Source: Ereboglobus sp. | Lineage (GTDB): Bacteria; Verrucomicrobiota; Verrucomicrobiia; Opitutales; Opitutaceae | Direction of reading: 5' to 3' | Assembly (NCBI GenBank): GCA_029974595.1 | Contig: JARKRC010000027.1 | Coordinates: forward strand, 186,001 to 250,000 | Length of the DNA stretch: 64,000 nucleotides | In this document: positions 1 to 64,000 of the stretch, one piece after another | Position numbering within the stretch: position 1 is the stretch's first letter | Layout of the letters: the number at the start of each line of letters is the position of its first letter | The notes under the pieces: generated by a model | Seen by the model: only the letters and a program-made list of their open reading frames with translations | Database searches by the model: none | Told to the model about the DNA's origin: nothing | Translations under genes and position numbers: made by a program

Positions 1-143
1 CGTCCGGTTGATTTGATGATTTTATGCGAAAGTTCGGTTTTGAAATTAAAAGAATGAAAGCGGCGTTTTGCGTGAAGGTGCGCGCAATCTTGATGGCCTC
101 CCCAAACTCTGCGCTTTCTCTGTGCTCTCTGTGTGATCGGCTT

Positions 144-1571
144 TTATTCGAGATAAAGGCCGTCGGCGACGGCGGGCTTGGTGGGAAGGCGGTTCCATGA
201 TTCGGCGAAGGTGTCCTCGTCGTATCCAAAAAGTGGCGACACCTCGACGGTGATTTTCGGGAGGCCGGTGGCGTCGGTTTCGACCGGGGCCTTGTTCGCA
301 TTGAGCCAGCGGGCGAACTGGCGGAGCTGGTCTTCGCAGCAGGTTTTCGGCGAGTCGAGGCCGGCGGCGTTTTTCACGGGGGAAAAATCGTTGGCGCGGA
401 GGGTTTCGATGATGACGGGATTTTTTGCGTGCGGGACGGCGTCGAAGACGAACATCTCGAATTTCACGCCGTTGGGTTTTTCGGGTTTCACGGGGTTGCC
501 CGCGGCGTCGATCGTGGGGATTTTTTTGTCGGCGCGGTGGAACGGAAGCTCGACGTCGCCGCCGCCGGCGGCCATGCGGCGGATGAACTTTGTATCCAAA
601 ATGTGGATTGCGATGCTGCCCGCGATGAAACGGAGCCTGCCCGTGGCCGGGTCGGTTTCTTTTTGCAGGGCCATCGGGAGATCGGAGTATTCGACGACGA
701 CGAGGCGGTTGTTCTGTATGCAGAAGTGCCCAATTTTTTCCTCGGCATAGGCTTTCGGGATCATTTTGGAGGACATCTCGGAGCGGCGCAGGAGATGCCA
801 GCCGATGAACGCGGGGTCGATGACGCGGATGAGGGGATTGTCCACCTGAAAATAACTGAGCGTGTCGATGCCCTCGCGCTCCATGATGTCGAGCGCGCCG
901 GAGCGCTGGAGCGCGCGGAGCGAGCCGCCATGTCCGTCGGGGGACATGGCGATGGAGGATTTGGTTTCGAGGAGGATTTTGCCGTTCGGGTCAACGGCAG
1001 GCATGCGGCCCTGCCGGAAGAGGTGGACGCGCGAAGGCGAAAGGCCGAACCAATCGTGCTGCTTGAAAAAGGCCTCCGTGGCGGCGTGGTTCACATGGCT
1101 GGTCATGATGAACCAGTGGATGGGTTTTCCGTAGTGAAGACCGGCGGCCCGGATTTTTTCGGCGAAGACTTGAAAGAGGGTTTTCTTTTTGAGCGGCGTG
1201 ACGGGATAGGTGCCCTTGGGTCCATCGTAGCCGAGGCGCGTGCCCTGCCCTCCCGCGACGACAAAAGCGGCGACGCGACCGGCGCGAAGGGCGTCCTCGC
1301 CTGCGGTTTTCGCGGCGGCCCAGGCGGCGGCATCCCCGCCGTTTTCGGGAAGCGGCTCGTAGGGGGCGGGCGTGAGGCCGTCGAAGTTGAGCGCTGCGGA
1401 GGCGTTGCCCGCGACGAGCGTGCGGTGGAGACGCGCGGTTTCATCGAGGTCAATTTCGGCGGCGTCGGCGAGGAGGTGTTCGCGGGCCGCGGTGTCGAGT
1501 TCGTCGTAAAAAGCAAAGACGTGTCCTTGCCCGGCGCGTTTGAAAGCTTCGATAATGTCAGTGGTGGCCAT
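144..1571 (-). CDS. UDPGP-family uridylyltransferase, probable UDP-N-acetylglucosamine pyrophosphorylase
   Basis: 475 aa. Predicted to join UTP and a hexose-1-phosphate (most likely GlcNAc-1-P) into a UDP-sugar in the cytoplasm, for envelope polysaccharide synthesis. The nucleotide-binding signature GGQGTRLG is at residues 107-114 and is followed by the conserved PKG at 118-120. The stretch YFQVDNPLIRVIDPAFIG is typical of eukaryote-type UAP/UDPGP enzymes rather than GlmU or GalU. Length fits the family. Start ATG is the first in frame, with no competing upstream gene. It lies downstream of the ftsB-like gene on the same strand with an 87-base gap, so co-transcription is possible. Family is secure. 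Substrate (GlcNAc-1-P versus Glc-1-P or Gal-1-P) is inferred from overall resemblance only. Confidence 0.85.
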   Translation of the reverse strand: MATTDIIEAFKRAGQGHVFAFYDELDTAAREHLLADAAEIDLDETARLHRTLVAGNASAALNFDGLTPAPYEPLPENGGDAAAWAAAKTAGEDALRAGRVAAFVVAGGQGTRLGYDGPKGTYPVTPLKKKTLFQVFAEKIRAAGLHYGKPIHWFIMTSHVNHAATEAFFKQHDWFGLSPSRVHLFRQGRMPAVDPNGKILLETKSSIAMSPDGHGGSLRALQRSGALDIMEREGIDTLSYFQVDNPLIRVIDPAFIGWHLLRRSEMSSKMIPKAYAEEKIGHFCIQNNRLVVVEYSDLPMALQKETDPATGRLRFIAGSIAIHILDTKFIRRMAAGGGDVELPFHRADKKIPTIDAAGNPVKPEKPNGVKFEMFVFDAVPHAKNPVIIETLRANDFSPVKNAAGLDSPKTCCEDQLRQFARWLNANKAPVETDATGLPKITVEVSPLFGYDEDTFAESWNRLPTKPAVADGLYLE

Positions 1572-1658
1572 GTCGCAGTAATCGGATCGAGTGGTGGCTT
1601 GCGTGAAGGTGTATTGAAAAAAACGCAGGGCCGCGCACGCAATGCTTATGTGCGGCTG

Positions 1659-2039
1659 TCAGCGTCGGGGGCGCTGCTGCTGTTGCTGCGGAGGCGGCGT
1701 CGGGATGTTTTCGGCGGGAAGCGGGGGAAAAAGGGGATCGGTCGTCGCGGGAACCTCGAAATTGTAGATCAACTCGCCCGGTTTTGCGTAACCAAGACGG
1801 CGGCGAATGATCATCTCGACAAATTCGGGATCGGTGCGGAGGCGTTCGAGGATGCGCTGGCTTTCGATGAGTTTTTCGTTCGTCTCGGAATAGCGCAGGG
1901 CGAGTTGCTCGCTGTTTCGGACGAGCTCCTTGTTTTCGCGGCGCAGCTCGGAATACTGCCACATGAAGTAGCCCGCAAGGACGAGCATTACCGCCGTTGC
2001 GATCATGAGGAAAATGGCATTGATGCGAGGGAACTTCAC
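1659..2039 (-). CDS. FtsB/DivIC-like septum formation initiator protein
   Basis: Small bitopic membrane protein of the cell-division complex. From a GTG start at 2039 it is 126 aa: a short cytoplasmic tail, one membrane segment (about residues 6-27, AIFLMIATAVMLVLAGYFMW), a heptad-like coiled coil rich in E/R/L (about 30-70), then a conserved RRLGYAKPGELIY motif typical of DivIC/FtsB. The C-terminus is proline/glutamine-rich. An open frame continues upstream to an ATG at 2165, but those extra 42 residues are basic and unlike the family, so I prefer the internal GTG. No clear Shine-Dalgarno sequence supports either start. It sits upstream of the UDPGP gene and is divergent from the TPR gene at 2240. 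Confidence 0.75.
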   Translation of the reverse strand: MKFPRINAIFLMIATAVMLVLAGYFMWQYSELRRENKELVRNSEQLALRYSETNEKLIESQRILERLRTDPEFVEMIIRRRLGYAKPGELIYNFEVPATTDPLFPPLPAENIPTPPPQQQQQRPRR

Positions 2040-2239
2040 GACCGATGAATGAGCGCGAGAAAAGACCCGCAGCTTTTTTATGTAAAGCCGTTTGCAGGGA
2101 AAATTATTAACAGCGGGCAATGCCGGCAGGCCGGTTTCGCGCACGGAGCCACGCTTGCATCGCACTTCGCGTGCTTGCGCGGGTCTCAGCCTTCTTCAAA
2201 CTTCCGTCACAGTTTCGATTTTCAATCTCCGCTCACAGA

Positions 2240-3265
2240 ATGATTCCGCCGCGTCTTTTTTCCGCGCCTGCGCTCGCCGCCTTGCTTGCCGTTTTCCTCT
2301 GCCAAGGCGCCGCTTTTGCCGACCTGCCTCCGGGACTCGCCGCGCCCCAAAAAACCGCCGCCACGCCGCCGCCTCTGCCGCCCAAGCCAAAACAGCGCCC
2401 CCAAATCGACACCGAACGCGCCGACAGCGAGCTGCGCCAGATCGTCGCCGACGAAAAGGCGACTTTTGCCGCTGCCGAGGTCGCCGGTGATAAATTCGAC
2501 CCCGAGAATTTTCGTTCGCAAATGCAGCAGCTCACGCAGCGCTACGACCGCTTGCTTCGCGTAAATCCCAATTACGTGGCGGGCAACGTCGCCTACGGAC
2601 TGCTTCTCGGCAAAATCGGCATGAGCCGCGAAGGCGCCGCCTTCATGTACAAGGCCAACGAACTCGACGACAAACTGCCCGTCGTCAAAAACCAGCTCGG
2701 CAATTTTTGCGCCGAGGAAGGCCGCCCGCTTGAAGCCTATATTTTTTATCAGGCGGCCATCGCGCTCGACCCCAAGGAACCGCTTTATTATTATCAACTT
2801 GGCACCCTGCTCGCCGAGGCGCGCGACACGTTTCTGAAAGACGCCCCCGGCATGTGGTCGCGCGAGAAAATCGACGAAGCCATGCAGGCCGCCTTCTTGC
2901 AGGCCACCGAGCTCGCTCCTGGCGACTGGCGTTACGCCTATCGTTACGGCCTGTCGTTTTATGATCTCCAAACAGGCGAATGGGAGGCCGCGTTGCAATT
3001 TTGGGAAATCTTTGAGACCAAGCTCAAGCCCGGCATCGAGCAACAAGTCTGCCGCATCCACGCCGCGAAGGTTTTGGGCGAGCTCCGCCGCATCAAAGAC
3101 GCCCAAGCCAAGCTCGACACCGTGATTGCCAACGAACTTCTGACCCAAAAAATGTCCGTCACGCTCGAACTCGACGCCCTCCGCAAAAAAGGCGTCGCCG
3201 ACCAAAGCGACGCGGTAAAAAACCAAACAGATAACGACACCCAATCCGATGGCGTTTCAAAATAA
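2240..3265 (+). CDS. Secreted TPR-repeat protein
   Basis: 341 aa from the ATG at 2240. This start opens a clean signal peptide (about residues 1-27, ending in QGAAFA before DLPPG). The open frame upstream of it looks non-coding. A Pro/Lys-rich linker (about 28-60) precedes helical tetratricopeptide-like repeats from about residue 100 to 300, including LGNFCAEEGRPLEAYIFYQ and YYYQLGTLLAEA. Such proteins act as periplasmic scaffolds, but no partner can be named. The C-terminus is hydrophilic. It is divergent from the ftsB-like gene and followed by a REP-like repeat and an insertion sequence, so it is probably monocistronic. Confidence 0.75.
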   Translation: MIPPRLFSAPALAALLAVFLCQGAAFADLPPGLAAPQKTAATPPPLPPKPKQRPQIDTERADSELRQIVADEKATFAAAEVAGDKFDPENFRSQMQQLTQRYDRLLRVNPNYVAGNVAYGLLLGKIGMSREGAAFMYKANELDDKLPVVKNQLGNFCAEEGRPLEAYIFYQAAIALDPKEPLYYYQLGTLLAEARDTFLKDAPGMWSREKIDEAMQAAFLQATELAPGDWRYAYRYGLSFYDLQTGEWEAALQFWEIFETKLKPGIEQQVCRIHAAKVLGELRRIKDAQAKLDTVIANELLTQKMSVTLELDALRKKGVADQSDAVKNQTDNDTQSDGVSK

Positions 3266-3300
3266 AACAGCCGGTTGATACAAACGGGAATCGTAAAATA

Positions 3301-3445
3301 ACGCGTGCGACAAGGAGGGGAGACATTCTTGTCGCCCGACGCACTGAAGTCCCGCCCGGTTTGAAAAATTTGAAAGCAAAAAAGAGCAAGGCTTGCGCCT
3401 CGTCCCGCGGCTGGAAAGCCAGCGCTCCCTGTCGCACGCGTTTTT
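3301..3445. repeat. REP-like palindromic repeat, family A, inverted pair
   Basis: Two diverged copies face each other: 3301-3345 begins ACGCGTGCGACAAGGAGGGG and 3388-3445 ends GTCGCACGCGTTTTTC. The same sequence type recurs at 19822-20013, 30318-30374, 39958-40013 and, as a fragment, at 46098-46120. Each copy holds short internal GC-rich palindromes. It lies in the gap between the TPR gene and the insertion sequence. Confidence 0.75.
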
Positions 3446-3506
3446 CGAAAGGCGCTTGTATCCAAAATTTAAATACCCTGTGCGTATGGACGTGCATCAA
3501 TACAGC

Positions 3507-4733
3507 GTTTGTAACGTAATGTGCACGCTACATGACAGAAAAAAGGGAATGAGAAAGAGGAGGCCAGGGGTAAGAGGAGCGTAGGAATGAAAAGGTGCGA
3601 ACGAGCAGACGCGAGTCCTCGCGCAGGAAGGAGCGGATGATGTCTTCGAGCCCGGAGTAAAAAAAGGCTTTTGGCCCGATGGCCGTGTTTCTTGAGCGCA
3701 GCGCCGCCAGGGGCCTGCACGCGCAGGCCATTGCGGTAGGCCATGACAAAAGCCACGGCCAGCACCGCGCACAGTCCCTCAAGACTTTTGCCCTCGCTCA
3801 AATGTGTGTTCTCAAACCTCAAGTCCGGGCTCTTGAGGTGTGCAAAAAACGACTCGACTGCCCATCGCAACCGGTAGAGATCAAGGACCTGCGCACCGCA
3901 AAAACGGTTGCTTGCGACCAGCAGACGGCCCGCGCATCGCGGGGCTATTGACCTGCCGCCAAAGTAAGCATTCTGGGAGCACATCTTCAAACGCTCATGC
4001 CGGTGTTTTTTTTCCAGCGCGCGCGGCTGCCCAGCCAACCCGCTTTGTATGGCCCGATCCAGATGTTCGATTTGACGCCCACCACATAGGCGATGCCACG
4101 CTTGTCCAGATGCCCGAGCTAGCGCCTGCCGCCAAACTCGCGATCCATGAGCAGCACGCGCACGCGCCGCCGGCCGAGCACTTGAAGCGCCCTTTCGAGC
4201 AGGCGCATGCGTGAGGACGGACTCGAGCAGCCCCCGGCGCTGCGCTTTGGCAGGGAACACCAAACAATGGGAACACACATCTCAAGCACCACGCCGATGA
4301 AAAGCAGGTTGATCGGCGTTGAGCCGAGTTGCCACAGGCTCCGATCCACTGCCAGGGCAAAGCCGTTCTTGGGCGTGGGCAGAAGGCTGAGGATGAGCCG
4401 CCCCACATCAAGCACGGGCAGATCGAAATCTTTGGAAGCGCCGGTAGGCCGAAGAAACCTAGCCATTGCGATGAGAGCATAAACTCAAGAGCACGAGATT
4501 GACCGTGCGCTGTAAGAGCACCGAGCCGATGAACAGTGCAAAGCAATTGAGCCGGGCTTTGTTCCAGGAGAACTTGCCAGCCAGAGCGCCGGCAATTTGA
4601 TTTATGAATGTGGCGACATGGGGCCGCTTTGATATTGTATTTTTTTCACACGCAAGCTCTTGGTGTTCATGCCATCCACTCAAATCTCTTTTTCCTTTTT
4701 TTTGTCATGTAGCGTGCGTATTACGTTACAAAC
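3507..4733. mobile_element. Degenerate IS4-family insertion sequence
   Basis: 1227-bp element bounded by imperfect 31-bp terminal inverted repeats (3507-3537 and 4703-4733, 29 of 31 positions matching; outer end GTTTGTAACGTAAT). The only gene inside is a broken transposase on the minus strand with IS4-type signatures. I could not find a convincing target-site duplication: the flanks (left ...ATACAGC, right TCCGTTT...) do not match. That fits an old insertion or a rearranged flank. Family assignment rests on the Y-(2)-R-(3)-E-(6)-K signature. Confidence 0.8.
3528..4683 (-). pseudogene. IS4-family DDE transposase, disrupted
   Basis: Pieces of one transposase are spread over several minus-strand frames. 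The N-terminal part (4683 to about 4460) holds RLNCFALFIGSVLLQRTVNL. After a frameshift, 4466-4122 holds the first catalytic Asp in LAVDRSLW and the second in LLMDREFGG. A TAG at 4119-4121 then stops the frame where related proteins usually continue. A further shift near 3990 leads to the segment with YRLRWAVESFFAHLK, an exact Y-R-E-K signature carrying the catalytic Glu. Another shift in the run near 3665 leads to the C-terminal FFYSGLEDIIRSFL. One nonsense codon and about three frameshifts make it non-functional. Confidence 0.85.
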
Positions 4734-4790
4734 TCCGTTTACATTTTTTCACCGTCCTGACGCTTCATTTTTTCCGCATTGCCGACTTTT

Positions 4791-4837
4791 TTCACTCCTC
4801 ACTCTTCACCCTTCTTCTTTCACCTTTCACCCTTCTG
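4791..4837. repeat. Pyrimidine-rich degenerate repeat
   Basis: The plus strand is almost all C/T with recurring CTTTCACC / CTTCACCC units. Read on the minus strand it is a degenerate GGTGAARG repeat spanning the 3' end of the araC-type gene and its downstream flank. No function can be assigned. Confidence 0.5.
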
Positions 4838-5785
4838 AATATGCGCGCCTTTGCGGTATTCGAGCGGGGGGACGCCGTAGGCCGCGTGGAAGGCGCGGCT
4901 GAAGGTGTAAATCGACAAAAACCCGCACATCTCCGCAATCTCGCTCACGCGGCGCGAACTGAGCCGCAGGAGGCCGCGCGCCTTTTCGAGACGCAGCCGC
5001 CGCACGTGCCTGCCGATGCTCACGCCGCAGGATTCGCGAAAACGCGTCCGCAGGTGACTCGCGCTGATTCCCAAGGCCGACGCCATTTCCTTCACGCTCG
5101 GGGGCAACGAGCGGTTTTCCGCGAGTTCGTTGACTTTTGTCATCAGGCCCGCGCCGCCCGCTGCAACACCGCCCTGCGCCGCATTTGCCACCGCGCGTTT
5201 GCGTCCGCTTGTCGCGCGGGAGCGTTTGATGTGCATGAGCAGCAGGGCCAGCAGCAGGGTTGTCAGGTCGTCCGTAGCCGCGCCTGTCTTCAGGTAGGCC
5301 GCGACCAGATCCGTCACGGCGCGGGCCATGGGCGGGGTGATGTCAAACGGCTGGTAGCGCAGCGTCTCGATCGAGGGATCGTTGACCATGTCGAACGTGA
5401 TGAACAGCCACTGGAGCGCGTCGCGTTGAGCGTCCATGTAATCGTGGAACTGGAATGGGAACACCAGCAGCCCCTGGCCCTCGCGCAGCGAGATGTCGTT
5501 GTCGTCCACGCGCACTGTCACGCCGGTGCGCAGCGCGAGGATCAGCACGAAGCGATGGTGCAGGGCGCGCCCGCGTTGCGGACGGTTCAGGTCGGACGCC
5601 GAGCGGCGGCAGAAGCAGATGATGTTGTCCGGCAGCGAAAATGGCGCCGCCCGCCTGCCCACCAGCGGCGGACGCACCGGCGACGGCAGCAGGGCCAGCA
5701 GCTTTTCGAGCGAAGGCGCCTCACCAGGGGCTGTTATTTTTGTTAAAAACATAATCGTTCCTGCAATTTCATAAAGGCTGCGCAT
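4820..5785 (-). CDS. AraC-family transcriptional regulator
   Basis: 321 aa. The C-terminal 100 residues are a two-helix-turn-helix AraC DNA-binding domain: SVKEMASALGISASHLRTRF for the first helix-turn-helix, and VSEIAEMCGFLSIYTFSRAF followed by the usual YGVPPLEYR for the second. The N-terminal half looks like a cupin-type ligand-binding domain. It is divergent from the NagB-PIG-L gene at 5864 with a short shared control region. It therefore most likely responds to an amino sugar or its phosphate and controls the locus 5864-13210, which is inference from position. Start chosen is the ATG at 5785; an ATG at 5752 would also work. The last codons overlap a pyrimidine-rich repeat. Confidence 0.85.
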   Translation of the reverse strand: MRSLYEIAGTIMFLTKITAPGEAPSLEKLLALLPSPVRPPLVGRRAAPFSLPDNIICFCRRSASDLNRPQRGRALHHRFVLILALRTGVTVRVDDNDISLREGQGLLVFPFQFHDYMDAQRDALQWLFITFDMVNDPSIETLRYQPFDITPPMARAVTDLVAAYLKTGAATDDLTTLLLALLLMHIKRSRATSGRKRAVANAAQGGVAAGGAGLMTKVNELAENRSLPPSVKEMASALGISASHLRTRFRESCGVSIGRHVRRLRLEKARGLLRLSSRRVSEIAEMCGFLSIYTFSRAFHAAYGVPPLEYRKGAHIQKGER

Positions 5786-5863
5786 CGACTATCCTTGACA
5801 AGCCTTAAAAGCACCCGAGCTGCAAAAAACGCCATATTGCCAAACCAGCGAGCCTTTCCAGCG

Positions 5864-7849
5864 ATGATCGCCCAGCACACTCTTGCACCCAACCGCTACG
5901 AGCACGTGGCGCTTGCCGTCTTCAAAAACAACGCCGAGGCCTCGCGTTCCGTCGCGCAGGAAATCGCCGCCCTCATCCGCCAGCGCCAGCGCCAGGGCCG
6001 GCAGGCCGTCCTCGGTCTCGCCACCGGCTCCACGCCGCTCGGGCTTTACGCCGAGCTCGTGCGCATGCACCGCGAGGACGGGCTCAGCTTCGCAAACGTC
6101 GTCACCTTCAATCTCGACGAATACAGCAATCTCCCGCCCGAACATCCGCAGAGCTATCGCTATTTCATGCAGGCGCATCTGTTCGGCAAAATCGACATTC
6201 CTGACGCCAACACGCATGTCCCCGACGGAATGGCGCCTCCCGCCGGTGTCGAGGAATACTGCCGCCGCTACGAACAGGCGATTGTCGACGCCGGCGGCAT
6301 CGACATCCAGATTCTCGGCATAGGCCGCACGGGGCACATCGGCTTCAACGAGCCGGGCTCGGCCCGCCGTTCGCGCACCCGCCTTGTCACGCTCGACCCG
6401 CTCACGCGCCGCGACGCCGCCAGCGATTTCGGCGGCGAGGAACACACGCCGCGCCACGCCATTTCAATGGGCGTGCGCACCATCATGGACGCGCGCCGCA
6501 TCATCCTGCTGGCCTGGGGCCAGCACAAGGCCGCCATCGTCCGGGCCGCCGTCGAGGGCGAGGTGACGCCGCAGATTTCCGCCTCCTTCCTTCAGGAGCA
6601 CGACAACGCCGTCTTTGTCGCCGATCAGGCCGCTGCCAGCCAGCTCACCCGTTATCGCGCGCCGTGGCTGCTCGGCCCGCTCGAAGACCAGGGGCTCGCG
6701 TGGGATGCCCGCATGACGCGCCGCGCCATCATCTGGCTCTCGCTCAGCCGCAAAAAAGCCATCCTCAAGCTCACTGACGACGATTACAACGAATCCGGCC
6801 TTCAAGATCTCCTCCGCATCCACGGCTCCGCCTATACCGCCAACCTTGCGGGTTTTTACCAGATGCAGCACACGATCACCGGCTGGCCCGGCGGACGCGA
6901 CCCCGCGCGCACGCGCCAGGGCGACGCGCCCTCCCGTCCGCTTCAGGCGTCCAGCGCCGGTGTGTTTCCCAAGCGCATCCTCGTTTTTTCCGCGCATCCC
7001 GACAACGACGTGATCGGCATGGGCGGCACGCTTTGCCGCCTCGTCGAGCACGGGCATCAGGTGCACGTCGCCTATCAAGTGTCCGGCTCCAATGCGATTT
7101 CCGACGAGGCGCTCTGGCGCTCGCTTCTCTTTGCGCGCGACGGCATCGCGCTTGCGAATCCCGATGTGAAGGATTCCGGCGCATCCCTTGCCGCGCTCTG
7201 CACGGCCTTTGAAACCAAGGGCGCGTTTCCCGCCGCGCCCGAAATCGCGCGCCTGAAGGGTCTCGTGCGCCGCCACGAGTCGATGGCCGCGGCCCGCGTC
7301 TGCGGCGTCCCGCTCGATTTCTTGCACTTCCTCGACCTTCCCTTTTATCAGGACTCCGCGAGCCGTCATCGCCAGCTCACCGACGCCGACTTGCAGATCA
7401 TGCGCGGAATCCTCGACGAAGTCCGCCCGCACCAAATCTTCGCGACCGGCGATCTCAACGACCCGAACGGCACGCACCGCCTCTGCCTCAACGCGCTCCG
7501 CAACGCGCTCGCGCTTTGCGCTGCCGACAAGAAACCGTGGGTCGCCGAAACCGAACTCTGGCTCTATCGCGGCGCCTGGGCCTCTTGGTTGCCCGACGAA
7601 ATCGACATGGCTGTGCCGCTCAGTCCGCAGGAAGTCCTGCGCCGCCGCCGCGCGATTTTCCGCCATGCCTCCCAAAAGGACACCGCGCTTTTCGCGGGCG
7701 ACGACCAGCGCGAGTTCTGGCAGCGCAGCGAAGATCGCAGCCGCGCCATCGCCGACACCTACAACACCCTCGGCCTCGCCGAATACGAGGCCATCGAGGC
7801 TTTCAAGCGCTATTCCCCCGATGAATTCCTCGGCCATGTGCAGCTCTGA
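5864..7849 (+). CDS. nagB: Glucosamine-6-phosphate deaminase fused to a PIG-L deacetylase-like domain
   Basis: 661 aa. The N-terminal NagB domain (about 10-280) converts glucosamine-6-P to fructose-6-P and ammonia. It shows ATGSTPLGLY, LDEYSNLP (D85) and TGHIGFNEP (H158, E163). The position of the E. coli Asp141 (GVDGH) is Thr156 here (GRTGH). A linker (about 345-370) leads to a PIG-L/LmbE zinc deacetylase-like domain beginning FSAHPDNDVIGMGG (H378, D380, D382), a family acting on N-acetylglucosaminyl groups. The fusion suggests deacetylation and deamination in one protein, as in long NagB forms known from Bacteroidetes. Start ATG 5864 begins the recognisable domain; a TTG at 5795 is also in frame. 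It is divergent from the AraC gene. A hairpin (7856-7862/7874-7880) separates it from the porter. Confidence 0.88.
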   Translation: MIAQHTLAPNRYEHVALAVFKNNAEASRSVAQEIAALIRQRQRQGRQAVLGLATGSTPLGLYAELVRMHREDGLSFANVVTFNLDEYSNLPPEHPQSYRYFMQAHLFGKIDIPDANTHVPDGMAPPAGVEEYCRRYEQAIVDAGGIDIQILGIGRTGHIGFNEPGSARRSRTRLVTLDPLTRRDAASDFGGEEHTPRHAISMGVRTIMDARRIILLAWGQHKAAIVRAAVEGEVTPQISASFLQEHDNAVFVADQAAASQLTRYRAPWLLGPLEDQGLAWDARMTRRAIIWLSLSRKKAILKLTDDDYNESGLQDLLRIHGSAYTANLAGFYQMQHTITGWPGGRDPARTRQGDAPSRPLQASSAGVFPKRILVFSAHPDNDVIGMGGTLCRLVEHGHQVHVAYQVSGSNAISDEALWRSLLFARDGIALANPDVKDSGASLAALCTAFETKGAFPAAPEIARLKGLVRRHESMAAARVCGVPLDFLHFLDLPFYQDSASRHRQLTDADLQIMRGILDEVRPHQIFATGDLNDPNGTHRLCLNALRNALALCAADKKPWVAETELWLYRGAWASWLPDEIDMAVPLSPQEVLRRRRAIFRHASQKDTALFAGDDQREFWQRSEDRSRAIADTYNTLGLAEYEAIEAFKRYSPDEFLGHVQL

Positions 7850-7951
7850 CAAGGCGGCGCGGGCGTTTGCCGTCCGCGCCGGCTGACACGCGCTTTCCCG
7901 GCGCAGTCAGGAATATCCGTGCCACCCCGTCCCCCCTTTTTTAATTTCCCT

Positions 7952-9751
7952 ATGTCCTCCACAACTCCCGTCCAAAACCTGGAAAAACCAACGTTCTACG
8001 GCCGCTACCTCCTGCTCATCGCAGGACTCGGCGGACTTCTCTACGGCATCGACGTCGGCATCATCTCTGGCGCGCTGCCCCACCTTGATGCGACTTCCGG
8101 CTATACTCAGGCGCAACTCTCAATGGTTGTTGCTGCGGTTCTCCTCGGAACCGTGCTCTCGTCTCTTTTTGCCGGTGCGCTCGCGGATCTCTTCGGACGC
8201 AAGTCGATCATGATCGTCAGCGCGCTGCTTTTTGTCGCGAGCATCCCCATCATCTGCCTTTCCAGTTCGATCGGCATGCTCGTCGCCGGCCGTCTCCTTC
8301 AAGGCATCAGCGGCGGGCTCATCGGCGTGGTCATTCCCCTGTATCTCGCGGAGTGTCTCAGCGCAAAAACGCGCGGCAAGGGTACGGGCCTGTTCCAGCT
8401 TTTGCTGACCGTGGGCATCGTTGCGGCAGCGATTCTCGGGCGTTATTACGCCAGCCACGTGGAAAGCGTGGAAAACATGCCGGGATCCACGCCGGAATTG
8501 ATTTTTGCTGCGAGGGACTCTGCGTGGCGTAACATTTTCTGGGCCTCGATCATTCCCGGCATCGCCTTTTTCGCAGGTGCGTTTTTTGTGACCGAATCGC
8601 CGCGCTGGCTCTTCCGCCGCAACAAAAAGGACGCCGCCTTGCGCGCCCTCATGAAGGGCAATGGTGAGCAGGCCGGACGCGCCACGTTTGCCGAGATGGA
8701 GCAGGCCGAGGCGCAGGCGAAGACCGTCAGCTCCGTGCAAAAGGTCAAGGACAGTCTCCTGCGTCGCAAATACGTAATACCATTCCTGATCGCCGTCGTG
8801 ATTCTCGCATGCAACCAAGCCACTGGCATAAACTCTGTTCTCGGCTATGCGGTGAATATCTTCAACCAAGGCGGACTTGTCGGGAGAATAGGCAATGACG
8901 CTGATGTACTGCTGAAAGCGGTAAACTGCATCATGACCGTGGTCGCTGTTGCGCTCGTTGACCGGAAGGGTCGCAAGTTCCTGCTGAAAGTAGGCACTGG
9001 GGGCATCATTATTGCGCTCGTCTGCGCGGGTTTTCTTTTCCGCCACATCGAGACGAGCCGCGAGAACGTGACATCCGCCGTCGTGCCAATGGTGGACAAG
9101 GCGGGCAACACCCTCGTCATAGACCTCGCCTCACCTGCGACGCGCGAGGCGTTGAAACCCGGGCTTGGCGGCGACACGCAGATCCTCGTCTCGTATTCAT
9201 ACGGCAACTACAAAAACGTCGCCTTCGTCAGCACTGCGTTTAAGGACAAGGTGCTCCGTGTCGCGCCGCCGAAGCCGAAGGATTTAGAGGACAGCGTGAT
9301 CGGAGCGTTTTTCCGCAAGCTGCATCTCAATCCTTTTGCCAAGGCCATCGGGGCGGACACCGCGCCGCTCGTCATCACAAAGGCCTCCTATGGCGCGCAG
9401 CCGAGCGCGACGACCGGCTGGCTTGTTGCCGCGTGCTTCATCGTGTTCATTGCCGCCTTCGCCTCCGGCCCCGGCGTGTGCGTGTGGCTCGCGCTTTCGG
9501 AACTGATGCCCACGCGCATCCGGTCGAACGGCATGTCCATCGCGCTCCTGATAAACCAGTTTGTCTCCGCGACCATCGCCGCGATTTTCCTGCCGGTCGT
9601 GGGCGCGGTCGGCTACTCGACGATGTTCTTTGTCTGGGCCGGATTTACCGTCATTTACTTCTGCACGGCCGCGTTTGTGATGCCCGAGACCAAGGGCCGC
9701 ACGCTCGAGGAAATCGAGGAGCATTTTGAAGGCAAAAGGAAGCTCTCCTGA
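7952..9751 (+). CDS. MFS sugar porter family transporter
   Basis: 599 aa inner-membrane protein with twelve predicted membrane segments. Sugar-porter marks are GLLYGIDVGIISGALPHL in the first segment, DLFGRKS between segments 2 and 3, TESPRWLFR before the central loop, NQATGINSVLGYAVNIF, and the C-terminal PETKGRTLEEIEEHF. This is the XylE/GalP/GLUT-like group, usually H+/sugar symport. A non-membrane insertion of about 100 residues, roughly residues 355-465, lies in the second half and is longer than in XylE. Start ATG 7952 is chosen over the in-frame ATG at 7919. Located directly after nagB, it probably imports the amino sugar or disaccharide released by the secreted hexosaminidase; the substrate is inferred from context. 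Confidence 0.87.
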   Translation: MSSTTPVQNLEKPTFYGRYLLLIAGLGGLLYGIDVGIISGALPHLDATSGYTQAQLSMVVAAVLLGTVLSSLFAGALADLFGRKSIMIVSALLFVASIPIICLSSSIGMLVAGRLLQGISGGLIGVVIPLYLAECLSAKTRGKGTGLFQLLLTVGIVAAAILGRYYASHVESVENMPGSTPELIFAARDSAWRNIFWASIIPGIAFFAGAFFVTESPRWLFRRNKKDAALRALMKGNGEQAGRATFAEMEQAEAQAKTVSSVQKVKDSLLRRKYVIPFLIAVVILACNQATGINSVLGYAVNIFNQGGLVGRIGNDADVLLKAVNCIMTVVAVALVDRKGRKFLLKVGTGGIIIALVCAGFLFRHIETSRENVTSAVVPMVDKAGNTLVIDLASPATREALKPGLGGDTQILVSYSYGNYKNVAFVSTAFKDKVLRVAPPKPKDLEDSVIGAFFRKLHLNPFAKAIGADTAPLVITKASYGAQPSATTGWLVAACFIVFIAAFASGPGVCVWLALSELMPTRIRSNGMSIALLINQFVSATIAAIFLPVVGAVGYSTMFFVWAGFTVIYFCTAAFVMPETKGRTLEEIEEHFEGKRKLS

Positions 9752-9824
9752 CGTGCCGAGGCCAGGCCGTTTGATTTTTGCGCAATACAAACACAACAAA
9801 AACGAAAGAACCCGAAACCACGTC

Positions 9825-11513
9825 ATGAAACTTGGAACCCTGATAATGCTCGCCTCCCTCGCCTTCGCCGCGAATCACGCCATTGCCGCGCAGACGGCCC
9901 CGCCGCCGATCATTCCCCTGCCCGCGAAAGTCACTTATCCGGCGCAGGGCGCGGCAAAATCCGTCGCGCTCACCGACCGCCATGTTGTTGTTTGCGCCGA
10001 TGGCAATTTCGCCCACATCGTGTCCGACACCCTCCACAGATGGTCGGACATCCGCATGGGAATTTATCCCGACGCCGCGACGGCGCGCGCGGCAAACGCG
10101 AAGACCATCACGGTCGATTACGCGTCCGCCGCCGACATTCCTGAGCTGCGCAACGCCGAGGGCTACAGCCTCGAAGTCGCCGCGTCCGGCGATGTGTCGA
10201 TTCGCGCGAGCACGAAGGCCGGCGCGTTTTACGCGCTCCAGACTTTGGCGCAACTGCTCGAAAAAGGCGCGACCGGCGGCTGCTCGCTTCCCGTCGTCAC
10301 GATCCACGATGCGCCGCGCTTCGTCTGGCGCGGTTTTCTGGTGGATTCGGGCCGCTACTTCGTCGGCGTCGAGTCGATCAAGCGCACGATCGACACGATG
10401 GCGCTCTTCAAATACAACCGGATGCACTGGCACCTGACCGAGGATCAGGGCTGGCGCATTGAAATCAAAAAATATCCCAAGCTCACCCAGGTCGGCTCAT
10501 GGCGTTCGTCCTCGCCCTCGTGGGGCGACCGCTCGAAACCCGACGGCCTGCCGCACGGCGGCTATTACACGCAGGATCAGGTCCGCGAAGTCGTCGCCTA
10601 TGCGAAGCAGCGTTTCATCACCGTCATTCCCGAAATCGAAGTCCCCGGCCACAGTTCCGCCGCGCTCGCCGCGTATCCGGAGTTCGGCAACACCGACATC
10701 CCCGGCTACGCCCCGTTTGTGCAAACCACCTGGGGCGTGAAACCCTACACCTACGCGCCGAAGGAGGAGACATTCCGGTTCCTGCAAGATGTGCTCGACG
10801 AAGTGTGCGAACTCTTCCCGGATGCGCAGTATATTCACGCCGGCGGCGACGAGGCTCCGAAAAAACAATGGGATGCCTCGCCCTTCGCCAAATCGGTCAT
10901 GCAAAAAAACAATCTCAAGGATGCCAACGAGCTTCAGGCGTGGTTCCTGCGCCGCATCGAAAAACACCTGAACTCCCGCGGACGCCAGATGATCGGCTGG
11001 GACGAGATCCAGGAGGGCGGCCTCTCGCCGACCGCCGTCATGATGGTGTGGCGCGACTGGAAATGGGCCCGCCACGCGCTCGACCAGGGGAATAATATAA
11101 TCCTCACCGAGCGGATGCATTGCTATTATGATTACACCCCGGGCAATCTGCCGGACGATCCCTATTATCATCTCATAAGCGCGTATCAAAAACCGCCCCG
11201 CGTGATCACGCTGGAAAAAGCCTACAGCTTCGAGCCCATCTCCAACGGCATCCGTCCCGAGCAGGAAAAACAAATCCTCGGAAGCCAGGCGAATCTCTGG
11301 GGCGAGTATTTGTATGACTGGAACAAGGCCGAGTTCCTCCTCTTCCCTCGCGCCTTCGCGATGGCCGAGGTGACATGGAGCCCGAAGGACGCCCGCGACT
11401 GGCAGAGTTTCCAAAGCCGCGTCCCTGCCGCCCTGAAGCTCCTCGACAAAATGAAGGTCAACTACCAGCGCGCCGACGGCAGCGCAGCCCTTCCCACGCC
11501 GACCAGGAAATAA
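9825..11513 (+). CDS. Secreted GH20 beta-N-acetylhexosaminidase
   Basis: 562 aa. Signal peptide at residues 1-22 (ends HAIAAQ). An N-terminal GH20b-type domain (about 25-160) is followed by the GH20 TIM barrel starting PRFVWRGFLVDSGRYF. The catalytic Asp-Glu pair is D342-E343 in HAGGDEAPKKQW; upstream MHWHLTEDQGWRIEIKKYP and VPGHSSAALAAYPE are barrel motifs of the family. It would release terminal GlcNAc or GalNAc in the periplasm or outside the cell. Start ATG 9825 is fixed by the signal peptide. It follows the transporter with a short gap and ends in a good terminator (11546-11588). With nagB and the porter it forms a catabolic route for N-acetylhexosamine glycans. Confidence 0.92.
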   Translation: MKLGTLIMLASLAFAANHAIAAQTAPPPIIPLPAKVTYPAQGAAKSVALTDRHVVVCADGNFAHIVSDTLHRWSDIRMGIYPDAATARAANAKTITVDYASAADIPELRNAEGYSLEVAASGDVSIRASTKAGAFYALQTLAQLLEKGATGGCSLPVVTIHDAPRFVWRGFLVDSGRYFVGVESIKRTIDTMALFKYNRMHWHLTEDQGWRIEIKKYPKLTQVGSWRSSSPSWGDRSKPDGLPHGGYYTQDQVREVVAYAKQRFITVIPEIEVPGHSSAALAAYPEFGNTDIPGYAPFVQTTWGVKPYTYAPKEETFRFLQDVLDEVCELFPDAQYIHAGGDEAPKKQWDASPFAKSVMQKNNLKDANELQAWFLRRIEKHLNSRGRQMIGWDEIQEGGLSPTAVMMVWRDWKWARHALDQGNNIILTERMHCYYDYTPGNLPDDPYYHLISAYQKPPRVITLEKAYSFEPISNGIRPEQEKQILGSQANLWGEYLYDWNKAEFLLFPRAFAMAEVTWSPKDARDWQSFQSRVPAALKLLDKMKVNYQRADGSAALPTPTRK

Positions 11514-11545
11514 CCCTCGCGCAATCCGCGCCAGTATCGTTTGCA

Positions 11546-11588
11546 AAGAACCCGGCATTCAAACGCGAATGCCGGATTCTTCTTTTAT
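11546..11588 (+). terminator. Rho-independent terminator after the hexosaminidase
   Basis: Perfect 9-bp stem CCGGCATTC (11552-11560) / GAATGCCGG (11567-11575) with a 6-base loop, followed by ATTCTTCTTTT. It ends the nagB-porter-hexosaminidase unit before the sulfatase. Confidence 0.8.
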
Positions 11589-11630
11589 AAATACCGCGCG
11601 GCGCTTCGCGCGCCGGACGATTTTATTTTA

Positions 11631-11694
11631 GACAGAATTAACAGAATCAACAGAATATCCTGTCTCTCATTTTGTTCATTCTGTTAATTCTGTC
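11631..11694. repeat. Palindromic repeat, family B
   Basis: Perfect 17-bp inverted repeat: GACAGAATTAACAGAAT at 11631-11647 and its reverse complement at 11678-11694, around a 30-base centre. It sits just before the sulfatase start and could fold in the leader of that gene. A diverged copy is at 24233-24280. Confidence 0.75.
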
Positions 11695-11707
11695 GAAAAA
11701 CCAAAAC

Positions 11708-13210
11708 ATGAAAAACAAACTGCCTCTCGCCGCCGGCCTGCTCGCTTGCACCGTTCCCTTCCTCGCGGCAAAGGAAAGCCGTCCGAACATTGTCTTCATC
11801 CTTGTTGACGACCTCGGGGTTTCCGACATCGGCGCTTATGGCGCGGATTTTTATGAAACGCCGAACATCGACCGCTTGGTCGCCCGCGGCATGCAATTCA
11901 CAAACGCCTACACGCCCGCGCCGATATGCGCCCCCGCCCGCGGCGCGGCCATGACCGGGAAGCATCCGCTCAAACTCGGCATGTGGAACCATTATCATCA
12001 CATCCCCGCAAGCGAGACCACCGTCGCCGCGCGCCTCAAGGACGCCGGCTACGCCACCTGGCATGTCGGCAAATGGCATTGCGGAAGCCCGTCCAACCGC
12101 ACGCTGCCGCACGATGTCGGCTTCGACGTCAATATCGCCGGATGGGAGGCCTGGGCGCCCGCGTCGTATTTCTGGCCTTACAAAAAAGACCGCAACCGCC
12201 CCATCGAAAAAGTGCCGACGCGCTCGCGCGTGCCTGGCCTTGAGGAAGGTGGGCGCGAGGGCGAGTATCTCACCGACCGTCTCACCGACGAGGCGCTCAA
12301 GCTCATAAACAACCACGACACCGAAAAACCATTTTTCCTCAACCTGTGGCATTTCGCCGTCCACACGCCCATTCAGGCCAAGCCGGAGAAAATAGAAAAA
12401 TACCAGAAAAAGGCCAAAACCGGGCGCTATGCGGCGATGAAGATGGAGTATCTTTATGACGCCAAGGGGACGCGCCACGTCGAGAATCCAAACATGGACG
12501 ACCTGTGCCCCGTTTACGCCGCCATGATTGAGAGTGTGGACGAAAGTGTCGGCAGAATCGTGGACGCCCTTAAACGCAAGGGCGTATACGACAACACGCT
12601 CTTTATATTCTATTCCGACAACGGTCCGCTGACCCAGCGTTTTATAAAAACCCCGTATCGCGGCGGGAAAAACTCGACCTACGAGGGCGGCATACGCATG
12701 CCCGCCGCGCTGGTATGGGAGGCAAAAATAAAACCCGGCTCAAAAAGCGATGCCGATATAAACATTTATGACCTGCCCTACACTATGCTCGACGCCGCCG
12801 GCACCGCGTTTCCAGACGGGCACGATGGCGACGGCATGTCGCTCCTGCCCACCGCGACCGGAAAGCAGCCCGCGCCGCCCTCCCGCTGCTTTGTGTGGTA
12901 TTTCCCCAGCACCCGGATGCATTGGGGCCAATACGCAAGCGCCGCGATGAAGGACGAGGGAAACTGGAAATACCAGATGCTTTTCAACGGCGAGTCTGAT
13001 GAGCTCTATGACCTGAACACCGACCCGCGCGAGACGAACAACCTCATCGCCAAGCATCCCGAAAAGGCGGTTGAAATGGAGCGGCGCTTGAGGGCCGAGT
13101 TGCAAAAATACCATGCCTCCATGCCAAAGCCCGACGAGATTTACATAGACAACGTCGAACGCCGCCTGCGAGGCGAACCCGCCGTGCGGGTCACTGATCG
13201 GAATTATTGA
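11708..13210 (+). CDS. Secreted arylsulfatase-family sulfatase
   Basis: 500 aa. Signal peptide about residues 1-20 (ends PFLAAK). RPNIVFILVDDLGVSDIGAYG carries the metal-binding aspartates. C74 in C-A-P-A-R (74-78) is the Cys expected to be converted to formylglycine. Later family marks include VGKWHCG and IFYSDNGP. It removes sulfate esters from a glycan or other ester in the periplasm or outside. Placed behind a hexosaminidase it may desulfate a GlcNAc- or GalNAc-containing polymer, which is inference. No formylglycine-generating enzyme or anaerobic maturase is in the window, so activation relies on a distant gene. A family-B palindrome precedes the start. It may be transcribed apart from the hexosaminidase because a terminator separates them. 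Confidence 0.9.
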   Translation: MKNKLPLAAGLLACTVPFLAAKESRPNIVFILVDDLGVSDIGAYGADFYETPNIDRLVARGMQFTNAYTPAPICAPARGAAMTGKHPLKLGMWNHYHHIPASETTVAARLKDAGYATWHVGKWHCGSPSNRTLPHDVGFDVNIAGWEAWAPASYFWPYKKDRNRPIEKVPTRSRVPGLEEGGREGEYLTDRLTDEALKLINNHDTEKPFFLNLWHFAVHTPIQAKPEKIEKYQKKAKTGRYAAMKMEYLYDAKGTRHVENPNMDDLCPVYAAMIESVDESVGRIVDALKRKGVYDNTLFIFYSDNGPLTQRFIKTPYRGGKNSTYEGGIRMPAALVWEAKIKPGSKSDADINIYDLPYTMLDAAGTAFPDGHDGDGMSLLPTATGKQPAPPSRCFVWYFPSTRMHWGQYASAAMKDEGNWKYQMLFNGESDELYDLNTDPRETNNLIAKHPEKAVEMERRLRAELQKYHASMPKPDEIYIDNVERRLRGEPAVRVTDRNY

Positions 13211-13225
13211 GGCGGCTGCGGATTC

Positions 13226-13465
13226 TCACAGCCCGGCGTCCCGGAAGATCTCCGAGGGCAGTTTTTTTAGCGCGCTGGCGACCCGGACAATGTTCTCGAA
13301 GGAGATGTTCTTTTCGCCGCGTTCTATTTGCCCGATATACGTCCGGTGAAAACCGCACAGCTCCGCGAAGTCTTCCTGACTCATTTTAGGGGCAAATCCC
13401 TTGCGCGCTTTTTTGATTTCTTGCCCAAATCGCGCCAGTTGTTCTGAGCATTCATTTCGCGGCAT
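13226..13465 (-). CDS. XRE-family helix-turn-helix regulator
   Basis: 79 aa, essentially one Cro/C1-type domain: MSQEDFAELCGFHRTYIGQI supplies the helix-turn-helix, followed by ERGEKNISFENIVRVASALK, a very typical stretch. Probably a DNA-binding repressor. It lies convergent to the sulfatase and divergent to the lipoprotein at 13589. Three direct repeats (13493-13547) lie between the two starts and are the natural candidate operators. Its base composition is still mixed, and the following two ORFs are AT-richer. Target genes are unknown. Confidence 0.85.
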   Translation of the reverse strand: MPRNECSEQLARFGQEIKKARKGFAPKMSQEDFAELCGFHRTYIGQIERGEKNISFENIVRVASALKKLPSEIFRDAGL

Positions 13466-13492
13466 TTCGGATGCAAAGATATCGATTTTGCA

Positions 13493-13547
13493 GCCGATAA
13501 ATCTACAGCCGTTAAATCGCTTTTTACTTGAAATGATGCCGATAAAT
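13493..13547. promoter_or_regulatory. Direct-repeat candidate operators between XRE gene and lipoprotein
   Basis: GCCGATAAAT at 13493-13502, GCCGTTAAAT at 13508-13517 and GCCGATAAAT at 13538-13547, spaced 15 and 30 bp. The second and third copies extend to a longer shared unit GCCGWTAAATMGCTTTTT. Position in a divergent gap next to an XRE gene suggests autoregulation; not tested. Confidence 0.5.
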
Positions 13548-13588
13548 AGCTTTTTTGAGGCTTCAACTCCTTAAAAACTTCAAAAATC

Positions 13589-13963
13589 ATGAAAACGCCT
13601 CATCTCTTAGTTGCCGTCGCCGCTGCTCTCCTGTTCGCCGGTTGCACATCTATCCCGTCTCGTTTTACCCAAGACCCAGCTATGAGAAAAGGATTGGGAT
13701 ATTGCATTGAAAACGAAACAGAAGCCGGGTTCACCCTTGAAATTGTTGTCATGCGTTACAGTTACGCTCCAAATCCCGATAGAGTAATTCAAGAAGGTCG
13801 TGAACTTTTTGTTCAAGTTGCGAAAACACTCGCAAAACGTAGATATAAAACAATAGAGCCAATATCAAAGGCAGATTTGCAAGTCACGGCCAATCGGAAT
13901 CTAACAGACGCGCGTTATCTAACTTTCGTTATTGGGAGAGTTGTTTATAGCAAAAGCCTATGA
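13589..13963 (+). CDS. Hypothetical lipoprotein
   Basis: 124 aa. The N-terminus is a lipoprotein signal with lipobox LFAGC (Cys about residue 19), so it is probably anchored in a membrane. No family recognised in the rest, which is a compact mixed alpha/beta-looking sequence ending ARYLTFVIGRVVYSKSL. The coding sequence is visibly less GC-rich than the flanking enzymes, as is the next ORF, suggesting an acquired pair. It is divergent from the XRE regulator with candidate operators upstream, so it is probably under that regulator. Confidence 0.65.
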   Translation: MKTPHLLVAVAAALLFAGCTSIPSRFTQDPAMRKGLGYCIENETEAGFTLEIVVMRYSYAPNPDRVIQEGRELFVQVAKTLAKRRYKTIEPISKADLQVTANRNLTDARYLTFVIGRVVYSKSL

Positions 13964-13984
13964 ACATCAATACCACAACATCCC

Positions 13985-14227
13985 ATGCCCGCCCTTATGA
14001 AGATTAATGTTACTATATTATCCGAGAAAGGTCATGCTGCTACATATTATTTTAACCTTTATGACTTTGATTCATCGAAGCCTCATATCGTCGTGCCAGA
14101 GAGAGAAGAGAATGAGACTCTGATTGAGTCTGATGTATACAAGAGATTTTTTCTCATCCGGGATGCGCTTAATATACAGCGATTGCCGACGGGATCAGTC
14201 GCTCGCGCCTGTCGGATGGCCGGTTGA
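13985..14227 (+). CDS. Hypothetical protein, probably 3'-truncated
   Basis: 80 aa, not recognised. The AT-rich part (13985 to about 14168) reads as plausible protein (MKINVTILSEKG..., YYFNLYDFDSSKPH). From about 14169 the frame runs into the antisense of the end of the phosphodiester glycosidase gene and the composition switches to GC-rich. The last 20 residues are therefore probably accidental, and the gene appears cut at the island edge. A second ATG at 13997 is an alternative start. Same strand and close to the lipoprotein. Confidence 0.4.
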   Translation: MPALMKINVTILSEKGHAATYYFNLYDFDSSKPHIVVPEREENETLIESDVYKRFFLIRDALNIQRLPTGSVARACRMAG

Positions 14228-15422
14228 GGACACGCACGGTTTTTTCGCCATTCTTCGGACCTGCCACCCACGCCGCGATTGCGGACGAGCCGCCGCCGTC
14301 GAGATTGACGGCGTCATGCGAGCCCAAATACGCGAGATAATCGCGCAAACTCGTCAGATCCATACCTGCGCTCAGCGGCGAGCGTCCGTCCACGAGCACG
14401 AGCAAAGCCCGCCGCCCGTCCGCATCCACGCCGATGGCGCTGCGCGGATGCCGGACTGTCCAAAAAGCGCCGTTTCCGTCCTGCAACTTTCCGGCTGCAA
14501 TCAACTGCGCATGCCCGGCCACCGCATGACGCACGTCGTCCGTCCGGATGTCCCCGGGCAAATCCGTCAGCTGCCACTCGATTTCCAGCGATGAACCCTC
14601 CTTCAGATCGCGAAAAAATCCCGCCGCCTGCGGCCCGGCCACAATCGCCAGCTCGTCGTCCGCCAGTTCGCGTGGTCCGCGACCGGGTTCCGCGCGTACC
14701 TCCAGCACCTTTGCTGTTACGCGCGCGCTTCCATTCTGCGCGACCGGCGCGGGGACCAGCCGGCGCATTACGATTTCAATCGCCCCGTGCCCGCGCAAAA
14801 ACGGCGCCGCCGGATCGGGTGTGCGTTTCCACGGCGGGCAATACAAAACCGCCTCGCGCTCTTGGAGCATCGGACGGTTGACGCCGGCCAGCGGCAGCTC
14901 GCGATTGCCCGCTTTTATTTTTCCCTTCCATTTCGGAGTCCCGATCATCACGCGGCCATCGGCAAGCGAGAGCACCGCCGTCGGATAACCTTTCAGTGCC
15001 GGTTCGCGCAGCAGCCAGCCGTTGCGGACCACCAGGCCAAAGGAGACCTGCGTCGCCTTGATGTCGAAGAACGACGCATTGATCGCTGCGAGCGCGCCCG
15101 ATTCGCGCAGCATCCGGCTCGGCGTGAAAGTCGCGACATATTCCTTCGGGCGCGCCCGCTTTTCCATCTGCGTTCCCACCCAGGTTTCCAACCGGCGCGC
15201 GCCGGGCTTGAGATCGACGGCGAGTATGTGCGTTTCAAACGGCATGCCGCCTCGTTCGCCGGATGCCGCGATCCAGACCAGCCCCGGCGCGAGTTGCATG
15301 CGCCGGATGTTCTCGCGCTCAAAAAAGCCCTCGGGCTCGGCCCACCGGACGGCGTCCCTGCCAAGGACGACGCCCGCCAGCAAAAACAGGCACGCGCATG
15401 TGAGGAAAAGACGGCGCGGCAT
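14169..15422 (-). CDS. Secreted phosphodiester glycosidase (NAGPA-like) family protein
   Basis: 417 aa from the ATG at 15422, which opens a signal peptide (RRLFLTCACLFLLAGVVLG). Longer starts at 15467 and 15530 are possible. Features of the NAGPA/DUF2233-type fold are AINASFFDIKATQVSFGLVVRNG in the N-terminal half, RSAIGVDADGRRALLVLVDG, and the hallmark NLDGGGSSA near the C-terminus. Family members hydrolyse sugar phosphodiesters such as GlcNAc-1-phospho groups, or bind cell-wall glycans. The substrate here is unknown. It overlaps the 3' end of the AT-rich ORF at 13985 by 59 bases in convergent orientation. No partner gene on the same strand. Confidence 0.8.
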   Translation of the reverse strand: MPRRLFLTCACLFLLAGVVLGRDAVRWAEPEGFFERENIRRMQLAPGLVWIAASGERGGMPFETHILAVDLKPGARRLETWVGTQMEKRARPKEYVATFTPSRMLRESGALAAINASFFDIKATQVSFGLVVRNGWLLREPALKGYPTAVLSLADGRVMIGTPKWKGKIKAGNRELPLAGVNRPMLQEREAVLYCPPWKRTPDPAAPFLRGHGAIEIVMRRLVPAPVAQNGSARVTAKVLEVRAEPGRGPRELADDELAIVAGPQAAGFFRDLKEGSSLEIEWQLTDLPGDIRTDDVRHAVAGHAQLIAAGKLQDGNGAFWTVRHPRSAIGVDADGRRALLVLVDGRSPLSAGMDLTSLRDYLAYLGSHDAVNLDGGGSSAIAAWVAGPKNGEKTVRVLNRPSDRRERLIPSAIAVY

Positions 15423-15667
15423 GAAAAAATGACGCGCGGACATTTCGGGAGAGGTTGGTTTTTTCATGAGGAATGCAAAAAGGGAGGGGATGTTTGGCGG
15501 GTTTTTGTCCATCGGCTTCCAGTCGCTCAATCTAACTGCGGGCCGCGGATTGTGTTATCAAGCGCAATTGGCCGGCCCCCGGGCTGGGCGGGAAAAACAG
15601 AGCGCGCTTTCGCGCCGGAACATTTCCCTCTCGAAATCAGGCGCCGTGTGTTTGTATTTGTTATCCG

Positions 15668-18217
15668 ATGTCCGATTCATCTGTCGTAACTCTTCGGGAG
15701 GTCAGGCGCCGCCGCCGGCAGCTTTATCTGCGTGTCGCAATCGTTGTCGTCTGTTTGATCGTGGCCGCCGGATGCGCCTTTGCCTGGCGCTTTCACCAGC
15801 GCATGAAGGCCAGCCTGCCGCAACTCGACGGGGCCGCGCCGCTCGCCGGTCTTTCCGCCGATGCCACGGTGACGCGCGACGCGCTCGGCGTGCCGTCGAT
15901 CGCCGCCGCCACGCGTGCGGATGCCGCGCGCGCCTTGGGTTTTCTTCACGCGCAGGATCGCTTTTTCCAGATGGACCTCACCCGCCGCCGCGCCGCCGGC
16001 GAACTTTCCGAACTTTTCGGGGGAAAAACCCTTGCAGCCGACAAGGCCGCGCGCATTCACGGCCTCCGCGCCATCGCGCAAAAATCCCTCGCGCTCCTGC
16101 CTGACACGCAACGCGCGCTGCTCGACGCCTACACGGCCGGCGTGAACGCGGGTCTCGCCCAGCTGCGCGAGCCGCCTTTCGAGTATCTCCTCCTCGGCGA
16201 AAAGCCGCGCCCGTGGCTGCCGGAGGACAGCATTTTGGTCATTCACGCGATGGCGATGGACATGCAGCATCCCGATGGTGTTTACGAGAGCACGCTCGGC
16301 ATGATTCGCGATTGGTATGACGGCAAGGTGCTGGCGTATTTTGCGCCGGTCATGGCGCCCGACGATTCGGCGCTCGACGGCACGAGTGCGCCGCTCCCGC
16401 CGATTCCCGGCCCGTCGTCGATCAATCTGCGCGCAAAGCTCGCCTTGGGTAGGGCGAACCCTCCGGGTGAGCCGTTGCGCTTTGCGGCTCACCCGGAGGG
16501 TTCGCCCTACCGACATGCTGCGATGGCCGCGCCCATCCTTGCCGAGGGCTCCAACAGCATGGCGTATGGCCGCGCTCACGGCGCCGGCATCATCGAAAAC
16601 GACATGCACCTCTCGCTCCGCGTCCCCGGCACGTGGTATCGCGTTTCCATGACATGGAATGCTCCCGCGTCCTCCACTGCCAGTTCCGACGTTTCCGGCC
16701 ATTCCGCCCTCCGCATTCCACATTCCACATTCACCATCACGGGCATTACGCATCCGGGCGCGCCCGCCATCGTCGCGGGCAGCAACGGGAAAATCGCATG
16801 GGGTTTCACGAACGCCTTTGCGGATACGAGCGATCTGATCATGCTCACGCCCGACCCCGCGATTCCCGAGAGCTATTACACCAAGCCGGGCAACATCGAG
16901 CGCATCCAGCGCCGCGTCGAAAAAATCCATGTGCGCGGAAAAAAAGAGCCCGTTGACTTCGAGGTTGAAACCACGGTCTGGGGGCCGGTCATCGGCACGA
17001 ATCTCAAGGGCCTGAAGCTCGCGCTCAAATGGGTTTTCGATGACCCCGCCGCCGCGAACTACGATCTTATCGAATTGGAAACGGCGGGCAGCGTTCCCGC
17101 CGCCATCGAAATTGCAAACCGCGCGGGAATCCCCGCGCAAAACATGCTCGTCGCCGATGTCGAGGGTCGCATTGGCTGGACGATTTGCGGGCGGCTGCCC
17201 GACCGGTTCGGCTACGACGGACGCCTTCCGGCCACCTGGTCGTTTGGCGACCGGGGCTGGCGCGGCTTGCTGCCGCCCGGCAAGACGCCGGCGGTGATTC
17301 GCGGCCCGTCGGGGCATCTCTCGACGGCCAACCAGCGGCTTTTTGGCGGCGACACGCTGGCCGTCCTTGGCGACGGCGGATACCGCCCCGGCGCCCGCGG
17401 CGCGCGCATGGAGGCGCTTCTCGCGCGGCTCGATAAGAACAACGCCGCGCCGCGCGACCTGCTCGCGATTGCCCTCGACGACCGTGCGCCGCATCTGGCC
17501 CGCTGGCACGGGCTCCTGCGCGACACGCTTGCGGCCTCGCCCAAATTCGCGCGGCTCCGCGCCGCCGCCGGCGAGACATGGGATGAAAACACGGGTCGCG
17601 CATCGACGGATTCGGCGGCGTATGCCGTCGTGCGCCAGTTTCGCAAACACGTCCTCGCGCGCGTGCTCGCGCCGGTCTTCGAACCGTGCGCCGACCAGTA
17701 TCCGCAATTCAACTACAACCGCCTGCACGTCGAGGAGCCCGTCTGGAACATCCTCCGGCAAAAGCCGGCGCACCTGCTCGTCCCCGAATACGCATCGTGG
17801 GACGACCTGCTGCTCGCCGCGGCGGACGACACGCGGCGGACGCTTTCCGACGCCGGTTTTTCAAACCCGGCGGGTGCGCGCTGGGGCGCGTTTAATGTTT
17901 CGCGCATACGGCATCCGCTGAGCGGCGGTTTTATGGGGCTGCCCGGCCGCCTGCTCCGCCTCGACATGCCCGCGATGGAATTGCCCGGCGACGACGACAT
18001 GCCGCTCGTGCAATACCCCGCCTACGGCGCGTCGATGCGCATGATCGTTTTGCCGGGCGCCGAGGAGCACGGCATCTTTCACATGCCCTGCGGCCAGAGC
18101 GGGCATCCGCTCTCGCCGTATTACCGTGCCGGCCACGACGACTGGGCGCGGGGCAGGCCGTCGCCGTTTTTGCCGGGCGGGGCAATGCACACGCTCGTGC
18201 TGAAAGCCGGGCCGTAA
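15668..18217 (+). CDS. Penicillin acylase family Ntn-hydrolase with in-frame palindrome insertion
   Basis: 849 aa. One N-terminal membrane anchor (about residues 22-42), then the alpha region with ARALGFLHAQDRFFQMDLTRR. A spacer leads to the predicted autoproteolysis site and nucleophile S295 in AEGSNSMAYG, and the beta region includes PGAPAIVAGSNGKIAWGFTN. Family members cleave amide bonds of acylated amines such as acyl-homoserine lactones or beta-lactams; the substrate is unknown. Residues 261-282, in the spacer expected to be excised on maturation, are encoded by a perfect 27-bp inverted repeat. A second non-conserved segment (about 331-357, with ASSTASSDVSGHSALRIPHS) interrupts the usual TWN...GVTxPGAP run. 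The reading frame is intact. Confidence 0.85.
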   Translation: MSDSSVVTLREVRRRRRQLYLRVAIVVVCLIVAAGCAFAWRFHQRMKASLPQLDGAAPLAGLSADATVTRDALGVPSIAAATRADAARALGFLHAQDRFFQMDLTRRRAAGELSELFGGKTLAADKAARIHGLRAIAQKSLALLPDTQRALLDAYTAGVNAGLAQLREPPFEYLLLGEKPRPWLPEDSILVIHAMAMDMQHPDGVYESTLGMIRDWYDGKVLAYFAPVMAPDDSALDGTSAPLPPIPGPSSINLRAKLALGRANPPGEPLRFAAHPEGSPYRHAAMAAPILAEGSNSMAYGRAHGAGIIENDMHLSLRVPGTWYRVSMTWNAPASSTASSDVSGHSALRIPHSTFTITGITHPGAPAIVAGSNGKIAWGFTNAFADTSDLIMLTPDPAIPESYYTKPGNIERIQRRVEKIHVRGKKEPVDFEVETTVWGPVIGTNLKGLKLALKWVFDDPAAANYDLIELETAGSVPAAIEIANRAGIPAQNMLVADVEGRIGWTICGRLPDRFGYDGRLPATWSFGDRGWRGLLPPGKTPAVIRGPSGHLSTANQRLFGGDTLAVLGDGGYRPGARGARMEALLARLDKNNAAPRDLLAIALDDRAPHLARWHGLLRDTLAASPKFARLRAAAGETWDENTGRASTDSAAYAVVRQFRKHVLARVLAPVFEPCADQYPQFNYNRLHVEEPVWNILRQKPAHLLVPEYASWDDLLLAAADDTRRTLSDAGFSNPAGARWGAFNVSRIRHPLSGGFMGLPGRLLRLDMPAMELPGDDDMPLVQYPAYGASMRMIVLPGAEEHGIFHMPCGQSGHPLSPYYRAGHDDWARGRPSPFLPGGAMHTLVLKAGP
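16448..16511. repeat. Perfect palindromic repeat, family E, inside coding sequence
   Basis: Arms 16448-16474 and 16485-16511 are exact reverse complements (27 bp; left arm begins GGTAGGGCGAACCCTCC) around a 10-base loop. It lies wholly inside the acylase gene and is read through in frame as about 22 residues. Confidence 0.95.
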
Positions 18218-18258
18218 ACGTGCTCGCGCCCGCGGGGGCCGCCGTTTTTCCTTTGCTC

Positions 18259-19809
18259 ATGGCTTACGCTAACACGTCACTCATCGGCAGTCTGAGGCAG
18301 GAAATCCTCCTGGCTCGTTCGCGCGTGTATCGTTTCGGGCAGCCCACGCCGCTCGAACGCCTCGTGCTTGCCGACGGCGAGCCCGGTCCCGAAATCTGGG
18401 TGAAGCGCGAGGACCTCTCGCCGGTGAAAGCCTACAAATGGCGCGGCGCGTGCAACCGCATGGCCGTGCTCACGCCGGAGGAATGCGCGCGCGGTGTCGT
18501 GACGGCGTCCGCCGGAAACCACGCGCAGGGCATCGCGCTTGCCGCAAAGGCGCTCGGCATCCGGGCGCGCATCTACATGCCGCGCCCCACGCCGCGCGTG
18601 AAACAAAACGCCGTGCGCCTGCACGGGGGCGACTTTGTGCAGATCGTGCTTTCCGGCGACAGCTACGACGAGGCCGTGCTCGGCGCGCGTGCCGACGAGC
18701 AGCGCACCGGCGCGGTGTTTGTGCACGCCTACGACGACCTGCATGTGATGGCGGGGCAGGGCACGCTCGCCGACGAAATCGCGCTTTCGGGGCACGGCCC
18801 GTTTGACGCCGCGTATCTCCAGATCGGCGGGGGCGGACTGGCCGCCGCGGCCTCCTGCTGGCTGCAAACCATCTGGCCCGGCATCGAAAACGTGGGCGTC
18901 GAAGGCGCGCAGCAGGCCTGCATGAAAGCCGCGCTCGACGCGGGCAAACCTGTCACACTCGATCGCGTGGATATTTTTTGCGACGGCACGGCGGTGCGCA
19001 AGGCAGGCGCGCTGCCATTCGAGATTTGCAGCCGGACGCTCAGCCGCATCGAAACCGTCACCAACGCCGAGGTGAGCGCGGCGATCCGGATTCTCTGGGA
19101 AACACTGCGCTGCGTCTCCGAGCCCTCCGGCGCGCTCGGTCTCGCCGCCGTGCTCAAAAACCGCGCCGCGCTTGCGGGCAAGCGCGTGGTCGTGGTCGTC
19201 TCCGGTTCCAACATCGATCTGCGTCAGCTCGCCCTGATCGCGCAATCCGGCGGGGCCGCGAGCGGAGCCTCGCGCACGCTGCGAATCAACATTCCCGAAA
19301 AGCGGGGCACGATGCTGCGGCTGCTGGATTCGTGTTTCGCCGGGTTGAACATCACCGAATTCCAATATGGAAAACAAAGCGGGCGGGACGCGTGGCCCGT
19401 TTTGACCTTTACGGCGGACGACCGCGCCGTGCTCGACGCGCTGCCCGCGAAACTCGACGCCGGCGGCTACATCTGGCAGGATATTTCGGGCGCGGTCGAT
19501 GTGGCGTTTGGCGCGATACCGATGCGCGGCGATCTTCTCGAAAACCCGCTTTTCCTGCGGCTCGATTTCTACGAGCGCCCCGGCGCGCTGCACGACTTTC
19601 TCGACAAGGATGTGCGCGGACGCGCGAGCATTTGTTACTTCAACTACCGGCAGTCCGGAGAGCGTGTTGGCCGCGCGCTCATCGGCCTCGACTTCGAAAG
19701 TGCGGGCGCGCGGGCCGCGTTCCTCGCCTCGCTTCCCGAGCGAGGCGACGGCTACCGCTCGTGCAAAGCCGTCGACGCCGACGTGCACGAACGCATGGTC
19801 GCCTTGTGA
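18259..19809 (+). CDS. ilvA: Threonine ammonia-lyase, biosynthetic type
   Basis: 516 aa PLP enzyme turning threonine into 2-oxobutyrate plus ammonia, the first step of isoleucine synthesis. The PLP lysine is K60 in AYKWRGACNRM; ASAGNHAQGIA and the glycine loop QIGGGGLAAA bind the cofactor phosphate and substrate. After about residue 335 two ACT-like regulatory domains follow (RTLRINIPEKRGTMLRLLDS and LFLRLDFYERPGALHDFLD), which in this family mediate isoleucine/valine control, so this is the biosynthetic rather than catabolic form. Start ATG 18259 chosen; an in-frame ATG at 18220 adds 13 residues. It follows the acylase gene by 41 bases. A family-A repeat pair lies downstream. Confidence 0.93.
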   Translation: MAYANTSLIGSLRQEILLARSRVYRFGQPTPLERLVLADGEPGPEIWVKREDLSPVKAYKWRGACNRMAVLTPEECARGVVTASAGNHAQGIALAAKALGIRARIYMPRPTPRVKQNAVRLHGGDFVQIVLSGDSYDEAVLGARADEQRTGAVFVHAYDDLHVMAGQGTLADEIALSGHGPFDAAYLQIGGGGLAAAASCWLQTIWPGIENVGVEGAQQACMKAALDAGKPVTLDRVDIFCDGTAVRKAGALPFEICSRTLSRIETVTNAEVSAAIRILWETLRCVSEPSGALGLAAVLKNRAALAGKRVVVVVSGSNIDLRQLALIAQSGGAASGASRTLRINIPEKRGTMLRLLDSCFAGLNITEFQYGKQSGRDAWPVLTFTADDRAVLDALPAKLDAGGYIWQDISGAVDVAFGAIPMRGDLLENPLFLRLDFYERPGALHDFLDKDVRGRASICYFNYRQSGERVGRALIGLDFESAGARAAFLASLPERGDGYRSCKAVDADVHERMVAL

Positions 19810-19821
19810 AAATTATAAAGC

Positions 19822-20013
19822 CACGCGTGCGACAAGGAGGGGCGGCATCCTTGCCGCCCGACGCGCACGAAGTGCGCGCCCTTCCGAATAGTAGAAGCGG
19901 CGGTCCCCGTCGCTTGTCTGCCTTGGTTTGCCTTGAGGTTTTCGTGTCTTGCTTTTGGCGAGGCTTCGCCTCGTCGGGCGGCGGGACGCCGCCCCTCCTT
20001 GTCGTACGCGTTT
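19822..20013. repeat. REP-like palindromic repeat, family A, inverted pair
   Basis: Left copy 19822-19880 (CACGCGTGCGACAAGGAGG...) and right copy 19958-20013 (...CTCCTTGTCGTACGCGTTT) face each other. Each contains a hairpin: GGCGGCATCCTTGCCGCC on the left, GGGCGGCGGGACGCCGCCC and CGAGGCTTCGCCTCG on the right. It fills the gap between the convergent ilvA and M14 peptidase genes and may act as a bidirectional terminator. Confidence 0.85.
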
Positions 20014-20018
20014 TTCTG

Positions 20019-21248
20019 TCAGTCCTTCTGTTCGGACTCGAGGAATGCGCGCAGGGCCCTTGCCACGTCCTTGCCGAACAGGCGGGAGGATTCCGCCGTG
20101 ATGGCGGCCCCGTCGGCGGTGGAATAGGGGAATTCGAGCGTCGCGACGAACAGCATATTGGGAAGTTTCGAGGCCCAGCTACTGCACATTCCTGGGTGTC
20201 CGACGCTAGGGCGGTTGGATGATGCCTTGTAGGGAACCGGGCTTTTGCGCTCCGCCTCAAGGATCGCGCTGTAACGCGCGGTGTTTTTTCCAATTGGCCC
20301 GTCATCCTTTTCCAGCTTCCCGTCGGGCCCTTTTTTGGAGTTTTCAAAGAAATAAGTCTTTTGGCCCTTGTGACTGGGGCAATGCAGGTCGAAGGCGACG
20401 ACAGGGCGGCCTTCGAGCCATTCGGGAACTTGTTTTTTGATGGCGCGAACCGTCGGATAAATCCCCTCGACATAGTCGCGGTTGTGGTCGTGGGGTTCGC
20501 GGTTCTTGCCTTGGTCGCCGGCCTCGACGCCATCCTTGTCAACGAAGGGCACGATAAAGAAGTCGGCGTGCTCGCGCAGCCAGTTTCCGTCGGTCGTGTC
20601 GGAGAGGACAGTCTCGATGATGCCTTCGAGGGCGTAGCTGGCCATCATCTCGCAGGCGTGGTGGCGCGCAGTGAGAAGAACTTTGAAGGCGGGCCTTGGC
20701 TTGGTCCCGGTGATTCGAAGCAGTTCGGCACTCCTGCCCTTGTCCGTCTTGCAGAGTGTCTTGATGTTTAGCGCAGGGTGCTTTTTGTGCTTTTCGAGGA
20801 AAAGATTCAGGTCCTTTTCGGTGTAGTTCATCGACCAGCCGAAGAAGACTTCATTTTCCCCCGGACCGAAGGAGTATTTGAAGGAATTGCCCAGGGCTTT
20901 GGAAGGTTTGTCGTTGAGCCAGCGCCATGTCGTCGCGCCATCGGTGCTGACGGCCGGCCCGCGATAGCCGACCCAGTTCTTCTCTGCGAATTGAAATTCC
21001 AAGGTGCGGCCCTGGGCGCCACGGACCCGGAATGACCAGTAGAACCAATTTCCTTTTGTGTCGCGCAAATCGCGTTTCACGCGGACGGTGTCGCCGTCGA
21101 TGCCGAGGACGACGATGTTGCCGCCGGGGAAATCGGCATCGATTTTGGGTGCGTTCTGCGTGCCGGGCGCGGCCAGCGCCAGCGAGGAACACAGCATGCA
21201 GAACGCCAGCGGATGGAGGACGAAAGCCAGGGGTCGGAGCGTTTTCAT
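20019..21248 (-). CDS. Secreted M14-family zinc carboxypeptidase
   Basis: 409 aa. Signal peptide about residues 1-26 (CSSLALAA). An N-terminal beta domain (about 35-140) resembles the one preceding the catalytic domain in cytosolic-carboxypeptidase-like M14 enzymes. The zinc site is H197-x-x-E200 in ARHHACEMMAS plus H289 in VAFDLHCPSHKG. The catalytic Glu is probably in VATLEFPYST near residue 369. The conserved NREPHDHNRDY supplies the substrate-carboxylate-binding region. Expected to trim C-terminal residues or cleave cell-wall peptides outside the cytoplasm; the substrate is unknown. Convergent with ilvA across the family-A repeats, and divergent from the NAD(P)HX repair gene. Confidence 0.87.
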   Translation of the reverse strand: MKTLRPLAFVLHPLAFCMLCSSLALAAPGTQNAPKIDADFPGGNIVVLGIDGDTVRVKRDLRDTKGNWFYWSFRVRGAQGRTLEFQFAEKNWVGYRGPAVSTDGATTWRWLNDKPSKALGNSFKYSFGPGENEVFFGWSMNYTEKDLNLFLEKHKKHPALNIKTLCKTDKGRSAELLRITGTKPRPAFKVLLTARHHACEMMASYALEGIIETVLSDTTDGNWLREHADFFIVPFVDKDGVEAGDQGKNREPHDHNRDYVEGIYPTVRAIKKQVPEWLEGRPVVAFDLHCPSHKGQKTYFFENSKKGPDGKLEKDDGPIGKNTARYSAILEAERKSPVPYKASSNRPSVGHPGMCSSWASKLPNMLFVATLEFPYSTADGAAITAESSRLFGKDVARALRAFLESEQKD

Positions 21249-21555
21249 AATAAATAAAGAGGGAAGGGTAGCGAATGATGCGAAGAACAGCGAATGTCCC
21301 GATGGGGTGTTTGGTCAATTTATTTTGAAGCGATGTTTTTTGCGGAGTCTCGCGAAGATCAAAAAGGCGGACGGCGATGGCATTTTATGCGGGAAAACAT
21401 TTCCGCTTGCCCTGGGATTCCGCCGGGAAAAACCGCGGTTCGGGGTGACGCCGCCTGTCGGGCCGCAGGGAAATGCCGTCCGCCGCGTCGCGCATCATTC
21501 GCACAAGCAGGCTTGGCAGGCTGCGCCGGGCCGTGCATCGTCCGGGCATTCGCAA

Positions 21556-23070
21556 ATGAACCCGCCGCGCGACACACCTGATTCCGCCAGTGCGCATCCC
21601 GTGCTCACGGCCGGCGAAACGAAGCGCCTGGAGGCGGAGCTTTTCGGCGGCGATGAAACGCGCGAATGGCCTGCGATGCGCCGCGCCGGACGGGCAATCG
21701 GCGAGGCGGTGCTGCGTGATTTTTGCGAACTCGGAAACTTTCCCGTCGGGGCGCGCATCCTCGTCCTTGCCGGCAAGGGGCATAACGGCGGCGACGCGCT
21801 CATCGCGGCGCGGCATATCCTGGGAAAACATCCGGGCGCGCGGGCGGGCGTGTGTTTCGTGCTTGGCGCGCGCGCGCTGCGGCCCCTGGCAATGCGCGCA
21901 TGGCGCGAACTCGCGCAGGAAAATCCCGGACGAGTCGACATTCTGCGCGCGCTTCCGGAAGACACGGACTGGGATCTCTGCATCGACGGCATTTTCGGTT
22001 TTCAATTCCGCCCGCCCGTCGATGAGCGTGTTGCGGCTTTGATTGCGCAGGTGAACGCACTGCCGGTTCGTTTTCGCGCGGCGGTCGATTTGCCGAGCGG
22101 CGGGCTATTCCGCGCGGATTTCACCTATGCCACCGGCGCCGTGAAAACGCCGGCGCTGGACGATAAAAATTGCGGACGGCTGCGATATCTGGATTTGGGA
22201 TTTCTTCAGAACCGCGCGCGCGATGCCCATGCTGATTCGATCCTCACGCCGGCCATTCTTTCCCCGTTGCGCGCGTTGCGTTCCCCGCACACCGACAAGC
22301 GCGATTTCGGGCATCTTTTTGTAGTCGGCGGCTCGCGCGAATATCCGGGCGCGGTCTTGATGAGCGTGCTGGCGGCGCTTCGCAGCGGCGCGGGGCTTGT
22401 GACGGCGTTTGTGCCCAAGTCGCTCGCGCCCGCATTTGCGGCGCAGGCGCCGGAGGCGATCTGGCGCGGCATGGCGGAATCGCCTGCGGGAGGTCTTGCG
22501 CTTAATGATTTTCCCGCGCTGGCGGAGCGGCTTGCCGGGGAAAAAGGCGGCACGGCCCGCGCGTCCGCGCTTTTGATCGGGCCGGGGTTGTCTCGTGATC
22601 GTGAAACGCTCGTGCTGGCGGGCGAAATACTGCGCACGGTCAAGGATGCCCCCGTTGTGCTCGATGCGGACGCGTTGCAGCCGGAGATCGTCAGGGAGGG
22701 CGTCGCACCGCGCATTCTCACGCCTCATGCGGGCGAACTCCAGCGCATCGCGGCGGCGATTCCGAAAGGCGCGGTCGTTGTTCGCAAGGGGCCGCTCACG
22801 CGCATCGGGCGCGAGGGAGAGGCGGCGGCGTATGTTTCGCCGTTCGGCGGGCCGGCGCTCGCGCGCGGCGGCAGCGGCGATTTGCTCGCGGGGATGATCG
22901 GAGGCTTGCTTGCCCAGGCTCCGGGCGAACCGCTGCTCGCGGCGTGCCGTGGCGCGGTGTGGCATGGCATGGCGGCGGACTGCCTGGCGCGCGCGCAAAG
23001 CCAGCAGGCCGTGCGGACGACGCAATTGCTGGATTACCTGCCCGAGGCATTGCGTGGAGGAAATGCATGA
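21556..23070 (+). CDS. nnr: Bifunctional NAD(P)H-hydrate epimerase / ADP-dependent dehydratase
   Basis: 504 aa from ATG 21556; the open frame upstream is low-quality sequence. The N-terminal NnrE-like domain (about 15-215) has LVLAGKGHNGGDALIAARHL-type dinucleotide loops and a substrate-binding DLPSGG. The C-terminal NnrD/YjeF dehydratase domain has FVVGGSREYPGAVLMS, LIGPGLSR, LTPHAGEL and the signature ALARGGSGDLLAGMIGGLLAQ-like loop (residues near 430-450). It repairs hydrated NADH/NADPH in the cytoplasm. Its stop overlaps the dprA start (ATGA at 23067-23070), so the two genes are translationally coupled, an arrangement seen in many bacteria. Confidence 0.92.
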   Translation: MNPPRDTPDSASAHPVLTAGETKRLEAELFGGDETREWPAMRRAGRAIGEAVLRDFCELGNFPVGARILVLAGKGHNGGDALIAARHILGKHPGARAGVCFVLGARALRPLAMRAWRELAQENPGRVDILRALPEDTDWDLCIDGIFGFQFRPPVDERVAALIAQVNALPVRFRAAVDLPSGGLFRADFTYATGAVKTPALDDKNCGRLRYLDLGFLQNRARDAHADSILTPAILSPLRALRSPHTDKRDFGHLFVVGGSREYPGAVLMSVLAALRSGAGLVTAFVPKSLAPAFAAQAPEAIWRGMAESPAGGLALNDFPALAERLAGEKGGTARASALLIGPGLSRDRETLVLAGEILRTVKDAPVVLDADALQPEIVREGVAPRILTPHAGELQRIAAAIPKGAVVVRKGPLTRIGREGEAAAYVSPFGGPALARGGSGDLLAGMIGGLLAQAPGEPLLAACRGAVWHGMAADCLARAQSQQAVRTTQLLDYLPEALRGGNA

Positions 23071-24212
23071 GCCTCACGCAAGCGCAGGCTTTTCTCGTGT
23101 TGAACGGGCTGCCGAACATCGGGCCGGTTTCGTGCACGCGGCTGCTCGCAGAGTTTGGCGGCGATCCGTGCGCGATCCTGTCGGCGGGCGCGCAGCGGCT
23201 GGAGCGCGTGAAGGGCGTGGGGCCGGCGATGAGCGCGAGCATCGCGAACTGGCGCGACCATTTTGATCTCGCCCGCGAGGAGGAGCGCATGGCGAAGAGC
23301 GGGGTCGATTTTGTCATGAAGTCCGGCGAGGCGTATCCGAAACTGCTGCGCGAGATTTACGACCCGCCGATCGGCCTGTATCGAAAAGGCAAATACAACT
23401 TCGACCGGCCATGCATCGCGATGGTGGGCACGCGGCGCACGACGCTTTACGGGCAGGCGGTGGCGAAGAAGCTCGCGTCGGAGCTGGCGCGGCTCGGGTT
23501 CTGCATTGTGAGCGGATTGGCGCGCGGCATCGACACCGCGGCGCACGAGGGCGCGCTGCTTGTCGGCGGAAAAACGGCGGCGGTCCTCGGCAACGGGATC
23601 GATATTATTTACCCGCCGGAAAACATTGACCTGTTCCGCCGCATCGAGGCGGAGGGCGCGATTTTGTCGGAGTTCCCCTTTGGGCGACGGGCCGACCGGC
23701 AGAGTTTTGCGATGCGCAACCGCATCGTCGCCGGGATGTGCGCGGGCGTGATTGTCGTGGAGTCGGACAAATCGGGCGGCTCGATGATCACGGCGAAATT
23801 TGCGGGCGAGCAGGGCCGGCAGGTGTTCGCGGTGCCGGGGCGGATTGACCAGCCGTCGAGCTCGGGGTGTCATCAGTTGATTCGCGACGGGGCGACGCTC
23901 GTCACCTGCGTGGACGATGTGCTCGCGGAGCTGAATTATCTGGAGGGCTTGCACCCGCAGGCGATCCCGCCGAAGCCGGGCGACGCAGCGGGCGCGGCGA
24001 ACGCGGGCGTGAGCGCCGCGGAAGTCGCAAAATTATCCGCGGACGAGGCGGCGGTGATGGCCTGTTTCGTGGGTGGCGCGATGCCCGCGATTGACGCAAT
24101 CGCCGCGCAAACCGGAAAACCGGTGAGCACTTTATCCGCGACATTGATGATGCTCGAATTGAAGCGCCTTATCGTGAAACGGGCGGATGGGGCCTTCGAG
24201 GCGCGGGGGTGA
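23067..24212 (+). CDS. dprA: DNA-processing protein DprA
   Basis: 381 aa, loads RecA on incoming single-stranded DNA in natural transformation. A helix-hairpin-helix-like N-terminus (LPNIGPVSCTRLLAEFGG) precedes the Rossmann-like core with IAMVGTRRTTLYGQAVAKKL, VSGLARGIDTAAHEGAL and the GGSMITAKFAGEQGR nucleotide-binding part. A short C-terminal winged helix (about 320-380) ends the protein. The start ATG overlaps the nnr stop and has a good GGAGG six bases upstream (23056-23060), which fixes it. No other competence genes are in the window. A family-B palindrome follows the gene. Confidence 0.95.
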   Translation: MSLTQAQAFLVLNGLPNIGPVSCTRLLAEFGGDPCAILSAGAQRLERVKGVGPAMSASIANWRDHFDLAREEERMAKSGVDFVMKSGEAYPKLLREIYDPPIGLYRKGKYNFDRPCIAMVGTRRTTLYGQAVAKKLASELARLGFCIVSGLARGIDTAAHEGALLVGGKTAAVLGNGIDIIYPPENIDLFRRIEAEGAILSEFPFGRRADRQSFAMRNRIVAGMCAGVIVVESDKSGGSMITAKFAGEQGRQVFAVPGRIDQPSSSGCHQLIRDGATLVTCVDDVLAELNYLEGLHPQAIPPKPGDAAGAANAGVSAAEVAKLSADEAAVMACFVGGAMPAIDAIAAQTGKPVSTLSATLMMLELKRLIVKRADGAFEARG

Positions 24213-24232
24213 GGTGGTTTTTGGGACAGGAT

Positions 24233-24280
24233 AAACAGGATTAACAGGATGAAAAACAGACATTCTGTTGATTCTGTTTT
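24233..24280. repeat. Palindromic repeat, family B, diverged copy
   Basis: AAACAGGATTAACAGGATG (24233-24251) pairs imperfectly with CATTCTGTTGATTCTGTTTT (24261-24280), 16 of 19 positions. Related to the perfect copy at 11631-11694. It lies between the convergent dprA and TonB_C genes and may terminate both. Confidence 0.65.
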
Positions 24281-24316
24281 GAAATCAGAATGGCTTGGCG
24301 GCGAGTTGCCCGGGAC

Positions 24317-26023
24317 TTAAAAATTGACTGGAATTCGCACGCGTGTGACCACCGGTTTTCCTTTGACGAGAGGTGTTTCAAAACGCCACTGGGAAAGCGC
24401 TTGTGCGGCGGCGTAGCCAAGCATTGGCGTGGTTGCAGAAACAATGCGCGGTAGTTGAGCCATGCCGTCCTTGTCGATAAGCAATTCGATGACAGCTTCT
24501 CCGGAAGCAGCTTCGGGGGCGATTAATTTTGGGAGACTGGGCGAGGGTGTGTATTTGGGTTTTGGGGGCGCATCAAGTTTGGCGCTTGGAATGATACGCG
24601 AGGGATTTTTGCTTTCGAGGGAGAGGATGGAAAGCGTGTCTTTTGGGACGGACTGGCGGGAACGGTTGAAAACAAATGTGACTTTCAGAGTGGAGGCCGT
24701 GGGTTTGCCTTTGTTCATGGCGGCTTGAAACGTATGGGCGCATGCGGCGGCGATTGCGCTTTCGCCAAACTCGGGCCGTGTGGCGTCAAGAATCTGCACG
24801 CTGGACACGCGGCCTTGATCGTCGAGAAGTATGCCGACCGTCGCTTTGCCGGTGATGTTTTTTGCGAGAAGCGCATGGGGATAAACCGGACTGGCGATAC
24901 TTTTTATTTTTGGAGGAATATCAAAGCGCAGTCCTTCCGGCAGCTTTTCCTGGGCTTTGGGATCGCTGGATTCAACGCGGTGCATATCCTTGCCCCGCCC
25001 TCCAAGACCATCGCCTTCGTTCATATCATAAGCCAAATCAATTTGCATGGTTTGGGCGACGGGCACGTCTTCGCGGGTGGCGGGTTTGAACTTCCACCGG
25101 CGGATGGCACTGATGGCGGATTGATTAAAAATATCATTATTGGTGCGGACTATAATGGGATCTTTTACATTGCCGTCGATATCCACGGTAAATTGCACGG
25201 TGACGTTGGCACGGATGCCGGAGTCTCTCATTGAACGCGGGTATTGCGGGGCAACATTGGGCCCGAGACTTATGGGATTTGTTGTTTTAGGCGAGAGTGA
25301 GGGCGCGTCGGATGGCGGGGACATGATTACGAGCGGGATGCGGAGGGCGCCCTCCGCGGGCTGGCTGTTGATGCGGGCAGGTGTGAAACGCCAGTGCTTG
25401 AGCGATGTGTCGATTGCCGGTTTTATAATTTCGGCGTATGAAAAATCTTGCTCAACCGTCCAGTCGATGAGCGCGCCGGACGCGTCGATTCTGGCAGATG
25501 CCCAGATGGTTTGTCGTCTGAGGTCGGGATTGAGAAGGGAGGTTTGGTCTTTGCTTACAATCACAGGGGCAACGGCCGTGATGCGCGGAGGCGCATTTGG
25601 CGCGTGCGTATTGATGTGTTTTGGGTTGTATATTACGGCATAGTAGCACGAGGCGGGGACAGGCTTGCCGTTGCGTGCGGCAGGCTTGAATTTCTGCTTG
25701 CTGGCGTTTTCCGGAATAAGACCGGCAAGATTGTCGTGGGTCGTCCCGAAAAAGGTTTGCTTAATGATTCCGGTTTCATCGATGCGATGAAGTGCGATCA
25801 CGTAGGCGCAAACCTTGAAATTAGCGACGAGTTCGACGTGGCGTGGCTTTATGGAAGAGCCAAACGCGGGCGGAGTTTCAGAAACGTCGGCATCTTCGAG
25901 GAGCGCGGGCGGCATTACCGTTATGCTGGATGCCGCGCGGATTTCCAGCCCGCCAGTGACGGCAGCGAGGAAAATTACAGCTCCAACTGTGATTGCAGGG
26001 TTAAGACAACACGGTTTTTGCAT
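24317..26023 (-). CDS. Exported protein with five tandem TonB C-terminal-like domains
   Basis: 568 aa from the ATG at 26023 (signal peptide about 1-31); a longer start at 26071 is less likely. Five units resemble the TonB C-terminal domain, roughly residues 62-132, 168-233, 258-333, 378-453 and 497-568. Each ends in a W/F-x-F-x-P-A or similar motif and a G-K-P-V turn: WRFTPA at 211, WKFKPA at 310, and in the last unit WRFETPLVKGKPV at 546-558. Units 3-5 are clearest. There is no Pro-rich periplasm-spanning region and no ExbB/ExbD nearby, so it is unlikely to be an ordinary TonB. It shares C-terminal domain type with the ankyrin protein at 31704. Role unknown. Confidence 0.75.
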   Translation of the reverse strand: MQKPCCLNPAITVGAVIFLAAVTGGLEIRAASSITVMPPALLEDADVSETPPAFGSSIKPRHVELVANFKVCAYVIALHRIDETGIIKQTFFGTTHDNLAGLIPENASKQKFKPAARNGKPVPASCYYAVIYNPKHINTHAPNAPPRITAVAPVIVSKDQTSLLNPDLRRQTIWASARIDASGALIDWTVEQDFSYAEIIKPAIDTSLKHWRFTPARINSQPAEGALRIPLVIMSPPSDAPSLSPKTTNPISLGPNVAPQYPRSMRDSGIRANVTVQFTVDIDGNVKDPIIVRTNNDIFNQSAISAIRRWKFKPATREDVPVAQTMQIDLAYDMNEGDGLGGRGKDMHRVESSDPKAQEKLPEGLRFDIPPKIKSIASPVYPHALLAKNITGKATVGILLDDQGRVSSVQILDATRPEFGESAIAAACAHTFQAAMNKGKPTASTLKVTFVFNRSRQSVPKDTLSILSLESKNPSRIIPSAKLDAPPKPKYTPSPSLPKLIAPEAASGEAVIELLIDKDGMAQLPRIVSATTPMLGYAAAQALSQWRFETPLVKGKPVVTRVRIPVNF

Positions 26024-26077
26024 GGGATATTTGATTTTTGGAAAGATGTTTAAGGAGAGGGCAGGTGCCAATATGAA

Positions 26078-26111
26078 AACAAAAAAGCGCCGCGTTTTGG
26101 GTGCGGCGCTT
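26078..26111 (-). terminator. Rho-independent terminator after hppA
   Basis: Read on the minus strand: 9-bp perfect stem AAGCGCCGC / GCGGCGCTT (26111-26103 and 26093-26085) with a 9-base loop, followed by a T-run opposite 26086-26078. It lies 27 bases past the hppA stop. Confidence 0.88.
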
Positions 26112-26137
26112 GATGGGCAGAAGACGTTTGCTGGCGG

Positions 26138-28714
26138 TTAGTTGAACTCTTTTTCCATTTCCTTCAGTTCCTTTGTCTCGCGCTTGCTTTGCCAGATGGC
26201 CCAGCCGATCGCGAGGGCGCAGATGAGGGAGACGACAACGCCGACGGTGCGCGTTGCGTTTTCGCCGGTCGGCGCGACAACGTTGAATTTGATCACAAGG
26301 CCGAGGCAGAGAAGGCTGACCATGTTCATCACCTTGATGAGCGGGTTCACGGCGGGGCCGGCGGTGTCTTTCAACGGGTCGCCGACGGTGTCGCCGGTGA
26401 CCGCGGCCTTGTGCGCCTCGGAGCCCTTGCCACCGTAATTGCCGTCCTCAACAAATTTTTTCGCGTTGTCCCATGCGCCGCCGGCGTTGGCCATGAAGAC
26501 GGCGAGGAGTTGCCCGACGACAATCATGCCGGCGAGGAAACCGGCAAGCGCCTGCACGCCGAGGAGGAAGCCGACGATGATGGGTGTGAGGATGGCGAGG
26601 AAGCCCGGGCCGATCAGTTCCTTTTGCGCGGTCGAGGTGCAGATGTCCACGACGCGGCCGTAGTCGGGTTTTTTGGTGCCGGCCCAGATTTCCTTGTCGC
26701 GGAATTGGATGCGGCACTCCTTGACGATGAGGAACGCGGCGCGTCCGACGGCGCGGATGAGCATCGAACTGAAGAGGAACGGGACCGCGCCGCCGATAAG
26801 AAGACCGATGAAGACCATCGGGTGCGCCACGGCGAGCGAGGGCAGGACGCTGTCGTATTGGTGCTGCGTCATGAGGTTGATCTTGTCCTCACTGCCGACG
26901 GCGATAATCGCGATGAAGGAGGCGAAGAGCGACACGGCGGCGATGACGGCGGAGCCGATGGCGATGCCCTTGGTCTCGGCCTTGGTGGTGTTGCCGACGG
27001 CGTCGAGATCGGCGAGGATCTGGCGGGCGCGTTTGTAGGAGCCGGGTTGCTCGCGTTCCATCGCCTCGGCGTCGTAGCCCATTTCGCCGATGCCGTTGGC
27101 GTTGTCGGCGACGGGGCCGAAGACGTCCATTGAAATGGTGTTGCCCGTGAGGGTGAGCATGCCGATGCCGGTCATGGCGATGCCGTAGGCGACGAAGAGC
27201 GCGGGCGTGCCGGCGTAGCAGAGGAAGGAGAGGAACAACGCGCCGGCGATGACGATCACGGAGGCGACGGTGCTTTCATAGCCGACGGCGAAGCCTTGGA
27301 TGATGTTGGTGGCGTGGCCGGTCTGGCAGCTTTTTGCGAGGCCCTGCACGGGGGCGTGCGTGGTGTGCGTGAAGTAGCTTGTGACCTTGTTGAGGGCGAT
27401 GGCGAGGATGACGCCGATGAAGCAGGTGAGCACGGGGCGCATGTCGGTGTTTTCCATGCCGAAGCTGGCCCAGAGGGGGAGGTTGAGGCTGTTGGCGGCG
27501 GCGTCGAAACCGGGGAAGCCGGCGAGGGCGGTGGCGTTTTCCGCGAGGTATTTGGCGTCGAACTTGAGATAAAACGCGCCGAGGAGCACGAAGCCGACGA
27601 CGGAGATGAAGGAGCCTATCCAGAAGCCGCGGTGTACGCTTTTGAGGGCGGTGTCCGAGGTGTCGTTGGGACCGGCTTTCACGGTGTAGGTGGAGATGAT
27701 GGATCCGAGGACGCCGATGCCGCGCACGAGGAGCGGAAAGATGACGCCCTTGTGGCCGAAGCTCGCGAGGCCGAGGATCATGGCGGCGACGATGGTGACT
27801 TCGTAGCTCTCAAAAATATCGGCGGCCATGCCGGCGCAGTCGCCGACGTTGTCACCGACATTGTCGGCGATGGTGGCGGCGTTGCGCGGGTCGTCCTCGG
27901 GGATGTTTTTCTCGATTTTGCCAACGAGGTCGGCGCCGACGTCGGCGGCCTTGGTGTAGATGCCGCCGCCGACGCGCATGAACAGCGCGAGGAGCGTGCC
28001 GCCGAAGCCGAAGCCGAGGAGGGCTTCGTAGGCCTGTTCGCCGAAAGCGAGGAAAATCAGGGTGCCGCCGAGGAGGCCGAGGCCGTCGGTGAGCATGCCG
28101 GTAACGGTGCCGGTGCGATAGCCGAGCTGCATCGCCTCGCCGTAGGAGCGGCGGGCGGCGGCGGCGACGCGGAGGTTGCCGGTCGTGGCAAGGCGCATGC
28201 CGACGAAACCGACGGCCCAGCTGAAGAGCGAGCCGACGAGGAACGCGCCGGCTCGGCCAAACTTGAAGGCCGTCTCGTGGCTTTGCGTCGTGAAGAAGAG
28301 GACAATGGTGATGACGATGATGAGCGGGCCGATTTTGCGGAACTGCGCGGAGAGGTAGGCATTGGCGCCTTCGCGGACGGCGTCGGCGATGGCCTGCATG
28401 CGCGGCGTGCCTTTGTCGGCGGCATTGACCTGGCGCATGAGCATGAGCGCGTAAAGCAGGCCGAGGATCGCAATGCCGAGCACGGCGAGCAGGGCGCTGA
28501 TTTCAAGCGTGGTGTAGCGCGGGTCGGAGAAGAGTCCGAAGAACCTGAAAGCCGTCTCCTTCACTGCCTGCCCGGCGGCGGTGGATGCTTCCCCGACGGC
28601 GTGGGCGGCGGAGGGTCGCATGAAAAACGCGACCACGAAAAAGGCCGCGAGGCAGCTTAGATAGAATTTGGCAAACCTGCGGTTGCGCAGGTATTTGAAC
28701 ATTAATGCTCTCAT
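26138..28714 (-). CDS. hppA: Membrane-bound proton-translocating pyrophosphatase
   Basis: 858 aa integral membrane protein that couples pyrophosphate hydrolysis to H+ export. Catalytic motifs include DVGADLVGKIEKNIPEDDPR and NAATIADNVGDNVGDCAGMA, plus the C-terminal GDTVGDPLKDTAGPAVNPLI. K578 in VGNTTKAETKG occupies the position that distinguishes K+-independent enzymes (Lys) from K+-dependent ones (Ala), so a K+-independent proton pump is predicted. The sequence is longer than typical bacterial forms because of an N-terminal extra membrane segment (about 15-40) and extended loops. Start ATG 28714 or 28702. A strong terminator follows. The unknown 259-aa gene lies upstream on the same strand, 185 bases away. 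Confidence 0.95.
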   Translation of the reverse strand: MRALMFKYLRNRRFAKFYLSCLAAFFVVAFFMRPSAAHAVGEASTAAGQAVKETAFRFFGLFSDPRYTTLEISALLAVLGIAILGLLYALMLMRQVNAADKGTPRMQAIADAVREGANAYLSAQFRKIGPLIIVITIVLFFTTQSHETAFKFGRAGAFLVGSLFSWAVGFVGMRLATTGNLRVAAAARRSYGEAMQLGYRTGTVTGMLTDGLGLLGGTLIFLAFGEQAYEALLGFGFGGTLLALFMRVGGGIYTKAADVGADLVGKIEKNIPEDDPRNAATIADNVGDNVGDCAGMAADIFESYEVTIVAAMILGLASFGHKGVIFPLLVRGIGVLGSIISTYTVKAGPNDTSDTALKSVHRGFWIGSFISVVGFVLLGAFYLKFDAKYLAENATALAGFPGFDAAANSLNLPLWASFGMENTDMRPVLTCFIGVILAIALNKVTSYFTHTTHAPVQGLAKSCQTGHATNIIQGFAVGYESTVASVIVIAGALFLSFLCYAGTPALFVAYGIAMTGIGMLTLTGNTISMDVFGPVADNANGIGEMGYDAEAMEREQPGSYKRARQILADLDAVGNTTKAETKGIAIGSAVIAAVSLFASFIAIIAVGSEDKINLMTQHQYDSVLPSLAVAHPMVFIGLLIGGAVPFLFSSMLIRAVGRAAFLIVKECRIQFRDKEIWAGTKKPDYGRVVDICTSTAQKELIGPGFLAILTPIIVGFLLGVQALAGFLAGMIVVGQLLAVFMANAGGAWDNAKKFVEDGNYGGKGSEAHKAAVTGDTVGDPLKDTAGPAVNPLIKVMNMVSLLCLGLVIKFNVVAPTGENATRTVGVVVSLICALAIGWAIWQSKRETKELKEMEKEFN

Positions 28715-28899
28715 GGAGGAGACGGTTGTGTTTTTTGGGTTGGTTTATTGTTTGGTTGTTGAAGCCGGGAGACTGGCAAAAGGTTTTGTTGTTATTGTGA
28801 TTTATCGCGCGTGGCTGGCCGGGGCGTCGTGTCCGTGTCCGTGTCCGTGTGCGCGTCGGGGCATGCGGGTGGCGCGCACACGGGCATGGATGGCATTTA

Positions 28900-29679
28900 T
28901 CAACTGCCGAAGGTGCTGAGCGCGGAGCTCCACCAGTCGTGATACTTGATTTCGAGTTCGTCCGGGGAGGGCATCGGGTAGAACTTGATGTTGTCCTGAT
29001 GGCCGACGTAGAAGCCGCCGCGGATGGTGCGGTAGAGCACGCTGTCGCTGACATTGCGGATGAAGACCTTGGTGGGCTTGGAGGGCTTGAAGGTGAACTC
29101 GCGCAGGCAATCGCGGAGGTGGTCGATGTTGGGATAGGGGAGGTTGCCGAGCCCGGTGGCCTCCGGATTTTTGGCGAGGTTGCCGAGTTTGAGCTCGGAG
29201 AAAACGATTTTTGGAACGCTCACGGGTTGGGCGGAATCGGTGAGATGCGCGCAGAAGCGCACGGGGCCGAGCACGCTGACGACGCGGGGCTGGGCGGGGC
29301 AGTATTCCTGGTAAAGGTGGAAGCGGTCTTCGGAGTCGGGCGGAATGCTCGCGGCAGGGGCGATGGAGAGGGTGCGGCCATCGGGGGTGGCAAGGTGAAG
29401 GTTTCCGATGGCGCTGAGCGGGATGTGCTCAAGGACGCGATAAATGGCGAGGTAGGTGGATTTGCGCGGTGCGCCGTCGGAATGCGCGACGCAACGGCGC
29501 TCGATGTCGCGCATGGGGAGGGCGTCGGTGCGCCATTCGGGGTCGATTTCGAAGAATTGCGCCTGGCCATTGGAGTTGCGATGTGTGCCTACCGCGAGGT
29601 AGGTGCCGAATTCGGACGGGGTCAGTTGCGAGGCAACGAGGGATTCTGGTGCGAGCGTGAAATACAGGTGTGTTTTCAT
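28900..29679 (-). CDS. Conserved-looking hypothetical protein
   Basis: 259 aa, no signal peptide, no membrane segment. I do not recognise a family. It begins MKTHLYFTLAPESLVASQLT, contains an E-x-D-P-E-W segment near residue 45 and a Trp pair near the C-terminus (KYHDWWSSAL). Composition and codon use match the neighbours, so it is a real gene. It lies upstream of hppA in the same direction, separated by 185 bases containing a short CCGTGT tandem tract (about 28827-28850). That makes a simple operon uncertain. Upstream, 29680-29915 has no gene I can support. Confidence 0.6.
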   Translation of the reverse strand: MKTHLYFTLAPESLVASQLTPSEFGTYLAVGTHRNSNGQAQFFEIDPEWRTDALPMRDIERRCVAHSDGAPRKSTYLAIYRVLEHIPLSAIGNLHLATPDGRTLSIAPAASIPPDSEDRFHLYQEYCPAQPRVVSVLGPVRFCAHLTDSAQPVSVPKIVFSELKLGNLAKNPEATGLGNLPYPNIDHLRDCLREFTFKPSKPTKVFIRNVSDSVLYRTIRGGFYVGHQDNIKFYPMPSPDELEIKYHDWWSSALSTFGS

Positions 29680-29915
29680 GGGGAGAGAGAAACGAGCTGC
29701 CGTTTGCTGCGGGAGTGTGTTTGGAATATGTTGTGGAAGAAACTAGAACCCAGTATCGCATAAGATAGCAGGGGATGCCTAGGGGTGCTGCGTGATTTTT
29801 GTCACGGGCTGCGCGGCTTTTGCAATTTTTTGAAAACCTTGCAGATTGTTCAACAAAAGGCGATTATGCCTGCTTTTGGCGCTCAAAAAGCCGGTATGTA
29901 GCCGGAAATATTTTC

Positions 29916-30800
29916 TTACAGTCCGAGCAAGCTGCCATTTTGTTTGATCCATCGTTCGGCGTCCTGCCACCAGGGGCAGACTTCGGCGACGCGGGTCCAG
30001 AAGCGCGTGGAGTGGTTCATTTCGCGCAGGTGCATCAACTCGTGGTAAATGATGTAGTCGCGCACAAAAAGCGGGGCTTGGACGAGGCGCCAGTTGAGTG
30101 AGATGACGCCGCCGGCGGTGCAGGAGCCCCAGCGTGTGCGCTGATTGCGCACGGCGACCTCGGTGACGGGCACGCGCGTCTCGGCGGCGAGTTCCCAAGC
30201 GCGCGCCGGAAGCTCGATTTTGGCAACGCGAAGAAAATGCGCTTCGAGCGCCGGGCGGAGGTTGGCGGTGAGGCTGGCGACGCGGAAGGTGTTGGGGCTG
30301 GCGGACTGGTTTTTTGGGCGAGGCTGCGCCTCGTCCGGCGGCTGGGAAGCCGCCGCTCCTTGTCGCACGCGTTTGTCTTGTGACGTGTGTTCTTCGCAGG
30401 CCAGCAGGACGGCGGGGCGTTCGGGCGTGGATTCCGGTGCGACGTGGATGACGGTCATTTCGCCGCGCCAGAGGATGCGCGTGCCGACGACCCAGATGGC
30501 GGTGGCGCGGGGACGTTTTTCCTGGCGCGCGCGGGCACGGGCGAGCCAGCCGGCCTGCTCATCGGCAAAGCGGCGCGCCTCGCGTTCGCTGCCGCGGGCG
30601 GGGATCGTAACAACCGCGGTGCCGTCGCGTTTGAGCGTGAGGCGGTAGTGGCGTGCCTGCCGGCTGCGCACAAAAACGAGTTCGGGAGCCAGCGCGGCGG
30701 ATGAGGGCGATGATGGCGGCGGTTTGTGCAAGCCGGGGGTGAACGCGGACGGGCCGAAGAGATCGAGCTGGATTTCGGGGGGCATCGCGGGTGGCGGCAC
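29916..30800 (-). CDS. YgjP-type M48/SprT-like metal-dependent hydrolase with in-frame REP insertion
   Basis: 294 aa. The zinc-binding HELMH is at residues 253-257 in YIIYHELMHLREMNHS, followed by FW...CPWW, and RTRWGSCTAGGVISLNWRL precedes it; together these mark the YgjP/DUF45 metallopeptidase family. The N-terminal part has the usual R-x-x-RHYRLTLKRDG segment. About residues 143-161 are encoded by a family-A REP-like repeat (30318-30374) that keeps the frame and adds a low-complexity segment (KRVRQGAAASQPPDEAQPRP). It lies between the N-terminal strand domain and the catalytic domain. The start lies 2 bases after the stop of the RluA-type gene, so the two are probably co-transcribed. Confidence 0.85.
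   Translation of the reverse strand: MPPPAMPPEIQLDLFGPSAFTPGLHKPPPSSPSSAALAPELVFVRSRQARHYRLTLKRDGTAVVTIPARGSEREARRFADEQAGWLARARARQEKRPRATAIWVVGTRILWRGEMTVIHVAPESTPERPAVLLACEEHTSQDKRVRQGAAASQPPDEAQPRPKNQSASPNTFRVASLTANLRPALEAHFLRVAKIELPARAWELAAETRVPVTEVAVRNQRTRWGSCTAGGVISLNWRLVQAPLFVRDYIIYHELMHLREMNHSTRFWTRVAEVCPWWQDAERWIKQNGSLLGL
30318..30374. repeat. REP-like palindromic repeat, family A, inside coding sequence
   Basis: Single copy: GCGAGGCTGCGCCTCGTC hairpin, then GGCGGCTGGGAAGCCGCC hairpin, then CTCCTTGTCGCACGCGTTT. It closely matches the intergenic copies at 19958-20013 and 39958-40013 but sits in frame in the YgjP-type gene. Confidence 0.9.
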
Positions 30801-30802
30801 GG

Positions 30803-31648
30803 TTAGCGCGGGCGTTTTTCGTGGCCGGGGAATTTGCGCAGGTATTTGAGCGCGACTTCAAAATCGTTGGGCATTTCGCAGCGGATTGTGACCGGTTCGC
30901 GCGTCTCGGGATGTGTGAAGGCGAGCTCGCTGGCGTGCAGCGCGAGGCGGGCGATGAGGGGCTTTTCGTCGTCGCGGCCCTTGTAGCCGCGTTTCAAGCC
31001 GGAGAGCAGCAGCAGCTCGGTGGTGTCGCCGTAAAAGGGGTCGTTCAGGCAGGGCGTGCCCGCGGCGGCGAGGTGTACGCGGATCTGGTGCGTGCGGCCC
31101 GTGAGGGGGCGGCATTCGTAGAGCACATGGCGTCCGAAGCGTTCGAGCGCGGTGAATTCGGTGAGACTGGGCTTGCCGCCGCGCTTGCGAAACACGCGGA
31201 CGCGTCCGGGGTTCGCGTCGTCGTTGTCGATGCCGACCTCGACGGTGAAGTTTTCCGGCAGCGTGCCATCGGCCATGCGCGGGACGATGGGCACGGGAAA
31301 TTTCATCGCGCGCTCCGGCGGCAGGAGGACGGTGAGGGCAAGGTATTTTTTGCGGACGGTTTTGGATTGGAACTGCCCGCTCACGAAATCCAGGGCGGAT
31401 TTGGTTTTCGTGCACAGGACGAGGCCGCTCGTGTCGGCGTCGAGGCGGTGGACATTGGCGACGTGGTGGCCAAATTTGTCGTGGACGAGCCCCATCATGT
31501 TTTCGCGCGACTTGTCCCAGCGGTCGGGCGCGATCAAGAGGCCTGATGGCTTGTCAAAAGCGATCAGCGCGTCGTCTTCGTAAATGATGGGCGGCAGCGG
31601 CACGAAGGACAGGATGTGCTCGTTTCGCGCAGCGTGCCAAGTCTGCAA
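30803..31648 (-). CDS. RluA-family pseudouridine synthase
   Basis: 281 aa. HRLDADTSG at residues 67-75 contains the catalytic Asp (D70). The flanking FDKPSGLLIA near 31, KKYLALT and the RTHQIRVHLAAAGTP motif are those of the RluA/RluC/RluD group, which isomerise specific uridines in rRNA or tRNA. There is no N-terminal S4 domain, so it is RluA/TruC-like rather than RluC/RluD; the target site cannot be told. The gene after it starts 2 bases past its stop, forming a two-gene unit with the YgjP-type hydrolase. Confidence 0.9.
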   Translation of the reverse strand: MQTWHAARNEHILSFVPLPPIIYEDDALIAFDKPSGLLIAPDRWDKSRENMMGLVHDKFGHHVANVHRLDADTSGLVLCTKTKSALDFVSGQFQSKTVRKKYLALTVLLPPERAMKFPVPIVPRMADGTLPENFTVEVGIDNDDANPGRVRVFRKRGGKPSLTEFTALERFGRHVLYECRPLTGRTHQIRVHLAAAGTPCLNDPFYGDTTELLLLSGLKRGYKGRDDEKPLIARLALHASELAFTHPETREPVTIRCEMPNDFEVALKYLRKFPGHEKRPR

Positions 31649-31703
31649 AACACTTTGCGCGCTTCGTGCATGGGAGGGCGGAGCCGCGAGGCAGCTTATT
31701 CAG

Positions 31704-34514
31704 TCATTTGAATGGCTGCACGTGTTTCATGATGTAAGCGACGGGCCTTCCGTCATACGTGGCCGGGGTGGATTTTGTCGCTTGTATGGAATTTATAGTC
31801 TTCTCCGCTAACTCCACGCTTGTCGCTCTGAGCACGTCTACCGCGTTATGTTTTATGTAACCTTTCGGATCCACCACAAAGGCGACATGGGCCAAGCCTT
31901 CCTGGTTGTAAGCACGATTCCAAGAAAGGTATTTTTTGCGCGCCGGCGAAAAGCTCTCCGCTTTGGGCCATGATAGGAAGGCAATTTGTTCTGGCAAGTT
32001 GGCGGCGCTCATGGGTGCTTCATGCGCGGGAAACTCAATGGGCACGACAATCCAGACCGCGACGGGTTTTCCCTCGGCCTTCGGGATTGAGAACTTCGTC
32101 CTGACAACGGCATCAATCGCGCTTCTGCACAATAGAGGCGAGATGTCGGGCAGCAGGGGGCGGCAGATTTTGACATCACCTGAGGGCTCCAGGAGGGCGT
32201 TGATTTCCACGATTTGCATCCGGGAATAAGTCAGCGGATTCCTGCCATCGCGCAGGACGTTGCGTTTTACGATACCCGGCTTTTCGTCCAGATCGCCGGT
32301 GTTTACGATTGGCGGAGGTTGCGTGCATTTCTCGTTGTTGTCTCGGTGTTTCGGTATACCGGCCAATGCTTTCAGGCATGCCGTTGCGCCGTGGAATTCG
32401 GCCACACGCGCCAGTGGCCATGTGTCGAAAAGATTTTTTCTGGTTGCGATACGCGCATGCGCAAGCGGCAGCACCAATTCCGGAATATCAAACATGATGG
32501 CGAGGTTTGCCAATGTATCCACATGCTTGGACAGCGGATTGATGCGGGCTCCCTTGGAGGCAAGCAGGCGTGCTGTTTCACGGGAGTGACATGCCAGAGC
32601 CACATCGAGCGGCGAGAGGCCGGCGTCGTCCGTCACCCCGATTGCCGCGCCGTGCTTGATCAGAAGTTGCGCGGAATCTTTCGCGTTTCCTGCGGCGGCA
32701 TAGTGCAGCGCGGTGCGTCCGCCAAAAAGTTTCTCGCCGGGCTTCAATCCCGCGTCGATGAACTTGCCTGCGAGCAGCGTGTAGTCCGCGAGGCAGGCCT
32801 CGGCTAGCGGAGAGGCATCGTAGCGCAGCACGTGATCTTTCAGGTCCCTCGCCCCTTGGCGGGCAAGCGCGGCAGATGTTAACATGGAGCAGGACTCGAC
32901 AATGGTCTTTGCGAAGTTTTCATCCGCTTTCCGATTCATCATCGCCAGCACTGCGCGTAGTTGTGTGCTTGCCTCAAACACCGCATAGGGCGTCACGGCG
33001 TTGCTATATAAATCCGGGCCGACGATATTGCGCTTTGTCTGGGGCATATAACGATGGCGGAACGAGATGCTGCTCGAATTGGTGCTTGTTGAGCCCCCGG
33101 AGGGCGTTTGTATGGAGCTGCCAACAAGAGGCTGGCCTTGAGGCAGGCTCATCCCTTGGCTGGCGAGTTGCATGGCCATAGTTGTATTATCCATTTTTCC
33201 GAGTGCAGCGGCGGAATCGTTTATCTGCTGGTCTGGTTCGGAATCGCCTATCATCACCTCTTGTATCTCGGCAAACATATCGGGTGTGCCGATTTTGAAG
33301 TTTTGCTTCAAGAACCAGTCAACCATCTCCCGCCGGTTTCCTCTCAGTAAAAACCGGAGTATATTGCCATTTTGATACTGTCGCAGCGTTTTCTTATCCA
33401 TCTTGTGGTCCCGAAGGAGAACCGAGACCATTTCGTGATCGCCATTTGCGATCGCCACATCAATCGGCCCGGTTGAGAAAGCATCCTGAGCGTAGATTTT
33501 TGCTCCGCGTGCGACGAGCACACCGGAGACGTCAAGATGACCTGCGCTGACAGTCTCTTTCAGGATATTTGTCTCGGGTTCTTCGTATGCTTGTAGAGGC
33601 AACTGGACATCGGCCTTGGCATCCAGCAGGCGCTTTACGATCTCCAGGCGGTTATTCAACGCCGCTCGGAGCAAAACCGGGGTTTTTGCTCCCATTTCAT
33701 TTTCACCGACAGCCTTCGCCAGATTCGGCGCCTTACGCAAAAGCACTTCGAGCGCCTGCATGGAGCCGGCTTCGGCGGCGAAATGCGCCAGCGTGATGCC
33801 ATGTTTTGTCTTCGCCTTCGAGACATCCAGCCCTCGCGCAATCAGTGCCTGAAGCGCTGCCGCATCGTCGAAGATCGTCGCAATTACGGCTTGTGAACCG
33901 AGCTCGCCCTCAAGGCGCGGAACAGGCGTGGCGAACCCTGCCGGTTGCCACAGCAAAAGCACCGGCTGCCCTGCGGCCTCCTCGCGTGTCAGGTGAAACT
34001 GTGCGCTTACGGAAAACGCCTGTGCGCCGCTGGCGGGAAGCGGCAGCGCCTGCACCGAGTGTAGCTTGCCCCCGATCATCCATACAGCCAGCAGCAGTGA
34101 CTCGCCTTTGACTTGATCGGAGAAGATTTCCAAAAACTGACTCTCGGCCGGCTTGTCCGCGACCGTTGTTGTCAGCGAGTGCCGGAGGGTGATTTCGCCT
34201 AGAAAAGGCTTCGCGTGATCCCTGCTGTCGTCGCCTTCGAGTGTGCGCTTTGCGTAGATCGAATAGGTTGGGGAAAGGGCGAGCAGTGATGCATTTTCGC
34301 GCAGATCGCCCTCAAGCCGCCAGCGCGCGTTTTTTTGCGCGGGGATTTCCCTGCCGTTATCGTTGAGGAATATTTCTCCGCGTGCGATGCGCACGGGTTC
34401 CAAGAGGATTCCATTGATTTCGCACGCAAGGCGAAGCGCGGCGTTTCCGAACAACGGCGCGCATATTAAACCAAACAGCAGGGCCAGATAACGGAGAGAG
34501 CGGGAGGGATTCAT
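31704..34514 (-). CDS. Exported ankyrin-repeat protein with C-terminal TonB_C-like domains
   Basis: 936 aa. Signal peptide about 1-25 (GLICAPLFGNA). The N-terminal 200 residues are a beta-rich region of unknown type. Ankyrin-like repeats fill about 210-420 (GITLAHFAAEAGSMQALEVL, TPVLLRAALNNRLEIVKRLL) and resume at about 590-720 (GRTALHYAAAGNAKDSAQLL). A Ser/Thr/Gly-rich spacer near 460-490 separates them. The last 170 residues hold two TonB_C-like units (ending about VWIVVPIEF and VAYIMKHVQPF). The combination of ankyrin repeats with TonB_C-like ends in an exported protein is unusual. Possibly a periplasmic interaction protein; function unknown. Confidence 0.75.
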   Translation of the reverse strand: MNPSRSLRYLALLFGLICAPLFGNAALRLACEINGILLEPVRIARGEIFLNDNGREIPAQKNARWRLEGDLRENASLLALSPTYSIYAKRTLEGDDSRDHAKPFLGEITLRHSLTTTVADKPAESQFLEIFSDQVKGESLLLAVWMIGGKLHSVQALPLPASGAQAFSVSAQFHLTREEAAGQPVLLLWQPAGFATPVPRLEGELGSQAVIATIFDDAAALQALIARGLDVSKAKTKHGITLAHFAAEAGSMQALEVLLRKAPNLAKAVGENEMGAKTPVLLRAALNNRLEIVKRLLDAKADVQLPLQAYEEPETNILKETVSAGHLDVSGVLVARGAKIYAQDAFSTGPIDVAIANGDHEMVSVLLRDHKMDKKTLRQYQNGNILRFLLRGNRREMVDWFLKQNFKIGTPDMFAEIQEVMIGDSEPDQQINDSAAALGKMDNTTMAMQLASQGMSLPQGQPLVGSSIQTPSGGSTSTNSSSISFRHRYMPQTKRNIVGPDLYSNAVTPYAVFEASTQLRAVLAMMNRKADENFAKTIVESCSMLTSAALARQGARDLKDHVLRYDASPLAEACLADYTLLAGKFIDAGLKPGEKLFGGRTALHYAAAGNAKDSAQLLIKHGAAIGVTDDAGLSPLDVALACHSRETARLLASKGARINPLSKHVDTLANLAIMFDIPELVLPLAHARIATRKNLFDTWPLARVAEFHGATACLKALAGIPKHRDNNEKCTQPPPIVNTGDLDEKPGIVKRNVLRDGRNPLTYSRMQIVEINALLEPSGDVKICRPLLPDISPLLCRSAIDAVVRTKFSIPKAEGKPVAVWIVVPIEFPAHEAPMSAANLPEQIAFLSWPKAESFSPARKKYLSWNRAYNQEGLAHVAFVVDPKGYIKHNAVDVLRATSVELAEKTINSIQATKSTPATYDGRPVAYIMKHVQPFK

Positions 34515-34589
34515 GGGAAGAAACGAACTGCCTTGACGTTAGGATGGCTTCCGCATGTCATGCAACACGCAATTGGCGCCCCTCCCAGC

Positions 34590-35378
34590 TTATGAGAGGC
34601 AGAGCCGGCGGATTGTATATACGACGCCGTGGTTGTTGTTGTCGCGGTCGGTTATGAAATTCGCGGCTTTTATTATTTCGGGATGCGCGTTTTTCATGGC
34701 GTAGCTGTATTTCGCCTCCCGCATCATTTCGAGGTCGTTGAGATAGTCGCCGAAGACGAGGGTTTCGTCGGAGGAAATGCCGAGGAGCTGTTGCACGCGG
34801 CGGAGCGCGGCGCCTTTGTTCGCCGTGGGCGCGGTGATGTCCACCCAGCGTTTGCCGGCGGCGGCGATTTTATATTGATTTTCGTATTGTTTGAAGTGCG
34901 GCAGGGCGTGCGTTTCGGCGTCGGCAAAATCGAACATCGTCACTTTTAATATTGTGTCCTCGACCCGCGTGAGGTCGTTCACGCGCTGCATTTTTTCATA
35001 ATAACGTCCCGCTTCGGAGATGAATTGTTCGTTGTCATTTTCCACATAGGCGGAGCTTTTGCCGCAGAGGATGGGATAGGCGCCGGTGATGCGGCGGCCG
35101 ATTTTTATGAAAGTGCGCGCGGCGTCGAGGTCGAGGGCCTCGGTGAAGAGCTCGCGGTTCTTATAGCTCACAAAGGTGCCGTTTTCTGCGAGGAAGAGCG
35201 TGTCGGAGGCGATGGGGGAGAACTGGCGCGCGAGGATGTGATACTGGCGTCCACTCGCGACCGAGAATATTATGTTTTTGCGCGCAAGGGCGGCGACCGT
35301 CTCCCAAAAATCGGGGCTGAGGTTCTTATTGTCGTCGACGAGCGTGCCGTCGATGTCGGTGACTACGAGTTTGATCAT
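34590..35378 (-). CDS. HAD-superfamily Cof-type sugar phosphatase
   Basis: 262 aa from the ATG at 35378 (MIKLVVTDIDGTL). The nucleophile Asp is in DIDGTLVDDN, motif II Ser/Thr in FSVASGRQYH, and the acidic motif in VFGDYLNDLEMM. A large C2-type cap lies between, as in Cof/YidA-type HAD phosphatases of small phosphorylated sugars or cofactors. Later start chosen because the preceding 8 codons fall before the family motif. A family-C inverted repeat lies upstream between this gene and the flavoprotein gene. Confidence 0.88.
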   Translation of the reverse strand: MIKLVVTDIDGTLVDDNKNLSPDFWETVAALARKNIIFSVASGRQYHILARQFSPIASDTLFLAENGTFVSYKNRELFTEALDLDAARTFIKIGRRITGAYPILCGKSSAYVENDNEQFISEAGRYYEKMQRVNDLTRVEDTILKVTMFDFADAETHALPHFKQYENQYKIAAAGKRWVDITAPTANKGAALRRVQQLLGISSDETLVFGDYLNDLEMMREAKYSYAMKNAHPEIIKAANFITDRDNNNHGVVYTIRRLCLS

Positions 35379-35395
35379 GATATAGGAAATTAATG

Positions 35396-35482
35396 GCCAC
35401 AAAGAGGCGCAGAAGGCGCAAGAAAGAAAAAGCTGTGTGGCGGCTGCTCGGATTTTTGCGCTTTTTGTGCCTTTTTGCGGCT
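35396..35482. repeat. Imperfect inverted repeat, family C
   Basis: GCCACAAAGAGGCGCAGAAG (from 35396) pairs imperfectly with TTTTTGTGCCTTTTTGCGGC (ending near 35481). Similar in type to the better copy at 50706-50854. The right arm reaches the stop codon of the flavoprotein gene. Confidence 0.5.
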
Positions 35483-36740
35483 ATTGGTTTGGTTTTGTCA
35501 TGGCAAGGCCGGCGAGGCGGCCGGTGGTCCAGGCGGCCTGGAAATTATAGCCGCCGGTGATGCCGTCGATGTCGAGGACTTCGCCCGCGAAGTGGAGGCC
35601 GGGGCGGATGCGGCTTTCCATCGTCTTGAAATCGACTTCGCTGAGGCGGACGCCGCCGCAGGTCACGAATTCGTCCTTGTTGGCGCTTTTGCCCGTGACG
35701 GCGAAGTCGCAGGCGGTGCATTGCGCGGCGAGGGCGTTGAGTTGCCCGTTGGAGAGATTGGCCCACGTGGCCGCGGGGGCGAGCCCGGCGGCGGAGGCGA
35801 GGCGTTCCCAGAGGCGCGAGGAAAGCGAAAAGGGATTCCAGTTCGTGATCTGGCGGCGCGGGTGGGCGGCGCGGGCGGAGACGAGCGCGTCGCGCGCCTG
35901 TCCGGCGGAAGTGGAGCCGAGCCAGTTGACGACGAGCGGGAAGCGGTAATCGCGGGCGTGGAGTTCGCGCGCGCCCCATGCGGAGATTTTGAGGACGGCG
36001 GGGCCGCTGAGTCCCCAATGCGTGATAATCATGGGGCCGGTTTCCTTGAGCCTTGTGCCGGGGATGTGCGTGGTCGCGTTGGGCACGGCAAAACCGGCGA
36101 GGTCGCGGAGGCGCGGGTCGTCGATTTTGAAGGTGAAAAGCGAGGGGACGGGCGGCTCGACGGCGTGGCCGAGCGATTCGGCGATGGCGAGCGCGGCGGA
36201 GGATTTTCCGCCGCCACCGGTGGCGAGGAGCAGGCGGTCGCAGGAAAGGGTTTCGCCGGTGGCGAGGGTGAGAGTGAAAGCGGAGGCGGGGTTGAAGCGG
36301 GCGGCGTGGAGGGCGGCTTCCAATCTCACTTTCACACCGGCGCGGGCGGCGGCGTGCTGCAGGCAGTCGATGATGGCTTGAGAAGTGTCGGCCTTGGGAA
36401 ACATGCGTAGGTCGGGCTGCGTGATGAGCGGGACACCGCGCGACTCGAACCATTCGATGGTGTCGCGGGGCTGCCAGCGGTGGAAGGCGCCGAGGAGCTC
36501 GTTTGCGCCGCGGGGGTAGCCTTTGACGAGTTCGCGGGGGTCGAAGCAGGCGCGGGTGACATTGCAGCGTCCGCCGCCGGAGATGCGGACCTTGGCGAGG
36601 GGGCGGGCGGTGGCTTCGAGAAGGGTGATTTCGGCGGGACGGCGGTTTTCCGCGCACGCCTCGGCACAGGTGATCGCGGCGAAGAAGCCAGCTGCGCCGC
36701 CGCCTGCGATTACGATGCGTTGTGGTGTGTCCGTCGCCAT
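35481..36740 (-). CDS. BaiN/HI0933-type FAD-dependent flavoprotein
   Basis: 419 aa from ATG 36740. IVIAGGGAAGFFAAITCAEA is the FAD ADP-binding Rossmann loop; ISGGGRCNVTRA and the C-terminal AGEVLDIDGITGGYNFQAAW are diagnostic of the HI0933/YhiN/BaiN family of NAD(P)/FAD-dependent oxidoreductases. Physiological substrate generally unknown. The longer frame upstream (to 36842) is poor sequence and would overlap the promoter region of the divergent M16 peptidase gene. Single gene by context. Confidence 0.9.
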   Translation of the reverse strand: MATDTPQRIVIAGGGAAGFFAAITCAEACAENRRPAEITLLEATARPLAKVRISGGGRCNVTRACFDPRELVKGYPRGANELLGAFHRWQPRDTIEWFESRGVPLITQPDLRMFPKADTSQAIIDCLQHAAARAGVKVRLEAALHAARFNPASAFTLTLATGETLSCDRLLLATGGGGKSSAALAIAESLGHAVEPPVPSLFTFKIDDPRLRDLAGFAVPNATTHIPGTRLKETGPMIITHWGLSGPAVLKISAWGARELHARDYRFPLVVNWLGSTSAGQARDALVSARAAHPRRQITNWNPFSLSSRLWERLASAAGLAPAATWANLSNGQLNALAAQCTACDFAVTGKSANKDEFVTCGGVRLSEVDFKTMESRIRPGLHFAGEVLDIDGITGGYNFQAAWTTGRLAGLAMTKPNQ

Positions 36741-36862
36741 GTGCGCACGGACATTGTTGCGACGGGTCGGGGGTTGCCAGTGTTTTTGAGGGCCGCCTTG
36801 CTCCAGCCAAAAACTTCTCCACATTCGCCATCCATCGTTCATATGGTTCAGGTATCAAGATC

Positions 36863-39718
36863 ATGAAAACCCTGCGCTTGAAATTGCTGATGATCGCCCT
36901 CGTGTTGTTTGCGCCGCTCGCAACCGCCGCGCCGTGGGCCGAGGTGCGCAGCGATTTGCCTCAAGACTCTGCGCTCGTTCTCGGCACGCTCCCAAATGGC
37001 CTCCGCTATGCGCTCCTGCCAAACGCCACGCCTGCCAACCGCGTTTTTGTCCGCCTGCTCGTGTCCGCCGGTTCGCTCCACGAAAACGACGACGAACGCG
37101 GCATCGCCCACTTCATCGAGCACATGGCCTTCCGCAACACGCTCAACCATCCGCGCAGCGACCTCGTTGCCACGCTCCAGCGCGCCGGCCACGCTTTCGG
37201 CCCGGACGTCAATGCCAGAACGGCTCTCGACAGCACACTGTATAAAATCGACTTGCCCGATGCCTCCGAGAGAAGCCTCCGCGACGTGCTCGATGTTTTC
37301 CGCGATTTTGCCTTCAATATTGAATTTGCTCCCGAGGCCATCGCCACCGAGCGCGGCGTGATCCTGTCTGAAATGTCCATGCGCGACACCGGCGGCTATC
37401 GACTGGCCAAGGCTTATCTCAACTTCATGCACCCCGCCGCCCGTTCAAATTTCCGCTCGCCAATCGGTCTCGAAAATCAAATTCGCAATTTCACGCCGCA
37501 ACAACTCCGCACATTTTACGATGCGTGGTATCGCCCCGAACGCATGGCGGTCATCGTCGTTGGCGACATCAATCCCGAAACCGTCGCCACTATAATCGCT
37601 GGCACACTCGGCCATCTCGCCGCCCGCGCTGCCTCGCGCGCCGAGCCCCCCGCAGACAACACGCCGCCGCCGTCGGCGCCGGAATTCGGCGTTTTTATCG
37701 ACGGGCAACTTTCTGGTGTTGGCTTTCGGTTTTTCAATGCCCGCCTGAAATCAGGCAAGGACTCCGGTCACGCGTCACGCCTCCGCAAAACAACACAGTA
37801 TCTCGCGCTCCATATGTTGGCTGACCGTTTTGACAAACTCGTGCTGCAATCGGACAAATCGAGTTACCTCGGCAAAGCAAAAGTTACCAACGCCTCGCTC
37901 AGGGCCGGCTTGGATAGCGTGCAAGTCGCGGTCTCCACTAACTTGATAAAATGGCGCGAGGAGCTCGCCCTGATCGAGCAAAACCTGCGCCGCGCCCGTG
38001 ATTACGGTTTCACGCAAAACGAACTCGACGACGCCAAAACACAAGCCGCGAAAAACCATGAGCAAGCCCTTCGTGCCGCGCCAACACGACCATCTGATGT
38101 GCTCGCGGCACAACTCGCCGCGATGTTTCTTAACGGCGACGCATTCGTCGCCCCCGAAGTCCATTGCAAGGCCGCGCAGGAAATGCTCGCCACTATCACC
38201 CTTGAAGAGTGCAACGCCGCGTTCGCGGAAATGTGGGGCGACAATCCGCCGCGACTCTTCATTTCCGCCGGAACCCGCTTTTCGGAAAAGAAAGAAGAAA
38301 CAAAAATCACCCAATGCCTCGCCGACAGCCGTAAAGTTTCGCTCGCGCCGATAGCCGCCGCCCAAAATCAAACCCGTGACGCCCAATCCCAAAACAAGCC
38401 CGACTCACACCCAACCGGACGTGCTGTCGCGACCAGACAAGTTCCCGAAATCGGCGCAACCCTGACAAAACTTAACAACAACGTGCTCCTGAATTTCAAG
38501 CGCACCGATTTTGAAAAAGATAAAGTATATGTCAGTATTAATATCGACGGCGGCTATCTTGGTGCGCCGCCACGGCAGCCGGGCCTTGCTTATTTCGCCA
38601 TCGGGTCATTTGTTTCCGGTGGACTTGAAGACCGCTCCTACGCCGACATCCGGCAACAACTCCGTCAATCTAACGCCCAAGGCTCGCTGGGCTTAAGAGT
38701 AGACTCAAACAGAAACTCACTGCACGGCAGCATTGCTCCATCAGCACGGTTAAAGAATATTTTGGAAATACTCGCCGGATACCTTGCCACCCCCGGATTC
38801 CGCGACGAGGCCACGCAAGAGGCCCGTCATGGCATGGCAGGCATCTATACAGCCATGCGATCGTCGGCCTCGGCAAATATCTCAACTCTGATTATCATAA
38901 GCGACCTCACCGGCGACAAACGCCTCGGCCTGCCCGCATACAAAGATGTCATGGCGCGCACAATGACCGAAGCCCGCCAATGGCTCGCCCCCTTGCTCGC
39001 AAAAAGCGGCATCGAAATCAGCATTGTCGGGGACATTTCTTATGACGACGCGCTGGACGCGACACTCAAGACATTCGGCGTGCTGCCGGCCCGTCCGGAA
39101 TGCGCCTCCTCCAAAGTTTATAACGAAGTGAAGTTTATCAAAAAACCCGGAAGCACGATAACAAAGACCATAGGAGCAACCATCAAGCAAGCCGCCTTCG
39201 CCTATGTGTGGCCCGCGCCCGCGACTGAAATAAAAACACGACACGACGAGCGAGTCATTGGCATTCTAGCCGACGTCATAGAAAACAATCTGCAAGACAG
39301 CCTGCGCAAGCAGCTCGGCATGGCCTACGCTGTGAATGCGATTTCTTACGGAGATGATGCGGCTCCGAACTGCCGCTGCATTATCGCCACGACGGAAGTT
39401 GCCCCCGCCGTGCTCGACAAAGCCATCGCCGCCGTGCGTGAAAGCCTCGCCAAACTTGCCCGCGAAGGTGTCGGCGAAAATGATTTTGCCCGCGCCAAAA
39501 ATCCGCGCATTGAAAGCATGCGCCAAGCCCTCCGCACCAATGACTATTGGATGAAAACAGCCTTGGGCGATGCGCAGACGAATCCCAAGAACCTCGAAGA
39601 CACGCTCACCAGACTCGGAGACTACGAAAGCATCACCCGCGAGGAAGTGAACGCCCTTGCTACCCGCATCCTCAATTTCGACCAAGCTTACCTCTTCAAA
39701 GCCGTGCCGAAAAAATGA
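36863..39718 (+). CDS. Secreted M16-family zinc metallopeptidase (pitrilysin type)
   Basis: 951 aa from ATG 36863. Signal peptide about 1-22 (VLFAPLATAAP). The inverted zinc motif H83-F-I-E86-H87 in GIAHFIEHMAFRNT, with the further glutamate expected in ATERGVILSEM, marks the active N-terminal M16 domain. A second, inactive M16C-type half follows (from about residue 560, including KQLGMAYAVNAISYGDDAAP near the C-terminus). Probably degrades peptides in the periplasm. A hairpin (39725-39761) lies just past the stop. It is divergent from the flavoprotein gene, 122 bases apart. Confidence 0.92.
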   Translation: MKTLRLKLLMIALVLFAPLATAAPWAEVRSDLPQDSALVLGTLPNGLRYALLPNATPANRVFVRLLVSAGSLHENDDERGIAHFIEHMAFRNTLNHPRSDLVATLQRAGHAFGPDVNARTALDSTLYKIDLPDASERSLRDVLDVFRDFAFNIEFAPEAIATERGVILSEMSMRDTGGYRLAKAYLNFMHPAARSNFRSPIGLENQIRNFTPQQLRTFYDAWYRPERMAVIVVGDINPETVATIIAGTLGHLAARAASRAEPPADNTPPPSAPEFGVFIDGQLSGVGFRFFNARLKSGKDSGHASRLRKTTQYLALHMLADRFDKLVLQSDKSSYLGKAKVTNASLRAGLDSVQVAVSTNLIKWREELALIEQNLRRARDYGFTQNELDDAKTQAAKNHEQALRAAPTRPSDVLAAQLAAMFLNGDAFVAPEVHCKAAQEMLATITLEECNAAFAEMWGDNPPRLFISAGTRFSEKKEETKITQCLADSRKVSLAPIAAAQNQTRDAQSQNKPDSHPTGRAVATRQVPEIGATLTKLNNNVLLNFKRTDFEKDKVYVSINIDGGYLGAPPRQPGLAYFAIGSFVSGGLEDRSYADIRQQLRQSNAQGSLGLRVDSNRNSLHGSIAPSARLKNILEILAGYLATPGFRDEATQEARHGMAGIYTAMRSSASANISTLIIISDLTGDKRLGLPAYKDVMARTMTEARQWLAPLLAKSGIEISIVGDISYDDALDATLKTFGVLPARPECASSKVYNEVKFIKKPGSTITKTIGATIKQAAFAYVWPAPATEIKTRHDERVIGILADVIENNLQDSLRKQLGMAYAVNAISYGDDAAPNCRCIIATTEVAPAVLDKAIAAVRESLAKLAREGVGENDFARAKNPRIESMRQALRTNDYWMKTALGDAQTNPKNLEDTLTRLGDYESITREEVNALATRILNFDQAYLFKAVPKK

Positions 39719-39724
39719 AGGACA

Positions 39725-39761
39725 TGAACACCCAAAAGGATATGGATACCTTGGGTGTTCA
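39725..39761 (+). terminator. Hairpin after the M16 peptidase gene
   Basis: 11-bp perfect stem TGAACACCCAA (39725-39735) / TTGGGTGTTCA (39751-39761). No T-run follows, so termination is uncertain; it could instead stabilise the 3' end. Confidence 0.45.
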
Positions 39762-39957
39762 GGCTTCGCGTAAATTTAAGGAAAGTGGTGATTGATTTCG
39801 TCACGGCGCTGCCGATATTCAGATACTAACTGCCGGTTATTCTTTAGATCTGACTCATTGGCATCCTGTATAATACCCTTAATTATCATGATGCGCTTTA
39901 TGATGCGTTTTTCACGCTGTTTTTGCCGCCTGCGCGGGCTTTTGGGGTGCGGGTGGG

Positions 39958-40013
39958 GCGCGACTTCGTCGCGTCGGGCGGCGGGACGCCGCCCCTCCTT
40001 GTCGCATGCGTTA
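39958..40013. repeat. REP-like palindromic repeat, family A, plus end fragments
   Basis: Full copy with hairpins GCGCGACTTCGTCGCG and GGGCGGCGGGACGCCGCCC, ending CTCCTTGTCGCATGCGTT. The terminal motif TCGCAYGCGTT is repeated twice more at about 40026-40036 and 40053-40064. The remaining intergenic DNA (39762-39957) holds no gene I can support; TATAAT at 39869-39874 has no clear -35 partner. Confidence 0.85.
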
Positions 40014-40076
40014 TTTTATGAGCTTTGTCGCATGCGTTGGGTTTATGCGTCTTTCGCACGCGTTGTTTTGCGCGTC

Positions 40077-41264
40077 TTACAGTGAATATGAGGGGTCGTG
40101 TTTTGAGGCTGTCACGGGCGTGCTTTTCAGGGGGTAGCGATACGTGCGCCCTTCGTAGTTTTTGAAGATCACTTCGTCGTCGGTGATTTTTTCGACGTAG
40201 TCGGGGTTGACGGGGACTTTACCGCCGCCGCCGGGGGCGTCGATGACGTATTGCGGAATGGCGTAGCCGGTGGTGTGGCCGCGGAGGGCGCGAATGATCT
40301 CGATGCCTTTGCGGACATCGACTTTGAAGTGCGAGCCGCCCGTGATGAGGTCCATCTGGTAAAGATAATACGGGCGCACGCGCATCTGGAGAAGACGGTG
40401 GACGAGGGATTTCATCACCCCGGCGTCGTCGTTCACGCCGCGCAGGAGGACGCTTTGATTGCCGAGCGGGACGCCGGCGAAGGAGAGACGCTCGCACGCG
40501 GCGCGAAGATCGGCGGTGCATTCCTTCGGGGTGTTGACGTGGATGCTCATCCAGATCGGGCCGTATTTCTTAAAAATGTCGCAGAGGGCGGGCGTGATGC
40601 GCTGCGGGAGAAAAACCGGAATGCGCGAGCCGATGCGGATGAACTCGACGTGCTTGATGGCGCGGAGACGGCTGAGGAGGTGTTCGAGTTTTTTGTCGGC
40701 CAGCAACAGCGGGTCGCCGCCGGAGAGGAGCACGTCGCGGACTTCGGGGTGCGACTCGATGTAACGCAGCCCCTGCTCGTATTCGGGATGGAAGTTGTAG
40801 TCCTGCGCGTTGCTGACGAGGCGGCTGCGCGTGCAGTAGCGGCAATACGAGGCGCAGCGGTCCGTGACGAGGAACAGCACGCGGTCGGGATAGCGGTGCA
40901 CGAGGCCGGGCACGGGCGAGTGTTCGTCCTCGCCGAGCGAATCGAGCATTTCCTCCCGGGTGGTGATGGATTCGCCCTCGCGCGGGATGACCTGGAGACG
41001 GACGGGGCAGTTGGGGTTGCTGCGGTCGATGAGGTTGAAAAAATAGGGCGTGATCGCGAGCGCGAGCTTGTGTCCGGCGAAGGCGATGCCGCGGCGCTCA
41101 TCGGGCGTGAGCACCATGTATTTTTCAAGTTCGTCGAGTGTGGTGATGCGGTTTTTGAGCTGCCAGACCCAGTCGTTCCAATCGGAAGCCGGGACATGCT
41201 GCCAGAGCCCTTGCCCTTCGAACCAGGCAGCGCGGTCTTCGGTATAAGCCATCATGTTTTGCAA
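40077..41264 (-). CDS. Lysine 2,3-aminomutase (KamA) family radical SAM enzyme
   Basis: 395 aa. Radical-SAM cysteines C137, C141 and C144 in RCASYCRYCTRSRLV bind the 4Fe-4S cluster. LSGGDPLLLADKKLE and the PLP-lysine region DAPGGGGKVP (about 340-350) are typical of lysine 2,3-aminomutases, which make beta-lysine. Related members are EpmB (acting for EF-P modification) and glutamate 2,3-aminomutase; no EpmA or EF-P gene is nearby, so the exact substrate is open. Length is closer to KamA than to the shorter EpmB. Enzymes of this type are oxygen-sensitive, which fits an anaerobic or microaerobic habit. REP repeats lie downstream. Confidence 0.88.
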   Translation of the reverse strand: MQNMMAYTEDRAAWFEGQGLWQHVPASDWNDWVWQLKNRITTLDELEKYMVLTPDERRGIAFAGHKLALAITPYFFNLIDRSNPNCPVRLQVIPREGESITTREEMLDSLGEDEHSPVPGLVHRYPDRVLFLVTDRCASYCRYCTRSRLVSNAQDYNFHPEYEQGLRYIESHPEVRDVLLSGGDPLLLADKKLEHLLSRLRAIKHVEFIRIGSRIPVFLPQRITPALCDIFKKYGPIWMSIHVNTPKECTADLRAACERLSFAGVPLGNQSVLLRGVNDDAGVMKSLVHRLLQMRVRPYYLYQMDLITGGSHFKVDVRKGIEIIRALRGHTTGYAIPQYVIDAPGGGGKVPVNPDYVEKITDDEVIFKNYEGRTYRYPLKSTPVTASKHDPSYSL

Positions 41265-41324
41265 AAACGCAACTTAGGTTCCCGTCCAGCCATGTCAACG
41301 GGCTGCATGGATAAAATAATCGTT

Positions 41325-42053
41325 TTACAAGAGCGCGGCCAGCGCGGGCAGCCGGGTGAGCGCGAAGGCGTGGCGCACGGCGGCAAATGCCTCGATCAGC
41401 TCGCGCGGCGATCCGGCGCGGGGAAACACCATCGAAAGCTCGCCGCCGGTGAACACGACCTCCGCCGCCACGTCCTCGACGCGGAGCGTGCACGCGCTGC
41501 AATCGGAGGGGTAGGTGACGGCGAGCGTGGCGGGGTCGAGCGATTCGACGGCATCGACCACATCCTCGACACGCGCGCCTTTGGTGAGCGAAAACACGAT
41601 GCTGTCGAACATGCCCGCGAGCACCTCGTCGAAGGCGTCGGATTTGTCCGGCGCAAAATCGAGCGTGTGCAGCGTGTGCGTGAGCGTCCATTCGGCGGGC
41701 GCGTCGTCGTCGAGCGCATAGGCCCATTCGAGCGTGAAATGGCGCGCGGTGAGGACGGCGGACGGGCTGGCGATGTCGAGCGAGATGTCCTTGCGCTTGT
41801 AGGCGAAGGCGGCGCGCGTTTTCTGGAAAAACGCCTCGGCGTCGCCGGCGAGTTCGGCGGCGCAGAGTTTGCCGAGAAACACGGTCGCGGCGGCGCTGGC
41901 GAAATCGGGAACGCTGTGGTGTTTTTTGCTGAAACCGGACAGGTTTTTCACGAGCCCGCGGACGCATCCGGCGAGGCGGACGTGCCGTATGAAATCGGAG
42001 GCGTCGGGCGCTCCGGCGGCTTCATCGGCGGCGGGTTCGGGTTTCTTGCGCAT
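41325..42053 (-). CDS. Hypothetical protein
   Basis: 242 aa, not recognised. No signal or membrane segment. It starts with a charged, alanine-rich tail, then DFIRHVRLAGCVRGLVKNLSG, and contains repeated short beta-like stretches with two cysteines in SDCSACTLRVEDVA near residue 185. Codon use matches neighbours and the frame is long, so it is probably real. It lies upstream of the KamA-type gene on the same strand with a 60-base gap, and is divergent from the exosortase gene at 42188. Confidence 0.55.
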   Translation of the reverse strand: MRKKPEPAADEAAGAPDASDFIRHVRLAGCVRGLVKNLSGFSKKHHSVPDFASAAATVFLGKLCAAELAGDAEAFFQKTRAAFAYKRKDISLDIASPSAVLTARHFTLEWAYALDDDAPAEWTLTHTLHTLDFAPDKSDAFDEVLAGMFDSIVFSLTKGARVEDVVDAVESLDPATLAVTYPSDCSACTLRVEDVAAEVVFTGGELSMVFPRAGSPRELIEAFAAVRHAFALTRLPALAALL

Positions 42054-42187
42054 GAAAAGGCGGGTGCGGACGTTTCGGCCGCTTTCAGGCCGGTTTCAAG
42101 TTCTAAAAGCGGCGCGGGCGTTTGTTCGCGTCCTCTTTCGCGGCGATTGCAAACGCGGCGGATTGTCGCGAGGATGACGCGCGAACA

Positions 42188-43852
42188 ATGGAAACACCGA
42201 CGCGCATGAATCGCGTTTTGCCGTGGCTGCCCGTGCTTGCTTGCGCGGCGGCGGGGCTGGTCGTGTTCCAGTTCTTCGGCAACGCGACGCGGGGCTACAT
42301 CGAGACGCGCTCGGTTTTCTGGTGGTGGGGCTGGCAGTGGTTTAATCCCGGGTCGGAAACGCAGCACGGGCCGGTGGTCGCCGCCGTGGCGGCGTGGTTG
42401 TTCTGGCGAAATGCGCGGAGGACGCGTGCGGTCGCGGAGGCTCGTCCGGCGCGCGCCGCAGCGGTCGCGATGCTTGTGGCCCTCATTCTGCATGTGGCCG
42501 GATACGCGATGCAGCAGACGCGCGTGTCCATTGTGGCGCTGCTCGTGTTCGCGTGGGGCGTGATCGCGCTGGCGGATCATTGCAGAAGCGGCGGTGCTTC
42601 GTGGTCGCGCGCGGCGGTGTTTCCGCTCGGGTTCATGCTGCTGGCGATTCCGTTCGGGTTTCTCGACACGCTTGGATTTTATCTGCGGCTCGGAGTTGTC
42701 GGCACGGTGAGCGCGCTTGCGCACGCGGGCGGCATCGACGTGGCGCGCAACGGCACGCAACTGTTTTCCCCGGACGGGGCGTTCCAATACGACGTGGCGG
42801 CGGCCTGCTCGGGCGTGCGATCGTTTGTGGCGCTGCTCGCGATGGCGCTGCTCACCGGCTACCTCGGCTTGCGGTCGTGGTGGAGGCGCGCCGCGCTGGT
42901 TTTGCTGTGCGTGCCGTTTGTGTTTGCCGGCAATGTCGCGCGCATCGGCGCGATTGTGCTCGCGGGCGAATGGTTCGGGCACGCCGCGGGCGAGCGTGTG
43001 CACGATTGGTCGGGCTGGGTCGTGTTTGCGGTGGTGTTTGCGCTTGTGCTGGGCGCGGCGCGGTTGTTGCGGGAAAAGACGGAGGAGCCGGCAAACAGCG
43101 GCGCGGCGTCTTCCGGCGGCGCTGGCGTTTACGGCATGGCTGCAAAACGCGCCCTTCTGCCTGTCGCGGTCGTCGTCTGCATCGGGGCCGGTGCCGCGAT
43201 TTTTGCGACTGTGCGCCTGGATGCGCGCAGCGTGCGCGCGCTGGCGGGTGTGAGGCTCGCGGCTGACGGCGTGAATCCCGCGCCGCTTCCGCCGTTTTTG
43301 GGGATGAGCTGGGGCGGGCGCGACGTCGAGGTCAGCGCGGTCGAGCGCGAATTGCTGCCGCCGGACACCGGGTTTGCGCGCAAAAATTACACGCGTCTTG
43401 CGAATCCGCGCGACGCGCAGGTTTTCTTTTCAATCGTCCTGAGCGGACGCGACCGCACCTCGATTCACCGGCCCGAAATATGCCTCGTCGGCCAGGGCTG
43501 GACGATCAGGAAACGCAGCGCAGCGCAGTTCAGGCTTCCGGATGGCACAATGCTCAAGGGGACACTGTTGAACATTGAGCGCGAAGTCGTTGCAAAAAAG
43601 GGGCAGGCGACGACGGTTGCGACTGTGCCGGCGGTTTTTGTTTACTGGTTTGCCGGAAGCGACGGCGTCGAGGCGTCCCATGCCGGGATGCTTTGGCGCG
43701 GGGCGTATGACAGGCTGTTTCATTTGCGCGCTGACCGGTGGGCCTACGTGGTTGCGCAGTCGGCGGCGTTCGACGGCGAGGAGGCGGCCTTGGCTCGCAT
43801 CGGCGAGGTCATTGCGCTGGCTTGGCCAGAGGTTTGCGCAAGAAAGGATTGA
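42188..43852 (+). CDS. Exosortase with fused EpsI domain
   Basis: 554 aa from ATG 42188 (an ATG at 42206 is also possible). About eight membrane segments occupy residues 10-310, with the exosortase catalytic triad C207 in [11 protein letters not shown]252 in GNVARIG and H272 in [10 protein letters not shown] further membrane segment near 320-340 leads into a periplasmic EpsI-type domain with [29 protein letters not shown] and a C-terminal part of about 200 residues. Exosortases process PEP-CTERM proteins at the inner membrane, often with exopolysaccharide export. No PEP-CTERM substrate or EPS genes occur in the window. The rny gene follows closely. Confidence 0.9.
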
Positions 43853-43884
43853 ACTTTGGCCGGGGCGTTTTACGTTGTTCCTTC

Positions 43885-45477
43885 TTGAAACCACTAAGCG
43901 CGATTCTAGCCGACGCCGCGGCAGTCACGACAATCTGGGACGAATTTGGCCCGGTTTGGGTGTTTGTTGTTGCGGGCCTCGCCGGCGTGGTGCTCGGGCT
44001 TGCGGTCTCGCTGCTGCTCACGCGTTACACGCGCCGCATGGCCGAGCAGCAGGCAAACCAACTCATCGACGTGGCGCGCCGCGAAGCGGCGGTCGAGGCG
44101 CATGAACTGCGACAAAAGGTCGAGGACGAATTGCAGGAAAAACGCGCCGAGATAACGCGCGAGTTTGACCGCCGCGAAATCGAAACCGACGTCAGGTTAC
44201 GTGAAATCCGTGCGCACGAGGAATCCCTCGCCCTGCTCGACCACCAGCTTGAGCAAAAGCGGGAGCGCCTTTCCCGCGAAAACGCCGCCATCCGGCAGGC
44301 GCGCGACGCGATGCGCGATATGTCCAAGAGTTTGCGGAGGCGGCTTGAGGGCGTCTCGCAGATGGATGCCGAGGAAATTAAGAAAAACCTGTGCCAGGAA
44401 GTGGAAATCGAATGCCAGGAGGAGCTGCGCCAGCTCCGCCGCGACACACTTGAGCGCTCCGAACGCGACCTCGAAATGCAGGCGCGCCGCATCCTCGTCG
44501 CCACCATGCAGCGCATGGCCTCGAAACCCAACGCCGACATCACCGCGACCATCGTCCAGCTGCCCAACGACGAGATGAAGGGCCGCATCATCGGACGCGA
44601 GGGCCGCAACATCAAGGCCTTCGAAGCCGTCACCGGCGTCACGCTTCTCATCGACGAGACGCCGCAGATGGTGCTCATCTCGTCATTCGACCCGGTGCGC
44701 CGCGAAATCGCCCGCATCGCGCTCGACGGCCTCGTGAAAGACGGGCGCATCCACCCGGCAAGCATCGAGGAGTTCGTCAATCGCGCCGCCGAGGAAGTGA
44801 ACGTCAACGTCGAGCAGGCCGGTGAAACCGCCGTCGAACACCTCGGCGTGACGGGCCTGCAACCCGAGGTCATAAAACTGCTCGGCAAGCTGAAATACCG
44901 GTTTTCCTATACGCAGAACGTGCTCGACCATTCCGTGGAGGTGGGATTCCTCGCGTCGATGATCGCGAGCGAAATCGGTCTCGATCCGAACCTCGCAAAA
45001 CGCGCCGGCCTGCTTCACGACATCGGCAAGGCGGTCGATGGCGAATACGAAGGCAGTCACGCGGCAATCGGCGCGGAGTTTGTGAAACGCCACGGCGAAA
45101 CCCCCATTGTTGTCAACGCCATCGCCGCGCACCACGAGGAGGTGAAACCGGAAACCGTCTATGCGGGCCTGGTCATACTGGCCGACACGATTTCCGCGAT
45201 ACGCCCCGGCGCCCGCGCCGAGGCGATGGCCAATTACGTCCAGCGCCTTGACCGCCTTGAAAAACTTGCGCTCGGCCTCGACGGCGTGCAGCAGGCGTAC
45301 GCGGTCCAGGCGGGCCGCGAGATTCGCATCGTCGTCGCGCCGCAGCATGTGTCCGACGACCAGGCGCGCGACCTCGCTCGTGAACTCCGCCGCAAGATCG
45401 AGAGCGAATTGCAGTATCCGAGCACGATCAAGATCACCGTGATCCGCGAATCGCGTTTCACGGAAACGGCGACGTAG
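43885..45477 (+). CDS. rny: Ribonuclease Y
   Basis: 530 aa if it starts at the TTG at 43885; no ATG precedes the membrane segment, and a TTG at 43849 overlapping the exosortase stop is the other option. Layout: one N-terminal membrane anchor (VWVFVVAGLAGVVLGLAVSLL), a long coiled coil rich in E/R/Q (about 50-200), a KH domain (MKGRIIGREGRNIKAFE), then the HD phosphohydrolase domain with HSVEVGFLASMIASEIGLD and AGLLHDIGKAVDGE, and the usual C-terminal domain ending in ITVIRE. It starts mRNA decay at the membrane. Translation may be coupled to the exosortase gene, 32 bases upstream. Confidence 0.93.
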   Translation: MKPLSAILADAAAVTTIWDEFGPVWVFVVAGLAGVVLGLAVSLLLTRYTRRMAEQQANQLIDVARREAAVEAHELRQKVEDELQEKRAEITREFDRREIETDVRLREIRAHEESLALLDHQLEQKRERLSRENAAIRQARDAMRDMSKSLRRRLEGVSQMDAEEIKKNLCQEVEIECQEELRQLRRDTLERSERDLEMQARRILVATMQRMASKPNADITATIVQLPNDEMKGRIIGREGRNIKAFEAVTGVTLLIDETPQMVLISSFDPVRREIARIALDGLVKDGRIHPASIEEFVNRAAEEVNVNVEQAGETAVEHLGVTGLQPEVIKLLGKLKYRFSYTQNVLDHSVEVGFLASMIASEIGLDPNLAKRAGLLHDIGKAVDGEYEGSHAAIGAEFVKRHGETPIVVNAIAAHHEEVKPETVYAGLVILADTISAIRPGARAEAMANYVQRLDRLEKLALGLDGVQQAYAVQAGREIRIVVAPQHVSDDQARDLARELRRKIESELQYPSTIKITVIRESRFTETAT

Positions 45478-45507
45478 GAAAACGGCGCAGCAACCAGCCG
45501 ATGCCCC

Positions 45508-46071
45508 ATGAAACCCGTGCCGGCCGCTTTTATGATTTTGCTTGGAGCGATGATTTTTTGCGGGGGATGCCGGAAAAATCCCTACGATCAAAAAATCTCT
45601 GCCGCGACCCAGCAGGAGTTGAACCAGTGGCTTTCGCTTAACACCCATCGCCTCAGCTTGGAGGAAACCGCTGAGATAAAAGACTGCCTCGCCGAAATAA
45701 AAGTTTCCTTCATGCTCGCGAAGGAGGCGGCGGGGCAGGACAATATAAATCGCAAAATGTGCGAGAAAATAGACGGCATGGCGCTGAAGGATACCGTTGT
45801 GCTCGGATATGAATTGCAGATCGCGCGCCTCGAACTGGAGAAGGCCCGGCTTCAGAAGGATCTCGCTTACAAGCGGTCGCTAAAAGCACGTCCGGGCGAT
45901 TTGGCATCGGCGAATTTTTTGGAAGACCAAAAAGAGCAGGTGCGCGCACAAATAAGCAAATTTGACGAACGGCTGAACCGATGCAACGCACGGATCAAGG
46001 AACTGCGAAAGCAATTCAACATGCCCGAGCCGGCGGACGATTATGTGCCGCCCGTGAGAATCAATCTGTAG
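45508..46071 (+). CDS. Hypothetical lipoprotein with coiled coil
   Basis: 187 aa. Lipoprotein signal with lipobox IFCGGC (Cys about residue 21). The remainder is strongly helical and charged, with a long coiled-coil run from about residue 100 to 170 (LQIARLELEKARLQKDLAYK, ISKFDERLNRCNARIKELRK). It starts 30 bases after rny on the same strand, so it may be co-transcribed. Family not recognised; anchored periplasmic location inferred. Confidence 0.7.
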   Translation: MKPVPAAFMILLGAMIFCGGCRKNPYDQKISAATQQELNQWLSLNTHRLSLEETAEIKDCLAEIKVSFMLAKEAAGQDNINRKMCEKIDGMALKDTVVLGYELQIARLELEKARLQKDLAYKRSLKARPGDLASANFLEDQKEQVRAQISKFDERLNRCNARIKELRKQFNMPEPADDYVPPVRINL

Positions 46072-46097
46072 GAGAGTCTCCCAATAAAATCCCACAA

Positions 46098-46120
46098 GTC
46101 GCCCCTCCGTGTCGCGCGCG
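46098..46120. repeat. REP-like repeat, family A, end fragment
   Basis: GTCGCCCCTCCGTGTCGCGCG is a short decayed remnant of the family-A 3' end (compare CCCCTCCTTGTCGCACGCG). It lies between the lipoprotein and the membrane/spermidine-synthase-like gene. Confidence 0.5.
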
Positions 46121-46231
46121 TGTTTTTTTGCACGCACCGGCCACGGGGCTCACGCGCGCTGCTTTTTCCGTTGAATTCGCGCGGTTCGGCGTCATGCGTG
46201 AAGAGACTTCGTTTTCCTGAAACGCAATTCC

Positions 46232-48421
46232 ATGAATCCCCTCACGCCCCTGGCCATTTTTCTCGGTTCGGCTTTGTTGTTCTGTCTGCAACCGATGGTC
46301 GGGCGCACATTGCTGCCGGCGTTCGGCGGCTCTGCGGCGGTGTGGTCGGTGTGCCTCGCCACGTTCCAGGCGTTGCTCGTGGGCGGTTATGCGTATGCGC
46401 ACGTCCTGAATGGCATGGAGGCGCGCCGGCAGCGGCGCGTGCATGTCGTGCTGCTCGGCGTGGCAGTGGCGTGGACGCTGGCGGTCGCGGCAGCGGGGTT
46501 GGCCTGGGCGCGGGCGAATCTGCACGCCGGAGCGCATCCGGCGCTGGAGGTTTTGCTGGTCGTTCTCGCGGGGGCGGGCGTGCCGTATCTGGTGTTGTCG
46601 TCGGGAAGTTCGTTGCTTCAGGCGTGGGTGGGCGCGGCCGGAGGAAACGGGCGCGGGGTTTACCGGCTGTATGCGGTTTCAAACCTTGGGTCGTTTCTCG
46701 GATTGTTTGCCTATCCGTTTTTGATGGAGCCGTTTGTGCCGCTGCGCTGGCAGTGGCTCGGTTGGTGCGCGGGGCTGGCGGTGTATCTCGCGCTGGTTGC
46801 GTGCGTGGCGTGGCTGCCGCAAAAAGCAAGGCCCGCCCCCGTCGCGCAGGACGATCTCGATGCGGTGCTCGCGGCGGCAAAGCCGCCGAGAAAAACGGGG
46901 CCGGTGGTGCTGCCGCGCGGGCTTTCGAGAGAGGCGTGGTGGTTTGTGCTGCCGGGACTAAGCTCGTTCACGCTGGTGGCGGTGACGAATCATCTGTCGA
47001 TGGATGTGGCGCCGATGCCGCTGTTGTGGGCGATTTTGCTGGGCGCGTTTTTGCTGAGTTACGTGGCGGGTTTTTCGCGCGCGGGCGAGCGGTGGATCCC
47101 GGTGTGGCGCGTGCTGGCGCCCGGGGCGTTGATCGGGTGCGGCTTTGCGGCGCAAGAGGGCGGAGGCGACGCGTTTGCCGCGAACATCGGCGCGGGCACG
47201 GCGGCGGTTTTTTTCTGCGGCACGTTTTTGCACGGGTGGCTTTACGCGATTCGTCCGGAGGGCGCGCGGCTGACGCGGTTTTATCTCGGCGTGGCGGTGG
47301 GCGGGGCGGCGGGCGGGATGCTGGTGTCGTTTGCGGCGCCGGTGTTGTTTTCGGGATATTGGGAATACCAGATCGCGCTGGTTGGGTGCGCGCTGGCGAC
47401 GCTCGTTTTCGCGGTGTTTTCGTGGAAGCGTGTCTGGCATGCGCGGCTTTTCAGCGGCGCGACGGCGCTCGCGGCCGTGTGCGCGTGCATGATGGCGTGG
47501 ACAGCGGTGGCGATGGAGAACCGCGGAATCGTGCTGCGCGCGCGCAATTTTTACGGCGCGCTGAAGGTGAGGGAGGGCAGCTTTCTCGTCTCTGGCGAGC
47601 TGGCGCGCGTTTACATGCTCATGAATGGAGGCACGCTTCACGGCGAGCAGGCGCACGGGCAGGATCCGGAGCTGTCAAAACTGCCCACGACCTACTACGG
47701 GCCGCTTGCGGGAGGCCTGTCGGTGATGTTGCATGAAAAGTGGACGGGTCAGGCGCCGCGGGAATTCAATTTGAACGATGCCGGGGAAATCGCGTCTGCA
47801 AAACCGGAGAACGCGCGGCCGATGCGCGTGGGCGCGATCGGGCTTGGCGTCGGCACGATGGCGCGCTGGGCGAGGGCGGGCGACGAATGGCGTTTTTTCG
47901 AGATCAATCCGCTCGTGGATCGTGTCGCGCGCGACGGGAAATTCTTCACCTGCATGGCGGAGTCGGCGGGCGCGCCGCAAACGGTGATCGGGGACGCGCG
48001 CCTGATGCTCGAACGCGAGCAGGCCGCGGGCGGGGCGGCGTATGATGTGTTGATTGTCGATGCGTATTCGGGCGACTCGGTGCCGCTGCACCTGGCGACG
48101 GAGGAGGCGTTCCGGCTTTATGAGAAGCGGCTCGCGCCGGGCGGCGTGCTGGCGGTGCACATCAGCAACTGGCACATGGATCTGCTGCCGCTGTGCAAGG
48201 CGGCCGCGCGCGCGCTGGGCATGCATGTGGCGGGCGTCCAATCGCCGGACGACGCGGACAAATTGATCGAGGGCGCGCTGTGGGTGTTTTTGACGCGCGA
48301 CCCGATCCGCATCGAAGCCGCCGACAGCGACGCGGACATCGTGGATTTTTCAGGTGTGCGCGACATTCGTCTGCCGACCGACGAATGGGGAAGCTTGCAG
48401 GGCTTGATTCATTTCAACTAG
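46232..48421 (+). CDS. Membrane protein fused to a spermidine-synthase-like domain
   Basis: 729 aa. About a dozen membrane segments fill residues 5-430, starting FLGSALLFCLQPMVGRTLLP, which is typical of the fused MFS/spermidine-synthase-like family. The C-terminal 220 residues are a SAM-binding Rossmann domain with VGAIGLGVGTMARWA, an acidic residue in RFFEINPLVDRVA, IGDARLMLE and VLIVDAYSGDSVPLHL, like the aminopropyltransferase core. Whether it makes a polyamine or uses the fold otherwise is unknown for this family, and no speD-type gene is present nearby. Start ATG 46232. Single gene by spacing. Confidence 0.85.
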   Translation: MNPLTPLAIFLGSALLFCLQPMVGRTLLPAFGGSAAVWSVCLATFQALLVGGYAYAHVLNGMEARRQRRVHVVLLGVAVAWTLAVAAAGLAWARANLHAGAHPALEVLLVVLAGAGVPYLVLSSGSSLLQAWVGAAGGNGRGVYRLYAVSNLGSFLGLFAYPFLMEPFVPLRWQWLGWCAGLAVYLALVACVAWLPQKARPAPVAQDDLDAVLAAAKPPRKTGPVVLPRGLSREAWWFVLPGLSSFTLVAVTNHLSMDVAPMPLLWAILLGAFLLSYVAGFSRAGERWIPVWRVLAPGALIGCGFAAQEGGGDAFAANIGAGTAAVFFCGTFLHGWLYAIRPEGARLTRFYLGVAVGGAAGGMLVSFAAPVLFSGYWEYQIALVGCALATLVFAVFSWKRVWHARLFSGATALAAVCACMMAWTAVAMENRGIVLRARNFYGALKVREGSFLVSGELARVYMLMNGGTLHGEQAHGQDPELSKLPTTYYGPLAGGLSVMLHEKWTGQAPREFNLNDAGEIASAKPENARPMRVGAIGLGVGTMARWARAGDEWRFFEINPLVDRVARDGKFFTCMAESAGAPQTVIGDARLMLEREQAAGGAAYDVLIVDAYSGDSVPLHLATEEAFRLYEKRLAPGGVLAVHISNWHMDLLPLCKAAARALGMHVAGVQSPDDADKLIEGALWVFLTRDPIRIEAADSDADIVDFSGVRDIRLPTDEWGSLQGLIHFN

Positions 48422-48902
48422 CTGCTCAGTCCCGGAGAGAGTGGTGATGAGGGGCTGGAAGACATGCCGGCATCACAACAATTACAAGGCAAATATCACA
48501 CGGTTGTGCCCGCGCAACGCGCGGTGGTGTGTCGGACTGAAGACAAGCACAATATTGACCCGCCCCGGGTTAAATCCCAGTGCCTTCTACCGGGTCAATT
48601 TTATCTGCCTGCTGGCAGCAATTCAATATTCTGCATTCCTGCATAACGTATATTGCAAAAAACAAGGTCTGATCCCGTACGGCCGTACCGAGCCCGGGGT
48701 GGCTCGCTGACTCGGAAAACGACGCGCGTGCGGCTATTTGGCGACAAATTTGGATGCCGGTGTGGAATTATCTTAAAAAAACCTGCAACGCCAGTTCGGC
48801 AAAAAGTATGATTACACTGCGACTCGTAACAGTTAATGGGAAAATTGACAAAACACCACCTTCGCTCGGGTCGTCTGCGTCACCAATTCGGCACGTAACA
48901 GT
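48422..48902. other. Gene-free intergenic segment with small inverted repeats
   Basis: No supportable gene. It contains an inverted repeat ATTGACCCG (48554-48562) / CGGGTCAAT (48591-48599), a 12-bp palindrome GTACGGCCGTAC (48677-48688), and a hairpin CGAGCC/GGCTCG (48689-48706). CGTAACAGTT occurs twice near 48826 and 48893. It may be mobile-element or repeat debris at the edge of the AT-rich orphan gene. Confidence 0.5.
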
Positions 48903-49298
48903 TCACTTCTTTGGCTCGTAACGACTAATTATGTCTACATAACCAGACATGTCAGATGAAGGAACATAGAATGAGACTATAGTGTAAAATTTTGATCTGA
49001 CTTTATTTATTATCGATTCAATCTTAACACCGCCTAATTTTCTAAGAGCCTTAATTTCTATGCGCCCATTGTTCTGAATCTTTGCTAAATAATCAATCGC
49101 CTCATCAATGTTGTTCAATTGAACCTTTCGAGAATCGCCGCAATCTATTATTACATTATTAAAATCCACAATCATCTTAATTGGATCCCTGCACTGGGAT
49201 GTCACTTTATCACTCGCCAACAACTTGATCTCTCCTAAAATAAAGACACAAGCGGTCATGATTGTAATAAAAAATGCTTTTTTGGCTTTGTTTTTCAT
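48903..49298 (-). CDS. AT-rich orphan gene, small secreted protein
   Basis: 131 aa. N-terminal signal (FFITIMTACVFILGEIKLLA), then a short mixed sequence with two cysteines, including IDCGDSRKVQLNNIDEAID and a C-terminal IVSFYVPSSDMSGYVDIISR. No family recognised. Its base composition is strikingly AT-rich beside the GC-rich neighbours, with matching codon use (many AAT, ATT, AAA). That suggests recent transfer, like the island at 13466-14168. It has no same-strand partner; the divergent mnmA gene starts 250 bases away, and that gap holds no gene I can support. Confidence 0.6.
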   Translation of the reverse strand: MKNKAKKAFFITIMTACVFILGEIKLLASDKVTSQCRDPIKMIVDFNNVIIDCGDSRKVQLNNIDEAIDYLAKIQNNGRIEIKALRKLGGVKIESIINKVRSKFYTIVSFYVPSSDMSGYVDIISRYEPKK

Positions 49299-49548
49299 AT
49301 TATTATAGTTGTTGCAATATTAATCTCTTCGCTGAAGAAAAGCCGAAAAAGGGTCGATCCGAGATATATTGATTTTCTATTGTTCATGGGAGCTGACAGT
49401 GGGCGTTGTTTGTGGGTTTTCGGGAGGGGGATGGGTTTGATTTTGCCAGTCTGTATCCGCTTGCGCTGCAGGATGCAACGTCGGATTTCAGATGGTTTTC
49501 CGTTGCGCGTTGTTGACAAACGGGCGGGGGGGCGGGCCTGCTAGCGGG

Positions 49549-50667
49549 ATGTCGCAATCGCGCGAAAAGATCCTCGTCGCCATGTCCGGCGGAGTCGACA
49601 GCTCCGTCGCCGCGCTCGTGCTCAAACAGCAGGGTTTCGACATCACCGGCGCCTACATGAAAAACTGGATCAACGAGGACAATATCGTAGGGAATTGTCC
49701 GTGGATGCAGGATATCGAGGACGCGCGCGCCGTCGCCGAAAAAATCGGCATCGAGTTCCGCGTCGTCAATTTGATGACGGAATATCGCGAGCGCGTCGTC
49801 GCGTATTTGCTGGATGGATACAGACGCGGCATCACCCCGAATCCCGACGTGATGTGCAACCGCGAGATCAAGTTCGGCGTGTTCCTCCAGTGGGCGCGCG
49901 AGCACGGTTACGACGCCGTCGCCACGGGCCACTACGCGCGGCGCGTGGAAAACACCGGCGCGGACGGCGGGCCCGACGGCACATTTTCACTGATCGAGGG
50001 CGCGGACAAGAACAAGGACCAGTCGTATTTCCTCGCGATGCTCAACCAGGAGCAGTTGCGCGCGGCGCGGTTTCCCATCGGGCATTTGCCAAAACCCGAG
50101 CTGCGCCGCCTCGCAATGGAGGCGGGGCTCGCCACCGCGACAAAGAAGGACAGCCAGGGCATCTGTTTCATCGGTGAGGTGAAAATGCAGGATTTTTTGC
50201 GCCAGTATGTGCCGGACGAACCCGGCCCGATCGTGCGCGCCGGCGACGGGCGCGTGCTCGGGCGGCATCGCGGGCTGCATTATTACACAATCGGCCAGCG
50301 CAAGGGCATCGGCATCCCATCGAACACGGATTTTCAGAAATACGTGGTCGTGGGCAAGCGCGCGGAGGATCGCGCGCTGCTTGTCGCCTTTGACGGGCCG
50401 GATGCGCCGGGGCTTTTCACGAGTGAATTACGCGTGCATTCGCTGAGCTGGACGGGCGCGCCGGTTGCGGAGCCGCGCCTGATCGAGGGCCGCGTGCGTT
50501 ACCGCGATCCGCGCGTGCATCTGAAGTTTGTCCCTGATGCGGGCGGCGGCAGGGAAGGCGGTAGCGCGACGATCCGGTTTCGCGAGCCGCAACGCGCGCT
50601 CGCGTCGGGGCAGGTGCTCGCGCTTTACGATGGCGAGAGGCTGCTCGGCGGCGGGGTTTATGCGTAG
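49549..50667 (+). CDS. mnmA: tRNA-specific 2-thiouridylase MnmA
   Basis: 372 aa. Adds sulfur to U34 of tRNAs for Lys, Glu and Gln. The PP-loop ATP site is [14 protein letters not shown]. The two catalytic cysteines lie in [12 protein letters not shown] and GICFIGE. The [12 protein letters not shown] stretch and the C-terminal beta-barrel with [10 protein letters not shown] complete the family layout. Start ATG 49549 begins the conserved region; an in-frame ATG at 49492 adds a poor 19-residue tail. Downstream lies a long family-C inverted repeat before the convergent pckG terminator. Confidence 0.95.
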
Positions 50668-50705
50668 GGGTGGGTGAGGACAGGGGACAGGGAGGCCGGA
50701 TTTTC

Positions 50706-50854
50706 CACAGCAAAGACGCAAAGCCCGCAAAGGACGGAAAAGATGGAGGTGAAAAGTTAGGAGATAGAGGACGGAGAGCAGAAGACAGAAGGCGGATGAG
50801 ATACTTTGGGGTTTGATCTTTTCTGCTCTTTGCGGGCTTTGCGCCTTTGCTGTG
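50706..50854. repeat. Long inverted repeat, family C, with purine-rich centre
   Basis: 27-bp arms at 50706-50732 (CACAGCAAAGACGCAAAGCC...) and 50828-50854 (...GGCTTTGCGCCTTTGCTGTG) match at 26 of 27 positions. The 95-base centre is almost all A/G on the plus strand. It lies between the convergent mnmA and pckG genes. Confidence 0.85.
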
Positions 50855-50885
50855 AACTCTTTCGCTTTAATACGCTTTTGGCAGG

Positions 50886-50920
50886 AATAAAAAAAGGGGA
50901 GCCCGATTCGGGCTCCCCTT
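50886..50920 (-). terminator. Rho-independent terminator after pckG
   Basis: Read on the minus strand: perfect 10-bp stem GGGGAGCCCG / CGGGCTCCCC (50918-50909 and 50905-50896), 3-base loop, then a T-run opposite 50895-50887. It begins about 26 bases past the pckG stop. Confidence 0.92.
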
Positions 50921-50945
50921 GTGTGAATTGCGGGCGGCTCGTTTT

Positions 50946-52781
50946 TTAGCCGAGGCGGGCCTTGAGGGCGTCGCGCTGGGCCTTGAGCTCGGCGGGGAGC
51001 TTGGAGCCGACTTTTTCGAAGAAGCTGGCCTGGTCTTCGATTTCAGCCTTCCACTTGGCCACATCGACGGCTTGGAGCTCGTCGAACTTGGCCTTGTCGA
51101 AGCTGGCGCCGTCCCAGTCGATGTCCTCGTAGGAGGGCTGGAAGCCGATGGCGGTTTCCTGGGCCTTGGCGCATTCGCAGCCATTGGCGCGGCCGACGAT
51201 CCACTTGAGGACGCGGGCGTTTTCGCCGAAGCCGGGCCACATGAACTTGCCGTTGGCATCCTTGCGGAACCAGTTGACATGGAACACGGCGGGCATCTTG
51301 GCCTTCTTGGCCATGTTGAGCCAGTGCTGGAAGTAGTCGCCGACGTGGTAGCCGCAGAAGGGCAGCATGGCCATCGGGTCGCGACGGACCTGACCGATGT
51401 TGCCGGCGGCGGCGGCGGTCATTTCGGAGCCCATCGTGGCGGCGATGTAAACGCCCTGTTCCCAGCTCTTGGCCTGGTAAACGAGGGGCATGGTGTCGGG
51501 GCGGCGGCCACCGAAGATGAAGGCGCTGATCGGCACGCCGGCGGGATCTTCCCAAGCGGCGTCGATCGTCGGGCACTGCGAGGCCGGGGCGGTGAAGCGG
51601 GCGTTCGGGTGCGCGGCCTTGGCGCCGGTTTCCTTGGCGATGGCGGGCGTCCACTTGTTGCCCTTCCAGTCGATGAGTTCGGCGGGGGGCTCGTCGGTCA
51701 TGCCTTCCCACCAGACACCGCCTTCAGGCGTGAGGCCGACGTTGGTGAAGATGGTGTTCTTCGCGAGCGAAGCCATGGCATTCGGGTTGGTCTTGTTGGA
51801 AGTGCCGGGAGCCACGCCGAAGAAGCCGGCTTCGGGATTGATGGCGCGGAGGACGCCGTTGGCGTCGGGCTTGATCCAGGCGATGTCGTCGCCGACGGTC
51901 CAGACCTTCCAGCCCTTCTTGAGGAGGGCGTCGGGCGGGATGAGCATGGCGAAGTTGGTCTTGCCGCAGGCCGACGGGAAGGCGGCGCTGACGTAGGTGC
52001 GGTCGCCTTTGGGGCTTTCGACGCCGAGGATGAGCATGTGCTCGGCCATCCAGCCTTCGTCGCGGGCCATGTTGGAAGCGATGCGGAGGGCGAAGCACTT
52101 TTTGCCGAGGAGGGCGTTGCCGCCGTAACCGGAGCCGAAGGACCAGATTTCACGGGTCTCGGGGAAGTGGACGATGTATTTTTCCTTGTTGCAGGGCCAA
52201 GTGACGTCCTTCTGACCGTCGGCGAGCGGGGCGCCAACGGAGTGGAGGCAGGGGACGAAGGGTTTTTCGCCCTTGTCGATTTCCTTGAACACGGCTTCAC
52301 CGATGCGGGCCATGATGCGCATGTTCACGACAACGTAGGCGGAGTCGGTGAGTTCGACGCCGACTTGGGCGATCGGGGAACCGATCGGGCCCATGCTGTA
52401 GGGGAGCACATACATGGTGCGGCCCTTCATCGAACCCTTGAAGAGGCCGGTGAGCTTGGCGCGCATTTCGACGGGGTCGGACCAGTTGTTGGTCGGGCCG
52501 GCGTCGTCCTTGGACTTCGAACAGATGAAAGTGCGTTCCTCGACGCGGGCGACGTCGCCGGCGTCAGAGCGGGCGTAGTAGCAACCGGGCCAGAGTTTTT
52601 CGTTGAGCTTGATGAAGGTGCCTCCATCGACGAGCTTCTGGCAGAGGGCGTCGTTTTCCGCTTGCGAGCCGTCAACCCAGTGGATCGCGGCGGGCTCGCA
52701 AAGGGCGGCCATTTGATCGACCCAGGCGAGGAGCTTTTCGTTCGTGCTGAGCACTTTATTGGATGGTATGTTTGTTTTCAT
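50946..52781 (-). CDS. pckG: Phosphoenolpyruvate carboxykinase (GTP)
   Basis: 611 aa, standard length. Interconverts oxaloacetate plus GTP with PEP, CO2 and GDP. The kinase loop is [16 protein letters not shown] and the metal/substrate site includes [23 protein letters not shown]-form marks are [12 protein letters not shown] and the C-terminal [16 protein letters not shown]. In fermenters with this enzyme it often runs toward oxaloacetate for succinate or in gluconeogenesis; direction here is inference. Single gene with a strong terminator. Confidence 0.96.
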
Positions 52782-52899
52782 CGGGAGTGAAATGGATTGA
52801 CGGTCTGCGAACTTGCAAAATACGGGACGAGAAAAGAACGGTCATTTTACGGATCGTTCACGACGCAATTCAATCATTTGTTTTCCGGGATGTCGCTTT

Positions 52900-55233
52900 T
52901 TACGATTGGCGCGGCGGAACACCGGACGGTTGCAGCAGGAGGGCGGTGATTTTTTCGCGGAGGTGGGTGCCCCGGAGTTTGGATTCGTTGTTGCGCACGG
53001 CCATGCCATACGCGGCGGGTTCGCCGACGATGAAGACTTTTTTCTTTCCGCGCGTGATGGCGGTGTAGAGGAGGTTGCGCTGGAGCATCATGAAGTGCGC
53101 CTTGAGGAGCGGCACAATGACGACGGGGTATTCGCTGCCTTGCGATTTGTGGATGCTGCAGGCGTAGGCGAGGGCGAGGTCGCCGGTTTCACCGCGTTCG
53201 AAGGTTTGCGTGTTGCCGTCGAAATCGATGGTGAGCGCGGCGGTTTCGGGATCGACGGCGGTGACGGCGCCGATGTCGCCGTTGAAGATGTTTTTGTCGT
53301 AGTTGTTGCGCAGTTGGATCACCTTGTCGCCGGGGCGGTATTCGCCGGAGAGCGAGCGGTAGCCGCGGGCGTGGGGGTTGAGGGCGGCCTGGAGTTGCGT
53401 GTTGAGATTGCCGACGCCGGCGACGCCCCTGTGCATAGGCGCGAGGACTTGCACGTCGCGGATGCGGTCGAACCAGTCGTAGTGGCGCGGGATGAACTCG
53501 GTGCAGAGCGCGATGGTTTTGCGGAGGCAATCGTCGGGCGAGTCGGCAATGACAAAGGTGAGGTCGGCCCAGGCTTGGATGGAGGCGAGCTCATGCGCGG
53601 AGGGAGGGAGCGAGGGATCGCCGCTGTTGATGGCGTGCGCGGTGGTGACGATCTGGCTCTGGCCTTTCTGGCGGTGGATGACGTCGAGTTTCGTCACCGG
53701 AATCGAGCCGTGCGCCTCGGCGCCGGGCGCGGAAACGGCGATGATGTCCTTGAGCACGTTGCCTGCGCCGACGCTGGGGAGCTGGTCGGTGTCGCCGACG
53801 AGGAGGAGATGCGCGCGCGACGGAATCGCCTGGAGGAGCGAGGCGGCGAGGCGGGTGTCGAGCATCGAGGCTTCGTCAACAACGAGAAAATCGGTCGCGA
53901 GCGGCGTGTCCTCGTTGGCGGAGAAACCGCCCTTGGCCGGGTCGTATTTGAGGAGGCGGTGGATGGTGCTCGCGAAGCCGCCGGTGGACTCGGAGAGGCG
54001 CTGGGCGGCGCGTCCGGTGGGCGCGGCGAGGTGGATGCGGACGCGCTTGGCCTTGAGGATTTCAACGAGGGCGCGGAGCGAGGCGGTTTTGCCGGTGCCG
54101 GGACCGCCGGTGAGGATGGAGATTTTGGAGCGGAGGGCGGAGAGGATGGCGGCGCGTTGTTTTTCGGCGAAGGTGAGGCCGGCTTTTTTCTCGGCCCACC
54201 CGACGGCGATTTCCTCCTTTATCGGAGGCAGTCCGCTGGGAACGCGGAGGAGGCGCGAGATGGTGGCGGCGATTTTTTGCTCGGCGCGGTCGAGGTGCGG
54301 AAGTTGGAGGACCGCGGAGCCGGGGAGGGGATTTGTGTTTTGAGGGTCGGGCGCGTGCGCGACGAGTTGTTTGGTTTCGAGGAGTTTTCCGACGCGCGCG
54401 GCGAGAAGGTCGGCGTTGGTTTCGAGGAGTTGTGCGGTGTAGTCGATGAGGTCGGCTTCGCGGAGCGCGGTGTGGCCTTCCTCCTGAAGCTCGTCCATCG
54501 CGAAGAGGAGCCCGGCGTCGAGGCGCGGCGGGGCGTCGTTGGCAAAGCCGAGGTTGATGGCGATGCGGTCGGCGGTTTTGAAACCGATGCCGTCGATTTC
54601 ACGGGCGACGCGGTAGGGCTCGTTTTTCAGGATCGCCATGGCTTCGTGGCCGTAACGGTCGATGAGTTTCACGCATTGCGAGGTGGTGACGCCGTAGGTT
54701 TGGAGGAAGATGTGGATTTCGCGGAGGGCGCGCTGGTCGTCCCAGGCTTTTTTGATGGCGGCGGCGCGGACTTTTCCGATGCCGGGGATGGCGCGGAGTT
54801 TTGCGGATTCCTCGGAAAGGACGCGGAAGGTGTCGGTGCCGAGCGCGTCCACGATTTTGTTGGCGTAAACCTTTCCGATGCCGGGGACGAGACCGGAGCC
54901 GAGGTATTTGCGGATGCCGTAAACAGAGGAGGGCAGCTCGGCCTTGAAGGTCTCGACCTTGAACTGGTCGCCGTGCTGCGAGTGGCGCGTCCACTGGCCG
55001 GCGAGGTGGAGGGTTTCGCCGCATTGGACGCCGGGGAGCGCGCCGACGATGGTGATTTTGTCGGCGGCCTTGCCGTTGCCGCCCGGGTTGTCGGGGCGGA
55101 ATTCAGCGATGGTGTAGTGATTTTCCTCGTTGAGAAAGATGATGCGTTCGAGCACGCCGGTGATCTTGCCGGCGGGGTCGGAGGCGGAGCGTGTCGGTGA
55201 GGAATTGGCCACAAAAAAGAAGAGTCGCGGCAA
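52900..55233 (-). CDS. recD2: RecD2-type ATP-dependent DNA helicase
   Basis: 777 aa, full-length. An N-terminal OB-like region (ITGVLERIIFLNEENHYTIA) and helix-hairpin-helix repeats (VPGIGKVYANKI, IPGIGKVRAAAIKK, IDGIGFKTADRI) are the features of RecD2 absent from RecBCD-RecD. Walker A GGPGTGKT at 376-383, Walker B VVDEASMLD, and later helicase motifs GDTDQLPSVGAGNVLKD and SIHKSQGSEYPVVIVPL complete superfamily 1B. A 5'-3' helicase in recombination and repair, acting without RecB/RecC. It is divergent from the ACP/ketosynthase pair. Confidence 0.95.
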   Translation of the reverse strand: MPRLFFFVANSSPTRSASDPAGKITGVLERIIFLNEENHYTIAEFRPDNPGGNGKAADKITIVGALPGVQCGETLHLAGQWTRHSQHGDQFKVETFKAELPSSVYGIRKYLGSGLVPGIGKVYANKIVDALGTDTFRVLSEESAKLRAIPGIGKVRAAAIKKAWDDQRALREIHIFLQTYGVTTSQCVKLIDRYGHEAMAILKNEPYRVAREIDGIGFKTADRIAINLGFANDAPPRLDAGLLFAMDELQEEGHTALREADLIDYTAQLLETNADLLAARVGKLLETKQLVAHAPDPQNTNPLPGSAVLQLPHLDRAEQKIAATISRLLRVPSGLPPIKEEIAVGWAEKKAGLTFAEKQRAAILSALRSKISILTGGPGTGKTASLRALVEILKAKRVRIHLAAPTGRAAQRLSESTGGFASTIHRLLKYDPAKGGFSANEDTPLATDFLVVDEASMLDTRLAASLLQAIPSRAHLLLVGDTDQLPSVGAGNVLKDIIAVSAPGAEAHGSIPVTKLDVIHRQKGQSQIVTTAHAINSGDPSLPPSAHELASIQAWADLTFVIADSPDDCLRKTIALCTEFIPRHYDWFDRIRDVQVLAPMHRGVAGVGNLNTQLQAALNPHARGYRSLSGEYRPGDKVIQLRNNYDKNIFNGDIGAVTAVDPETAALTIDFDGNTQTFERGETGDLALAYACSIHKSQGSEYPVVIVPLLKAHFMMLQRNLLYTAITRGKKKVFIVGEPAAYGMAVRNNESKLRGTHLREKITALLLQPSGVPPRQS

Positions 55234-55334
55234 TCAAAGCCCAAATCCGGGGAAAAATCCAATGGCTAAGTTGCCTGATTATCCGTCACTCGGGACTTGT
55301 GGCGGGGCCTACAATCTTTTTGCTAGGCGACTTT

Positions 55335-55685
55335 ATGTTATCGCAATCTTCCGACAGCAACCTTCCGGAAAAACTCGCGCGCCATAAGCCCGAAGTGCGC
55401 GAGGCTTACGCGCGTTATCGCGCGACGGGCGATGTGGAAGCGGTGCAGATCGTCATCCTGGCAATGGTACGCGACCATCTGCCAAAACCCTCGGACGCGC
55501 CGATCACGGATGAGCAAAGGCTGATTGAAGATTTGGGTTACGACTCTCTCGCCGTGGCCGAGGTGGTCTTCGCGATCGAGGACACGTTTGGGTTGCGCAT
55601 CGAGACGAGCGAGATCATGCAGATCAGCACGGTCGGAAGCCTGAAGGCGTTTATCGCAAAAAAACTCGGGCCGCAGGGCGCGTGA
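55335..55685 (+). CDS. Acyl carrier protein, long form
   Basis: 116 aa from ATG 55335. The phosphopantetheine serine is S71 in EDLGYDSLAVAEVVFAIEDTFG, a standard ACP helix-II context. The 40 N-terminal residues before the ACP fold make it longer than housekeeping AcpP. The downstream ketoacyl synthase gene starts 3 bases after the stop, so the two are one unit. Probably a specialised carrier for a particular acyl product rather than bulk fatty-acid synthesis, since no fabD, fabG or other fab gene is nearby; that is inference. Confidence 0.88.
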   Translation: MLSQSSDSNLPEKLARHKPEVREAYARYRATGDVEAVQIVILAMVRDHLPKPSDAPITDEQRLIEDLGYDSLAVAEVVFAIEDTFGLRIETSEIMQISTVGSLKAFIAKKLGPQGA

Positions 55686-55688
55686 TTT

Positions 55689-56993
55689 ATGAGCGCTGAT
55701 AACACCGGAAGCGTTCGCAAGCGTGTCGTCGTCACGGGCGTGGGTTTTATCACGCCGATCGGCAATGACTGGGCGGGCGTGGCGGCGGGTTTGCGCGAGG
55801 GGCGCCACGGATTTGAGCGAGTGGAATTTTTTGGCAATCCCAACGTGCCCGTGAAAGTCGCGGGAACCGTGAAGGATTTCATCGTCGAGTCGATGAACTG
55901 GCGCGACTGGAAATGGCCGGCGCGCTACGAGATCGCGCGCGAAACCCTGCGCGGCCTCGCGCCGCATGGCGTGTATGCGATCTGCGCGATCGACCAGGCG
56001 CTCGAACATGCCGCGCTGCCGCGCGAAGCCGTGGCGGACGATGATGCGACGGGGCTGTATTGCGCCTCCGCGGGATCCGCGATGATGTTGCACGGGCACC
56101 TGAAGCAGATGGACCAGACGCGCGGCGAGCGCGGAAACCCGATGGGCGTGGTGAGCTCGATTTGCGGAACGCTCAATTTCAACCTGGCCGCGCACTACAA
56201 GATCACCGGTTCGGTGTGCGGGTTCGTGTCGGCGTGCGCGTCGGGCAGTCATGCGATCGGTTATGCGTGCGACGACATCCGGCTCGGACGGCTTGCGCGC
56301 GCGATCGTGGTCGCGGGCGAGGAGTTGAACGCGGAGACGCTGCTGCCGTTTGCGGCGATGCGCGCGTTGTCCGCGCAAAGCGACCCGGCGGTGGCGTCGC
56401 GTCCGTTCGACGTGGCGCGCGACGGCTTTGTCGGAGCGGGCGGCGCGGTGGCGTTGATTTTGGAGGAATCCGAAGCGGCCGCGGCGCGTGGCGCGCGGGT
56501 GCTGGCCGAGGTTGCGGGCTGGGGACAGGCTGCGGACGGCCACAGTGTGGCGATGTCGCATCCCGAAGGGCGCGGCCTGGCGAACGCGATGACGCGCGCC
56601 CTCGCCGACGCGGGCGTGAGCGCGGAGGAGATTGATTATGTCAATGCGCACGGCACTTCGACGCCCGTCGGGGATCGCGCGGAGACGCTGGCGTTGAAAA
56701 CCATTTTCGGCGGTGGGAACGGCGGCAAAAAACAACCGCGCGTGAGCAGCACGAAAGGACTGACCGGGCATCCGCTCTCGCTGTCCGGAGCGATGGAGGC
56801 GGCGTTTTGCGTGCTGGCTATGAACGAGGGTTTTGTTCCGGGCAACGCACATCTCGTGAATGCCGATCCGGTGTGCGAAGGCCTCGACCTACCGCGCGCG
56901 ACGGTCAACGAACGCCCGCGGCTCGTGCTGAACAACAGCAGCGGTTTCGGCGGCAGCAATGTGTGCCACGTGCTGCGCGCGCCCGGCGCGTGA
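55689..56993 (+). CDS. Beta-ketoacyl-ACP synthase, KAS II type
   Basis: 434 aa. Elongating ketosynthase with C183 in VSACASGSHAIG, H321 in NAHGTSTPVGD and H361 in TKGLTGHPLSLSGA, giving the C-H-H triad of FabF/FabB (not FabH). The tail FGGSNVCHVL is typical. It uses the acyl carrier encoded immediately upstream. Sequence around the active site diverges from ordinary FabF (for example FFGNPNVPVKVAG and GVVSSICGTLNFNLAAHYK), so a dedicated product such as a secondary lipid or polyene is possible. Housekeeping FabF cannot be excluded. Confidence 0.88.
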   Translation: MSADNTGSVRKRVVVTGVGFITPIGNDWAGVAAGLREGRHGFERVEFFGNPNVPVKVAGTVKDFIVESMNWRDWKWPARYEIARETLRGLAPHGVYAICAIDQALEHAALPREAVADDDATGLYCASAGSAMMLHGHLKQMDQTRGERGNPMGVVSSICGTLNFNLAAHYKITGSVCGFVSACASGSHAIGYACDDIRLGRLARAIVVAGEELNAETLLPFAAMRALSAQSDPAVASRPFDVARDGFVGAGGAVALILEESEAAAARGARVLAEVAGWGQAADGHSVAMSHPEGRGLANAMTRALADAGVSAEEIDYVNAHGTSTPVGDRAETLALKTIFGGGNGGKKQPRVSSTKGLTGHPLSLSGAMEAAFCVLAMNEGFVPGNAHLVNADPVCEGLDLPRATVNERPRLVLNNSSGFGGSNVCHVLRAPGA

Positions 56994-57008
56994 TGCGCGT
57001 GCGCGTCG

Positions 57009-58544
57009 CTAAAGTTTTTGTTTCAGCCAGGCGATGGCGCCGGATTCGTCGGTGAAAGCGCCTTCGAGCTGCGCCTCGAAAGCGGCATCGAGGATCGCCT
57101 TGAATTGAGTGCCGGGCGCCATGCCCGCGGCGATCAGGTGGCGGCCTTGAAGGATCGGTTTCGGCGCGGCGTCGGCGATGGCGAGACGGCGCGCGGCTTC
57201 GCGAAGTTCGTCGATGCGCGCCAGCGTTTCGGACGAGTGTTTTGGCGGGCGGCCGTCGTGATCGGCACGCATCACGAGGCAGAGATCGTCGATTGTCGCG
57301 GGGAGGAGACGGCGGGACAGACGGCGGATGGACGTGTCGGAAAAATGCGTGTCGTTTCCATCCCTACCGTTGTGGTGCATGAGGTGGTTGAGCACGAGCG
57401 GGACGACGCGGGCGATTGTTTCGCGGGTAGCGCCGATGCGCCGGAGAAAGGTTTCCGCGAGAGGGCCGCCCGCGGCTTCGTGGCCGGGGCTGATCCAGCG
57501 CATCTCGCCGCGGCGTTCGGCGTATTGTGTGGTGGCGGGTTTGCCGAAATCGTGCGCAAGCACCGCGAGGAGGAGCACGCGGCGACGGAGCGGATCGGAG
57601 TCGCGCCAGTCGTCGAGCTGGACGAGCGCGTCGCAGCAATGCGCGGTGTGCGCGAACACATCGCCTTCGGGATGCCAGCCGGGGTCTTGTTGCGTGCCGC
57701 GGAGCGCGGCGAGTTCAGGAAAGTGCGCGAGCCAGCCGGTTTGTTCGAGGACTTCGAGGCCGCGCGAAGGCCTCGCGGATTTTTCGGCCCATTTCTGCCA
57801 TTCGCCCCAGATGCGTTCGGCGGGGAGTTCGTTGAAGGCGGGCGCGATGGCGCGACAGAGGGCGGTGGTTTCGGGCGCGAGTGTGAAATCGAAGCGCGCG
57901 GCGAGCTGGAAGGCGCGCAGGACGCGCAGCGGATCCTCGGCGAAGGCGGCGCTGGTGTGGCGCAGGATGCGGGCGCGCAGGTCGCGAAGGCCGTTGTGCG
58001 GGTCGATGAGGCCCGGAATGGGAAAATTTTCGATTTTCGATTCTCGATTTGGCAGACTGTCGCTGTCGCTCGAAACGATTGGAGGAGCTACCGCTCCAGA
58101 ATGCATATCGGCGCGGGAGCGCCCAATCGAAAATCGAGAATCGAAAATCGAAAATTCCACAAAGGGATCGTAGGCGATGGCGTTGACAGTGAAATCCCGG
58201 CGTGCGGCGGCGTCGGCATCGGTAAGCCCGGGCTCGGGCGCGATGGCGAAACCGCGATGGCCCGCGCCGGTTTTGGATTCACGGCGGGGCAGGGAGAAAT
58301 CATATTCGACGCTGTCGATGCGGAGCTTGATCACGCCGAAGCTGCGCCCGACGATGTTGGTCGATCCGAAGGGCGCGAGGACGGCGTGCATGGCTTCGAA
58401 GGTTGTTCCAGGCACCTCGACATCGAAGTCTTTTGGCTCAAGGCCGAGCAGCCAGTCGCGCACGCAGCCGCCGACGAGGCGCGGGCGTCCGATGGCGCGG
58501 AGCGCTTGCATGACGGCGAGGAGTTTTTGCGGGATGAGCATCAT
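57009..58544 (-). CDS. cca: CCA-adding tRNA nucleotidyltransferase with in-frame palindrome insertion
   Basis: 511 aa from ATG 58544. Class II nucleotidyltransferase head: LVGGCVRDWLLGLEPKDFDV with the metal-binding D-x-D, RRDFTVNAIAYDP and the expected LIDPHNGLRDLRARILRHT, then EDPLRVLRAFQLAARF. An HD domain follows (VFAHTAHCCDAL, LAHDFGKPATT), as in HD-containing CCA enzymes. Between AYDP and LIDPHNG, where relatives have only a few residues, about 47 extra residues (129-175) are encoded by a long inverted repeat (58021-58158). The frame is open throughout. The start overlaps the stop of the DUF423 gene, so they are coupled. Confidence 0.9.
   Translation of the reverse strand: MMLIPQKLLAVMQALRAIGRPRLVGGCVRDWLLGLEPKDFDVEVPGTTFEAMHAVLAPFGSTNIVGRSFGVIKLRIDSVEYDFSLPRRESKTGAGHRGFAIAPEPGLTDADAAARRDFTVNAIAYDPFVEFSIFDSRFSIGRSRADMHSGAVAPPIVSSDSDSLPNRESKIENFPIPGLIDPHNGLRDLRARILRHTSAAFAEDPLRVLRAFQLAARFDFTLAPETTALCRAIAPAFNELPAERIWGEWQKWAEKSARPSRGLEVLEQTGWLAHFPELAALRGTQQDPGWHPEGDVFAHTAHCCDALVQLDDWRDSDPLRRRVLLLAVLAHDFGKPATTQYAERRGEMRWISPGHEAAGGPLAETFLRRIGATRETIARVVPLVLNHLMHHNGRDGNDTHFSDTSIRRLSRRLLPATIDDLCLVMRADHDGRPPKHSSETLARIDELREAARRLAIADAAPKPILQGRHLIAAGMAPGTQFKAILDAAFEAQLEGAFTDESGAIAWLKQKL
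58025..58156. repeat. Palindromic repeat, family D, inside coding sequence
   Basis: Arms 58025-58050 (AATTTTCGATTTTCGATTCT...) and 58131-58156 are exact reverse complements over 26 bp, around an 80-base centre with a smaller GGAGCTACCGCTCC hairpin. Each arm is itself a tandem of TCGATT units. It is read in frame within the cca gene. Confidence 0.93.
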
Positions 58545-58942
58545 CAGGCTTGCGGGCGTTTGTCCTTTGCGAGGGCCGCCATGAAAACGCACGCCCAGCC
58601 GAGCATGAGCGCGAGCCCGCCGAGCGGCGCGAACGGCCACAACCAGCGCGGCCCGCCGAGCGCGACCCAGTAAAGCGATCCTGAAAACAGGACGATGCCC
58701 GCGATCCATGCACGCATGGCGCGTTGCAGCCAGCGGGCGAAGACGGGGCGCGTGCGCGCGGCATCGGTGATCAGGGCGATCGCGGCGGCGAAGAGCGCGA
58801 CGGCGTGGAGGAGGTGGTATTGCGCGGCTGTCTGCCAGACATCGAGCTTGCCCGAGGCGACGAGCTGCGGTTTCAGCGCATGAGCGCCCAAGGCGCCCAA
58901 AATGACGCCTGTGAGTCCGAGCAGTGCCGGTATTTTTTTCAT
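58544..58942 (-). CDS. DUF423 small membrane protein
   Basis: 132 aa from ATG 58942. Four membrane segments; the N-terminus ALLGLTGVILGALGAHALKP and the central QYHLLHAVALFAAA are the DUF423/YwdK signature. Function in the family is unknown. A longer frame to 59101 is unlikely because it adds a hydrophilic tail of poor quality. Its stop overlaps the start of the CCA-adding enzyme (TGATG), indicating translational coupling. Confidence 0.9.
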   Translation of the reverse strand: MKKIPALLGLTGVILGALGAHALKPQLVASGKLDVWQTAAQYHLLHAVALFAAAIALITDAARTRPVFARWLQRAMRAWIAGIVLFSGSLYWVALGGPRWLWPFAPLGGLALMLGWACVFMAALAKDKRPQA

Positions 58943-59152
58943 AAACGACAGACAGAAATGTGCTGGTAATATGCCAAGGTAAAAAACGCGGGGCAAAATC
59001 GGAACGATTACGGCAGGCGTATGTCCGATTTTTCGTCCTTGGCGTTGGACTGGTCGATAATTAAAATCTTGTGTTATTAAAAGCGCGTATTTTTTTATCA
59101 CTTAAAACCCGCTCCAGCGGACAAGCTACACTAAATACAGAACACCAAGACA

Positions 59153-59908
59153 ATGAAGAAAATTGCCATCCTTATCAGCGTGTTTGCGGGATTTGCCGGA
59201 CTCACGGCATCTGCGCAACAAACAGCGTCCTCGTATCAAATTACGGCGGACTTCAGCTATACTTCGCAATATGTTTTCCGCGGTCTCCAAGGCGCCAGCG
59301 ATGCGTTTACGCCCTCGGTCGAGGTCGCCATTGACGATTTCTATGTTGGCGTCTGGACGATGCAGCCCATTTCCACATGGCACAATGAAAGACCCGGCAA
59401 CGAGATCGATATTTACGCCGGCTACAAACAAAAGGTGACCAACACGGTTTCGCTCGAAGGCATCGCAACCTACTACTGGTATCCCGACGCACAGCCGGAA
59501 CGCGCCTCCGGCCTCAGCACCTCCAAGTCCTACGAGCTCGGATTCGGCGCGACTTGGGCCTACAATCGCCTGACCGCCAGCGCGTATTACTACTATGACT
59601 TCCGCAAGGAAGCCAGCACGCTCGTCGGCTCCGTCGGCTACAGCTTCCCGATCGAGAAGCTCGGTACATCCGTTGACGTTGCGTTTTACGTCGGCACGGT
59701 TGGCGCCCATGACTGGTATCCCGATGCGATCGTGACCGGCCGGAAATATTCCTACAACTACTACGGTTTCGACGTGAGCGTGCCCTACCACATCAATGAG
59801 CGTGCCACCGTCACCGCCGGCATTCACTATGCCAGCAACGACAACACACCTCCGGGCACCTCGGACAACAAGCTCTGGTTTACGGTGGGCCTGTCCGTCG
59901 GCTTCTGA
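59153..59908 (+). CDS. TorF-type putative outer-membrane porin
   Basis: 251 aa. Signal peptide about 1-21 (VFAGFAGLTASAQ). The mature chain is a series of amphipathic beta strands rich in aromatic residues (YTSQYVFRGLQGASDAF, TASAYYYYDFRKEA), ending in ...KLWFTVGLSVGF with the C-terminal Phe expected for outer-membrane barrel insertion. Family resemblance is to the TIGR02001/TorF putative porins; the solute is unknown. AT-rich DNA lies upstream. A clean terminator follows (59954-59984), so it is monocistronic. Confidence 0.82.
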   Translation: MKKIAILISVFAGFAGLTASAQQTASSYQITADFSYTSQYVFRGLQGASDAFTPSVEVAIDDFYVGVWTMQPISTWHNERPGNEIDIYAGYKQKVTNTVSLEGIATYYWYPDAQPERASGLSTSKSYELGFGATWAYNRLTASAYYYYDFRKEASTLVGSVGYSFPIEKLGTSVDVAFYVGTVGAHDWYPDAIVTGRKYSYNYYGFDVSVPYHINERATVTAGIHYASNDNTPPGTSDNKLWFTVGLSVGF

Positions 59909-59953
59909 TTCACACGCGGATAATTGCTGATAAGAACCGCCATTTGTTTAACC

Positions 59954-59984
59954 AGTCCGCCTTCGCGAGAGGGCGGACTTTTTT
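59954..59984 (+). terminator. Rho-independent terminator after the porin-like gene
   Basis: 8-bp stem AGTCCGCC (59954-59961) / GGCGGACT (59972-59979) followed by a six-T run. Confidence 0.88.
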
Positions 59985-60062
59985 GCGCCCCGGGTTTCCG
60001 ACGCGCCGAAATTTATCTTTGATTATTCGCGCTCGTTCGCGTCCATTCGCGGTTTCATCAAG

Positions 60063-61259
60063 ATGGTCTTCTCTCTTTTCCAAAAACCGAAAAAACCCAT
60101 CCTCGCGCGTTGTCACGATGATCAGGCCACAAAAATGCGCCTGAAATACGCCCCCTATTACCATGCCATGCAATCGCAATGCGGCACCGATGTCACCCTC
60201 GGCGGACGCCCTGCGATTATGCTCGCCAGCAACGACTACCTCGGCCTCTCCTTCCACCCCAAAGTCACCGAGGCCGCTTGCGCCGCCCTGCGCAAGTGGG
60301 GCACCAGTTCCACCGGGGCCCGCATCTCCAACGGCTCCCGCGCCTATCACATCGAATTTGAGGAAAAACTCGCCGCCTTCCTCGGACGCGAAGCCTGTCA
60401 CGTCCACTCCGCCGGCTACCTTTCCTGCGTCAGCGCCGTCGCCTCCTTTGCGCAAAAAGGCGACATCATCCTCGCCGATAAAAACAACCACTCCTGCCTT
60501 TGGGACGGCGCGCGCCTTTCGCACGCCCAAGTCGAGCGCTTTTCGCACAACAACACCGCCGACCTTGCCGACCTCGCCGCCTCGCTTCCTGCAAATGCTC
60601 CCAAAATGTTCGTCGCCGAGGGCGTTTACTCCATGGAAGGCCACATCGCCGCGCTCCCCGCGCTCCTCGACGTCGCCGACCAATACAATTGCTTCAACGT
60701 GATCGATGACGCCCACGGCTTTGGTGTTCTCGGGCGCGAAGGGCGCGGCACCGTCGATCACTTCGGCCTCAACGACCGCGTCGATGTCCTCTGCGGCAGC
60801 CTCTCGAAATCGCTTTCCAGCACCGGCGGATTCGTCGCAGCCAGCCGCGACCTCATCGAATACCTCCGCACCAACTCCAAACAGACGATTTTCAGCGCCG
60901 CCCTCAGCCCCGCGCAAACCGCCGCGGCGCAAGCCGCCCTCGACGTTCTCCAGACCGAACCCGGGCACCTCGAACGGCTCTGGCGAAACACCAAGCGCTA
61001 CCGCGACATCCTCCACTCGCTCAAGCTCGACACCTGGGGCAGCGAAACTCCCGCCATCCCCATCGTCCTCGGCAGCAAGGAGCGCGTTTACCGCTTCTGG
61101 CAGACGCTCCTCGAAAAAGGTGTCTTCACCGTGATGTCCATCGCCCCCGCCGTCCCTCCGGGAAAAGACCTCATTCGCACCGCCATTTCTGCCCAGCATA
61201 CCGACGAACAGCTCGACCGCATCGCCGAAGCCATGGCTTGCGCGGCAAAAAAACTCTGA
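60063..61259 (+). CDS. PLP-dependent alpha-oxoamine synthase (BioF/KBL/SPT group)
   Basis: 398 aa. Fold-type I PLP enzyme joining an amino acid to an acyl thioester with decarboxylation. LASNDYLGLSFHPKV, GTSSTGARISNGS, VIDDAHGFGVLG and the PLP-lysine motif GSLSKSLSSTGGF are the family marks. No bioABCD cluster surrounds it, so 8-amino-7-oxononanoate synthase is not secure. Related serine palmitoyltransferase or 2-amino-3-ketobutyrate ligase are alternatives. Start ATG 60063 chosen because it precedes the conserved region by a normal distance. A 312-base structured, partly AT-rich region follows before DAHP synthase. Confidence 0.85.
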   Translation: MVFSLFQKPKKPILARCHDDQATKMRLKYAPYYHAMQSQCGTDVTLGGRPAIMLASNDYLGLSFHPKVTEAACAALRKWGTSSTGARISNGSRAYHIEFEEKLAAFLGREACHVHSAGYLSCVSAVASFAQKGDIILADKNNHSCLWDGARLSHAQVERFSHNNTADLADLAASLPANAPKMFVAEGVYSMEGHIAALPALLDVADQYNCFNVIDDAHGFGVLGREGRGTVDHFGLNDRVDVLCGSLSKSLSSTGGFVAASRDLIEYLRTNSKQTIFSAALSPAQTAAAQAALDVLQTEPGHLERLWRNTKRYRDILHSLKLDTWGSETPAIPIVLGSKERVYRFWQTLLEKGVFTVMSIAPAVPPGKDLIRTAISAQHTDEQLDRIAEAMACAAKKL

Positions 61260-61349
61260 ACGGCACGGAAAACCCGCGGGAAAAATTCGATACAAGTTAT
61301 TTTTTATCAATTAATTATACTTTTATCGAAAATTATTTCAGATTTTTTG

Positions 61350-61377
61350 TTGACGGAGGGGAGATAGTTTCTACTGT
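61350..61377 (+). promoter_or_regulatory. Candidate promoter upstream of DAHP synthase
   Basis: TTGACG (61350-61355) with a 16-base spacer to TACTGT (61372-61377), preceded by a long AT-rich stretch (about 61285-61350) like an UP element. The -10 match is weak (3 of 6). Confidence 0.35.
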
Positions 61378-61379
61378 TC

Positions 61380-61476
61380 GTCTCAACACTTTTCACTTCT
61401 CCCGCATAGCGGGAGTTTTGGGGTAACTAAGAAAGCAAATGGCCGGTCGCTTAGGGGTAGGCGACCGGCCAACTTT
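61380..61476 (+). ncRNA. Candidate small RNA or structured leader upstream of DAHP synthase
   Basis: Two hairpins in about 100 bases: CTCCCGC/GCGGGAG with a 3-base loop (61399-61415, followed by TTTT), and a perfect 10-bp GGCCGGTCGC/GCGACCGGCC (61441-61470) followed by AACTTTTT, a good terminator. It lies after an AT-rich promoter-like region and about 100 bases before the DAHP synthase start, so it could be a free small RNA or an attenuator for that gene. A third hairpin CCTGCGT/ACGCAGG is at 61500-61528. No known RNA family recognised. Confidence 0.35.
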
Positions 61477-61571
61477 TTGTACCGATTCGAAGATTTCGCC
61501 CTGCGTGCTGCAATTCCCCGAACGCAGGCTTGCGTGACAAACCCCGTCGGCTTCAGGTTGCCTCCCCGTCC

Positions 61572-62624
61572 ATGCACAAAACGTCCGATATCAACGTCCT
61601 TGAAATCCGCGCCCTTCCGTCGCCTGCGCAGCTCATCGCGGACGCGCCGCGCAGTGATGCGCAATCCGCCTTCATCACGGAGGCCCGCGCGCAAATCCAG
61701 AAAATCATCTTTGGGGACGACAGGCGCCTTCTTCTTGTCGTCGGCCCCTGCTCAATCCACGACACCGCCGCCAGCGCCGAATACGCCCGCCGTCTCGCAT
61801 CTCTCGCACGCGAAGTCTCCGATCGGGTGCTTGTCGTCATGCGCGTCTATTTCGAAAAACCGCGCACGACGGTTGGCTGGAAAGGCCTCATCATGGATCC
61901 GCGGCTCGACGGCTCGCACGACATCGCCGCCGGGCTCCGCATGGCGCGCGCCTTTTTGCGCGAAGTACTCGATCTCGGCCTGCCCACCGCCACCGAGCTC
62001 CTCGATCCCATCACGCCGCAATACATTTCCGACCTGATCTGCTGGTCGGCCATCGGCGCGCGTACGACCGAATCGCAAACCCACCGGCAGATGGCCTCCG
62101 GTTTGTCCATGCCCCTCGGTTTCAAAAACGGCACTGACGGCTCGCTCCCCGCCGCCATCAACGCGATCAAGGCCGCCTCGCAGCCGCAGACTTTCCTGGG
62201 CATCAACCTCGACGGGCAGGCATCGACGGTTGTCACGCGGGGCAATCCGCATTGCCACATCGTCCTGCGCGGCGGCTCGCACGGTCCGAACTATTCGCCG
62301 GAGCACATCGCCGAGGCGGAGCGCGTGCTTGCGAAGGCAAACCTGCCGCGTTCCATCCTGATCGATTGCAACCACGACAACTCCGCGAAGCAGCCCGAGC
62401 GCCAGCCCGAGGTGCTGCGCGAAGTGATCAGCCAGATCAACGCCGGCAACACCTCGATCATAGGCGCGATGATCGAAAGCAATCTCCACGCCGGCAACCA
62501 GCCCTTCCCGCAACCGCGCGAAAACCTGAAATACGGGGTCTCGATCACCGACGGCTGCATCGGCTGGGAAACGACGGAGTCGCTCGTCCGCGAATTGCAC
62601 GCGGCGCTTGCGCCGCGCTTCTGA
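61572..62624 (+). CDS. 3-deoxy-7-phosphoheptulonate synthase, AroG/AroF type I
   Basis: 350 aa. Condenses PEP with erythrose-4-phosphate, the first step of the shikimate pathway. LLLVVGPCSIHDTAA holds the metal-binding Cys and GPCS loop; VMRVYFEKPRTTVGWKGLI, GARTTESQTHR and LRGGSHGPNY are signature stretches of the AroFGH type (type I alpha). ATG 61572 fits the usual N-terminus; the in-frame ATG at 61530 adds a poor tail. The upstream region holds terminators that could attenuate it. The HIT gene follows, convergent. Confidence 0.95.
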   Translation: MHKTSDINVLEIRALPSPAQLIADAPRSDAQSAFITEARAQIQKIIFGDDRRLLLVVGPCSIHDTAASAEYARRLASLAREVSDRVLVVMRVYFEKPRTTVGWKGLIMDPRLDGSHDIAAGLRMARAFLREVLDLGLPTATELLDPITPQYISDLICWSAIGARTTESQTHRQMASGLSMPLGFKNGTDGSLPAAINAIKAASQPQTFLGINLDGQASTVVTRGNPHCHIVLRGGSHGPNYSPEHIAEAERVLAKANLPRSILIDCNHDNSAKQPERQPEVLREVISQINAGNTSIIGAMIESNLHAGNQPFPQPRENLKYGVSITDGCIGWETTESLVRELHAALAPRF

Positions 62625-62636
62625 GCGTCATGCGCC

Positions 62637-62978
62637 TCAGCCTGGCGGCCAGCCCATCTGGCGGCTGGCGAGCATGTGCACATGGAGATGCGGGACGGTC
62701 TCGCAGGCGTCGGGACCGTTGTTGATCACGAGGCGGAAGCCGCGGTCGAGATTGAGTTTTTTTGCGACAACGCCGGCGGTCGTGATGAGGTGGCCGAGGA
62801 GCTGCTCGTCCGACGGCGCGGAATCGGCGGCGCGCGCGATCACGCGCTTTGGCACGATGAGCAGGTGCACGGGGGCCTGCGGCTGGATGTCGTGGAGGAC
62901 GATGCACTGATCGTCCTCGTGTTCGATTTTCCCGGGAATCTCGCGGTCGATGATGCGCTGGAAGATGGTTTTGCTCAT
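62637..62978 (-). CDS. HIT-family (HINT-like) nucleotide-binding protein
   Basis: 113 aa from ATG 62978. Begins TIFQRIIDREIPGKI, the usual HINT N-terminus, and ends with the histidine triad PHLHVHMLASRQMGWPPG. The central NNGPDACETVPHLH region carries the nucleotide pocket. HINT proteins hydrolyse adenosine phosphoramidates. Convergent with DAHP synthase with 12 bases between stops. The unknown gene upstream ends 43 bases from this start. Confidence 0.94.
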   Translation of the reverse strand: MSKTIFQRIIDREIPGKIEHEDDQCIVLHDIQPQAPVHLLIVPKRVIARAADSAPSDEQLLGHLITTAGVVAKKLNLDRGFRLVINNGPDACETVPHLHVHMLASRQMGWPPG

Positions 62979-63021
62979 GGGTGAATAAGGAAACGCCTGA
63001 CGATGCTGGGGGAAAAACAAA

Positions 63022-63522
63022 TCAGAGGAAGAGCAAATGCAGCTTTGCGCTGCGCGGCGTGCGCGCGGCGGCGAGTTCGCGGATGAAGGCGAGCAGCTCC
63101 TCGTAGTCGCGCACGCGCTTCGGCGTGGCGCGCTTGTCGCGAGGCAGGAGCGCGGGGCGGAGGTTGGTGATGAGAAGCGTCGATTCGTCGTAGGGCGCGA
63201 GGTGCTTGAGGCCGGCCATCACCTCGTTGCGCGCGAAAAGCGGCGTGGCAGCTTCGAGCGACTTGGCGGCGTCCCAATGATAAAAACCGTGCTTCTCGTG
63301 CTCGTGGAAAAATTTCTCAAGCAGTTGCGCCGCGGCGGCGGTGAACGCGGCATCGTAGGTCGAGGCCATCTCGGGATGCTCGACGGTTTGCTTTTCAAGT
63401 TCGGCCAGGCTGAAGGCGATGGCGGCCTTTATTTGTTCGGCCAGATAGAGATCGCGCCCGGTGACGTGTGCGAAGAGCGAATTGACAAAGTGGAGGCGGC
63501 GGAGTTCGTCGCGAGTGGACAT
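63022..63522 (-). CDS. Hypothetical protein
   Basis: 166 aa, family not recognised. Soluble, helical, with acidic and histidine-rich stretches (FFHEHEKHGFYHWDAAKSLE near residue 70-90) and a Leu-rich C-terminus. No signal peptide. Codon use is normal for the window. It lies upstream of the HIT gene in the same direction, 43 bases apart, so co-transcription is likely; no functional inference follows from that. Confidence 0.6.
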   Translation of the reverse strand: MSTRDELRRLHFVNSLFAHVTGRDLYLAEQIKAAIAFSLAELEKQTVEHPEMASTYDAAFTAAAAQLLEKFFHEHEKHGFYHWDAAKSLEAATPLFARNEVMAGLKHLAPYDESTLLITNLRPALLPRDKRATPKRVRDYEELLAFIRELAAARTPRSAKLHLLFL

Positions 63523-63632
63523 GCACCCTGTGTATGTGCAAACGGGCGCGGGCTGCCAAGCTTCCGCAAAAAAACTTATTCACAACATGGACCGCAGGGG
63601 CGGGTGGCGCGCGTTGTCCATGGTGCCGCAGC

Positions 63633-64000
63633 TTAATTCAGCTTCAGGAAATTTTCCAGAATTCTCATGCCGCCCTGGGTGGCGATGGATTCGGGGTGAA
63701 ACTGCACGCCCCAGATCGGAAGTGTTTTGTGGCGCAAGCCCATGATTTCGCCCTGGTCGGTTTCGGCGGTGATTTCGAGGCAATCGGGAAGGGTGGCGCG
63801 CTCGACGAGGAGCGAGTGGTAGCGCGTGGCGTGGAATCCTTGCGGCATGCCGTGAAACACATCGGTGTTTTTGTGGAGGATCGGCGATGTCTTGCCGTGC
63901 ATGAGGCGTTCGGCGCGCACGACGCGGCCTCCAAAAAACTGCCCGATGGACTGATGCCCGAGGCACACGCCGAGCAGGGGGCGCACGCCTGCGAATGCGC
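63633..64000 (-). CDS. Glutamine amidotransferase subunit, TrpG/PabA type, cut by window edge
   Basis: C-terminal about 122 residues of a class I glutamine amidotransferase; the frame is open to the window end, so the N-terminus lies outside. The catalytic Cys is in [17 protein letters not shown] and the partner His-Glu in [33 protein letters not shown] and [13 protein letters not shown] are typical of anthranilate/aminodeoxychorismate synthase component II. It supplies ammonia for tryptophan or folate synthesis; which partner subunit it serves cannot be judged because the upstream gene is not visible. Confidence 0.9.

Follow-up and report, generated by a model that had tools for sequence, protein, structure and literature searches.

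An in-frame REP-like element in a ygjP-like gene of Ereboglobus, and REPs and RAYT-type transposases within other reading frames of this genome and its relatives

Introduction

REPINs, in which two inverted REPs form a unit, have been described as extragenic. Inteins and in-frame homing elements encode a DNA-cutting enzyme in frame within a conserved gene. Intragenic REPs have been published, with Opitutus terrae having the most of the GTAG kind and Rickettsia conorii the most of the CGTC kind, together with the idea that such copies are perhaps neutral when located in loops; hosts in O. terrae include both uvrA genes and DNA ligase (passages of Di Nocera et al., 2013, PMC3733652). With such elements in print, and O. 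terrae the richest in GTAG ones by that account, the original prediction's view that in-frame palindromic elements are known mainly from Rickettsia is out of date. The Rickettsia palindromic elements (RPEs) are about 150 bp, longer than the REPs described here, and the portion of PMC10969869 used here names no transposase for them. REPs also occur in frame inside tnpA_REP genes of subclass 2.4, where they leave the frame undisrupted, and a few unexpectedly long proteins were discarded in that study as fusions or annotation errors (passages of PMC6006769).

Here we describe a REP-like element within the reading frame of a ygjP-like gene of Ereboglobus sp. (Opitutaceae). The window, meaning the whole stretch of DNA analysed, comprises 64,000 nt (assembly GCA_029974595.1, contig JARKRC010000027.1, positions 186,001-250,000 of the forward strand; offset 186000) of a 4.07-Mb genome in 77 contigs that is 96.4% complete. 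This genome is labelled G000, G001 and G003 are among the three congeners compared, and other G numbers are relatives. The family to which the ygjP copy belongs is named REP-A. Like the GTAG REPs of O. terrae as portrayed in the passages of PMC3733652, REP-A consists of short hairpins in many copies, with inverted pairs, a RAYT nearby and some intragenic copies; unlike them, it has the foot GGAG and ygjP as a host, and whole RAYTs inside genes, found here, do not figure in those passages. The likeness to RPEs, drawn by description only, is that palindromic repeats lie in frame within unrelated proteins, whereas RAYT-type genes are present here and a second family, REP-B, rather than REP-A, accounts for most of the coding insertion seen. 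As in REPIN/RAYT systems, REP-A forms inverted pairs (67-234 bp) and flanks a RAYT-type gene, but the ygjP copy is single.

Results

The ygjP-like gene and its insert have the following features:

29916..30800, - strand: ygjP-like metallopeptidase-type open reading frame, GTG start, 294 aa, carrying the in-frame insert
30312..30398, - strand: insert of 87 bp, codons 135-163 (CEEHTSQDKRVRQGAAASQPPDEAQPRPK); 29 extra codons in the alignment with G001 and G003, missing in 29/29 relatives
30312..30373, - strand: REP-A element proper, 62 bp, with head ACGCGTGCGACAAGGAG, hairpin 1 (GGCGGC...GCCGCC) and hairpin 2 (variable stem)
30374..30398, - strand: putative degenerate second REP-A head in tandem, 25 nt, 15/20 positions matching

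The frame is intact over its 294 codons, with no internal stop, and the product matched PF01863 (YgjP-like) with 152.8 bits (gathering score 26; E 1.6e-44), in agreement with the YgjP-type host originally proposed. The residues of the HExxH...H motif, H248, E249, H252 and H258, were invariant in a 22-row alignment. An NCBIfam scan of the protein gave no match and a search of solved structures by sequence returned 0 matches; in a fold search with the YgjP model, abylysin 4jiu was the one structure to reach E ≤ 0.001, aligned across 104 columns. Pairwise dN/dS, which spans time both before and after the insertion and hence is no proof of selection since then, was 0.18 and 0.20 against two congeners (dS about 0.63-0.67), being 0.22-0.23 before the insert and 0.14-0.16 after it, and was 0.24 between two insert-free congeners. 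These sequence data suggest that the gene with its insert is not a pseudogene, an objection foreseen with the original prediction, and that it would encode a working protein. A true start downstream of the repeat is ruled out, as had been argued from the N-terminal domain, by conservation of the N-terminal half across 29 relatives.

The two-hairpin repeat predicted within this frame was recovered at 30312-30373(-), in the gene's own orientation, with 86.1 bits (E 6e-18) against a model built from 29 copies, the ygjP copy included. The 25-nt tail of the insert matched the REP-A head at 15/20 positions, a match equalled by 0.04% of shuffles and by 0/4000 random 24-mers of the window, and a second head was found close by at 14 of 65 REP-A copies examined. 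An origin of these 25 extra nt from host sequence was rejected, as a second REP-A head fits better, though one local alignment gave just 5 matching bases. Given this tandem head, the insert appears not to be a clean single REP.

The insert was missing from the frames of all 29 aligned relatives, the three congeners included; these are the best-matching relatives with retrieved loci among 82 genomes with a ygjP match (the window's own genome counted). Likewise, 21 named ygjP loci, from genomes that partly overlap the 29, were without it (22 were found, and one distant locus was left out). Furthermore, the DNA of G001 and G003 is continuous across the insert site, and no target-site duplication was seen at the ygjP insert. 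The expectation that the insertion is unique to this lineage was upheld among the relatives aligned, and comparison with the congeners (dS about 0.63-0.67), rather than with a within-species empty site, points to an insertion into ygjP in the lineage of this genome.

In an AlphaFold model of YgjP made from the 22-row alignment, the mean pLDDT was 82, with 54-63 for the blocks of the insert and 91 and 85 for the flanking blocks. The insert falls between strands 125-129 and 166-168 (model numbering is that of the ORF minus five), and the model places a short helix, 137-140, within it at low confidence. Residues of about 143-161 had been proposed to form a low-complexity linker between two domains; the insert instead occupies residues 135-163 and lies in a loop inside one YgjP match, not between domains. 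It is probably translated as a flexible 29-residue loop. A tolerated loop fits the fold prediction, and the peptide would on this basis be disordered and neutral. In relatives the neighbouring YgjP loop has accepted other inserts, one of them REP-like: the YgjP of another relative (L124:2944-3768(+)) carries the peptide GGTGVWPV there.

REP-A is a REP-like family, as originally predicted, with many copies in this genome. A 62-position model from 29 copies gave 119 genome matches at E ≤ 0.01, and the core pattern with ≤3 mismatches, a check independent of the model, gave 60 matches against 1 for the reversed control. Copies share the head ACGCGTGCGACAAGGAG, a GC-rich hairpin and then a second hairpin of varying stem. 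Six copies lie within the window, that in ygjP and the following five, of which two (19952-20012 and 39952-40012) had been named as family members at 19958-20013 and 39958-40013:

3300..3361, + strand: REP-A copy, first arm of an inverted pair
3380..3442, - strand: REP-A copy, second arm of the pair with 3300..3361
19822..19883, + strand: REP-A copy, first arm of an inverted pair
19952..20012, - strand: REP-A copy, second arm of the pair with 19822..19883
39952..40012, - strand: REP-A copy, single

Forty of 41 close pairs in the genome were inverted with heads outward, spanning 67-234 bp, and 37 of the 119 copies were single. The family therefore forms the unit of two inverted REPs by which REPINs are recognized, although the ygjP copy itself is single. 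The hairpin foot is GGAG (among 29 copies, G15, G16 and A17 never vary and G18 is present in at least 90%), and CGTC flanks the opposite side in many copies, not all. REP-A does not carry the unpaired GTAG/CGTC tag that marks REP superfamilies and, because its foot reads GGAG, we do not file it as a GTAG REP, though it is REP-like in behaviour. A RAYT-type gene at C70 (PF01797, 28.1 bits; cut-off 23) has an inverted REP-A pair on either side, the arrangement of a REPtron, in which a RAYT is flanked by its own REP; with REP-A pairs on both sides, it is the natural candidate for the transposase of REP-A. At E ≤ 0.001, matches to REP-A numbered 116, 43, 85 and 29 across the four Ereboglobus genomes and, beyond the genus, 81 in G007, of another genus, and 1 in G005; it was absent from the other 32 of the 38 genomes searched at this threshold.

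The original prediction had the repeat family invading coding DNA. Counted genome-wide, this is hardly so for REP-A: only 2 of 119 copies, those in ygjP and carB, lie in a supported reading frame, defined as one that stays open across the element and that, on each side of it, extends for at least 40 codons and scores as coding-like. This screen is blind to copies located close to the end of a contig, and elements that overlap the end of a gene fall outside the count. Four sites passed it; of these, C4:153320 and the pair at C45:92300/92401 were rejected as antisense shadows (antisense-like sequence, no NCBIfam match). As predicted genes cover ~77% of the window, genes contain far fewer REP-A copies than chance would place there (binomial p about 1e-71). 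The elements themselves are largely free of stops: all six frames are stop-free in 80 of the 119 copies, five in 30, four in 8 and three in 1, so that a REP-A insertion with a length divisible by three would usually be readable. The two in-frame copies share one frame and one orientation, and both are read via CAA GGA. The carB copy (L158:4950-8000(+); carB by NCBIfam) lies in a length-variable linker at which G002, as well as a second carB of G003, has a different insert (L244, L245; peptide GSARVPRA). The carB case is less telling about need, because the genome has another carB, of 50% identity.

REP-B (pattern CAYGGGCNNGANGCCCRTGCCAC) behaves differently. With ≤2 mismatches it had 255 genome matches, and the reversed control had 0. 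Of 94 distinct exact copies in retrieved loci (L068, L263-L286, L325-L370; 84 of them with at least 300 bases on either side), 32 lie in a coding frame, in 17 genes, with an open frame and coding signal on both sides. When applied to the genes it was trained on, this coding signal identified the correct frame for 173 of 187 windows, a check that is not independent. Given the intragenic REPs already published (passages of PMC3733652) and these 32 of 94 copies, the statement that REPs are normally strictly extragenic is not supported. Sixteen of the 17 genes had a Pfam match, the seventeenth being an RHS-like gene (L281) outside the scan. The hosts by Pfam are LytB/IspH, a formyltransferase (Fmt type), an E2 acyltransferase, a B12-dependent methionine synthase, a CobN-type protein, a Mg-chelatase/VWA protein, an alpha-2-macroglobulin, a Mur ligase, MutL, an rRNA adenine dimethylase, an ABC protein (taken as UvrA), an Mfd-like helicase, LpxB, a SASA/GH115 protein, a DUF2229 protein and isochorismate synthase; repair genes are thus represented by MutL and the Mfd-like and UvrA-like genes. 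Each of these genes presumably acquired its REP-B by insertion, isochorismate synthase being the one aligned with relatives. One frame per direction is used by 25 of the 32 copies (GTGxxPV type 14, HGxxARAT type 11), with 7 others. Per copy this bias has p 3e-7, copies not being independent; per gene, 11 of 17 use solely that frame (p 0.008). One genome thus keeps REP-A nearly out of its genes (2/119) and holds a third of exact REP-B copies inside them (32/94), and because both behaviours occur together, the tolerability of repeats in proteins can be studied in a single cell.

Whole RAYT-type transposases were also found in frame inside host genes. There are six Y1 transposase matches in the window's genome. 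One RAYT occupies residues 465-553 of a 1122-residue alanyl-tRNA synthetase (AlaRS), in a length-variable loop ahead of the YDTYGFP motif, and is flanked by REP-C copies; another lies in a 747-residue isochorismate synthase (menF) with REP-B copies on both sides, which are translated peptides. No second alaS was seen in this genome among the matches listed, the best three of four, which are the chimera and two RAYT-only matches (the fourth is weaker). The host genes with an in-frame RAYT are alaS, menF and at least four others in relatives:

L067:1368-4769(-), G000:C37: alaS with RAYT; also in G029 (L238), G055 (L253) and G127 (L252), and in G003 split over two contig ends (L239/L240), so that the upstream junction is not seen; alaS of the congener G001 is without RAYT
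L068:2414-4657(-), G000:C10: menF with RAYT; also in G007 (L237), G026 (L236) and G095 (L249)
L229 (G001), L230 (G003): creatininase with RAYT; Pfam matches to both parts in G001, G003 alike by sequence
L250 (G138), L231 (G009): Eco57I-type methylase with RAYT; Pfam matches to both parts in G138, G009 alike and ending early
L251 (G038): adenosine deaminase-like protein with RAYT; Pfam matches to host and transposase
L235 (G002), L233 (G067, of another family of the order): restriction helicase subunits with RAYT; Pfam matches to host and transposase

Pfam Y1_Tnp scored above its cut-off in 7/7 chimeras scanned. NCBIfam NF047646 (REP-associated tyrosine transposase) was the best transposase model for the three chimeras scanned with it (L252, L253 and L249), though its 75.4, 78.4 and 79.5 bits, respectively, fall just under the cut-off of 80. 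What we take to be the catalytic HUH and Tyr residues were kept in the ten embedded and two free RAYT domains compared, the G002 domain being without NP after the Tyr. The same residue labels occur in passages of PMC6006769. Family-wide, 81 of 120 genomes had a RAYT match at E ≤ 1e-10, and among the matches listed most lay in ordinary short frames. Twelve long frames around such matches were retrieved and five were upheld; the seven dropped, in G130 (two), G108, G048, G054, G039 and G057, were spurious judging from sequence. The chimera count leaves out a 686-aa frame of G012 and further long frames of G134, G006 and G026:C145, the last with a stop.

Unlike inteins, the chimeras had no splicing domain in Pfam and NCBIfam scans, and an embedded RAYT would remain in the protein. 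They also reverse the arrangement of subclass 2.4 as given in the passages of PMC6006769, where it is the REP that sits within a transposase gene; in the chimeras, a host gene surrounds the transposase. No report of a whole RAYT inside a host gene was found in the literature searched, which consisted of best-ranked titles, with subscription papers and supplements outside the search.

Among the alaS chimeras, identities of the RAYT and the host C-terminal part were 81/80% for G000-G003, 63/61% for G000-G029, 63/58% for G000-G127 and 77/76% for G029-G127, and the host tree contains both splits of a five-taxon RAYT tree. In the four pairs with G055, RAYTs were 9-11 points closer than hosts. The matching splits disfavour independent recent insertion into alaS, and the G055 pairs show an excess that co-inheritance alone leaves unexplained. 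As the host part of G001 is 96% identical to that of G003, G001 most likely lost the insert cleanly. Between G000 and G003, dN/dS was 0.13 for the embedded RAYT versus 0.27 for the host part; for pairs with G029 the RAYT values were 0.22 and 0.30 (dS above 1), and in the creatininase pair the RAYT value was 0.12. In these chimera pairs synonymous divergence of the RAYT exceeded that of the host part, which could reflect codon bias or an older origin.

Discussion

We consider it highly probable that a single copy of REP-A, a RAYT-associated element, inserted in this lineage into a loop of ygjP with the frame kept, that the resulting peptide is tolerated rather than used, and that this is one case of a wider habit. 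The observations behind this reading are the sequence and frame, the absence from relatives, the low host dN/dS, the stop-free elements and the other in-frame cases. One REP-A copy would have entered a length-variable loop of the ygjP-like gene in this Ereboglobus lineage, presumably moved by a RAYT that may still be active; the frame would have been retained because the 87-bp insert is a multiple of three and most REP-A copies are stop-free. The insert would now be read as a flexible 29-residue loop, tolerated and of no use to the protein. In the wider habit, REPs of several families and REP-flanked RAYT-type transposases would come to lie in frame, both here and in related genomes, where conserved proteins have permissive loops or linkers between domains.

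Could the loop instead have been co-opted, giving YgjP a new contact or regulation that selection has kept? The neighbouring loop, which took other inserts in relatives, one REP-like (GGTGVWPV, L124), lends this some appeal, but the insert is of low confidence in the model and present in one genome only, and many unrelated proteins of the genome carry REP-encoded peptides, so we regard co-option as quite improbable. That there is no such protein, either because ygjP is a recent pseudogene or because repeat copies were misassembled at the junction, is very unlikely. A very recent loss would be invisible to pairwise dN/dS, but the 294 codons are stop-free and dN/dS is low with both sides conserved; and while the assembly is a 77-contig draft with some REP-A copies at contig ends, this copy is internal to a contig of 400 kb and is bordered on either side by ygjP sequence in register.

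The remaining alternative concerns how the repeat arrived. Recombination or template switching between REP copies could have carried it into ygjP without RAYT action, and indeed the insert has one REP followed by a tandem head where an inverted pair would be the common form, and RAYT action is itself presumed here. Yet a REP-A-flanked RAYT-type gene is present in the genome and singles are common (37/119), and we judge this route very unlikely. On the preferred reading, of a RAYT-associated insertion that is tolerated, the ygjP case by itself is one more translated REP on a known list. For the surrounding genome a stronger claim has support, that REPs and transposases habitually insert in frame in this bacterial family.

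For the embedded transposases we put forward, as a possibility somewhat short of probable, that this family, and once another of the order, has RAYT-type transposases and REPs translated as domains within conserved proteins, some of them essential; that the HUH and Tyr residues are kept; that the alaS RAYT was inherited with its host under purifying selection; and that such RAYTs are made perhaps solely as parts of host enzymes and so are shielded from loss. The G055 pairs and the NCBIfam scores under the cut-off lower our rating of this proposal. With the menF RAYT flanked by REP-B (255 copies) and the alaS RAYT by REP-C, the transposases for REP-B and REP-C may be made only within host enzymes. 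If whole transposases do survive within the reading frames of enzymes such as alanyl-tRNA synthetase, a mobile element becomes hard to delete; these genes would then also be a natural domain-insertion experiment in which RAYT function is testable through host enzymes.

The history of menF may differ from that of alaS. Its RAYT identities (61-67%) are below the host identities (70-83%) and the RAYT and host trees disagree, which makes repeated insertion as likely here. The RAYT-free menF linker in G001 (L242) and G003 (L243) reads PRGLATRATAT, which is REP-B-like and may be the scar of a lost insert.
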